Notes under the pieces: generated by a model
The model's database searches: none
Told to the model about the DNA's origin: nothing
Seen by the model: only the letters and a program-made list of their open reading frames with translations
Made by a program: the position numbers and the translations under genes
In this document: positions 1 to 28,505 of the stretch, piece by piece
How positions within the stretch are numbered: position 1 is the first letter of the stretch
Layout of the letters: every line of letters begins with the position of its first letter
Virus record (IMG/VR): IMGVR_UViG_3300030060_007496
Span: 1-28,505 of that record
DNA: 28,505 nucleotides
From: a virus
Strand: one strand, 5' to 3'

Positions 1-1455
1 CCAGGCTACATGAGTAACGCCATTAACGTTTGCTCCTCCAGTGCTATTTAGTGTAAATCCATCGGAAGTAAATGCCGTAAGGCTAGTGCCTGTATTATCC
101 CCACTGGAATCATTGGAAAACAGCCTAACACTTGGACCACGAACGGTATCATAAAGTTCATGCCAGTTGGTAGAACTGCGCGGCTTGATCCACACAAAAT
201 CAGGCTGGAAGTTTAGGCCCGAACCATTTCCATCAAGAATAAAGCGAGTGCCCTGCGAGTCAGTGATTCTAAAGCGAGAAACAATATCGTTGTTAGTGCC
301 TGATGCTCCATTCTGGTTAATGCCAAAGCCCACTGACGTGACCGTTATGGCTGTCCCGCTGTAAATATCGCTATAGCCAGAACCTGTGCCAGTTCTAGTC
401 GCACCTGCATTGGCTCCGTTATAACGACCTCTTGTGTCTCCACTCCCTGAAGGTGAATCAAATGCAGCCTCAATTCTTGTAATACCTGTAAGATTTACAG
501 CAAAATCAACATGAGCAGCAGTGCTGGTGGTACTAGCAATAAGGCTTGCATAATTCGCACCTGAACCATTAAATGCATACCCTGGATTACTAATCGTTCC
601 ACCAACAACGGTCGCGTTTTCACTTGGCTTGTAATTTCCAATCGCCTGTTCACCGCCATTACCTGTATAGGTAACAACATCAAACCCTTGATTAGCTGTG
701 GATAAACCAGCAGGTGCTGCTACAAGGTTATTAACAGTCCAAGTATTATTGTTACCTGAAGTATCTGTACCAAGAGCAGCGTTTGAACTGTTGTTTGCAA
801 AGTCTAGGTGGAATCCATTTGTTCCATAGCTTCCTGAATATTTCTTAGCCTGCCATACATTATTATCATCAAACTCCCCGAAGTTTGTGGGTGCTAATGC
901 TTGACCATCGATGAAGTGTACGTCAGCTAAGTAAAAACCACTGTATGAATATGCAGGGCTATATGCAATAGTATGAGGAGTCGTGCTATTGACTAAACTA
1001 TCAAGATTTTGACTTGGATAATCTGCCGTACTAAAGGTTGTATGTTGAATACCATTTACATACACTTTTATACGGTCTGCTGCCGTAGCCTGTGTTGAAT
1101 CAAATGCTGCTAAAATGTGATACCAAGCAGACGGATCTCTTAATAATGCTGTAGTTTTTAAGCGCCATACCCAAGATCCTGTATATGATTGCACACACAA
1201 CTGACCAGAATCAATTCTAATTGAAAAATCGTTTGATCCACTAGTTCCTCCATTAAATATATTAGCTTCTGTAGAGTCTACGATTTTTACCCAACCGCTC
1301 CAAGTCCAAGTCTTGCGATTACCTGCAGCACTTGGTGTTCTATTTAAATAAGCACTATCAGATGAATTAAACCTAAGACTTCTCTCAATTTTGTATGCAG
1401 AATCACCTCCTTGTCCAGAGGCTCCTGCGAGAATATTTGAACCTACGGGACTCAT
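1..1455 (-). CDS. LamG-type tail fibre/adhesin, partial (3' end beyond window)
   Basis: Reading leftwards from the ATG at 1455, the frame stays open for 485 codons to the window edge, so the C-terminus is missing. Roughly residues 20-190 resemble a concanavalin A/LamG-like domain: the segment FNSSDSAYLNRTPSA opens it and YLADVHFIDGQALAP closes it. Next come NNNTWTVNNLVAA and the motif GLNFQPDFVWIKPR, which are typical of large phage receptor-binding or fibre proteins with sugar-binding folds. The same modules, in part with identical DNA, occur in the 1394-aa protein at 2525-6709. Its start overlaps the stop of the upstream 239-aa gene as ATGA, and I see no separate Shine-Dalgarno sequence, so coupled translation is likely. 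A role in host surface recognition is inferred from the family. Confidence 0.85.
   Translation of the reverse strand, partial: MSPVGSNILAGASGQGGDSAYKIERSLRFNSSDSAYLNRTPSAAGNRKTWTWSGWVKIVDSTEANIFNGGTSGSNDFSIRIDSGQLCVQSYTGSWVWRLKTTALLRDPSAWYHILAAFDSTQATAADRIKVYVNGIQHTTFSTADYPSQNLDSLVNSTTPHTIAYSPAYSYSGFYLADVHFIDGQALAPTNFGEFDDNNVWQAKKYSGSYGTNGFHLDFANNSSNAALGTDTSGNNNTWTVNNLVAAPAGLSTANQGFDVVTYTGNGGEQAIGNYKPSENATVVGGTISNPGYAFNGSGANYASLIASTTSTAAHVDFAVNLTGITRIEAAFDSPSGSGDTRGRYNGANAGATRTGTGSGYSDIYSGTAITVTSVGFGINQNGASGTNNDIVSRFRITDSQGTRFILDGNGSGLNFQPDFVWIKPRSSTNWHELYDTVRGPSVRLFSNDSSGDNTGTSLTAFTSDGFTLNSTGGANVNGVTHVAW
715..771. repeat. 57-nt direct repeat, copy A
   Basis: These 57 bases are identical to 5594-5650, in the same orientation and coding frame. 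They encode the conserved segment ending in NNNTWTVNNLVAA of the two LamG fibres. Flanking bases are similar but diverged, which suggests recent duplication or gene conversion between the fibre genes. Confidence 0.9.
1326..1361. repeat. 36-nt direct repeat in LamG start, copy A
   Basis: Identical over 36 bases to 6586-6621. It encodes the start of the LamG-like domain (around SAYLNRTPSA) in both large fibres. Confidence 0.85.
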
Positions 1456-2171
1456 GAGTAAGCAAGGGTAGCAACAGTTTGAATTGATGTAGAACTTCGA
1501 ACGATGTAATCGATTCGATCGACAGCACTAGCTGCTGTGGAAAGTGTTGGTGGAGTGCCGCCTGCAAAGTCCCAATAACTTCCCCATGTAGCTGTTCTTG
1601 ATCCAGTTCCATCCTGGAGAATAAAGATTGACCCAGATTGACCAGCGACTATATTCGTTGGGTTAGCAATTGTTCTATTGCCAGCTAATGTAACTACGTA
1701 ATTATTTGAATCTGCAAGGTTTGGAGTGATAGTTGCTCCATCAGTCAATGTTGTAATTTCTGCACGTTGCCCTGCAGTCCAAGTATTAGCTACTGATAAC
1801 GAAACACCACCAGAAGGGCTGCTCCAGGAAAGCACGCCGCTGCCATTAGTAGTAAGGAACTGACTAGCGGAACCGGTGTCATTAGGGAAGGTTAATGTGT
1901 AAGAAGCAGCAGCACTGTGCGGCGGACCTTTTAGTTTGATACCGTGCGAATTATTTTCACAATTTAAAGTGAGTTCACCTGAACCATTTGTTGCATCACC
2001 TTTGATAACTACATCACCGTCGAAGTTAACGTTACCTGTAAACGTAGCACCTGCTAATAGTGCATAAGCGTTTAGTGAAGTTGAAGTTGGAATTCCTGAA
2101 ATTGTAATTTCAACATCGCTTCCACTATTGTCATAAACAAGAGTATCAGCTTTTAACTTTCCGTAAGCCAT
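1452..2171 (-). CDS. Mosaic tail-fibre-associated protein (239 aa)
   Basis: This protein is built from two modules seen elsewhere in the window. Residues about 50-125 (DVVIKGDATNGSGELTL, then LKGPPHSAAASYTLTFP) match the C-terminal part of the 914-aa fibre at 7239-9983. Residues about 128-239 (TLTDGATITPNLADSNN, later SGSIFILQDGTG and WGSYWDFAGG) match the 177-aa protein at 6706-7239. The second module resembles C-terminal beta-structured domains of cyanophage fibres, but I cannot name the family. It lies between the 89-aa gene (2-nt gap) and the LamG fibre (ATGA overlap), so all three probably share a transcript. The likely role is a fibre, fibre tip or accessory baseplate component. No Shine-Dalgarno sequence is evident, which fits coupling to the gene before it. 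Confidence 0.8.
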   Translation of the reverse strand: MAYGKLKADTLVYDNSGSDVEITISGIPTSTSLNAYALLAGATFTGNVNFDGDVVIKGDATNGSGELTLNCENNSHGIKLKGPPHSAAASYTLTFPNDTGSASQFLTTNGSGVLSWSSPSGGVSLSVANTWTAGQRAEITTLTDGATITPNLADSNNYVVTLAGNRTIANPTNIVAGQSGSIFILQDGTGSRTATWGSYWDFAGGTPPTLSTAASAVDRIDYIVRSSTSIQTVATLAYS

Positions 2172-2173
2172 AA

Positions 2174-2443
2174 TCAGATCATTCGTAAGGTTGATGTGGA
2201 AGGAATTTCAACAACGTATCCCGCTCCTATTGCCATAGGGCTCATTGCTCCGTTGTTTGTATTTGCCGAAAACGTTTTATTAGTTGTTAAAGTAACAGGT
2301 GTTTCAACAAATAAACGGTCAGTAGATGCCTGGGAAGTTCCTAGAGTTTTCCACTTTTCACCGTCATATGTATATTGAATACCATTTGAAGCGGTAAATT
2401 GATCACCGGAACTAGGACTTGCTGGAAACTGAAGTGCCGACAT
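2174..2443 (-). CDS. Small fibre-associated protein (89 aa)
   Basis: This short protein begins SALQFPASPSSGDQFTASNG and continues with IQYTYDGEKWKTLG, a 'section plus tryptophan' pattern often seen at the start of phage fibre proteins (compare DVGDAWFDSDEGRAYVYY in the 914-aa fibre). The start is well supported: GGAG lies 7 nt before the ATG. A TATAAATA element lies about 66 nt upstream in the 81-nt gap after the 1394-aa gene, so this gene probably begins a new leftward transcription unit that includes the 239-aa protein and the left-edge fibre. It may be a detached N-terminal fibre domain. The exact role is unknown. Confidence 0.75.
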   Translation of the reverse strand: MSALQFPASPSSGDQFTASNGIQYTYDGEKWKTLGTSQASTDRLFVETPVTLTTNKTFSANTNNGAMSPMAIGAGYVVEIPSTSTLRMI

Positions 2444-2509
2444 TATTTATCTCCAGTCTCCTCATTTTAGTACATACATTTAGTATATCTAAAAACGGTT
2501 TCTGACTTG

Positions 2510-2517
2510 TATTTATA
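2510..2517 (-). promoter_or_regulatory. TATAAATA late-promoter-like element
   Basis: On the minus strand the octamer TATAAATA lies in the 81-nt gap just after the stop of the 1394-aa gene and about 66 nt before the start of the 89-aa gene. It is identical to the late-promoter consensus known from T4-type phages. Two other copies in this window also sit in short intergenic gaps upstream of genes. Promoter function is inferred. Confidence 0.5.
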
Positions 2518-2524
2518 TAAGTGA

Positions 2525-5500
2525 TTAATATGCTCGTGCCGTTTTAAAAGGATGTTCTGCAAATGCTGCATATATTACCGTGCGGCCACTATCGCCAGCA
2601 GGTGAACCATTATGGCGAATCTTAAATCCATTACTTAAGAAGTCAAAACCAACCTGGCCACTAGTGTAATAATTATCTTCAGCATTAGCAACGTTAGCAA
2701 CTAATGTGCCACCTGTAGGGCCATTAGGACGGCGACTGGTATCTAAAATGAGCCAATCTCCAGCACTGGATATGTACTTAAATAAAACAAATTTAGGTTT
2801 AAAACCAGTGTAAACAAAAACATTATCCGTAGTACCATTACCACTAAAAGACCCAAATTTACTATAGCCTTCGACACCAGTGAAGCAGTAGGCAATCATT
2901 CCAGGGCTTGTGGATGAGTTAGTGTTGCTGGCACTACCAACGTAAACAACGTTTGAATCAGGTGCTGCGGGATAATAGTTAGCATTAGCACCACCGGCTT
3001 GAGATGCATTATTTACATTTAAGAAAACAACTGAAGCGTCATTGCTATGATACTCTGCTACGCCTTTATGCCAGCACATCCAATACTCTGCGGCCGCCAA
3101 GTTTTTTGCTATTACAAACTCAGGTGGTGCATTTAAACCATGAGCAAATGATGAATTAGAAGTTTGAGTTCCTAGATAACCAGCAATCGAAAAACCAGCA
3201 CTTGGATTAGCACGTACTGTTGTTGCGATTGTTGGGACAGAGGGTGGTGTAGCAGTTGGGTCAAGTAAAATCTTACCCATAATTTTTACTGCCGCAAATT
3301 CAAAAGCTCTATTGTCACGAGAGATTCGGATTTCTGTAATTGCTCCGCTATAAGTATTAAAGTTGAAACGGGCTCCAGATGGTGAAATAACATTGTCTAC
3401 TTCTGTGCCACCATTAAAAAGCTTCATTCTTCCAGTCTCGGATCCAGAAGCATTGGCGTAACTGCAAAAACCTACATCACCCGCTGTAATAGTGGCACTA
3501 TAAGGAATTGAAAAATAAGCATGTGTAGTGTCACCTTCAACTTGATTAGTAAGGTCACCATTAAAGCCTCTAGCAATTCCAAGTCCACTTGCGTAGCCTC
3601 CAGAACTTGGGCTGCCATAAGTGCTCCAAGTCTGACTTGTATCGTACGCCGCGCTATTTAAACCACCAGCAGCAATTGACGTGTTGGAAGATCCAGCGTC
3701 CCACTGCCAGGCAACATAAGTGTTTGATGATGTGTTGTGATCACCATCCCCAGTTGTTAAGTTAAAACCAGTACTTGTAGGTGTAAGCAGGTTTGAACCG
3801 TAGTTGTACTCACTTCCATTTGTGTTTGAATATAGTCGTTTACCAAATCCTCTAACGACATCATACAAAGCGTGGCTTGATCCTCCACTTCGTCCTTTAA
3901 TCCATACAAAATCAGGGTCAGGAGGACCACTAACTGCTAATGCTGAAGAGCTACCAGTACCGGTGTACAACCCTGTATCAAAATACTTACTACCGTCTTC
4001 AACTAATGGATCAGGTAGGTTCTGTGTGCAAAGTGCTTTATAACCTGATGGTGGTGCATAAGACCAAGCACGTTGGCCGAAGTTCCAAATATATGTTGCA
4101 GAACTACTATTTGAAAAATCACAACCAGCAAAATAATAGTTTCTCAGAGGTACTGAACTTATAGTTCCTTGAGATACACCATTTTTGTAAAAAGCAACTG
4201 TCCTATTATCAGCGTCATATGCGATACCAATTACATCACCATTGTTATATGTAGCACCGTAGCTGCTTGATGAAACGTCAACATATTTGTAACCATTGTA
4301 GGCATAATAAGTAACTCCATTTAAGCTACCTGCCCAGGTAGTTGTTGAAAAATTACTATCGATTGCGACAAGCCCAACAGCGGAATAAGCAGTGGAACTA
4401 GCTACTTGTATTTCTGCAAACCATTTACCAGAAAGTGGTGTAGCAATACTTGATATATGAGTTCCATAATTTGAACTATGGGTAGCTACTTTCAAATTGC
4501 CGTCTGAAAAAGTATCTCCGTTTATATTTTGAAGAGAATTCAACGTCGCATAATTACCCCTTACTTCACCACCAAGACCTGTATCATTACCATAGTTTGT
4601 TACAGAATCTACCAGGCTATCTACAACTGTTTCGTCTGGTTTGTCAGCATATGCTGCGTAAATGTAGGTTGCACCATTAGTGTTTGTGCTTGTATACGTG
4701 TTTTTGAGCTGAAATCCGTTCAAAAGAAATTCAACGGGCGCGGTGCCTTCGGCTTCTGAAGTATTAGCCTTAAGATCATTGTCTAAATTTCTAGCTGAGT
4801 CAAAGATAGCCCAATTATTAGCAGCATCAGTACGCTTTACCATTACATATCTGGGTTTAAATCCGGTCGTTACAATCGTGCCAGTGCTACTACCATTTCC
4901 TGTGTAACTTCCAAACTTAGAAAATCCGGGAACTTCAGACCAGCAGTAGGCAAGCATATTGCCAGAGTTGGTTGCACCTGCACTGCCAACTGAAAATACA
5001 GAATTGGTAGGAGCAGTATCGTTATATGCAGCAGCATAGGTTTCAAAATAAGTTGTGCCATAAAGGTATCCTGTTTTTGTAGGACCTACACTATTGTGAT
5101 AAACATAAAAACCAGTAGTACCATCCCTTCGCTTTAGATAAATCATTTTAGGTGCTGATGTCAAACCATGCCCTACAGTTGCGTTTGCACTAGAACCAGA
5201 CCAAGTAACAATCGAAAACCCATAAGTATTATTTGCACTGACTGAACTTGTTATTGTTCCATCAGTATTTGACGACGCAGCACCTCCAGCTTTCCAGCAC
5301 CAAGCAACCCATGATCCACTGCCGTTACCACCACTATCAGATCCGAGAGTAAATCCATCACTATTAAAGGATGTAACACCAGAAATACTCTGTTCAGCAC
5401 CTGTGCTATTAGATGATAAATAATTCGTAGTACCGCGTACACTATCAAATAAACCGTGACTAGATGCAGCAGTCATATGTTTGTACCACACAAAATCAGG

Positions 5501-6709
5501 CTGGAAGTTTAGGCCAGTGATTGACTGCGTTCCACCATTACCGGAGTAAGTAACAACATCGAAGCCTTGATTAGCAGTCGAGAGACCAGAAGCTGCTGCT
5601 ACAAGGTTATTAACAGTCCAAGTATTATTGTTACCTGAAGTATCTGTACCTAGTGCAGCATTTGAACTGTTGTCTGCAAAGTCGAGGTGGAAACCGTTTA
5701 CGCCGCCGTCACCACCAGCGATAGTATTCCAAGCGTTTATTGAAGCTGCAACTGCACCAGCACCATTAACGTTGTAATTAAATGGGTTAATATTACCAAC
5801 ATAAATTTCTACTTTGTCATTATAAGTAATGCCACCAGTTGGAGTCCAAGTTATTGGATTTCCATCTCCAGAATAGGATACGTCAGGACCACTAAGACTT
5901 CCATCAAAACTTTTATGTCCATTAGTGATATTTGAACTCCATTGATTATTGTCTGAATAACTGGTGCCTCCACTATTTATAAGGACAGTTCCATCAACCC
6001 TAATGGCATGAAACCCGTGAGGACCATTACCAGTAAGTTGGAGAGATGTAAGAGTTCCTCCAGACGCTGAGTTATTGTAAACTCCCTCATACCTCTTAGG
6101 CTGCCATACATTATTATCATCAAACTCACCGAAAGCTGTAGGTGCTAATGCTTGACCGTCGATGAAGTTTACGTCGGCTAGATAGCCGTTTAAAAACTGA
6201 TTTGCTGCTTGACCACCACCAATTCGAGTATCAACAGTATTGTTTATGTACGTCTCTCTGTTTTGAGACATATAAGTTTCAGTGTCAAATTGAGTGACTT
6301 GTTGACCGTTTACATATAGCTTGGCACGATTAGATGCAGTTGCTTGAGTGGTGTCAACGGCTACTACAATGTGTTGCCATGCGCTTACATCACGAAAAAC
6401 TTGCGTAGTAAACAGCTGTGATTGGGCGCTTGATTCGTAGTCCTCGAACCTTAACTTATTACTACTGTCAATGTATAAGGCAGTATAAACAGTACCACTA
6501 GACTGTGTTACAAATAACTGATTAAGAACACCAAGTCCACTTCTTTTGAGCCAACCACTCCAAGTCCAAGTTTTCCTATTACCTACAGCACTTGGTGTTC
6601 TATTTAAATAAGCACTATCAGCTGAGTTAAACCTCAGACTTCTTTTAATTTTGTAACCATCATCACCTGATGATGTTAATAGAAGCGAATTTGCAGATCC
6701 TGGAATCAT
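2525..6709 (-). CDS. Giant LamG/SPRY tail fibre or adhesin (1394 aa)
   Basis: This is the largest protein in the window. Residues about 25-215 form a concanavalin A/LamG-like domain ending at YLADVNFIDGQALAP. From about 380 to 690 comes a beta-rich segment opening with GLNFQPDFVWYKH and holding IVTWSGSSANATVGHGL and KFGSYTGNGSS, a type common in marine phage fibres. Residues about 755-900 look like a SPRY domain (GDVIGIAYDADNRTVAFYKN, then FAGCDFSNSSSATYIWNFG). A second copy of the fibre segment fills about 905 to 1394 and ends with IYAAFAEHPFKTARAY, a usual terminus for this class. Its start overlaps the stop of the 177-aa gene as ATGA with no Shine-Dalgarno sequence of its own, so translation is probably coupled. 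Binding of host surface glycans is inferred from the folds. Confidence 0.9.
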   Translation of the reverse strand: MIPGSANSLLLTSSGDDGYKIKRSLRFNSADSAYLNRTPSAVGNRKTWTWSGWLKRSGLGVLNQLFVTQSSGTVYTALYIDSSNKLRFEDYESSAQSQLFTTQVFRDVSAWQHIVVAVDTTQATASNRAKLYVNGQQVTQFDTETYMSQNRETYINNTVDTRIGGGQAANQFLNGYLADVNFIDGQALAPTAFGEFDDNNVWQPKRYEGVYNNSASGGTLTSLQLTGNGPHGFHAIRVDGTVLINSGGTSYSDNNQWSSNITNGHKSFDGSLSGPDVSYSGDGNPITWTPTGGITYNDKVEIYVGNINPFNYNVNGAGAVAASINAWNTIAGGDGGVNGFHLDFADNSSNAALGTDTSGNNNTWTVNNLVAAASGLSTANQGFDVVTYSGNGGTQSITGLNFQPDFVWYKHMTAASSHGLFDSVRGTTNYLSSNSTGAEQSISGVTSFNSDGFTLGSDSGGNGSGSWVAWCWKAGGAASSNTDGTITSSVSANNTYGFSIVTWSGSSANATVGHGLTSAPKMIYLKRRDGTTGFYVYHNSVGPTKTGYLYGTTYFETYAAAYNDTAPTNSVFSVGSAGATNSGNMLAYCWSEVPGFSKFGSYTGNGSSTGTIVTTGFKPRYVMVKRTDAANNWAIFDSARNLDNDLKANTSEAEGTAPVEFLLNGFQLKNTYTSTNTNGATYIYAAYADKPDETVVDSLVDSVTNYGNDTGLGGEVRGNYATLNSLQNINGDTFSDGNLKVATHSSNYGTHISSIATPLSGKWFAEIQVASSTAYSAVGLVAIDSNFSTTTWAGSLNGVTYYAYNGYKYVDVSSSSYGATYNNGDVIGIAYDADNRTVAFYKNGVSQGTISSVPLRNYYFAGCDFSNSSSATYIWNFGQRAWSYAPPSGYKALCTQNLPDPLVEDGSKYFDTGLYTGTGSSSALAVSGPPDPDFVWIKGRSGGSSHALYDVVRGFGKRLYSNTNGSEYNYGSNLLTPTSTGFNLTTGDGDHNTSSNTYVAWQWDAGSSNTSIAAGGLNSAAYDTSQTWSTYGSPSSGGYASGLGIARGFNGDLTNQVEGDTTHAYFSIPYSATITAGDVGFCSYANASGSETGRMKLFNGGTEVDNVISPSGARFNFNTYSGAITEIRISRDNRAFEFAAVKIMGKILLDPTATPPSVPTIATTVRANPSAGFSIAGYLGTQTSNSSFAHGLNAPPEFVIAKNLAAAEYWMCWHKGVAEYHSNDASVVFLNVNNASQAGGANANYYPAAPDSNVVYVGSASNTNSSTSPGMIAYCFTGVEGYSKFGSFSGNGTTDNVFVYTGFKPKFVLFKYISSAGDWLILDTSRRPNGPTGGTLVANVANAEDNYYTSGQVGFDFLSNGFKIRHNGSPAGDSGRTVIYAAFAEHPFKTARAY
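5594..5650. repeat. 57-nt direct repeat, copy B
   Basis: Second copy of the repeat at 715-771, within the 1394-aa fibre gene. The two copies are 4879 bases apart; recombination between them would delete the intervening fibre genes or fuse the two fibres in frame. Confidence 0.9.
6586..6621. repeat. 36-nt direct repeat in LamG start, copy B
   Basis: Partner of 1326-1361. Together with the 57-nt pair and a 30-nt identical pair (190-219 and 5486-5515) it shows that the LamG fibres share several patches of conserved DNA in the same order. Confidence 0.85.
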
Positions 6710-7239
6710 GATACATTTAAAATATATTGTGCTGTAATTTTTGTTGACGAGGTTACGTAATAAACTAATAAATCAGATGCACTTGCTGTCGTTGTATTAC
6801 TCGGTGCAGTACCTCCTGTGAAATCCCAATAACTACCAAAAGTTAATGCTCTTCCTCCTGTTCCATCTTGAGTAATAACGATCGCACCCGATTGACCAAC
6901 CGTTATGTTTGTTGGGTTCGCGAGTGTTCGAGATCCACCTAAAGTTACGCTGAAATTATTACTAGCAGCAAAATCAGGAGTAATCGTTGCTCCATCTGTA
7001 AGTGCAGTGATAGATCCACGCTGTGCTGCAGTGAACGTTTGAGCAGCATCTAATACAGCATTAGAAGCAGGCAAGCTGGCTTGTGTACTAACTAATGCTG
7101 AGCCTTCTTTGACATACAGTTTATCTTGGTCCGTTGCATAGCAGATTTCACCTTCTTGGATATCAGCTACAGATCCATTTAAGTTTGCATATGTACCTCG
7201 TGCAATCCGCAGAGGAGTTCTAGTAGATGGTGTTGGCAT
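6706..7239 (-). CDS. Fibre-associated structural protein (177 aa)
   Basis: The N-terminal part (LRIARGTYANLNGSVADIQE, then GEICYATDQDKLYVKEG) is the classic opening of phage tail-fibre proteins, in which a short beta motif attaches the fibre. Residues about 68-177 (TALTDGATITPDFAASNN, then QSGAIVITQDGTGGRALTF) are a module shared with the C-terminal half of the 239-aa protein at 1452-2171. The start overlaps the stop of the 914-aa fibre as TAATG, with GGAGG about 12 nt upstream inside that gene. Its own stop overlaps the start of the 1394-aa fibre as ATGA. The three genes are therefore one coupled set, and the likely role is an adaptor or short fibre. Confidence 0.85.
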   Translation of the reverse strand: MPTPSTRTPLRIARGTYANLNGSVADIQEGEICYATDQDKLYVKEGSALVSTQASLPASNAVLDAAQTFTAAQRGSITALTDGATITPDFAASNNFSVTLGGSRTLANPTNITVGQSGAIVITQDGTGGRALTFGSYWDFTGGTAPSNTTTASASDLLVYYVTSSTKITAQYILNVS

Positions 7240-9983
7240 TAGTTGAAAGATCCTCCATCGTAAGAAGTTGTTGTACTAACAAGTGAACTGCCGTTATCAA
7301 AATTGCCACCATCGGCAATTATTACTTGATTCATGGTTGACCAACTTGTAACACCGCTGCCATTAGTGGCAAGAAACTGCCCGTTAGTACCTGTATTATT
7401 CGGAAGTGTCAGCGTATAAGTGGCTGCTGCACTATGGGGTGGTCCTTTAATTTTAACACCATGAGTGTTATTTTCACAGTTAAGTAGTAGTGTTCCAGAG
7501 CCCCTTGTTGCATTACCTTTGAATTCAACTACACCACTTCCATTAGGATCAAATTTGATGTTTTGATTCCCTACTGTGATTACACTTCCTGAGCTATCCC
7601 AATTGGGGCCACCTGTACTCAAATAATCTGGAGTTAATGAACCTGCAGGAATTCCACCATTCCAACTTGGGTTCATTTCTACCCATTGACTGGAATCAGT
7701 ATCTTGGTAATAAACATAAGCACGTCCTTCATCACTATCAAACCAAGCATCACCAACATCTGGATTTGAAGGTGGTGACTGACTAATACTTGTACTACTA
7801 CCTGCATCTACATTTGTTAGGAGAGAGCCATCTCCTGCAAATGATGTTGATGTTAATTTACCTGTACTGGGATTGTAAGTAAGCCCAGTATCAGTTTCGG
7901 CTCCTTGATTTCCTGTGGCTCCGTCTACAAAAACCGGGTAAACAGTTTCATCGCTTGTATTATTAGCAGTTACATTAATGTTGGTTGCATTAGTAGCTGT
8001 ACCTGAAAGATTACCAGCAAAATTAAGTGATGTCAGTATTCCTGAGTTAGGATTATATGTAAGAGAGACATCGGATTCAATTCCTTGAGATCCAGTTGTT
8101 CCATCGGCAAATAGTAAATATACAGTTTCATCTGTAGCATTGTTTGCCGTTACATTAACGTTTGTTGAAATATTTGCAGTGCCATTAAGGTTGCCAGCAA
8201 AAGTAGTTGTGGTTAAAGTTGCTAGGCTCGGATTATAGGTTAATGAAGTATCAGCTTCTGGTCCTTGAATTCCACTGCTACCATTCGAAAATAGTACATG
8301 ATATGCATCGTCTGTAGAAGTATTTTGTGTTACGGTTATATTTGTTGAGGTGTTTGCAGTACCTGTAAGATTACCTGCAAAAGAACCGGCAGTAAGAATA
8401 TTTGTGCTTGGATTATAAGTAAGAGATACATCAGATTCTGCTCCCTGACTTCCGCTAGGTCCATCAGCAAACAACAAATATACAGTTTCGTTCGTTGCGT
8501 TGTTTGGCGTAATATTTATATTAGTTGCCAGATCCGCAGTGCCTGAAATGTTTCCTGAGAAAGTTCCTGCAGTCAGAATTCCAGTACTTGGGTTATAAGT
8601 AAGGGATACATCAGATTCAACACCTTGACTTCCTGTAGTTCCGTCAGCGAATAATAAGTAAACAGTTTCATCAGTTGAGTTATTAGCAACAACGTTTACA
8701 TTAGTAGCAATTGAAGCAGTACTAGCAGTACCTGTTAAGTTACCAGTGACATTACCAGTAACATTTCCTGTAAGATCTCCAGTTACATCACCGGCAAACT
8801 GTACAGATGTTAATAACCCAGTACTGGGGTTATAGAATAAACCTGTATCTGTTTCTGCTCCTTGTGCTCCTGTAGCTCCATCTACAAAGACTGGATATAC
8901 GGTTTCATTGTTAGTGTTGTTGCCGGTAACGCTGAATGTAGTTGCAAGGGTTGCAGTGTCTGCATTACCAGTAACGTTACCAGTAATATTTCCAGTGATG
9001 TTTCCTGTGACGTTACCTGTTAAGTTTGCTGATACTGATGTTAATGAAAGATTTCCTGTACTGGGGTTATAGTAAAAACCTGAATCGGTTTCAGCACCTT
9101 GTGAGCCAGTAGCTCCGTCAACAAATACTGGATATACAGTCTCATTTGTTGTGTTATTTGCTGTAACTGTAACTTCAGTTGCTAAATCGGAAGTACCTGT
9201 GACATCTCCAGTGACGTTACCTGTAAGATTACCGGTTACGTTTCCAGTTACATTACCAGTCACATTGCCGGTTAAATTACCAGCAACGGTTGTGGTTGTA
9301 AGTACTCCAGTGCTCGGGTTGTAATTAAGTCCGGTATCTGTTTTAGCACCTTGTGATCCTGTCGCTCCCTGAGCAAATATGGGATATACAGTTGAGTTTG
9401 AACTGTTGTCTGCTGTTACTGTGAATTGAGAAGCAAGTGCTGCAGTTCCGGTTAGGTTGCCAGTTACATCTCCGGTTAAATCTCCAGTTACATCGCCAGT
9501 TATCGTTCCTGTAACAGTCAGGTTGCCGCCAACAGCAGCACTATTGCTGATTGTTGATGTGCTTCCACTGGTATCGAAATCAAGTGCTCTCCAGGAGGTT
9601 GTTCCGCTAGAGGTCTTACGAGCGTAGTTACCGTCTGTAGAAGGCTCTGTGATGCCTCCAATTGTTGAGGTCGTAGCAGCAGACAGGTTGAACGTCAGTG
9701 TTTGATTGGTTATCTGATCTAGCTCAAACGTTCCACCACCTGTAAGTCCTGTACCAGCTGTAAGAGTAATATCTCCTGTACCTACACCTGAACTATTTTT
9801 ACCAGCAATCTTGATAATGCCGTCGTTAGCAGGACCGGCTGTTGCATTATCAACTTTTAGAAATATAGAAGGATCACCATCGTTAAAGTTTACTGCTAAT
9901 TCACCAAACTCCATCTGTGTACTAGATGGAGCTTTTGCATCATTACCATTCAGTACACTACTTCTTTTTAATTGTAATTTCAT
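7239..9983 (-). CDS. Repeat-rich tail fibre (914 aa)
   Basis: The N-terminus (LKRSSVLNGNDAKAPSSTQM, then EFGELAVNFNDGDPSIFLK) is the usual attachment motif of cyanophage tail fibres. From about residue 155 to 710 it alternates ladders of the tetrapeptide TG(N/D)(V/L/I) with eight copies of a roughly 40-residue unit containing ETVYPVFVDGATGSQGAETD and YNPSTG.LT. Residues about 715-760 hold DVGDAWFDSDEGRAYVYY, and about 800-880 carry GSGTLLLNCENNTHGVKIKG, shared with the 239-aa protein. The composition, rich in Thr, Asn and Gly with few charges, suggests an elongated trimeric beta fibre. AGGAAAG precedes the ATG at 9983. Downstream, the 177-aa gene overlaps the stop (TAATG). Confidence 0.88.
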   Translation of the reverse strand: MKLQLKRSSVLNGNDAKAPSSTQMEFGELAVNFNDGDPSIFLKVDNATAGPANDGIIKIAGKNSSGVGTGDITLTAGTGLTGGGTFELDQITNQTLTFNLSAATTSTIGGITEPSTDGNYARKTSSGTTSWRALDFDTSGSTSTISNSAAVGGNLTVTGTITGDVTGDLTGDVTGNLTGTAALASQFTVTADNSSNSTVYPIFAQGATGSQGAKTDTGLNYNPSTGVLTTTTVAGNLTGNVTGNVTGNVTGNLTGNVTGDVTGTSDLATEVTVTANNTTNETVYPVFVDGATGSQGAETDSGFYYNPSTGNLSLTSVSANLTGNVTGNITGNITGNVTGNADTATLATTFSVTGNNTNNETVYPVFVDGATGAQGAETDTGLFYNPSTGLLTSVQFAGDVTGDLTGNVTGNVTGNLTGTASTASIATNVNVVANNSTDETVYLLFADGTTGSQGVESDVSLTYNPSTGILTAGTFSGNISGTADLATNINITPNNATNETVYLLFADGPSGSQGAESDVSLTYNPSTNILTAGSFAGNLTGTANTSTNITVTQNTSTDDAYHVLFSNGSSGIQGPEADTSLTYNPSLATLTTTTFAGNLNGTANISTNVNVTANNATDETVYLLFADGTTGSQGIESDVSLTYNPNSGILTSLNFAGNLSGTATNATNINVTANNTSDETVYPVFVDGATGNQGAETDTGLTYNPSTGKLTSTSFAGDGSLLTNVDAGSSTSISQSPPSNPDVGDAWFDSDEGRAYVYYQDTDSSQWVEMNPSWNGGIPAGSLTPDYLSTGGPNWDSSGSVITVGNQNIKFDPNGSGVVEFKGNATRGSGTLLLNCENNTHGVKIKGPPHSAAATYTLTLPNNTGTNGQFLATNGSGVTSWSTMNQVIIADGGNFDNGSSLVSTTTSYDGGSFN
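7850..9510 (-). repeat. Eight-unit fibre repeat with 12-nt TGNV ladders
   Basis: Within the 914-aa fibre, eight roughly 40-residue units occur between about 7850 and 9430. They are separated by runs of a 12-nt unit encoding TGNV, TGDV or TGNL, especially near 8725-8795, 8965-9030, 9195-9285 and 9445-9510. The units are alike in protein but differ at many third codon positions. Bounds are approximate. Confidence 0.8.
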
Positions 9984-10008
9984 TGCTTACTTTCCTGAGA
10001 AGTACTGT

Positions 10009-10275
10009 TTATCCTGGGTCTATTTTATCAATTTCCTCTTTAAACTCCTTAGCAATCATTTCCTGCAATTCTTTGTTGAACCCCTTTAGTTCAGATTCGA
10101 GTTGTTTTTGTAAAGTAATAGATAGTAAATGTTGGTATTTCATTAGTTGCTCGACTGTAGACTTCAAGCTTGCTTGTAATACTTCAACGTCTTTGCACCC
10201 TTCTACTTCGTCATATATAACCCGCATTTTGAGTTGTTTCTCTAGTGGTATTTCAAAATCCTGAGGTTTAAACAT
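10009..10275 (-). CDS. NblA-like small protein (88 aa)
   Basis: A short, fully helical protein with no hydrophobic segment. Residues 7-53 (FEIPLEKQLKMRVIYDEVEG, then LMKYQHLL) resemble the NblA family layout, in which a 'LSLEQQF.LR' helix is followed by a second helix ending near 'Y.HLL'. NblA is a small adaptor that directs phycobilisomes to Clp protease, and copies are known in freshwater cyanophages such as Ma-LMM01. The C-terminal 30 residues, rich in Lys and Glu, extend beyond the usual length of about 60. The protein lies between virion genes, 25 nt before the 914-aa fibre start and 40 nt after the 580-aa gene. Family membership rests on pattern only; it could instead be an unrelated coiled-coil structural or chaperone protein. 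Confidence 0.5.
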   Translation of the reverse strand: MFKPQDFEIPLEKQLKMRVIYDEVEGCKDVEVLQASLKSTVEQLMKYQHLLSITLQKQLESELKGFNKELQEMIAKEFKEEIDKIDPG

Positions 10276-10315
10276 CTATTAATACTATTATTATCAATGG
10301 TAGCGAATCAATTGA

Positions 10316-12058
10316 TTAGATAAGATCAGCATTAATTGGACCACGTCTGCCGAGCATAATACTTCCAACTTCTGTATCTGATTTCTGTACTAGCTGACCG
10401 ATTGTATATATGAAATCTAGCAGACTGATCTCAGATCGTTCAGTTGATACTGATGTAATTTCCGACACTGCTTTGTCCATTTCTTTTGCTAGCTGTTCTT
10501 CAAATTTAATGCGAGAATCTGCTACTGGATAAGATGATGGTTCAATTACTCTTAACTCATCTAAGAACATTCCAGCAATCGTATGTTTACAGCAGCGTAA
10601 ATCGTACTTATCTCTTGCTGTCTTCCAGCTATTGATAATACCTGACATCTCAAAACTCATAGCTTCTTTATCCTTGTTTTGTCCTGCACTAGGCATTGGA
10701 TACTTAATCTGTCTATTACGTTTTAATCTGGCTTCAATTAATGCTCCATATAATGATTCAGGGGCTGACAACATCCCCTTTGTATAACTTGAGCAATTAC
10801 AAGCAATACTCTCTTCTAGTTTTAGTGTGTCATTTGCTAGCCATGTTTGATCTATCCAAGGATCTACATCAATAACAACTTGATCTTTTACCTCACCTGA
10901 AACAGTGGTTTGCTTTGAAAAACTGTAGTCCGACCATACAAAATATCCATCACTAGCATCTCCGTGTAAGGTCAGCTTTGATTCGTATGGTACGACAGTT
11001 ATTTCAGCATTTAAGCCATTGTTAGATTGTTTTACCGATTTGATATATACAGGCGGTGTTTCGACTGAATACTGTGTAATACGCGGTTCAAGCAACGAAG
11101 CAGAGAAATACTGTCTTCCCCAATATGGTTGGTATGGCTCCTTTTCAACCTTATAAGAATCAACCATCGTAATTGATCCAGCTGTAGTACTAAAGATGAC
11201 TGGAGTTGTTGCTGGCATAAACAGCTCATCATCAGAAGTTAGTTGGCTCACGTCAAATATTTTTATTGACTTATTTGTTTCGCTCATAGTCATTTTGACT
11301 GTTATATCATGAGGCCCATCTGTATATGTCAATCCAGCTGTGTGGAATGATGGCATATCACTTACTACAATCAACTGACCTTCCAAGCTATTTATATTTC
11401 CACCATTGTTAGTGACAAATGCAGAACTATTCAGTCCACTCCATGGAACTGTGTAAATTGATTGGTTGTTTTCACTATGGGATTTAGCAGAGAAGACTAC
11501 AGGCCGGTTGTCTGACCCCATCATTAGTTTCAAACTTGCACTAACTTTTCCGTTAGTAAATCTCTCACCTATTAGCTTTTGAATTAACGGGTCATATGTA
11601 GCAATGCTTGTCCATATTTGTTCCCTTGCTTTCTGCTCTGTGTATATTTGATCATCGTTAAAGACTTGAGTACCTATGGTTCCGAATGTAGGCTGTCCAG
11701 CAATAGTTCTCTTAGCTACATAACGAACACTTGTATCCGAAAGTTTTGAGGGGAAACGTCTTACAGTAAAGCTTGTAACTAACTTATCAACTGTGTTTGC
11801 AAATATAGCAGCTGTTAATCCGGTTGTATAGTCAACATAGTCAGCCTTTGTATAAAGCTCATAGCCTCTTCTCCATCTAGCCCATTTGCTATCAATATTA
11901 TATTTTTCAACAGCAGAACGAGTTATCAAAGTACCAAATTGTCGATCACTTGGATATGATCCAGCAGCTCCAGGTCCAGAACTTACCTTCGTACTTTTAT
12001 TTAGAGGTTTAAATCTAAACGAATCTACCTTTCCAAAACCATTGTTCTTTCTAGGCAT
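10316..12058 (-). CDS. Conserved virion-region protein with SWIM-like CxC...CxH set (580 aa)
   Basis: I do not recognise a named family. The N-terminal 60 residues are basic with Pro/Gly (SGPGAAGSYPSDRQFGTLIT), and the middle part (about 200-400) is beta-rich. The C-terminal part has Cys420-x-Cys422 and, 67 residues later, Cys490-x-His492 next to Cys489, matching the CxC...CxH order of a SWIM zinc finger but with a long insert. SWIM fingers bind DNA or protein. The last 80 residues are helical. Size and position between small head-tail candidates and the fibres suggest a tail, neck or baseplate component. The start ATG has AAGGAGG unusually far upstream (18 nt), inside the preceding gene. Function is unassigned. 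Confidence 0.8.
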   Translation of the reverse strand: MPRKNNGFGKVDSFRFKPLNKSTKVSSGPGAAGSYPSDRQFGTLITRSAVEKYNIDSKWARWRRGYELYTKADYVDYTTGLTAAIFANTVDKLVTSFTVRRFPSKLSDTSVRYVAKRTIAGQPTFGTIGTQVFNDDQIYTEQKAREQIWTSIATYDPLIQKLIGERFTNGKVSASLKLMMGSDNRPVVFSAKSHSENNQSIYTVPWSGLNSSAFVTNNGGNINSLEGQLIVVSDMPSFHTAGLTYTDGPHDITVKMTMSETNKSIKIFDVSQLTSDDELFMPATTPVIFSTTAGSITMVDSYKVEKEPYQPYWGRQYFSASLLEPRITQYSVETPPVYIKSVKQSNNGLNAEITVVPYESKLTLHGDASDGYFVWSDYSFSKQTTVSGEVKDQVVIDVDPWIDQTWLANDTLKLEESIACNCSSYTKGMLSAPESLYGALIEARLKRNRQIKYPMPSAGQNKDKEAMSFEMSGIINSWKTARDKYDLRCCKHTIAGMFLDELRVIEPSSYPVADSRIKFEEQLAKEMDKAVSEITSVSTERSEISLLDFIYTIGQLVQKSDTEVGSIMLGRRGPINADLI

Positions 12059-12066
12059 ATTATTGT

Positions 12067-12573
12067 TTAATAGAATCCTCCTTGAATTCCTACAACTGGT
12101 GCATCGGTAATACTTGCAGCAGTTGATTCAATAGCTGCCCAAAGACACTTACCTTTAGGTACATAAATTGCATTAAGCATTGCTTGCTGATCCGCAACAC
12201 TTCCGTTTGCAACCTGCGGTACAGGTGCTAGGATTGTAGGCATTGCTGTGAAATACGTAAGTTCTCCTTCCGTAGTTGCTGATGTTAATCTTCCGATAAA
12301 TCTGGCATTCTCACTTCGCAGGAAGTCACTGTCAACCGTTATATAAAAGTTGACTTTATGTGCATTAGATCCTGAACGTGAAATACAGTAAACAGATTCA
12401 AGAATAGCCCCATCGTTTGCTGTGCAATCAAGGAATCTTTTTGCCTGGTTCGTACCTCCAAGGTCACTCTGTGGAGCTGATGTGTTACCTGTCACGTTTG
12501 TAGTAAGAATCTCAAGTTCGTGAAATACCCTATCTACAAGTAACGGTTGCTTATTTGTTGCTGTTGATGCCAT
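12067..12573 (-). CDS. Hypothetical virion-region protein (168 aa)
   Basis: The sequence begins MASTATNKQPLLVDRVFHEL and has a central beta-rich part (AHKVNFYITVDSDFLR, TEGELTYFTAMP) and a C-terminal GKCLWAAIESTAAS stretch. No catalytic motif or membrane segment is visible. The start is supported by AGAGG 9 nt before the ATG, and it overlaps the stop of the 176-aa gene as TAATG. The size and beta content would suit a tail-completion, neck or decoration protein, but no family is recognised. Confidence 0.75.
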   Translation of the reverse strand: MASTATNKQPLLVDRVFHELEILTTNVTGNTSAPQSDLGGTNQAKRFLDCTANDGAILESVYCISRSGSNAHKVNFYITVDSDFLRSENARFIGRLTSATTEGELTYFTAMPTILAPVPQVANGSVADQQAMLNAIYVPKGKCLWAAIESTAASITDAPVVGIQGGFY

Positions 12574-13103
12574 TACGCTTTACCTCTTTTTCCGGTTTTC
12601 ATGTTAATACCTTTGCCTACCATAGCTTCTGCACTTTGAACGCCTTGTGGCGCTACTGACATTGAATTAGTAAGCAGATCTTGTGGTCCCATACCATCAG
12701 GAGCTACTCCAGGCATTCCTGTAATTCCTAGTGCACTTGCAAATAATCCTCTTTTGGATGCATCCGCAAATGCATGCTGTCCTTCTAGCATTGATTGCGC
12801 CATTGGATCTGGTGTAGGTGCCGCTTGACCTGTACCCTGTTGAAATCCGGTGCCACTCACCATGTTCTGAGGCTTGCCTGATGCTGCTACTGGGAATGAA
12901 CCTCCCAATTGAGTGGGGTTAACCATTCCAGAATCACCATATGGATACTGATTTACGCCAGACAAACTGCTTGGCACTAGCCCTACATCAGCATTCATAG
13001 GATTATTATTCATCGGCCCGCCAGGAACGTATGCATTATTCTTGGCAACTTTAAATCTGTTGGGATCAAGAAGTGAAATCTTGTCCATTTTTGATTTAGC
13101 CAT
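12573..13103 (-). CDS. Pro/Gly/Met-rich hypothetical protein (176 aa)
   Basis: A longer reading starts at 13112, but that ATG directly abuts the AAGGGGAG sequence. The ATG three codons later (13103) has this strong Shine-Dalgarno at a spacing of 9 nt and is the better start. The product is rich in Pro, Gly, Asn, Met and Gln (NNPMNADVGLVPSSL, APTPDPMAQSMLEGQ) and ends with a basic tail. It resembles the low-complexity, probably disordered proteins common among virion genes. It overlaps the 99-aa gene by 8 nt upstream and the 168-aa gene by TAATG downstream. Function unknown. Confidence 0.75.
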   Translation of the reverse strand: MAKSKMDKISLLDPNRFKVAKNNAYVPGGPMNNNPMNADVGLVPSSLSGVNQYPYGDSGMVNPTQLGGSFPVAASGKPQNMVSGTGFQQGTGQAAPTPDPMAQSMLEGQHAFADASKRGLFASALGITGMPGVAPDGMGPQDLLTNSMSVAPQGVQSAEAMVGKGINMKTGKRGKA

Positions 13104-13395
13104 AAAGCTCATCTCCCCTTTGTACAGGATTATTTAAGTTGGCAAGGTAACTTTTGCCTTGGATGCCTAATGCTAATTTCTGCTCATCCATATTCATAGG
13201 TGTGTCACCCACAGGATTAAAGGGATTTGCTCCACCATGCTGTGCAAGAGCAGCCTTTAATGAGCTTTGATAATCATTTTCCCTACTGTTTGTTTTATGG
13301 GGATGCCATCCGCCATCCACAGGAATTTGTCTCATTGATAATGTAGCTACATCTAAAACTATTCTACAAACTAGCGCCAAGAAGCTGCTAGCCAC
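13096..13395 (-). CDS. Hypothetical small protein (up to 99 aa, start uncertain)
   Basis: The frame opens at a GTG at 13395 inside the end of the 164-aa gene, giving a 25-nt overlap. The first 20 residues (MASSFLALVCRIVLDVATLS) are hydrophobic and lie partly within that overlap. An ATG at 13335 would give a 79-residue protein starting MRQIPVDGGWHPHKTNS, which looks more natural. Neither start has a clear Shine-Dalgarno. The remainder is soluble and rich in Asn, Gln and Gly. Conservation of this small frame is plausible because it fills the gap exactly and carries the strong ribosome-binding site for the next gene. Function unknown. Confidence 0.6.
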   Translation of the reverse strand: MASSFLALVCRIVLDVATLSMRQIPVDGGWHPHKTNSRENDYQSSLKAALAQHGGANPFNPVGDTPMNMDEQKLALGIQGKSYLANLNNPVQRGDELYG

Positions 13396-13865
13396 AATCT
13401 AGATCCAACAGATGTATCTGCTGGTCCTGGCAGAGCCATTACATATTCCCCTCCAGATCTTTCAAATGCATATCTTTGTACGTCTGGCCTTCTATAATTT
13501 GGTACGTATAGTGATTCAGCAAGTCGATCTACTTCTCTTAGATATATTTCTCGGAAATAAGAATCGCCTTTGAGCGGGTCTGATGTGCTAATCTGACGTT
13601 GAACATCACCTGTAATAAATTCCTGTCTTGATGGATTAAGTCTTGAAGTTGTGCCTTCTAAGAAATCATCAGGAATTGCTGCACTTGCTTTCCAAGCAAC
13701 GTCGCAACGCTTTAGGTGGTAGATAATTTGATCATGCCAGTATTCATCTGGAATTAGTGCCATTGCTTCTTCCAGCTTCCCACGGTCACCAGCTGGAATT
13801 TGAGCACCGGAGTTGTAACCTAGGTGAAACCTTGTACGAGATTTGTCGTATTCAGAAAGCTGCAT
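13371..13865 (-). CDS. Candidate head-completion/neck protein (164 aa)
   Basis: The sequence starts MQLSEYDKSRTRFHLGYNSG and contains EEAMALIPDEYWHDQIIYHL and YLREVDRLAESLYVPNYRRP. It is a compact, mainly helical soluble protein. The size and location downstream of the capsid genes fit a head-tail connector or head-closure protein, but this is inference from position only. The start overlaps the stop of the 140-aa gene as TGATG, with a weak GGGAAT upstream. Its 3' end overlaps the next small gene if that gene uses its GTG start. Confidence 0.75.
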   Translation of the reverse strand: MQLSEYDKSRTRFHLGYNSGAQIPAGDRGKLEEAMALIPDEYWHDQIIYHLKRCDVAWKASAAIPDDFLEGTTSRLNPSRQEFITGDVQRQISTSDPLKGDSYFREIYLREVDRLAESLYVPNYRRPDVQRYAFERSGGEYVMALPGPADTSVGSRLWLAASWR

Positions 13866-14287
13866 CAGATGATTCCCGACTGCATCATTTGACCTTGATT
13901 GCTATACGCCTGAGCTAATGCGTTAGCTAACAACTGCTCATCCCTCGAGTTAAGAGGCTGACCCATAGCGGCTTTTGCAATTGCTTCAGCAGCGGGAACT
14001 GTGTTGTTGATCTGGCTTTGGATTCCATAACCAGCACCTCCTCCTAAGGCAAAGGCACCAAGAGCTAATCCAGCAGGGCGTTTCATTGCCCTGAACATTC
14101 CCATAGGTTTTTTACCCCGTACTCTTCTACCTAGATTGATAGCTGAGTTTGCTCCTCTACCAACAAGAGCACCTGCAGCAGCTGAACTAGCTCCAACGCC
14201 CAATCCCATAAGCTCAGGAGAAGGTTGATTTTGTTCTTCCAGCATTGCTTGTAAAGCAAGCATCTGCTCCTGCTGAGGTGTAAGCAT
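13865..14287 (-). CDS. Ala/Gly-rich hypothetical protein with hydrophobic segments (140 aa)
   Basis: Residues about 28-45 (GLGVGASSAAAGALVGRG) and 72-90 (GLALGAFALGGGAGYGI) are two small-residue-rich hydrophobic stretches separated by a basic stretch (RRVRGKKPMGMFRAMKRP). This is the pattern of phage internal virion proteins or membrane-active tail proteins delivered at infection, though it could simply be a disordered structural protein. The C-terminus is helical and Gln-rich. The start has only a weak ribosome-binding site. The stop overlaps the start of the 164-aa gene (TGATG). Confidence 0.72.
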   Translation of the reverse strand: MLTPQQEQMLALQAMLEEQNQPSPELMGLGVGASSAAAGALVGRGANSAINLGRRVRGKKPMGMFRAMKRPAGLALGAFALGGGAGYGIQSQINNTVPAAEAIAKAAMGQPLNSRDEQLLANALAQAYSNQGQMMQSGII

Positions 14288-14319
14288 TTATAAATTGCCT
14301 AATTGTTGCTAGTACTAGT

Positions 14320-14754
14320 TTAACTAATAAAAATTAAGTCCTCTTCAATCATTTGATCCCAGTTCACTCTGGGGATATTTTCAAGCTGTTTGAGGTTTGC
14401 AAAACGTTCACCACTTAGTGACATGCGTAATTCAATAATTCTTTTCGCTGTTGTGTAGCCAACACCGGGTAGCCTTTTCTGAATTTGTTCAGCTGTTGCT
14501 GCGTTTAAGTTTAAACGAGTATCTTCACTGGGTACTGCTGATGGCGGCGGAGCATCCTCTTCTGATACCTCTAATACAGGCACATTGATTTTAGTAAGCC
14601 TTCCTTTGTCTTTATCATATGGGACGAGCTGCTCTAGTGTCATGTAAACAATATTGCCTCCTCCATCTTTTACCATCGCATATTCTTTGTCTACTTTGCT
14701 TAGTAGCTCTACAAGTTTTCCAGTTTTTTGATCTTGAAATAGATTGGCAGACAT
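14320..14754 (-). CDS. Helix-hairpin-helix (ComEA-like) protein (144 aa)
   Basis: Residues about 80-144 form a helix-hairpin-helix unit: LNLNAATAEQIQKRLPGVGY followed by TTAKRIIELR, then a second hairpin around LKQLENIPRV. This is the DNA-binding layout of ComEA and related proteins. Unlike bacterial ComEA there is no signal peptide or membrane anchor. The N-terminal 60 residues hold a small SH3-like beta pattern (GGGNIVYMTLEQLVPYD), and an acidic Pro-rich linker joins the parts. It is the first gene after the terminator behind the capsid genes, so a weak upstream TATAAT could start its transcript. A role binding DNA at the head-tail junction or in the packaged genome is a guess from context. 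Confidence 0.85.
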   Translation of the reverse strand: MSANLFQDQKTGKLVELLSKVDKEYAMVKDGGGNIVYMTLEQLVPYDKDKGRLTKINVPVLEVSEEDAPPPSAVPSEDTRLNLNAATAEQIQKRLPGVGYTTAKRIIELRMSLSGERFANLKQLENIPRVNWDQMIEEDLIFIS

Positions 14755-14777
14755 TATATTCTGGGGTACATGCTTTC

Positions 14778-14783
14778 ATTATA
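14778..14783 (-). promoter_or_regulatory. Possible -10 element for the helix-hairpin-helix gene
   Basis: TATAAT on the minus strand, 23 nt before the ATG at 14754 and directly after the terminator that closes the capsid genes. No -35 match is seen at a proper spacing, so the call is weak. The placement between a terminator and a gene start is what supports it. Confidence 0.3.
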
Positions 14784-14790
14784 GTGACAT

Positions 14791-14817
14791 AAAAAAAGCG
14801 CCTCCGGGGAAGCGCTT
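14791..14817 (-). terminator. Intrinsic terminator after capsid genes
   Basis: Read leftwards, the stem AAGCGC...GCGCTT (14812-14817 with 14796-14801) encloses a 10-nt G/C-rich loop and runs into seven T residues. It lies 21 nt after the stop of the 222-aa head protein. It would separate the abundant capsid transcript from the head-tail genes. Confidence 0.85.
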
Positions 14818-14837
14818 GTCTTATTATCTGATTGTTA

Positions 14838-15506
14838 TCAGTTAGATGACTGTCCAGATTCAGTCGGATACGGCAGTGCAATATCGTCTGAGGTCGGGGC
14901 AGCAGCGTCTGCATAGAAGCAGACTTCAAGGATGATCGCAGCTTCCTTATTAGGATCGATCTTGGTAAGGCCTGCACCACCAACGGTAACACCAACAGTG
15001 GTGTTAGAAGTGATTGCGTTGGCTACGGTGTCCATAACGAACGGGCTAGCAATACCGCCTTCTGGGAATAAACCAGTAGCAGCATCGACAAGGTTGCCGA
15101 GCGTTACACCACCAACAGCAGTTGCGTTAGTAGTGATGGTCGAAGAGCCTGTGCCTTTGAGGTTTACGGTGTTAAGTGAAACACGATAAACAGTAACTCC
15201 AGATCCACCAACATCTGCACCAGGCACCACAAAGGGGCGATCCAGACGCGGCTTGTCATCTTGACGCTTGTCAGGAGACAGGATGTTGACGGTGTAGTTG
15301 CCAGTTGCAACTGTACTTGTGTTCTCGGGAACCACGTAGGCTCCAATTTGCTGGAAGAATGCAACGCCAGGAATAGCAAGAGCACCCTGCTGGCGATATG
15401 AATTCAGACGAGAAACATAATTACCGGGATAGATGAGGTTATTCCACGGCAGACGAGTTGAATCTGCTGTTACGTCATCTCCAGGTGTAAAAACGATGTC
15501 AGCCAT
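14838..15506 (-). CDS. Probable head decoration/companion protein (222 aa)
   Basis: The gene directly follows the major capsid gene (16-nt gap) and shares its higher GC, C/G-ending codon style, the mark of a highly expressed virion gene. The protein is beta-rich with many Gly, Thr and Val (TGNYTVNILSPDKRQDD, VGGSGVTVYRVSLNTVNLKG, SNTTVGVTVGGAGL), and it has no catalytic motif or membrane segment. AGGAG lies 10 nt before the ATG. A capsid decoration or cement protein is the best inference; a tail-tube or stabilising protein is possible. It is followed by the strong terminator at 14791-14817. Confidence 0.82.
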   Translation of the reverse strand: MADIVFTPGDDVTADSTRLPWNNLIYPGNYVSRLNSYRQQGALAIPGVAFFQQIGAYVVPENTSTVATGNYTVNILSPDKRQDDKPRLDRPFVVPGADVGGSGVTVYRVSLNTVNLKGTGSSTITTNATAVGGVTLGNLVDAATGLFPEGGIASPFVMDTVANAITSNTTVGVTVGGAGLTKIDPNKEAAIILEVCFYADAAAPTSDDIALPYPTESGQSSN

Positions 15507-15522
15507 AGTTAGTTAACTCCTA

Positions 15523-16662
15523 TCAATATACGAATGAGTAACCAACCGTGATGAAGTCCTTATTAAGTACTTCAAATCCGGCGAACAGACTCCAGATCAT
15601 GATGATGAATCGTGAGAAGTCATCATTGTTGTTCAGGAGAATCTGAGCGTTGTTGCCACCGATGCCCACGCCGACAGCCTGAGGGCCGAAGAAGATGAGC
15701 TGAGCTGCGTTATAGGTTGCACTACTACCAGACACGTCAGTGATGGTTGTGGTGTATTCCTGAGCAGGGAGGTTGGTGGACTCGAACCAGCGGACACCCT
15801 CAAAGAGGAATCCGGTTGGCATAACGGGTTGACCAGCAACGAAGCCAGCCTGTCCGTAGGCAGGACCCATGCCTTGGAAGAAGTTTGCGTTAGGACCTGA
15901 GTTCGGCTGCATGGGGTTAATCATGCCTTGGCCGGGATAACGAGCGATTTCGCGGAAGTCGCTGTTCTGACGCAGGTGCATCATTGCAGTGGGGTCCACA
16001 ATGCAGCGGTAGTAACCATCAGCGAAGGTCGGGACGTTGCGCTTACGCATGTCCTTAACAACCTGCAGAAGGTCAGTCTTTACGTCGAACTTGGCGGATT
16101 CACCAGCGGCATAAGTAGCAACAGTTGAACTGGTGCGGTCCTTGCCGAGGGGGAAGTAGTAACCACCTTGCTCTTCTGAAGCTTCGCCATTGGCGTCAGC
16201 TTTCAGCAGTTCGTTGGCGAACACACGGTCGCGCCAGCGGCGATAGTCATCGAGCAGGGTCAGCGAACCGATGCTCTGGTGGAACACGTTCAGGTTGCCG
16301 GTATCAAGCAGCAGACGCTGAGCAGTGATCAGGGTCTCACGAGCGACCTTAAAAGTAGAAGGCTGGGTGGAATCACGCTGGTCAGCAGGACCGGTGTATT
16401 CACGCAGGGTCACAAGGACCTTATCCTTCACGATGTTGCGGGCGGAAGCAGATCCAAGAGTTTGATCAGCAGTCCGCTCACGGGACTCCTTAGTGCCGGG
16501 CTTACCCCAGAAGCGGTAACGATCCAGCTGCACGGTCTGTCCGGGCTGCTTGCTGAAGTCGTGTACTACCACAGGCTCAACTGCCATCTCAATGATGTAG
16601 GCAGGATGAGGACGGTAAAGTTCTGCACCAAGAAGCTTCGGAAAATCATTATCAATCCACAT
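15523..16662 (-). CDS. Major capsid protein, N4-gp56 family-like (379 aa)
   Basis: This forms the head shell. The protein shows the layout of the N4-gp56-like capsid family. An N-terminal strand (VVVHDFSKQPGQTVQLDRYR) leads to RFWGKPGT, then a helical part (KVARETLITAQRLLLDTGNL). At about 215-245 is YYRCIVDPTAMMHLRQNSDF with REIARYPGQG, and about 285-300 GFLFEGVRWFESTNLP; the end is a beta segment with FAGFEVLNKDFITVGYSFVY. The length suits the family, and no N-terminal prodomain is evident. GGAG lies 9 nt before the ATG. GC content is clearly higher than in neighbours (55% in one sampled 60-nt line against 37% in the 580-aa gene), in line with codon selection for high expression. The upstream gap holds two inverted repeats. 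Confidence 0.87.
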   Translation of the reverse strand: MWIDNDFPKLLGAELYRPHPAYIIEMAVEPVVVHDFSKQPGQTVQLDRYRFWGKPGTKESRERTADQTLGSASARNIVKDKVLVTLREYTGPADQRDSTQPSTFKVARETLITAQRLLLDTGNLNVFHQSIGSLTLLDDYRRWRDRVFANELLKADANGEASEEQGGYYFPLGKDRTSSTVATYAAGESAKFDVKTDLLQVVKDMRKRNVPTFADGYYRCIVDPTAMMHLRQNSDFREIARYPGQGMINPMQPNSGPNANFFQGMGPAYGQAGFVAGQPVMPTGFLFEGVRWFESTNLPAQEYTTTITDVSGSSATYNAAQLIFFGPQAVGVGIGGNNAQILLNNNDDFSRFIIMIWSLFAGFEVLNKDFITVGYSFVY

Positions 16663-16686
16663 GGATTAATACTCCGTAAGCTAAAA

Positions 16687-16694
16687 GGTTTATA
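16687..16694 (-). promoter_or_regulatory. Possible capsid promoter element (TATAAACC)
   Basis: TATAAACC on the minus strand matches six of eight positions of the TATAAATA element seen elsewhere. It sits 24 nt before the capsid ATG, at the base of a stem-loop. No good -35 sequence is visible, so the call is tentative. Confidence 0.3.
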
Positions 16695-16720
16695 GGCGAC
16701 ATTCGACTTTGTCGCATATA
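16691..16720. promoter_or_regulatory. Stem-loop upstream of major capsid gene
   Basis: The arms GCGACA (16696-16701) and TGTCGC (16710-16715) flank an 8-nt loop, and outer TATA arms (16691-16694, 16717-16720) extend the stem past one mismatch. It lies in the 108-nt divergent gap between the capsid gene and the rightward HNH gene. There is no T-run, so it is more likely an operator or mRNA leader structure than a terminator. Confidence 0.5.
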
Positions 16721-16732
16721 CCGATATTAATA

Positions 16733-16747
16733 ATTCTAGCCTAGAAT
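16733..16747. promoter_or_regulatory. 15-nt palindrome in divergent capsid/HNH gap
   Basis: ATTCTAG and CTAGAAT flank a single C, giving a perfect inverted repeat typical in size of an operator. It lies 24 nt before the HNH ATG and 71 nt before the capsid ATG, where a bound protein could affect either direction. Confidence 0.45.
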
Positions 16748-16770
16748 ATTATCGAGTACCACAAAATCCT

Positions 16771-17136
16771 ATGGAATTCATAGATAGCAATGAATGGGTG
16801 CCTGTACATACATTATCAGGATACGAATGCTGTATTGAGTACTATGTCAGCAAGCACGGGTTTGTCAAAAGTACTAAAGGCCAAATAGAAAAAGTACTGA
16901 AGCCACGTATTAATAAGAATGGATATGCTCAGGTAAATTTAACTCAACGCATTGGAAGACGCAAAACAATTACCGCAAATGTACATAAATTAGTTGCATT
17001 AGCTTTTCTAGAATCTCCAGTTGCAATGCCTGGCAGAGGTAAAGGCTGCAGTCGTATTCTTCATATTGATGGCATCAAACATAATAATTCAGTTTCAAAC
17101 TTAAGATGGACTAAAATAAAGGAAACTGTTTCGTGA
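16771..17136 (+). CDS. Free-standing HNH homing endonuclease with NUMOD4-like domain (121 aa)
   Basis: Residues about 8-55 match the NUMOD4-type layout: EWVPVHTLSGYECC with YYVSKHGFVKST and LKPRINKNGYAQVNL. This is followed by an HNH unit with VHKLVALAFL (His72), LHIDGIKHNN (His98, Asn105/Asn106) and NLRWTK. These are the usual catalytic and metal-binding positions, so the enzyme looks intact. Family members cut DNA near their own insertion point to spread. It is oriented against its neighbours and sits immediately upstream of the capsid gene, a common site for such invaders. No intron or intein is seen, so it is free-standing. There is no clear Shine-Dalgarno before the ATG. It overlaps the next gene by four bases (GTGA). 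Confidence 0.88.
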   Translation: MEFIDSNEWVPVHTLSGYECCIEYYVSKHGFVKSTKGQIEKVLKPRINKNGYAQVNLTQRIGRRKTITANVHKLVALAFLESPVAMPGRGKGCSRILHIDGIKHNNSVSNLRWTKIKETVS

Positions 17137-17822
17137 AATCAATGTCTGATAGTTTAGTGCTTAAAGGTGTAAAGGGTATTCAAAAGCATACTGGTACTGA
17201 AATGCAATTAGCATTTTGCAAAAGAGGTGGCGACACCCATATGCTTAAGCGTTGGTGGACTAACAGCCCAAAAAATATTGTCTATACCGCCTGTACTGTT
17301 TTTAATGTAAGTGGACCTGACGGTACTGTTAAACTTGCTATCGAATCTAGGAGTGATAGTCAGATTAAAATTGATTACGACGGTAATTATAATTTCACTT
17401 TTAGTGGAATAAACCGAGTAACTAATGCAGCTCTGTTTACATCAGACTTTAAACTTATTGAGTACTATCAAATTAGTTCTGGAGTAGGTGTAGCTCCTAC
17501 AGTGGTTCCTGGAGAAATTGCACGACCTACCTATATTGGTGAGCTTTCGGTTTCTGGTGGTCCTGACGAATTAAATGTAAATACTAATTCTGGAAATATT
17601 GAAGTTTCCCTTTCTGGAAATGCTAATGCAGTAACTTATGCTTGGAGTAAAGTAAGTGGACCTGGACAAACAACGTTTACTGCCGCTAATCAAGCGAAGA
17701 CAAAAGTCAAGTTTAATGAGGAAGGTACTTATACAATTAAATGTACTGTTGCATCTTCAGATTCAGGCTTGACTGATAGTTCACCCAAGTCTGTAAATGT
17801 TTCTGGTATTGTTGTTTCTTAA
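17133..17822 (+). CDS. Ig/PKD-like domain protein on opposite strand (229 aa)
   Basis: The start is a GTG overlapping the TGA of the HNH gene, with AAGGA 9 nt upstream; an ATG three codons later is less well placed. The C-terminal part (residues about 135-229) looks like an Ig- or PKD-type beta sandwich: NIEVSLSGNANAVTYAWSKV, then SGPGQTTF and FNEEGTYTIKCTVASSDSG. The N-terminal part (about 1-130) is also beta-rich (TVKLAIESRSDSQIKIDYDG) and not recognised. Such domains decorate phage capsids and tails and bind surface sugars weakly, so an outer head or fibre decoration is likely. Read opposite to the virion genes and joined to the HNH gene, it may have arrived with it. Its stop overlaps the stop of the convergent 237-aa gene. 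Confidence 0.8.
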   Translation: MKSMSDSLVLKGVKGIQKHTGTEMQLAFCKRGGDTHMLKRWWTNSPKNIVYTACTVFNVSGPDGTVKLAIESRSDSQIKIDYDGNYNFTFSGINRVTNAALFTSDFKLIEYYQISSGVGVAPTVVPGEIARPTYIGELSVSGGPDELNVNTNSGNIEVSLSGNANAVTYAWSKVSGPGQTTFTAANQAKTKVKFNEEGTYTIKCTVASSDSGLTDSSPKSVNVSGIVVS

Positions 17823-18532
17823 ATCAAGACACTAGATGGAGCAGGGTTTTGTAGAACTCTGCTCGCCTTGGCTATAAACCGTTGTTCAATCTCTCGTCGA
17901 TCTAGAAGATTATTGCCAATAGTACATGTGACTTTATATGGAAGTCTCGTATTCTTTCTGGCATGGAATCCTATGTAGAAAAAGTCTGTAGTACGGATAT
18001 ACATAGTGTCATATGGATGCTCTTCTCTTTCACGTGTATATAGGGTTACATCTAAGTAGGAATCAACGTATTTATTGTTAGTGCCTTTATTATCTATTTC
18101 AATACTCATGAAGCCATCGGCCAGTGGACTAATTCCAAATTCAATTAATGCTGGCTGAAAGTCATTTACTGTAGTTAAATCCAATGAGTTATTCCTTACT
18201 GCTTGTTGGTAATCATTTTGTGTCCCTTCATTTATTTCATTCAACACTGCAGGAAAATAATCTCCTTCTGAAACGCCCTTGTCTGCATTACTAAGTCTGT
18301 AGTCCACATCTATATTTACCTTAATAAAATGATTCTCTGAGCCATATAGACCGACAGAATCATCGAAATTAAGAGTGAAAGGTATGACCGAAATATTTGT
18401 TATTTCAGGACTTGTAATACTAGACCCAGTGGCATAGTTTAACTTTCTTGTTGCTGATAGTGCATTAGGATTTGTACTATCACTTCCACCGTAAGTTAAA
18501 TGTATTTGTTGTACCTGTTCGGTAACGTCCAT
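17819..18532 (-). CDS. Hypothetical beta-rich protein (237 aa)
   Basis: No family is recognised. The sequence reads as a soluble beta-rich protein (EITNISVIPFTLNFDDSVGL, HFIKVNIDVDYRLS, YVDSYLDVTLYTRER), with a helical, basic C-terminus (LLDRREIEQRFIAKASRVLQ). It follows the sigma factor after a 28-nt gap and ends against the rightward Ig-like gene, the two stop codons sharing the palindrome TTAA. An imperfect hairpin (17839-17864) within its last codons could slow convergent transcription. No strong Shine-Dalgarno is seen before the ATG. A virion structural protein is plausible from the location only. Confidence 0.78.
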   Translation of the reverse strand: MDVTEQVQQIHLTYGGSDSTNPNALSATRKLNYATGSSITSPEITNISVIPFTLNFDDSVGLYGSENHFIKVNIDVDYRLSNADKGVSEGDYFPAVLNEINEGTQNDYQQAVRNNSLDLTTVNDFQPALIEFGISPLADGFMSIEIDNKGTNNKYVDSYLDVTLYTREREEHPYDTMYIRTTDFFYIGFHARKNTRLPYKVTCTIGNNLLDRREIEQRFIAKASRVLQNPAPSSVLI

Positions 18533-18560
18533 TGATCATATGCTTTTTCTTTATTGTAAA

Positions 18561-19502
18561 CTACAGATACTCTGCGATCTGATTGCTCGAAGCTCTTAAC
18601 GACTTAAGTGCCTTATGCTCAAGCGTCCTTACGCGGTCTCTGCTCATATTTAGTATCTGCCCTATTGCTGTCATAGACATAGGTTCAAGGATGTCATTAC
18701 CTATTCCATATCGCATACTAATAACTGCCGCTTGCATTTCAGGCAGGTCATAGATTAAATCTTTTATATCTTCTTTGATGCACTTTTTTTCAAGTAGCAT
18801 GCTTGGCAACTGGCTCTCGTCTTCAAGCAGATCGATTAATGCTGTATCCCTATTCTCGCCAATCTTTATTTCAAGGGATGTAGGCTGACGTGCTTTACAC
18901 ATTAAATCTTTAATCTCATCCACTGGCAAATTTAAATGATCAGACAGCTGAAATACAGTTGGCATTGAGCCATTGATTTGAGACAGTTCACGCTGAGCTT
19001 TTTTCAGTTTATTGAGATTTTCGGTGATGTGGATGGGCAAACGAATTGATCTACTTTTTTCCGCAATTGCTCTTGTGATCCCCTGGCGTATCCACCAATA
19101 AGCATATGTAGAAAATTTATAGCCACGACCTGGATCAAACTTTTCGACACCTCTAACTAAGCCAATAGTACCTTCCTGAATTATATCCAGTAGCTCCATG
19201 TTACGCTTGGTATATTTCTTTGCGACAGAGACAACAAGACGAAGATTAGCGGTAACCATCTTGTCTTTTGCTTTTTCGCCATCACGTATTTCCTTGCGTA
19301 ATTGCTTTTCTGAGATACCTAAAACTGCTGCCAGTGAATAGTTGTCTTGGATCCCTAAATCAATTTTACTCTGTTTAATATGCATGAGCCTTTGAACTTT
19401 ACGTCCTAAAAGGATCTCTTCGTCATGCTCTAGCAAAGGCACTCTTCCGATATCTCGTAGATATGCACGAACACTATCGCCTGAAACTTTTGATTGTGGC
19501 AT
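18561..19502 (-). CDS. Phage-encoded sigma-70 factor, cyanobacterial group 1/2 type (313 aa)
   Basis: All conserved sigma-70 parts except region 1.1 are present. Region 1.2 is at about 8-40 (DSVRAYLRDIGRVPLL), 2.1-2.2 at 80-122 (ANLRLVVSVAKKY, LDIIQEGTIGLVRGVEKFD) and the -10-binding 2.3-2.4 at 125-157 (GYKFSTYAYWWIRQGITRAI). Region 3 spans about 160-235, and 4.2 lies at 272-302 (MSMTAIGQILNMSRDRVRTL). The DSVRAYLRDIGR start and the length match cyanobacterial SigA/SigB-type factors, so acquisition from a host is likely. It should bind host RNA polymerase core and redirect it to phage promoters. It lies among virion genes, and TATAAATA elements in the window are candidate targets. No Shine-Dalgarno is seen; a small inverted repeat lies upstream at 19528-19546. 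Confidence 0.95.
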   Translation of the reverse strand: MPQSKVSGDSVRAYLRDIGRVPLLEHDEEILLGRKVQRLMHIKQSKIDLGIQDNYSLAAVLGISEKQLRKEIRDGEKAKDKMVTANLRLVVSVAKKYTKRNMELLDIIQEGTIGLVRGVEKFDPGRGYKFSTYAYWWIRQGITRAIAEKSRSIRLPIHITENLNKLKKAQRELSQINGSMPTVFQLSDHLNLPVDEIKDLMCKARQPTSLEIKIGENRDTALIDLLEDESQLPSMLLEKKCIKEDIKDLIYDLPEMQAAVISMRYGIGNDILEPMSMTAIGQILNMSRDRVRTLEHKALKSLRASSNQIAEYL

Positions 19503-19527
19503 ATTGATTTTTCACTGATACTTAACT

Positions 19528-19546
19528 CTAACAGTATTCTTGTTAG
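19528..19546. promoter_or_regulatory. Small inverted repeat upstream of sigma gene
   Basis: CTAACA (19528-19533) and TGTTAG (19541-19546) flank a 7-nt spacer, just after the stop of the 96-aa gene and 26 nt before the sigma start. With no T-run it is not a clear terminator; it could be a leader structure or operator, or chance. Confidence 0.3.
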
Positions 19547-19549
19547 TTA

Positions 19550-19840
19550 TCAACCGTAAATCCTTGCAAATCTAATGCTTTCAGTAGGGTTTTCACCACT
19601 CTCTAATGCTTCTACAGCCATGGCTTGTGCAGCATGTTCGTTGAATCCTTTAGATCTATAATTTTCGTAATTACGTTCGTATTGTTCAATTGAACTGTCT
19701 ATATCTGTACCATGCGTAACCATCTCAGCAGTAAGCTGATTAGCTGCTTGATCTGGCATTCCATCTGTAGTTAGATGTTTCCAAATTGTTTGGAACATTT
19801 CTGGATCATTTACAAACTCTCCAGCTTTTCTACTGTGCAC
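19550..19840 (-). CDS. Small helical protein with two UBA-like motifs (96 aa)
   Basis: The start is a GTG at 19840, because a stop codon lies just upstream in frame; an ATG at residue 15 is an alternative. There are two similar 18-residue stretches: GMPDQAANQLTAEMVTHG (27-44) and GFNEHAAQAMAVEALESG (65-82). Both share the pattern G..(D/E).AA.....E....G, which recalls a UBA-type three-helix bundle, but the resemblance is weak. It sits 48 nt after the 140-aa gene and 47 nt before sigma. Function unknown; as a small partner next to the sigma gene, an anti-sigma or co-activator role can only be speculated. Confidence 0.7.
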   Translation of the reverse strand: MHSRKAGEFVNDPEMFQTIWKHLTTDGMPDQAANQLTAEMVTHGTDIDSSIEQYERNYENYRSKGFNEHAAQAMAVEALESGENPTESIRFARIYG

Positions 19841-19888
19841 GATATGCTGCCAATACTACTTATTTTATTGTAGTAAATACCAAATATA

Positions 19889-20311
19889 TTATGCCAGGTT
19901 CATTTGATTTGCACCTGCAGTTGCTCTAACAGCATCTAGCAGCTGTAACTGTGCATCTTTGTTTAATGTGCCCATGGCAGCAACATATCCATTCTCAGGT
20001 ATTAATCCGTACTTTTCCATTGCATTATTTCTAAAAGCAATTTCTGCTTGACCATATCTGTAAGCATCGGTAGCCATTGCAGCACTCAAAGCCTTATCAC
20101 GACTATCAGCTTGAGCAGCAATTCCTGGTTTTGAGGTTCTTAGATTCTGATCGTTTCGTTGTGCTGCCTGATTAAGAGCTACATACTGCTGAGACATAGT
20201 AGATCCAGCATTTGAAAATCCCATTTCATTTGGAGTTCCTGCAGGAGCTTTTCCTCTATTTGATAAGTCACTACTTACGTTTAAAGCAACTTGAGCAAGT
20301 TTTGTATTCAT
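19889..20311 (-). CDS. Ala/Gln/Asn-rich hypothetical protein (140 aa)
   Basis: The sequence (MNTKLAQVALNVSSDLSNRG, later SQQYVALNQAAQRNDQNLRT and ALSAAMATDAYRYGQ) is hydrophilic and probably helical or disordered. It resembles in style the virion-associated low-complexity proteins elsewhere in the window, with no recognised family. It begins directly after a TATAAATA element (20328-20335), 16 nt upstream of the ATG, with a short AAGG just before the start. It is the likely first gene of a unit that continues into the 96-aa protein, sigma and the 237-aa protein. Function unknown. Confidence 0.75.
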   Translation of the reverse strand: MNTKLAQVALNVSSDLSNRGKAPAGTPNEMGFSNAGSTMSQQYVALNQAAQRNDQNLRTSKPGIAAQADSRDKALSAAMATDAYRYGQAEIAFRNNAMEKYGLIPENGYVAAMGTLNKDAQLQLLDAVRATAGANQMNLA

Positions 20312-20327
20312 AGAACCTTATACTCAA

Positions 20328-20335
20328 TATTTATA
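20328..20335 (-). promoter_or_regulatory. TATAAATA late-promoter-like element
   Basis: Exact octamer on the minus strand, 16 nt before the ATG at 20311, so the untranslated leader would be very short. It directly follows a strong 12-bp stem-loop in the 63-nt gap. This arrangement, a stem-loop and then a promoter-like element, looks like a transcription-unit boundary. Confidence 0.55.
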
Positions 20336-20337
20336 TT

Positions 20338-20365
20338 GTAAGGGATTACTTCTGTAACCCCTTAC
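20338..20365. promoter_or_regulatory. 12-bp stem-loop after the 334-aa gene
   Basis: GTAAGGGATTAC (20338-20349) pairs with GTAACCCCTTAC (20354-20365) over 12 bp with one G-T pair and a 4-nt loop. There is no T-run on either side, so it is not a classic intrinsic terminator. It may protect or pause the 3' end of the portal/334-aa mRNA. Confidence 0.65.
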
Positions 20366-20374
20366 TGTACTTAA

Positions 20375-21379
20375 TCAGATGTCCTGAACAAGCATCTTGC
20401 TAGCAATTGCCTGAGCCGGAGCTTGTGACAGGTACTTCCAAGCATCTTCTGGATTCTGATCCATCATCTGGCTGAAGTTACCCCAGAACTGATTAGCAGG
20501 ATTCCCTGCAGCTTGTCCTGGTGTCGGCATTTCCATCTGAGGCCGTTGGAAGTTGGCAGGTACTTGACGCTGCATTTCCTGTTGATCGATTTCAGCAGCA
20601 AATTCTGCACGTGCATTCTCCTGGAATGCCTGAGCTTCTTCCTGTTCGGTAGGAGTAGGATAAGGGCCATTAGGACCGTAGAAGTCGTTCACATAATCAG
20701 CCAGGATGTCAGGATCCGTAAGCATGACGTTCATTGCATTGCGCTCTTCCTGAGCAGCTCCAAATGCAAGGTTGAACTGAGCAGACTGCTGTTGTCCATT
20801 CTGCACCTGTTCGATCAGGGCATCTTCTACAGCACAGGCGTACTGATTCAGAAGAGCAGGTGCTTCTGCACCGAAGTGCTCAAGTACTTCAAGACTTGCG
20901 TCGCTTATTTGACTTAGATACCCGTCGCTGGCCACCTGTTGGGCCTGGTTGCTGGGTGCCGAATAAGTTTGCGTTGAAACTTGGGGACTGTATGTCTGGG
21001 CTTGCGAATACTGGGCTGCTGGTTGTGCCTGCATTGAAGCCCATGGATCCTGGATACCCGCCTGCGTCGTTGGGGTTATCTGTGATTGATAACTGGGTCC
21101 CAGGGCTTGGGATGGGCTGCTGGTATTCAGGGATGCGCTGAGAGCCTGGAATGCTTCCTGCCATGGATTCCCCTGAGGTGCCGAAACCTGCGGGGCCGCT
21201 GTTGGCTGGTAAGCCAGGGGCTGCTGGGTTTGAGCCGGTGCCTGGCTTGTCGGGGCCGATGCCTGGTAGCTCATACCGGCGTTGATCGCGGGGCTTGCTG
21301 CCACGGCTTGCGCGGGCACGGTCGCCTGCACTGAGGGTGCTGGGGCCTGGCTCGTCACTACTTGGTTTGTACCTTCCAC
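20375..21379 (-). CDS. Candidate scaffold protein, half encoded within portal gene (334 aa)
   Basis: The GTG start at 21379 has the strong Shine-Dalgarno AAGGAG 10 nt upstream, inside the portal coding sequence. Residues 1-163 lie out of frame (+1) within the portal 3' end and are rich in Ala, Gln, Pro and Ser (QAPAPSVQATVPAQAVAASP), probably disordered. Residues about 164-334 are outside the overlap and look like an ordinary helical protein (LEVLEHFGAEAPALLNQYAC, later EEAQAFQENARAEFAAEID). They end GNFSQMMDQNPEDAWKYLSQ plus a short tail. Charge, helicity and position directly after the portal fit a scaffolding or assembly protein, as an inference. The overlap lifts GC content locally (about 67% in two sampled lines). 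A stem-loop follows the stop. Confidence 0.82.
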   Translation of the reverse strand: MEGTNQVVTSQAPAPSVQATVPAQAVAASPAINAGMSYQASAPTSQAPAQTQQPLAYQPTAAPQVSAPQGNPWQEAFQALSASLNTSSPSQALGPSYQSQITPTTQAGIQDPWASMQAQPAAQYSQAQTYSPQVSTQTYSAPSNQAQQVASDGYLSQISDASLEVLEHFGAEAPALLNQYACAVEDALIEQVQNGQQQSAQFNLAFGAAQEERNAMNVMLTDPDILADYVNDFYGPNGPYPTPTEQEEAQAFQENARAEFAAEIDQQEMQRQVPANFQRPQMEMPTPGQAAGNPANQFWGNFSQMMDQNPEDAWKYLSQAPAQAIASKMLVQDI

Positions 21380-23138
21380 TGTAACTTAACTCCTTACGTA
21401 AAAATTCGAGTGATCTATATAAGAACCCGGTAATGTCTAGTTTCGGGTCCGATGCAAGTGGCATGTTGGGCACTTGCGGATGAGGAATCTTATAAAGTGT
21501 TCCTAAAAGATTGATAAATTGGCCTAAAGACTGTTGCGTCTGTTGAACCATCCTGAATGGATAGCCAGTTAGCATTGCAGCTCTCTCTTCTTCCGTTTTA
21601 TTTGGGAAGAGATAAGTGAGAGCTTCTAAAGAACCAACGCCTGCTTCTTGAAGGTTGCGAACAACAATACTATTATTTAGTATGTCTTGTGCGCTTTCTT
21701 CAAATACATCGCCGGTCCATCTCCAACTAACTCTAGTACTACCGTCAGGAACTAATCCTGTAACGCCTGGAGGCATTGCTCCTGACTCAAGTGTAGCACG
21801 CAAGGCTATATCTCTTTGCTCAATAAACTTAGCTTGATCCTTCTCATATTTTGCTCTTGCCTTATCATAAGCAACTACATCATCGTTATAGTCTTCTTCT
21901 AAAGGAATAGTTGGTTTTAATAAACCTATTGACGTAGCAAACGAAGTTAAGAATAAATATTCCTCATTCTTGATCATCATTGAGAATAGCTTGCATAATC
22001 CATATGTAAATAATGCTTTGGCTTTCTTTTCAGCAGTAGCAGCTACCCGACCATACAGTGTCTTGATTTCGTATGCTGTAGCTGCTGTATTGATGTCAAT
22101 ATCATCAACCCCACCCAGTGCCAATCTAATTTCAGATCGATATTGTTTGACATATTTATTTTGATCACCTGAAACTGCATCAGGAGTTAAGTAGTTAATC
22201 CTATCTGTTGGTTCAAGGTTAGCGATAACTCTTGGTACTTTGATTTGACCATCAATTGGTGAAGGTCCGCCAAATGGTGAGCTATTTGCAGTACTCGGCC
22301 TACCTAAGGCTTGGAAGCCAGCTTGGGAACTAATTGTGGGTCTGAATGTGTTCTCGTCACCAGCTTCTACAATGTCGTGTTTTGGACGACTTGAAATTAA
22401 AGTTGGATTACCAAAGAACTTAAGATTTTTCCTTACATTGCGTACTAATTCATCATGGTAAAGAATTTGATTTTGTAGCCACCCAAATTCGCCATTTCCA
22501 ATACCTTGACCAGTGCAATCAAGATTATTGAACACTTCCATTGCTGGAATAAATCCTAAACTATTAGTAACTGTTTCTGTGTTTTGAGAACTGATCATTG
22601 CCCGTGATCCAGCTTTATCTTCAAACTCAATCTTCTCGTTAGATACTGTTTGTTCAATACGGTCTTTAAAAACACTTAGTCTTATGTACTTCTTTTTCCC
22701 ACCTCTTTCTTCATTAAGTGGATAAGCACCAAGCATCTCATCGTCTTTAACGTTAAAACTATAACTGAGTACAACGTTATCGATCTCATTTTTTGTATTT
22801 CTATAGCACCTATAATTCTCTTTAGTAAAGTATAGAATTTGATATGAATCGCCTGCAGGTCTGAAATAGAATAATCCTTGTCCGTCACATAGAAAATAGT
22901 CAACAATACTGTCTAACTTCAGTTCCATCATATTTTCTTCTACAATCTTGGCGATAAAATCACGCCGTGCTGCATAAGAATCTTGATCGCAATAAAATTC
23001 TATACCTCTTCTCAACATGAAAGTTCTCATCTGTGCAAGATGAGAAGAAACAATCATTGTGTCTACATTTAAATCACCTCTACGCTGTTTTGCAGCTTCA
23101 ATGATTAAATCGAATTGGCTATTTGTTTGACTATCCAC
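20889..23138 (-). CDS. Portal protein with long disordered C-terminal tail (749 aa)
   Basis: The portal forms the ring through which DNA enters the head. Its position after the large terminase, size and sequence support the call: GLFYFRPAGDSYQILYFTKE, later GEFGWLQNQILYHDELVRNV and NLKFFGNPTLISS, then a helical stem region (YKKEIRLALGG-like, here YRSEIRLALGG). Residues about 587-749 are a Gly/Pro/Ser-rich tail (PGTGSNPAAPGLPANSGPAG) ending in a basic patch (RRVSKSNKRRKS); this tail is exactly the part overlapped by the 334-aa gene. The start at 23138 is a GTG with only a weak ribosome-binding site; an in-frame stop lies 9 nt upstream, so the true start is this GTG or a later codon. Confidence 0.9.
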   Translation of the reverse strand: MDSQTNSQFDLIIEAAKQRRGDLNVDTMIVSSHLAQMRTFMLRRGIEFYCDQDSYAARRDFIAKIVEENMMELKLDSIVDYFLCDGQGLFYFRPAGDSYQILYFTKENYRCYRNTKNEIDNVVLSYSFNVKDDEMLGAYPLNEERGGKKKYIRLSVFKDRIEQTVSNEKIEFEDKAGSRAMISSQNTETVTNSLGFIPAMEVFNNLDCTGQGIGNGEFGWLQNQILYHDELVRNVRKNLKFFGNPTLISSRPKHDIVEAGDENTFRPTISSQAGFQALGRPSTANSSPFGGPSPIDGQIKVPRVIANLEPTDRINYLTPDAVSGDQNKYVKQYRSEIRLALGGVDDIDINTAATAYEIKTLYGRVAATAEKKAKALFTYGLCKLFSMMIKNEEYLFLTSFATSIGLLKPTIPLEEDYNDDVVAYDKARAKYEKDQAKFIEQRDIALRATLESGAMPPGVTGLVPDGSTRVSWRWTGDVFEESAQDILNNSIVVRNLQEAGVGSLEALTYLFPNKTEEERAAMLTGYPFRMVQQTQQSLGQFINLLGTLYKIPHPQVPNMPLASDPKLDITGFLYRSLEFLRKELSYSGRYKPSSDEPGPSTLSAGDRARASRGSKPRDQRRYELPGIGPDKPGTGSNPAAPGLPANSGPAGFGTSGESMAGSIPGSQRIPEYQQPIPSPGTQLSITDNPNDAGGYPGSMGFNAGTTSSPVFASPDIQSPSFNANLFGTQQPGPTGGQRRVSKSNKRRKS

Positions 23139-23172
23139 TTTCTGTTATCGAACTATATTAATGCTAACTAAC

Positions 23173-24294
23173 CTAAGCAAACTCGTTAAGTAAATCCATT
23201 TTGTCACGTAATCCTTCAGGCTCACCTGGCATTTCAAATCCGCCACGGTACCTATAATTTTTAGGACTTCCATAGTTGGCAGCATCAAATTGTGTTGCTA
23301 AATCAAAGAAGTTCAATGGGGCTCTATCTGCTGCTTCACGTAATCCTTGATAATCAATGGGATTATATGCATTATCCGTAAACATATTAGTAACTTTGAT
23401 TCCGTAGTTCTCGCCTGAATACTCATCCATATTATCTTCCATATTGTCTATATATTGCTGACCTAAACCTAAACCACTTTCATATCCTGTGCCAGATCCT
23501 CCACCCATCGGATTTATATACGTTCTTGATTTATCTATATTTGCACCTACATCTCCATAAGCATTACCTCCAATGACAATTTCTGTATCTCTAGCTTCCT
23601 GATTTCTTCCTACAGCTACTCCACCCGGTGCAGCGATAGCAGAGCCATCATCTAATTTATTGTTATTTATTTGACTTTGGACACCGTCTCCTATGTTTGC
23701 CATTCCATCATCACCTTGTACCACATCTATATTATTGACTTCATCAATGCCTGGCAAAGTTCCTGGTGGTCCAGGATTAGTGTTTTCTTTCTCTGCTTCC
23801 ATAATTGCAGTTTTCCACCTGTCTAAAAGATTTTCAGCATTGCTAGACATCTCAGCATCTGAACTCTCAGCAAAAGCAATGATTTTTTCTTTATCGTGGC
23901 CACCAATATTTTTTAAACCCTGAAGATCGCCTGTAGTTAATAACTCCCTTCCCCGTTGAGAACCTTTTCCATATTCAGCACCTGTATATCTATCGATATT
24001 TTTAAAAGGATTATTTTCATCTGTTATATCCCTTAAACGACCCTCATCATAATACTGACGACCTTCATCTTTTGCATTGCCCATAAATGATATTTCATTT
24101 CTTTCATCAAACCTACGCCGTACTTCTTTGGGTAAGTCTTTCATTCGATCTACACCTTTTCTGTCCATCAATTTCTTTCCTGCCATCCTCCTTTCTTTCC
24201 TATCCCTTTGGCCAAGGAACATATCCCTTGTATTGTTTTCCTTATAGCTTTTACTTTGCTGTTTATAATTTTTACCTTCCTGATATCTAGCCAT
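23173..24294 (-). CDS. Hypothetical basic/acidic protein between terminase and portal (373 aa)
   Basis: No family is recognised. Residues about 1-65 are strongly basic (QGKNY-like start, then RDRKERRMAGKKLMDRKG and KEVRRRFDERNE), suggesting nucleic-acid contact. The middle (about 180-285) is Gly/Asn/Asp-rich and probably disordered (AIAAPGGVAVGRNQEARD, MGGGSGTGYESGLGLGQQYI). The C-terminus contains APLNFFDLATQFDAANYG. It follows the large terminase after 7 nt with no own ribosome-binding site in the gap and precedes the portal by 34 nt, so it belongs to the packaging/portal transcript. A head-assembly or packaging accessory role is inferred from the position. Confidence 0.8.
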   Translation of the reverse strand: MARYQEGKNYKQQSKSYKENNTRDMFLGQRDRKERRMAGKKLMDRKGVDRMKDLPKEVRRRFDERNEISFMGNAKDEGRQYYDEGRLRDITDENNPFKNIDRYTGAEYGKGSQRGRELLTTGDLQGLKNIGGHDKEKIIAFAESSDAEMSSNAENLLDRWKTAIMEAEKENTNPGPPGTLPGIDEVNNIDVVQGDDGMANIGDGVQSQINNNKLDDGSAIAAPGGVAVGRNQEARDTEIVIGGNAYGDVGANIDKSRTYINPMGGGSGTGYESGLGLGQQYIDNMEDNMDEYSGENYGIKVTNMFTDNAYNPIDYQGLREAADRAPLNFFDLATQFDAANYGSPKNYRYRGGFEMPGEPEGLRDKMDLLNEFA

Positions 24295-24301
24295 GGTAAA
24301 T

Positions 24302-25840
24302 CTATAAATCTAAACTATCCTTATTGTACTCTAACTGTAAATGCCCTCTTCTTAAAAGTCCTCCAATAGTTAATACCATTGAATCAACAGCATCATCATG
24401 TGCAGAATGTCCAAAGTTAAGAAGCTCTTCTTCTAGTACAGTCCACTTACGGTATTTATTCCATATAATCTTCTTCCTTTCGAATAGTCCAAGCACGCCA
24501 CGCAGTCTCGCTAATTTATCACCCTTGAATCCTTTAACAGGTGAACATGTCAGGTTATATAAAGCACGCTCGTCAAACATAATTCGTTTAAAGTCTCCTT
24601 CAAATGATGTCTGGTATGAGATTGCTTCAGGCCATATAATGCATGGCGACATTGTTGGGAAATATTGTTCGTCCTCATTTTCAAGTAATATGTTCCAATC
24701 AGCAAGCATCGAACATAAGCAGTCCATTTTTTCAATATTGCCCATTGCTCTTACTCTGCGTTGATCTATTAAATAAATCTTTCCCTCCTTGATCCCGCCT
24801 AAGGTAAATACAGTCCAATCGTTCTTCTCACTCAATCCTGAACTAAGATCTATTCCCACACCAAGGCAGTCATAATCATCTGGTACCTCTGCTCTAACGA
24901 TTAAATCAGGTGAGATTCCAACTTCTGATGACTGAACAGCTGTATTGAGATACTGATATGCAAAGGCCACCCGATCTTCTGTTTTCCGTTCGTTTAGATA
25001 TTTCATTGACCAGAACTCTGGCCAGTATGATCTTTGCCTTCCGTCAGCGTCTGTTATGACTGCTTTTTGGATAATCTGTTTCCAGTTATTCTTTGGTATA
25101 AAAAGAGAGGCGTGGACATCGTCGTAGTGAAAGCGCGTTCCCAGACAGATTGCCCGTGCACCTTGGAACATCGTAGGAGCGATAACGTTACTCCATGTCT
25201 GTTCCATTTCACGGCGAATATCAGGATTGTTGATTGATGCAGCGGATTTAATAGGGTCATCAATAAGCACGAGCTGGGAGCGCTTCGAGGTAATAGCTCC
25301 TTTGAGACCACCACACGCAATGGTGAAAGCTTCTTCACCCGCTGTATCAATACCCGCAAATTCATAGTCGATACTCCAGTACTCATCTGATCGTTTAATT
25401 TTGGAAAGCCGTACCATTGGAAATATTTCCCGATACTTGGCACTTGTAAGAATCCCTTTGATGGTTGCAGACTTTGCTCTACTGATATCGACCATGTAAG
25501 CGATGTACAGAATACGCAGCATCTGCTTGGCTGCTGTATGCCTGCCGATCATCCAAGCAGCGAATAAACCCAGTACTGTGCTCTTTGCTGACCCTCGTGG
25601 GGCAAGTATGTCTGTGTTAGGCCCACCAATCCCAAGTAAGCATTCACTATCTACTCCAGTGCAAAGCTCTTTATGCCACTCGTGCATATGCTTTGCTGGA
25701 GGTTTACCTAATAGAGTACAAAAATCTTGAAAGTTATCTCTTGCTCTAAGGATAGATTCATCAGGAGGTTTGACAGTTACCTTTGTAGCTGTCATCAATG
25801 CTGATCTTCTGTACGCTAAAGCGATACTCGGAACTGCCAT
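24302..25840 (-). CDS. terL: Large terminase subunit (512 aa)
   Basis: The ATP-driven motor that packages and cuts phage DNA. The ATPase part has a Walker A variant LAPRGSAKST (79-88), Walker B LVLIDD (190-195) and coupling motif CLGTRFH (232-238). The nuclease part has GIDLSSG (Asp331), WPEAIS (Glu405) and a final acidic pair in HDDAVDS (Asp482, Asp483). All the expected acidic residues are present, so the enzyme looks active. Length fits the family. The ATG at 25840 lacks a clear Shine-Dalgarno. It follows the 178-aa candidate small terminase by 28 nt. Confidence 0.96.
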   Translation of the reverse strand: MAVPSIALAYRRSALMTATKVTVKPPDESILRARDNFQDFCTLLGKPPAKHMHEWHKELCTGVDSECLLGIGGPNTDILAPRGSAKSTVLGLFAAWMIGRHTAAKQMLRILYIAYMVDISRAKSATIKGILTSAKYREIFPMVRLSKIKRSDEYWSIDYEFAGIDTAGEEAFTIACGGLKGAITSKRSQLVLIDDPIKSAASINNPDIRREMEQTWSNVIAPTMFQGARAICLGTRFHYDDVHASLFIPKNNWKQIIQKAVITDADGRQRSYWPEFWSMKYLNERKTEDRVAFAYQYLNTAVQSSEVGISPDLIVRAEVPDDYDCLGVGIDLSSGLSEKNDWTVFTLGGIKEGKIYLIDQRRVRAMGNIEKMDCLCSMLADWNILLENEDEQYFPTMSPCIIWPEAISYQTSFEGDFKRIMFDERALYNLTCSPVKGFKGDKLARLRGVLGLFERKKIIWNKYRKWTVLEEELLNFGHSAHDDAVDSMVLTIGGLLRRGHLQLEYNKDSLDL

Positions 25841-25868
25841 ACATTTTATCGTTTACTATTAGTCTAAC

Positions 25869-26405
25869 TTAAGAGTTCCCAATTTCACTATAAATTTTAG
25901 CCCATACAGCATTCATTGCATTATCAATAGGTTCAGCAAACTGTGGATCATCTTTGAAGATAGCAGTCATCTCTCTCATAACTCTGTCAGCACCTGCAAG
26001 AATTAAACCTCGTTTATCTGTGGTTTTATTCATACGTTCACTTGCTTCAATATGAGAGCGTAGTTCTTTCTCTAGTGCTGCTAAACGTCCAGCACCTAAA
26101 TCACCTTTTACTTCTCCAGCAGTAATTGCCATACGTAAGTCTTGTACATCTGCATGAAGTGCTGCAATTTCACTATTCAAGATTTCACGTCGGTTGAGCT
26201 TTTTGAACTTCATTTTCACCCAACGTGATAAGTCGTTAAATGTTCCGCCATATCCAAGGATTCCTGAGTACACCCAAATCTCAATGATCGAAGGAGTTAT
26301 CTCAGCAAACTCTCTGAAGTCTTCTGCATCTGCTGCAGGTAATGTATCTAACCATTGATCTACTAGAGTTAGATAAAGTTTTTCTGATTTAGTAGATGTT
26401 GTCAT
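25869..26405 (-). CDS. Candidate small terminase subunit (178 aa)
   Basis: It lies directly upstream of the large terminase, where the small, DNA-recognising subunit normally sits. The N-terminal part (about 28-70) has a possible helix-turn-helix pattern (FAEITPSIIEIWVYSGILGY then GTFNDLSRWVKMKF), followed by a long helical, coiled-coil-like stretch (LNSEIAALHADVQDLRMAIT, RLAALEKELRSHIEASERMN) that would form the oligomerisation ring. Length suits the family. No motif is diagnostic, so the call rests on order and architecture. Its start overlaps the stop of the 525-aa gene as TAATG, implying coupling. Confidence 0.6.
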   Translation of the reverse strand: MTTSTKSEKLYLTLVDQWLDTLPAADAEDFREFAEITPSIIEIWVYSGILGYGGTFNDLSRWVKMKFKKLNRREILNSEIAALHADVQDLRMAITAGEVKGDLGAGRLAALEKELRSHIEASERMNKTTDKRGLILAGADRVMREMTAIFKDDPQFAEPIDNAMNAVWAKIYSEIGNS

Positions 26406-27982
26406 TAGAATGCGCTTGCTGCCTTAGCCATCATTCTAGATTTATCAGCGCGGGTTCTTGCAGCCAATCTATTTGCAAAATCAGCTTCTTTCATCCTTAA
26501 GTCACTAGCAGTAGTCATCTTCCTTTCTTCAAGGCCTAAACCATAAGAAGCTTCATCCTTTCTAAGTCCACTGCCAAAAGCTGCGGTATCCTTACCTAAT
26601 GCTTGTGAAAAAGCAGCTGAATCTTTACCTAATCCTTGTTGGAAACTGGCCTCATCTTTTTTGATTTTACTTCCAAATGCAGCTGTATCTTTGCCTAGTG
26701 CCTGTGCAAATGCAGATTCATCTTTTCTGATTCCACTTCCAAATGCAGCTGTGTCTTTTGCTAACCGTTGTCCATAAGCTGCTTCATCTTTCCGGATTTG
26801 ACTACCGTATCCAGCTGTATCTTTCCCCAATGCTTGAGCAAAGGCAGCTTCGTCTTTACGCCCCGCTCTTTCAAAAGCACTTGAATCTTTGGATAACCCT
26901 TGCTCGTATGCGGCTTCATCTTTTCTAATACCACTACCAAATGCCTGTGCTCTCTCACCTAATGCTTGTTGAAAGGTAGCTGAGTCCTTAGCTAGTCCCT
27001 GCTGAAAAGCTGCGGTATCTTTGCCCAATGATTGTTGGAAAGCAGCACTGTCCTTGGCTAACCCTTGTTGAAAGGCTAAATTACCCTGACCTATTTGTTG
27101 TTGAAATGTTGCTGTATCCTTACCTAATGTTTGTTGGAATTGCGCTTTATCTTTCTCAAGTTGAGATTGATATCCAGCTGAATCCTTAGCAAGTGCCTGA
27201 GTAAATGCTGCACTATCTTTTTGAAGTGCTTGTGCAAAATTCTGTTCGTCTTTTTTAATACCGCTCATATAAGCAGTCTCATCCTTCTTGATGCCACTCA
27301 TATAAGAGGCGCTACCTTTCTGCAACTGCGCTGCTAATACCGCTTGCTGTTGCTTCTCAATGTTTGATTGTGCTTGAGTAAGCCGATTTTGTTCTCCAGT
27401 TTCTTTCGTAGCTAATCTATTTTCAAACCCAGCAACTGCTGTACTTTTTCTATCCTGATCTCCACGCACCTGCATGAGCGCAGTTTGTATGTCCTTATCA
27501 AATCCCATCTTGCCAACTTGACGGTTGTACTCATCTTGAGCAAACCGACTCTGCAGACTAAACTCTGCTCCCATTACATTTAATTTTTTAGCCTCTTCAA
27601 CATCCATCAGAGCTGCCTGGTTCGACAGTTCAAGGGCAGCAGCCTGATTCATCATCATTGACTGAAGACCAGCATTTGTTGCTGCTAACCCTTTGGCAAT
27701 ATTTGAATCTTGATATCCCTGAAGGGTATTCATCATATATGTTCCCTTCATCATCTTGCCCCAATCGCTTGTGGGCTTCCATGTATTGAACGCTGTATTC
27801 ATATCAGCGAAACCAAGCGCTCCTTGCGCCATCAAAGCAGGATCGACCACTCCTACTTTTTTACTGTTGGGATCATTATCTACGCCCCTGCCTTTATTTG
27901 CGGCGTCTACTCTTGCCTGACTACTCCCGCCACGTGGTGTCTGAATAACTTTTCCTTGAGCATCTCTATCTTGACTAGCCAT
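26405..27982 (-). CDS. Hendecad-repeat helical protein (525 aa)
   Basis: Residues 222-507 are 26 tandem 11-residue units; the first 24 are clear (to 485), with consensus K-D-x-A-A-F-x-Q-x-L-G and recurring forms such as KDTAAFGSGIR and KDEAAFAQALG. Eleven-residue periods make straight, right-handed or amphipathic helices, as in some coiled coils and LEA or apolipoprotein-type proteins. Residues 1-221 hold a Gly/Asp-rich start and helical Gln/Met-rich sequence (NTWKPTSDWGKMMKGTYMMN). The C-terminus is basic. It precedes the candidate small terminase with a TAATG overlap. Possible roles are an internal virion or ejection protein, tail-length ruler or membrane-binding helix; none is proven. A promoter-like TATAAT lies about 33 nt upstream. 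No clear Shine-Dalgarno. Confidence 0.85.
   Translation of the reverse strand: MASQDRDAQGKVIQTPRGGSSQARVDAANKGRGVDNDPNSKKVGVVDPALMAQGALGFADMNTAFNTWKPTSDWGKMMKGTYMMNTLQGYQDSNIAKGLAATNAGLQSMMMNQAAALELSNQAALMDVEEAKKLNVMGAEFSLQSRFAQDEYNRQVGKMGFDKDIQTALMQVRGDQDRKSTAVAGFENRLATKETGEQNRLTQAQSNIEKQQQAVLAAQLQKGSASYMSGIKKDETAYMSGIKKDEQNFAQALQKDSAAFTQALAKDSAGYQSQLEKDKAQFQQTLGKDTATFQQQIGQGNLAFQQGLAKDSAAFQQSLGKDTAAFQQGLAKDSATFQQALGERAQAFGSGIRKDEAAYEQGLSKDSSAFERAGRKDEAAFAQALGKDTAGYGSQIRKDEAAYGQRLAKDTAAFGSGIRKDESAFAQALGKDTAAFGSKIKKDEASFQQGLGKDSAAFSQALGKDTAAFGSGLRKDEASYGLGLEERKMTTASDLRMKEADFANRLAARTRADKSRMMAKAASAF
26462..27319 (-). repeat. 33-nt period tandem repeat (11-residue units)
   Basis: 26 consecutive units encode the hendecads of the 525-aa protein. 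Neighbouring units often have the same residues but different third codon bases, for instance in the codons for KDTAAF, so the array is old and kept by selection on the protein and not by recent slippage. Confidence 0.9.
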
Positions 27983-28014
27983 ATTAAATCAAGCCGTAAT
28001 ACTAATCTTTTTCA

Positions 28015-28043
28015 ATTATAACTTCGACAAAGTACAATATAAA
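28015..28043 (-). promoter_or_regulatory. Candidate sigma-70-type promoter for leftward unit
   Basis: On the minus strand TATAAT (28015-28020) lies 17 bp from TTTATA (28038-28043), a four-of-six match to the -35 consensus. The predicted start of transcription falls about 25 nt before the ATG at 27982. The -35 overlaps the rightward TATAAATA element. Confidence 0.4.
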
Positions 28044-28045
28044 TA
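28038..28045 (+). promoter_or_regulatory. TATAAATA late-promoter-like element (rightward)
   Basis: Exact octamer on the plus strand, 17 nt before the ATG at 28063. As at 20328-20335, the distance implies a very short leader. It is the only copy found in the rightward direction and lies before the only gene that opens rightward at the right edge. Confidence 0.5.
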
Positions 28046-28062
28046 TCTAGTGCTGATTAATA

Positions 28063-28505
28063 ATGGTTGCTTTTAGATCTCCAGGTGCTGTAAATACTGG
28101 CGGCTTTATTAACGCTGCAGCTGCTGTAGGAGCTGATGCTGCAAGTTTTGCAGATACAACTTTTAAGGCTAGCCCCTCTTATGACACAATTTCAGCTTTA
28201 ACGGCAAGGGGGCAAGGAGTTACTGATAGAGCAAGCGTTAAGTACGCAGGTAGGCTTTTATCGGATCAACAACAAGAGAGGATGAATGCTCTGACTGTTC
28301 CTAGTATTCTGCAACGTGGTCAGCAGAAGATGGCAGGTGAACTTGCTGCAAGATCTCAAGGTTGGCTTGGACTAATTAATAAGAAAGATCCTGTAAAACC
28401 CTTCCAATATGATTTGAGTGAATTCGATAATCTTTTAAAGAGTCAAAAACAACAGATCGAAGAAGAGGCTCAAAGAATTTCTAGTCGTAAATATGTCCCA
28501 GTAGA
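28063..28505 (+). CDS. Ala-rich hypothetical protein, partial (3' end beyond window)
   Basis: The ATG at 28063 opens a frame that stays clear for 147 codons to the edge. The start reads MVAFRSPGAVNTGGFINAAA, then ALTARGQGVTDRASVKYAGR and AARSQGWLGLINKK, with a helical, Glu/Gln-rich stretch at the end (KSQKQQIEEEAQRIS). It resembles the Ala/Gln-rich virion-associated proteins in this window in style, but no family is recognised. It is divergent from the 525-aa gene, with an 80-nt gap holding the promoter-like elements above. No Shine-Dalgarno is evident. Confidence 0.75.
   Translation, partial: MVAFRSPGAVNTGGFINAAAAVGADAASFADTTFKASPSYDTISALTARGQGVTDRASVKYAGRLLSDQQQERMNALTVPSILQRGQQKMAGELAARSQGWLGLINKKDPVKPFQYDLSEFDNLLKSQKQQIEEEAQRISSRKYVPV

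Follow-up and report, generated by a model that had tools for sequence, protein, structure and literature searches.

The virus contig analysed here (28,505 bases, referred to throughout as the window) carries two genes, one for a portal protein and one for a probable scaffolding protein, that are read from the same strand in different frames over 491 nt. Judged by the substitutions that separate related viruses, both frames of this overlap are under purifying selection, and the same-strand, out-of-frame dual coding is real. The arrangement belongs to a widespread and little-studied lineage of cyanobacterial viruses, the S-EIV1 lineage. Taken together, the observations probably reflect a true overlap in which one stretch of DNA serves two proteins: the portal, whose disordered and basic tail it encodes, and a likely scaffold, whose disordered and acidic N-terminal half is read from it and which is initiated from an internal Shine-Dalgarno (SD) site of its own.

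The portal protein gene (20889..23138, minus strand) is an open reading frame of 749 aa with a GTG start, and its product divides into a body (residues 1-586) and a disordered tail (residues ~587-749). The second gene (20375..21379, minus strand; 334 aa) also opens with GTG (21377..21379, minus strand) and has positions 20889..21379 in common with the first. Across these 491 nt (163 codons, minus strand) portal codon position 1 coincides with scaffold position 3, a +1 relation, and the shared stretch constitutes the N-terminal half of the second gene. Its SD motif, AAGGAG, lies at 21390..21395 (minus strand), inside portal codons K583-E584 and 10 nt ahead of the GTG, and an in-frame TAA stands two codons upstream of that start (21386-21388, minus strand). 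An earlier note, made from the letters of this stretch, had described the two frames, the AAGGAG inside the portal gene, the overprinting of half of the second gene, and the composition of the two products; all of this was recovered, with the overprinted share computed as 49%, the portal share being a Gly/Pro/Ser tail that is unstructured in the predicted model, and the share of the second protein being rich in Ala and Gln.

The gene order on this one strand is terminase large subunit, portal, 334-aa gene, major capsid protein. One module holds them all, with the terL gene (24302..25840, minus strand; phrog_38, E 2e-70) upstream of the overlapping pair and the major capsid gene (15523..16662, minus strand; phrog_1357 major head protein, E 1e-19) downstream of it. 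Several neighbours deserve mention in their own right. An HNH endonuclease gene (16771-17136, plus strand; phrog_59, E 2e-20) adjoins the capsid gene in the opposite direction, and a sigma-70-type factor gene with regions 1.2, 2, 3 and 4 (18561-19502) lies inside the virion module; the relatives carry this factor gene as well. Between terminase and portal there is a gene for a 373-aa polar protein (23173-24294), and the open reading frame at this position varies widely in length among relatives, from ~295 to 670 codons. Further along, a 525-aa protein (26405-27982) consists mostly of KDxAxFQQxLG-type repeats and is without clear family.

The proposal that the 749-aa protein is a portal is borne out by structural matches, structural realignment and gene order. 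Although the query model was poor (mean pLDDT 49), the top 30 Foldseek matches were all solved phage portals (best E 1.4e-4), and realignment with VIA-align gave Z scores of up to 7.4, with portals making up 49 of 50 among the matches listed and only residues 16-211 well tested. At the sequence level, the protein matches phrog_20475 in the head and packaging category (E 1e-174), a family whose label is virion structural protein only; SPP1_portal was matched by one of 28 members (E 0.003), and a sequence search against solved structures gave no meaningful match. The gene sits between the large terminase and capsid genes, all on the same strand, and by modelled fold and gene order its product is a portal.

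The second protein is probably a capsid scaffold, to judge from its position, its acidity and its predicted helices. It has a pI of 4.05, a net charge of -21 over the whole chain, and 17% Ala and 16% Gln. In an AlphaFold2 model (mean pLDDT 60), residues 1-68 and 87-151 are disordered and helices occupy residues 160-333, with pLDDT values of 80-93 for much of the C-terminal part; the predicted helices of residues 294-333 (20381..20500, minus strand) are a candidate coat-binding end. A structure search with this weak model returned no fold match, no scaffold family appeared among Pfam or PHROG matches, and hhalign comparisons with T7 gp9 and P-SSP7 gp9 were not significant; membership of the gp9 family was rejected on the latter two grounds. 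The overlap could also be real and the 334-aa protein some other head protein, such as an internal virion or core protein or a decoration protein. This reading, which we regard as unlikely, draws on the lack of a sequence or fold match to any scaffold and on the presence of two more small genes between the second gene and the capsid gene. Against it stand the location directly behind the portal gene and before the capsid gene, like that of gene 9 in T7 and P-SSP7, and an acidic, Ala/Gln-rich chain with a predicted extended helix and C-terminal helices. We therefore refer to the product as the probable scaffold.

Profile scans of viral contigs revealed more than 580 stretches encoding relatives, and the first rounds of retrieval yielded 160 loci. 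The main sample comprised 102 distinct relatives in which both genes are complete; these loci were picked for overlaps of 400-600 nt, so that open frames within them are no test by themselves. Among the loci fetched in the first rounds, no intact locus fell outside this range, and one apparent exception (L073) is explained by truncation. The overlap measures 443-566 nt in 102 of 102 relatives, always in the identical relative frame, and 11 contigs from genome assemblies agree with this arrangement; loci fetched later reach 590 nt, many of them being the same contigs fetched again. The arrangement is kept down to ~43% portal identity, and the second protein is homologous over its full length. 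No relative with separate portal and second genes was found in profile scans of viral contigs and of genome contigs or in a lenient tblastn search of phages, a search that could not reach portals outside the lineage by sequence, nor was either frame missing from any relative examined. The overlap is presumably old, and since the frames could be pulled apart only by duplicating the region, it would not easily be lost.

The start signal of the second gene is conserved together with the frames. Two forms occur among the relatives: a GTG start (70 loci) and an ATG start one codon position further upstream (32 loci). In the GTG form a near-invariant AAGGAGTTAAGTTACA precedes the start, and AAGGAG is present in 68 of the 70 loci; the SD and its GTG or neighbouring ATG are maintained as a pair across relatives. 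In the window, the predicted SD pairing of the second gene (-7.7 kcal/mol) is the strongest of 18 genes computed, as against +0.3 kcal/mol for the portal gene, which has no recognisable SD; among control positions taken from portal bodies, no more than 4% reach -7. ATG-type relatives have a weaker SD (-4.8 on average), and a very strong internal site is not universal among them. As a guide to which frame is the older, codon usage did not separate the two: its correlation with that of the genome is near zero for both frames among GTG-type relatives and of similar size for the two among ATG-type ones.

These signals bear on whether the second product might arise, in part or entirely, from a programmed +1 ribosomal frameshift out of the portal frame, which would produce a portal-scaffold fusion. 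The relation between the frames is indeed +1 and both are open for ~490 nt, so that any internal shift site would yield a fusion. However, the SD and start are conserved at a fixed distance and synonymous suppression is centred on them, which points to independent initiation; in most loci an in-frame stop lies just upstream of the start, and +1 shifts are uncommon. A frameshifted product is accordingly very improbable, and initiation at the internal site remains the preferred reading.

The dual-coding test used 31 independent sister pairs of relatives, with each substitution in the overlap classed by its effect in both frames. Within the overlap, dN/dS was 0.38 (0.32-0.44) in the portal frame and 0.29 (0.25-0.32) in the second frame. 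As controls, the calculation was repeated with a frame that is not used: +1 in the portal body gave 0.82 (0.77-0.88), and +2 in that part of the second gene which lies outside the overlap gave 1.53. The two subclades, GTG and ATG, show the same overlap values. Divergence at third positions of the portal falls from 0.37 in the body to 0.127 in the overlap, and that of the scaffold from 0.35 in the second gene alone to 0.151 in the overlap.

Along the portal gene, synonymous change remains at ~0.9-1.3 of expectation up to residue 572, then falls to 0.79 in the interval at 572 and 0.31 at 585 and stays at 0.13-0.73 from there to the end; the drop thus starts at the SD and start of the second gene and persists to the portal stop. 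Codons 581-586, which contain the SD site, show 0.26-0.44 of the expected synonymous change. The most constrained dual-coding stretch (21080..21172, minus strand) encodes scaffold residues 70-100 (GNPWQEAFQALSASLNTSSPSQ...) and portal residues ~656-687, with portal-frame synonymous divergence at 0.13-0.40 of expectation across it; the GNPWQEAFQALSASLNTSSPSQ stretch also holds a short predicted helix (residues 72-85, AlphaFold2 model), and the lowest values cover GNPWQEAFQALSAS, a scaffold motif whose conservation extends to S-EIV1. Separately, portal residues 455-572 (~21428-21779) have a synonymous divergence of 0.9-1.1 compared with ~1.2 in the rest of the body, which could reflect stronger conservation or a weak DNA or RNA signal.

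It is barely conceivable that only one of the frames is functional and the other stands open by chance, through GC-rich, stop-poor codons. When the portal residues were held fixed and their codons redrawn, the +1 frame stayed open in 8-29% of draws, and a single sequence is thus weak evidence on its own; but the second frame evolves at 0.29 against its control of 0.82 and the portal frame at 0.38 against 1.53, and the third frame is open in none of the 102 loci. Base composition was not accepted as evidence that both frames are constrained. The earlier note had put local GC content at about 67% in sampled lines, as against about 45% in the portal body, and had read the rise as expected of two constrained frames; the values are in fact 60% overall in the overlap (peaking at 64.5% over 200 nt) and 38% in the portal body. 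This argument was dropped because the composition follows from Ala, Pro, Gly and Arg codons, and the non-overlapping rest of the second gene is GC-rich too (50%).

Finally, an indel introduced by sequencing or assembly, splitting one long gene, can be discounted almost entirely: frames are broken in three contigs of a single data set, yet the identical arrangement recurs in the isolate S-EIV1 and in contigs of independent origin, more than 100 in number. Those three contigs (L057, L085 and L086; data set 3300050343) have several frame breaks in both portal and second gene, and their portals are interrupted repeatedly, the pattern expected of indel errors.

On the favoured reading of a true overlap, ribosomes would start the second protein at its own AAGGAG...GTG, independently of portal translation, and both products would be made at full length, as the selection on both frames and the conserved SD and start suggest. 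Because the second start precedes the portal stop by ~490 nt, termination is unlikely to couple the translation of the two genes. A strong internal site combined with a weak portal site may yield the second protein in excess, and the strong SD of the second gene, set against the unrecognisable one of the portal gene, fits a need for scaffold in many copies for every dozen subunits of the portal. The overlap might also, as the earlier note suggested, set in what ratio or order portal and scaffold are made. Since disordered tails make low structural demands, the pairing of two of them may render dual coding cheaper and allow the overlap to persist.

The portal's basic C-terminus may also contact the acidic scaffold. 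The last 20 portal residues (...RRVSKSNKRRKS; 20892..20951, minus strand), which overlap scaffold ...SDGYLSQISDASLE, carry a mean net charge of +6.75 (range 0 to +10) across the 102 relatives. That the overlapping segments are themselves binding partners, the basic C-terminus docking on the acidic scaffold and so bringing the portal into the procapsid, is a speculative extension that we consider unlikely. If true, one stretch of DNA would encode both sides of an assembly interface, with words such as CGAC read as Arg in the one frame and as Asp in the second. In P22, the scaffold drives incorporation of the portal ring (PMC13386823). As a precedent for a basic tail that binds scaffold, the KRRR motif, also basic, in the portal of P22 was considered and dropped, since according to the same paper this motif does not serve as the site of scaffold binding (PMC13386823).

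Synechococcus phage S-EIV1 (KJ410740) is the only cultured relative found, with a portal 43% identical and a second protein 32% identical to those of the window. Its gene order from portal through second gene to major capsid matches that of the window, and its overlap of 554 nt is in the same frame, with AAAAGGAG as SD and an ATG start. In the GenBank record, annotation of the second gene is confined to its final 134 aa, past the portal stop (AHV82225); the overlap is unannotated, and the gene nevertheless starts inside the portal gene. At the capsid locus of the same genome (9215-10441), the major-capsid homologue is one open reading frame (9284-10441), and the record instead holds a CDS on the minus strand (9215-9976) and a short one on the plus strand (9971-10441), likely an annotation error. 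Gene finders usually refuse long overlaps and more than 580 stretches encode relatives, so a half-missing second gene, as in the S-EIV1 record, may be a widespread error. A single dual-coding region, available in more than 100 diverged versions, placed within a virion module that is essential and flanked by clear controls, offers good material for testing how far disordered tails tolerate overprinting and how phages set the ratio of portal to scaffold.

Overlapping genes are known as a kind, but we found no description of an out-of-frame portal/scaffold overlap in the open-licence literature, and a conserved one of ~500 nt was found nowhere else there. A survey of reference genomes of viruses put 84% of annotated overlaps below 50 nt, and the longest overlap shared between phage families, at a required 95% identity, was 185 nt (PMC7017920). 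The overlap length is unusual, as had been claimed, both against this survey and against individual phages. In T7 and P-SSP7, as here, the scaffold gene (gene 9) lies directly behind the portal gene (gene 8) and before the capsid gene (gene 10); however, genes 8 and 9 are separated by 99 nt in T7 and overlap by 1 nt in P-SSP7. Lambda B (portal) and C (protease) overlap by only 20 nt. Lambda Nu3 resembles the second gene of the window in being a scaffold gene that starts inside another head gene, C, but it shares the frame and stop of C, whereas the second gene of the window has a different frame and a different stop, which rules out a nested scaffold of this type. In the T7 capsid frameshift (gp10A/gp10B), too, a single piece of DNA is read in two frames to give two virion products; there, one protein is extended, whereas the overlap in the window has its own start and SD and encodes two different proteins. 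In kind, the arrangement resembles long, out-of-frame, same-strand overprinted virus genes in general, such as A/B and D/E of phiX174, from which the present case differs in being a terminal overlap of ~500 nt between two virion genes of a tailed dsDNA phage, maintained over deep divergence.

Follow-up and report, generated by a model that had tools for sequence, protein, structure and literature searches.

The hendecad protein encoded by the ORF at 26405-27982 (-), named X here together with its family members in related phages, may be an internal ejection (pilot-type) protein that, with a divergently encoded hydrolase, builds a DNA conduit across the host envelope. We put the probability of this reading at about 50%. 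Its observed basis comprises predicted helical hendecads, length changes that preserve the helix phase, fixed synteny, a hydrolase-type neighbor with swapped domains, and a pilot-protein profile match in some relatives. X is not unique to the window (the whole stretch of DNA analyzed, 28,505 nucleotides) and is a member of a widespread, fast-changing family of cyanophage proteins. To our knowledge, S-EIV1-like phages are widespread marine cyanophages whose structural genes are almost without functional annotation. The window, a viral contig of 28.5 kb, encodes a terminase large subunit (TerL) 55% identical to that of Synechococcus phage S-EIV1, a phage placed in the marine cyanophage group G238, to which one survey ascribed approximately 3% of the cyanophage content (PMC5332604).

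Table 1. Positions of gene X, its parts and its neighbors in the window.
Feature	Position	Strand	Remarks
Gene X, whole	26405..27982	(-)	525 aa from ATG; stop codon shares its final base with the following gene's ATG
X, conserved N-terminal helical domain (approximately residues 54-221)	27320..27823	(-)	HMM of non-KD relatives, 1e-30; helix in the model
X, hendecad array, 24 units in phase (residues 222-485)	26528..27319	(-)	Consensus K-D-x-A-A-[FY]-x-[QS]-x-[LI]-x
X, two degenerate in-phase hendecads (residues 486-507)	26462..26527	(-)	Assigned by repeat phase
X, basic C-terminal end (residues 508-525)	26408..26461	(-)	Ends ..AKAASAF; relatives end ARSF/AGMF-like
178-aa conserved protein, TerS candidate by position	25869..26405	(-)	75-87% identical across relatives
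Terminase large subunit	24302..25840	(-)	phrog_38, 2e-70; 55% identical to S-EIV1
Divergent gene, 5' part	28063..28505	(+)	Family N-terminal HMM, 1.6e-6; cut by the window end before the catalytic part
Intergenic region separating X from the divergent hydrolase-type gene	27983..28062	.	80 bp; approximately 50-90 bp in most relatives

The hendecad array

Window X carries 24 unbroken in-phase 11-mers of the KDSAAFQQGLA type followed by two degenerate ones, which gives 26 units and 286 residues and confirms the 24-26 tandem units counted in an earlier note made from the sequence alone. That note had located the array with the coordinates of the correct ORF, but these span the whole ORF, of which the array is only a part (Table 1). 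Over the 24 units, the preferred residues were K at position 1 (22/24), D at position 2 (21/24), A at positions 4 (18/24) and 5 (15/24), F or Y at position 6 (24/24), Q or S at position 8 (22/24), and L or I at position 10 (23/24), and the protein is rich in K, R, Q, and N. Identity at lag 11 was 16.5 SD above shuffled sequences, with lags 22 and 33 also high. The Fourier spectrum of hydrophobicity peaked at 98.2 degrees per residue, the angle of an 11/3 helix, with an amplitude of 0.276, compared with only 0.017 at the heptad angle. Between units, the third codon position was the most diverse, and approximately half of the unit pairs sharing a residue used different codons (693 of 1,359). Mean pS and pN were 0.75 and 0.40 between units, and 0.42 and 0.064 between the array and that of its nearest relative (L003). 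Codon counts and pS/pN thus bear out the suggestion that varied third positions with constant residues reflect selection on the protein. Because of the periodicity, the codon variation, and the excess of pS over pN, we conclude that the array is real and constrained at the protein level.

Predicted structure

A monomer prediction with AlphaFold, an approach the earlier note had proposed, rendered window X as almost all helix (residues 73-227, 235-385, 389-469, and 485-524; mean pLDDT 68.6, pTM 0.21). For a relative with GAQG-type repeats (L056), the model was a single helix from residue 41 to 382 with pLDDT up to 93. The two models support helical rods for the X variants, although they carry no quaternary structure, and with the 98.2-degree periodicity they back the proposed helical rod. 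The further proposal of a continuous helix of about 40 nm held in part only, since the mostly helical model breaks at approximately residues 228-234, 386-388, and 470-484. The hydrophobic residues would lie in a narrow stripe, surrounded by small and amide residues, rather than on a wide lipid-binding face, and hydropathy indicated no transmembrane segment in the one relative examined. A Foldseek search of viral models with the L056 model returned no significant match, as expected for a low-pTM rod.

Distribution and evolution of the X family

We gathered 80 loci through TerL relatives. In approximately 50 marine S-EIV1-like cyanophage contigs, a member of the X family directly precedes a TerS-like gene and terL, the order being X, then the 178-aa protein, in most loci a small ORF, and finally terL; the window follows this order, and the position upstream of the terminase genes reported earlier is therefore correct. 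The end of X overlaps the first start base of the next gene by 1 bp (TAATG-type) in 47 of 50 loci. Repeats come in several flavors (KDSAAFQQALG, DVDISKIGAQG, ASKYGADRS), but since an HMM built from the N-terminal domain of relatives with other repeat types matches window X at 1e-30, these sequences indicate that X is one family. The strongest period was 11, 22, 33, or 44 in 40 of 47 distinct X proteins.

X ranges six-fold in length, from 177 to 1160 aa, and has a median pairwise identity of 36%, where the 178-aa protein reaches 83% and TerL 88%. The window and L003 have identical TerS-like proteins and 99% identical TerL, and their X proteins are separated by one 22-residue insertion and one 22-residue deletion. 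Other pairs with TerL 98.6-99.6% identical differ in X by 11, 99, 176, or 275 residues, in each case a multiple of 11, lengths to be read with the caveat that short-read assembly may collapse repeats, a concern lessened by the divergence of the units at the DNA level. Between less similar phages, some length differences were not multiples of 11. X lengths differ even between near-identical phages.

Whole X alignments contained no conserved block of 7-10 columns. Neither window X nor a GAQG-type relative had a tblastn match among 50,697 phage records, phmmer against the PDB gave none, and a search for further KD-type relatives returned only the known contig. Scattered weak Pfam matches among X relatives, including AbiEi and PcrB, were treated as low-complexity chance.

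Neighboring genes

Wherever sequence upstream of X is available (43 loci), a gene lies back to back with it. Members of this divergent family have a common N-terminus, and their C-terminus usually bears a peptidoglycan-hydrolase domain, of which at least five unrelated kinds occur among relatives. SLT_3/SLT, Hydrolase_2, Peptidase_M23, Glucosaminidase (4.5e-23), and Phage_lysozyme2 (4e-17 and 1.4e-18) each scored above the Pfam cutoff in one or more members, and some tested members had no hydrolase match above cutoff. The divergent gene was examined at loci L005, L007, L010, L011, L012, L043, L046, and L048. Peptidoglycan hydrolases are the kind of enzyme carried by phage entry machines. The 178-aa TerS-like protein had no PDB or Pfam match. 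In the putative ejection cluster upstream, family matches were limited to a Peptidase_S74 domain and some weak Gly-zippers; the former, an intramolecular-chaperone domain, is in a 226-aa protein (L095:11752-12432).

Elsewhere in the window, a phage sigma-70 factor with regions 1.2, 2, 3, and 4 is encoded between the portal-like and major capsid genes (18561-19502, -), and contigs G001, G003, and G005 have a sigma-70 gene at the same place. These three contigs also keep two opposite-strand genes (16771-17822, +) between the gene downstream of sigma and the major capsid gene. A 914-aa tail-fiber-like protein (7239-9983, -) contains 12-bp tandem repeats coding for (N/L)(V/L)TG units, and a 373-aa protein encoded between terL and the portal-like gene (23173-24294, -) varies strongly in length (404-526 aa in relatives).

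Proposed role of X and alternatives

As an ejection protein, X would act through hendecad helices aligned laterally in a right-handed rod or barrel, presumably an oligomer with a lumen. From a presumed location in the virion, it would be ejected from the head before the DNA and, with the peptidoglycan hydrolase encoded back to back, would form a conduit through the host envelope by which DNA could pass. Repeats are gained or lost in whole 11-residue steps; the helix phase is therefore preserved while length and surface change fast, and such change plausibly fits differing host envelopes. Ejection proteins are variable in size and poorly conserved (PMC8954989), and the length range and 36% median identity of X would be typical of them, which supports the reading by analogy. 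Against this reading, fully extended X rods of 600-1160 aa would be longer than a periplasm; the scarcity of family matches in the upstream cluster, the negative hydropathy result for transmembrane segments in the one relative examined, and the failure of window X to match the pilot profile also count against it. Of the three roles listed in the earlier note, an internal ejection protein is the best option, considering the hydrolase-domain neighbor, the pilot-profile matches in relatives, and the ejection-like divergence, at the even odds given above.

The same features also bear on other roles. A scaffolding protein, with long helices and a basic C-terminus that guide capsid assembly and with exit before or during packaging, would agree with the helical AlphaFold models, the conserved basic C-terminal end, and the location among packaging genes, and no other scaffold was identified within the window. 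We nevertheless consider it unlikely: X is upstream of terL and not between the portal and major capsid genes, and, among the nine contigs with a substantial match to the capsid protein, eight show 84-90% identity in it, against a six-fold spread in the length of X. The fixed place before the TerS-like gene, with its recurrent 1-bp overlap, and the abundance of K, R, Q, and N in X could instead denote a packaging or DNA-organizing partner of the terminase that coats or spools DNA or aids TerS. This is improbable in our opinion, as the TerS-like and TerL proteins are highly conserved whereas X is divergent, and such a role leaves the divergent hydrolase-type neighbor unexplained.

The other two roles in the earlier note fared less well. 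For a lipid-binding 11/3 amphipathic helix acting on host membranes in the style of apolipoproteins, LEA proteins, or perilipins, one may invoke the exact 98.2-degree periodicity and a Pfam apolipoprotein match (PF01442, E 5.6e-7). However, this match reached 29.9 bits, far under the curated gathering cutoff of 90, so that membership in PF01442 was rejected, and only 4 of 33 X members matched the family. Mean hydrophobicity is also near zero, and most variants have a narrow hydrophobic stripe and many G, Q, and D residues. We see little chance of a membrane-binding helix. A length ruler for tail or head would suit the tandem rod architecture, but differences in X of up to 275 residues occur between phages whose TerL is at least 99% identical; because lengths differ between such near-identical phages, a fixed-length ruler is disfavored and, in our estimation, very unlikely.

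If the ejection reading is true, a rod that steps by exactly 11 residues beside a swappable cell-wall enzyme would constitute a natural experiment relating tube length and enzyme type to the host envelope.

Comparison with known systems

The earlier note knew of no standard phage family with this repeat. This is true for window X, which does not match phrog_5158, but sibling variants do match this microvirus pilot family: X relatives L031, L080, L052, and L073 gave E-values from 6e-4 to 1.8e-14, and two microvirus DNA pilot proteins matched at 5e-77 and 6e-72. The native repeat stretch of L080 matched the profile at 1.5e-16, compared with none of seven controls (three fully shuffled, four column-permuted). 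With the L080 repeats as a tblastn query, 75 records were found, almost all from microviruses (best 3e-4), with a pilot or VP2 annotation in nearly all the matches listed; a scrambled query recovered none of those microvirus records. These profile matches lie in the repeat region only and may reflect convergence. The pilot proteins' own matches take in the VP2 N-terminal region (MSNTAHQREV..LRAAGLNPVL), which is absent from window X and the relatives read. A profile search with the repeat unit, as the earlier note had envisaged, did not link the window to phiX174 H: its repeats' PSSM scored the H hendecads no better than shuffled or column-permuted controls, and for this reason we claim no direct relationship.

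The tube formed by the phiX174 pilot protein H is a decamer built from hendecad and heptad helices (PMC7354561). With H and gokushovirus VP2, X shares a hendecad helical rod and a polar composition rich in Q, N, R, and K, and several variants share the profile and tblastn matches; unlike them, X comes from a lineage of tailed dsDNA phages and is far more variable in length. The 11-residue helical repeats are also found in apolipoproteins A1, A4, and E. The ejection proteins of T7 (gp14, gp15, and gp16) and P22 are, like X, poorly conserved, size-variable, and helical, and X has a comparable context, since a peptidoglycan hydrolase and a group of putative internal proteins are encoded nearby. 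Neither sequence nor profile searches connected X with T7 gp14-16-type proteins. In contrast to T7 and P22, the hydrolase beside X has a divergent gene of its own in which domains are swapped, and X carries short tandem repeats in place of a globular fold.

In S-EIV1 itself (KJ410740), AHV82216 occupies the position of X directly before the P0002 homolog, and has one GAQERETIGKG-like 11-mer and a weak HMM match at its C-terminus (E 0.0019 at Z=1000); it differs from X in being only 82 aa long, without an array, and with a non-significant N-domain match. S-EIV1 has three tiny tandem ORFs (59, 53, and 82 aa) with similar N-termini at this place (L001:18385-18974), which are possibly reduced X-type proteins.

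By analogy, X would work like phiX174 H or T7 gp15. We say "works like" and claim membership of neither family because the KD-type repeats of the window do not match phrog_5158 and their PSSM is unlike H. More tentatively, and with odds that we consider rather against it, ocean-abundant tailed dsDNA phages could use a microvirus-style hendecad barrel of adjustable length as a conduit, together with a modular hydrolase whose fold is swapped between close relatives, the whole being tuned by 11-residue steps and domain exchange. If true, dsDNA phages and ssDNA microviruses would share, or would have separately reached, one helical design of DNA conduit.
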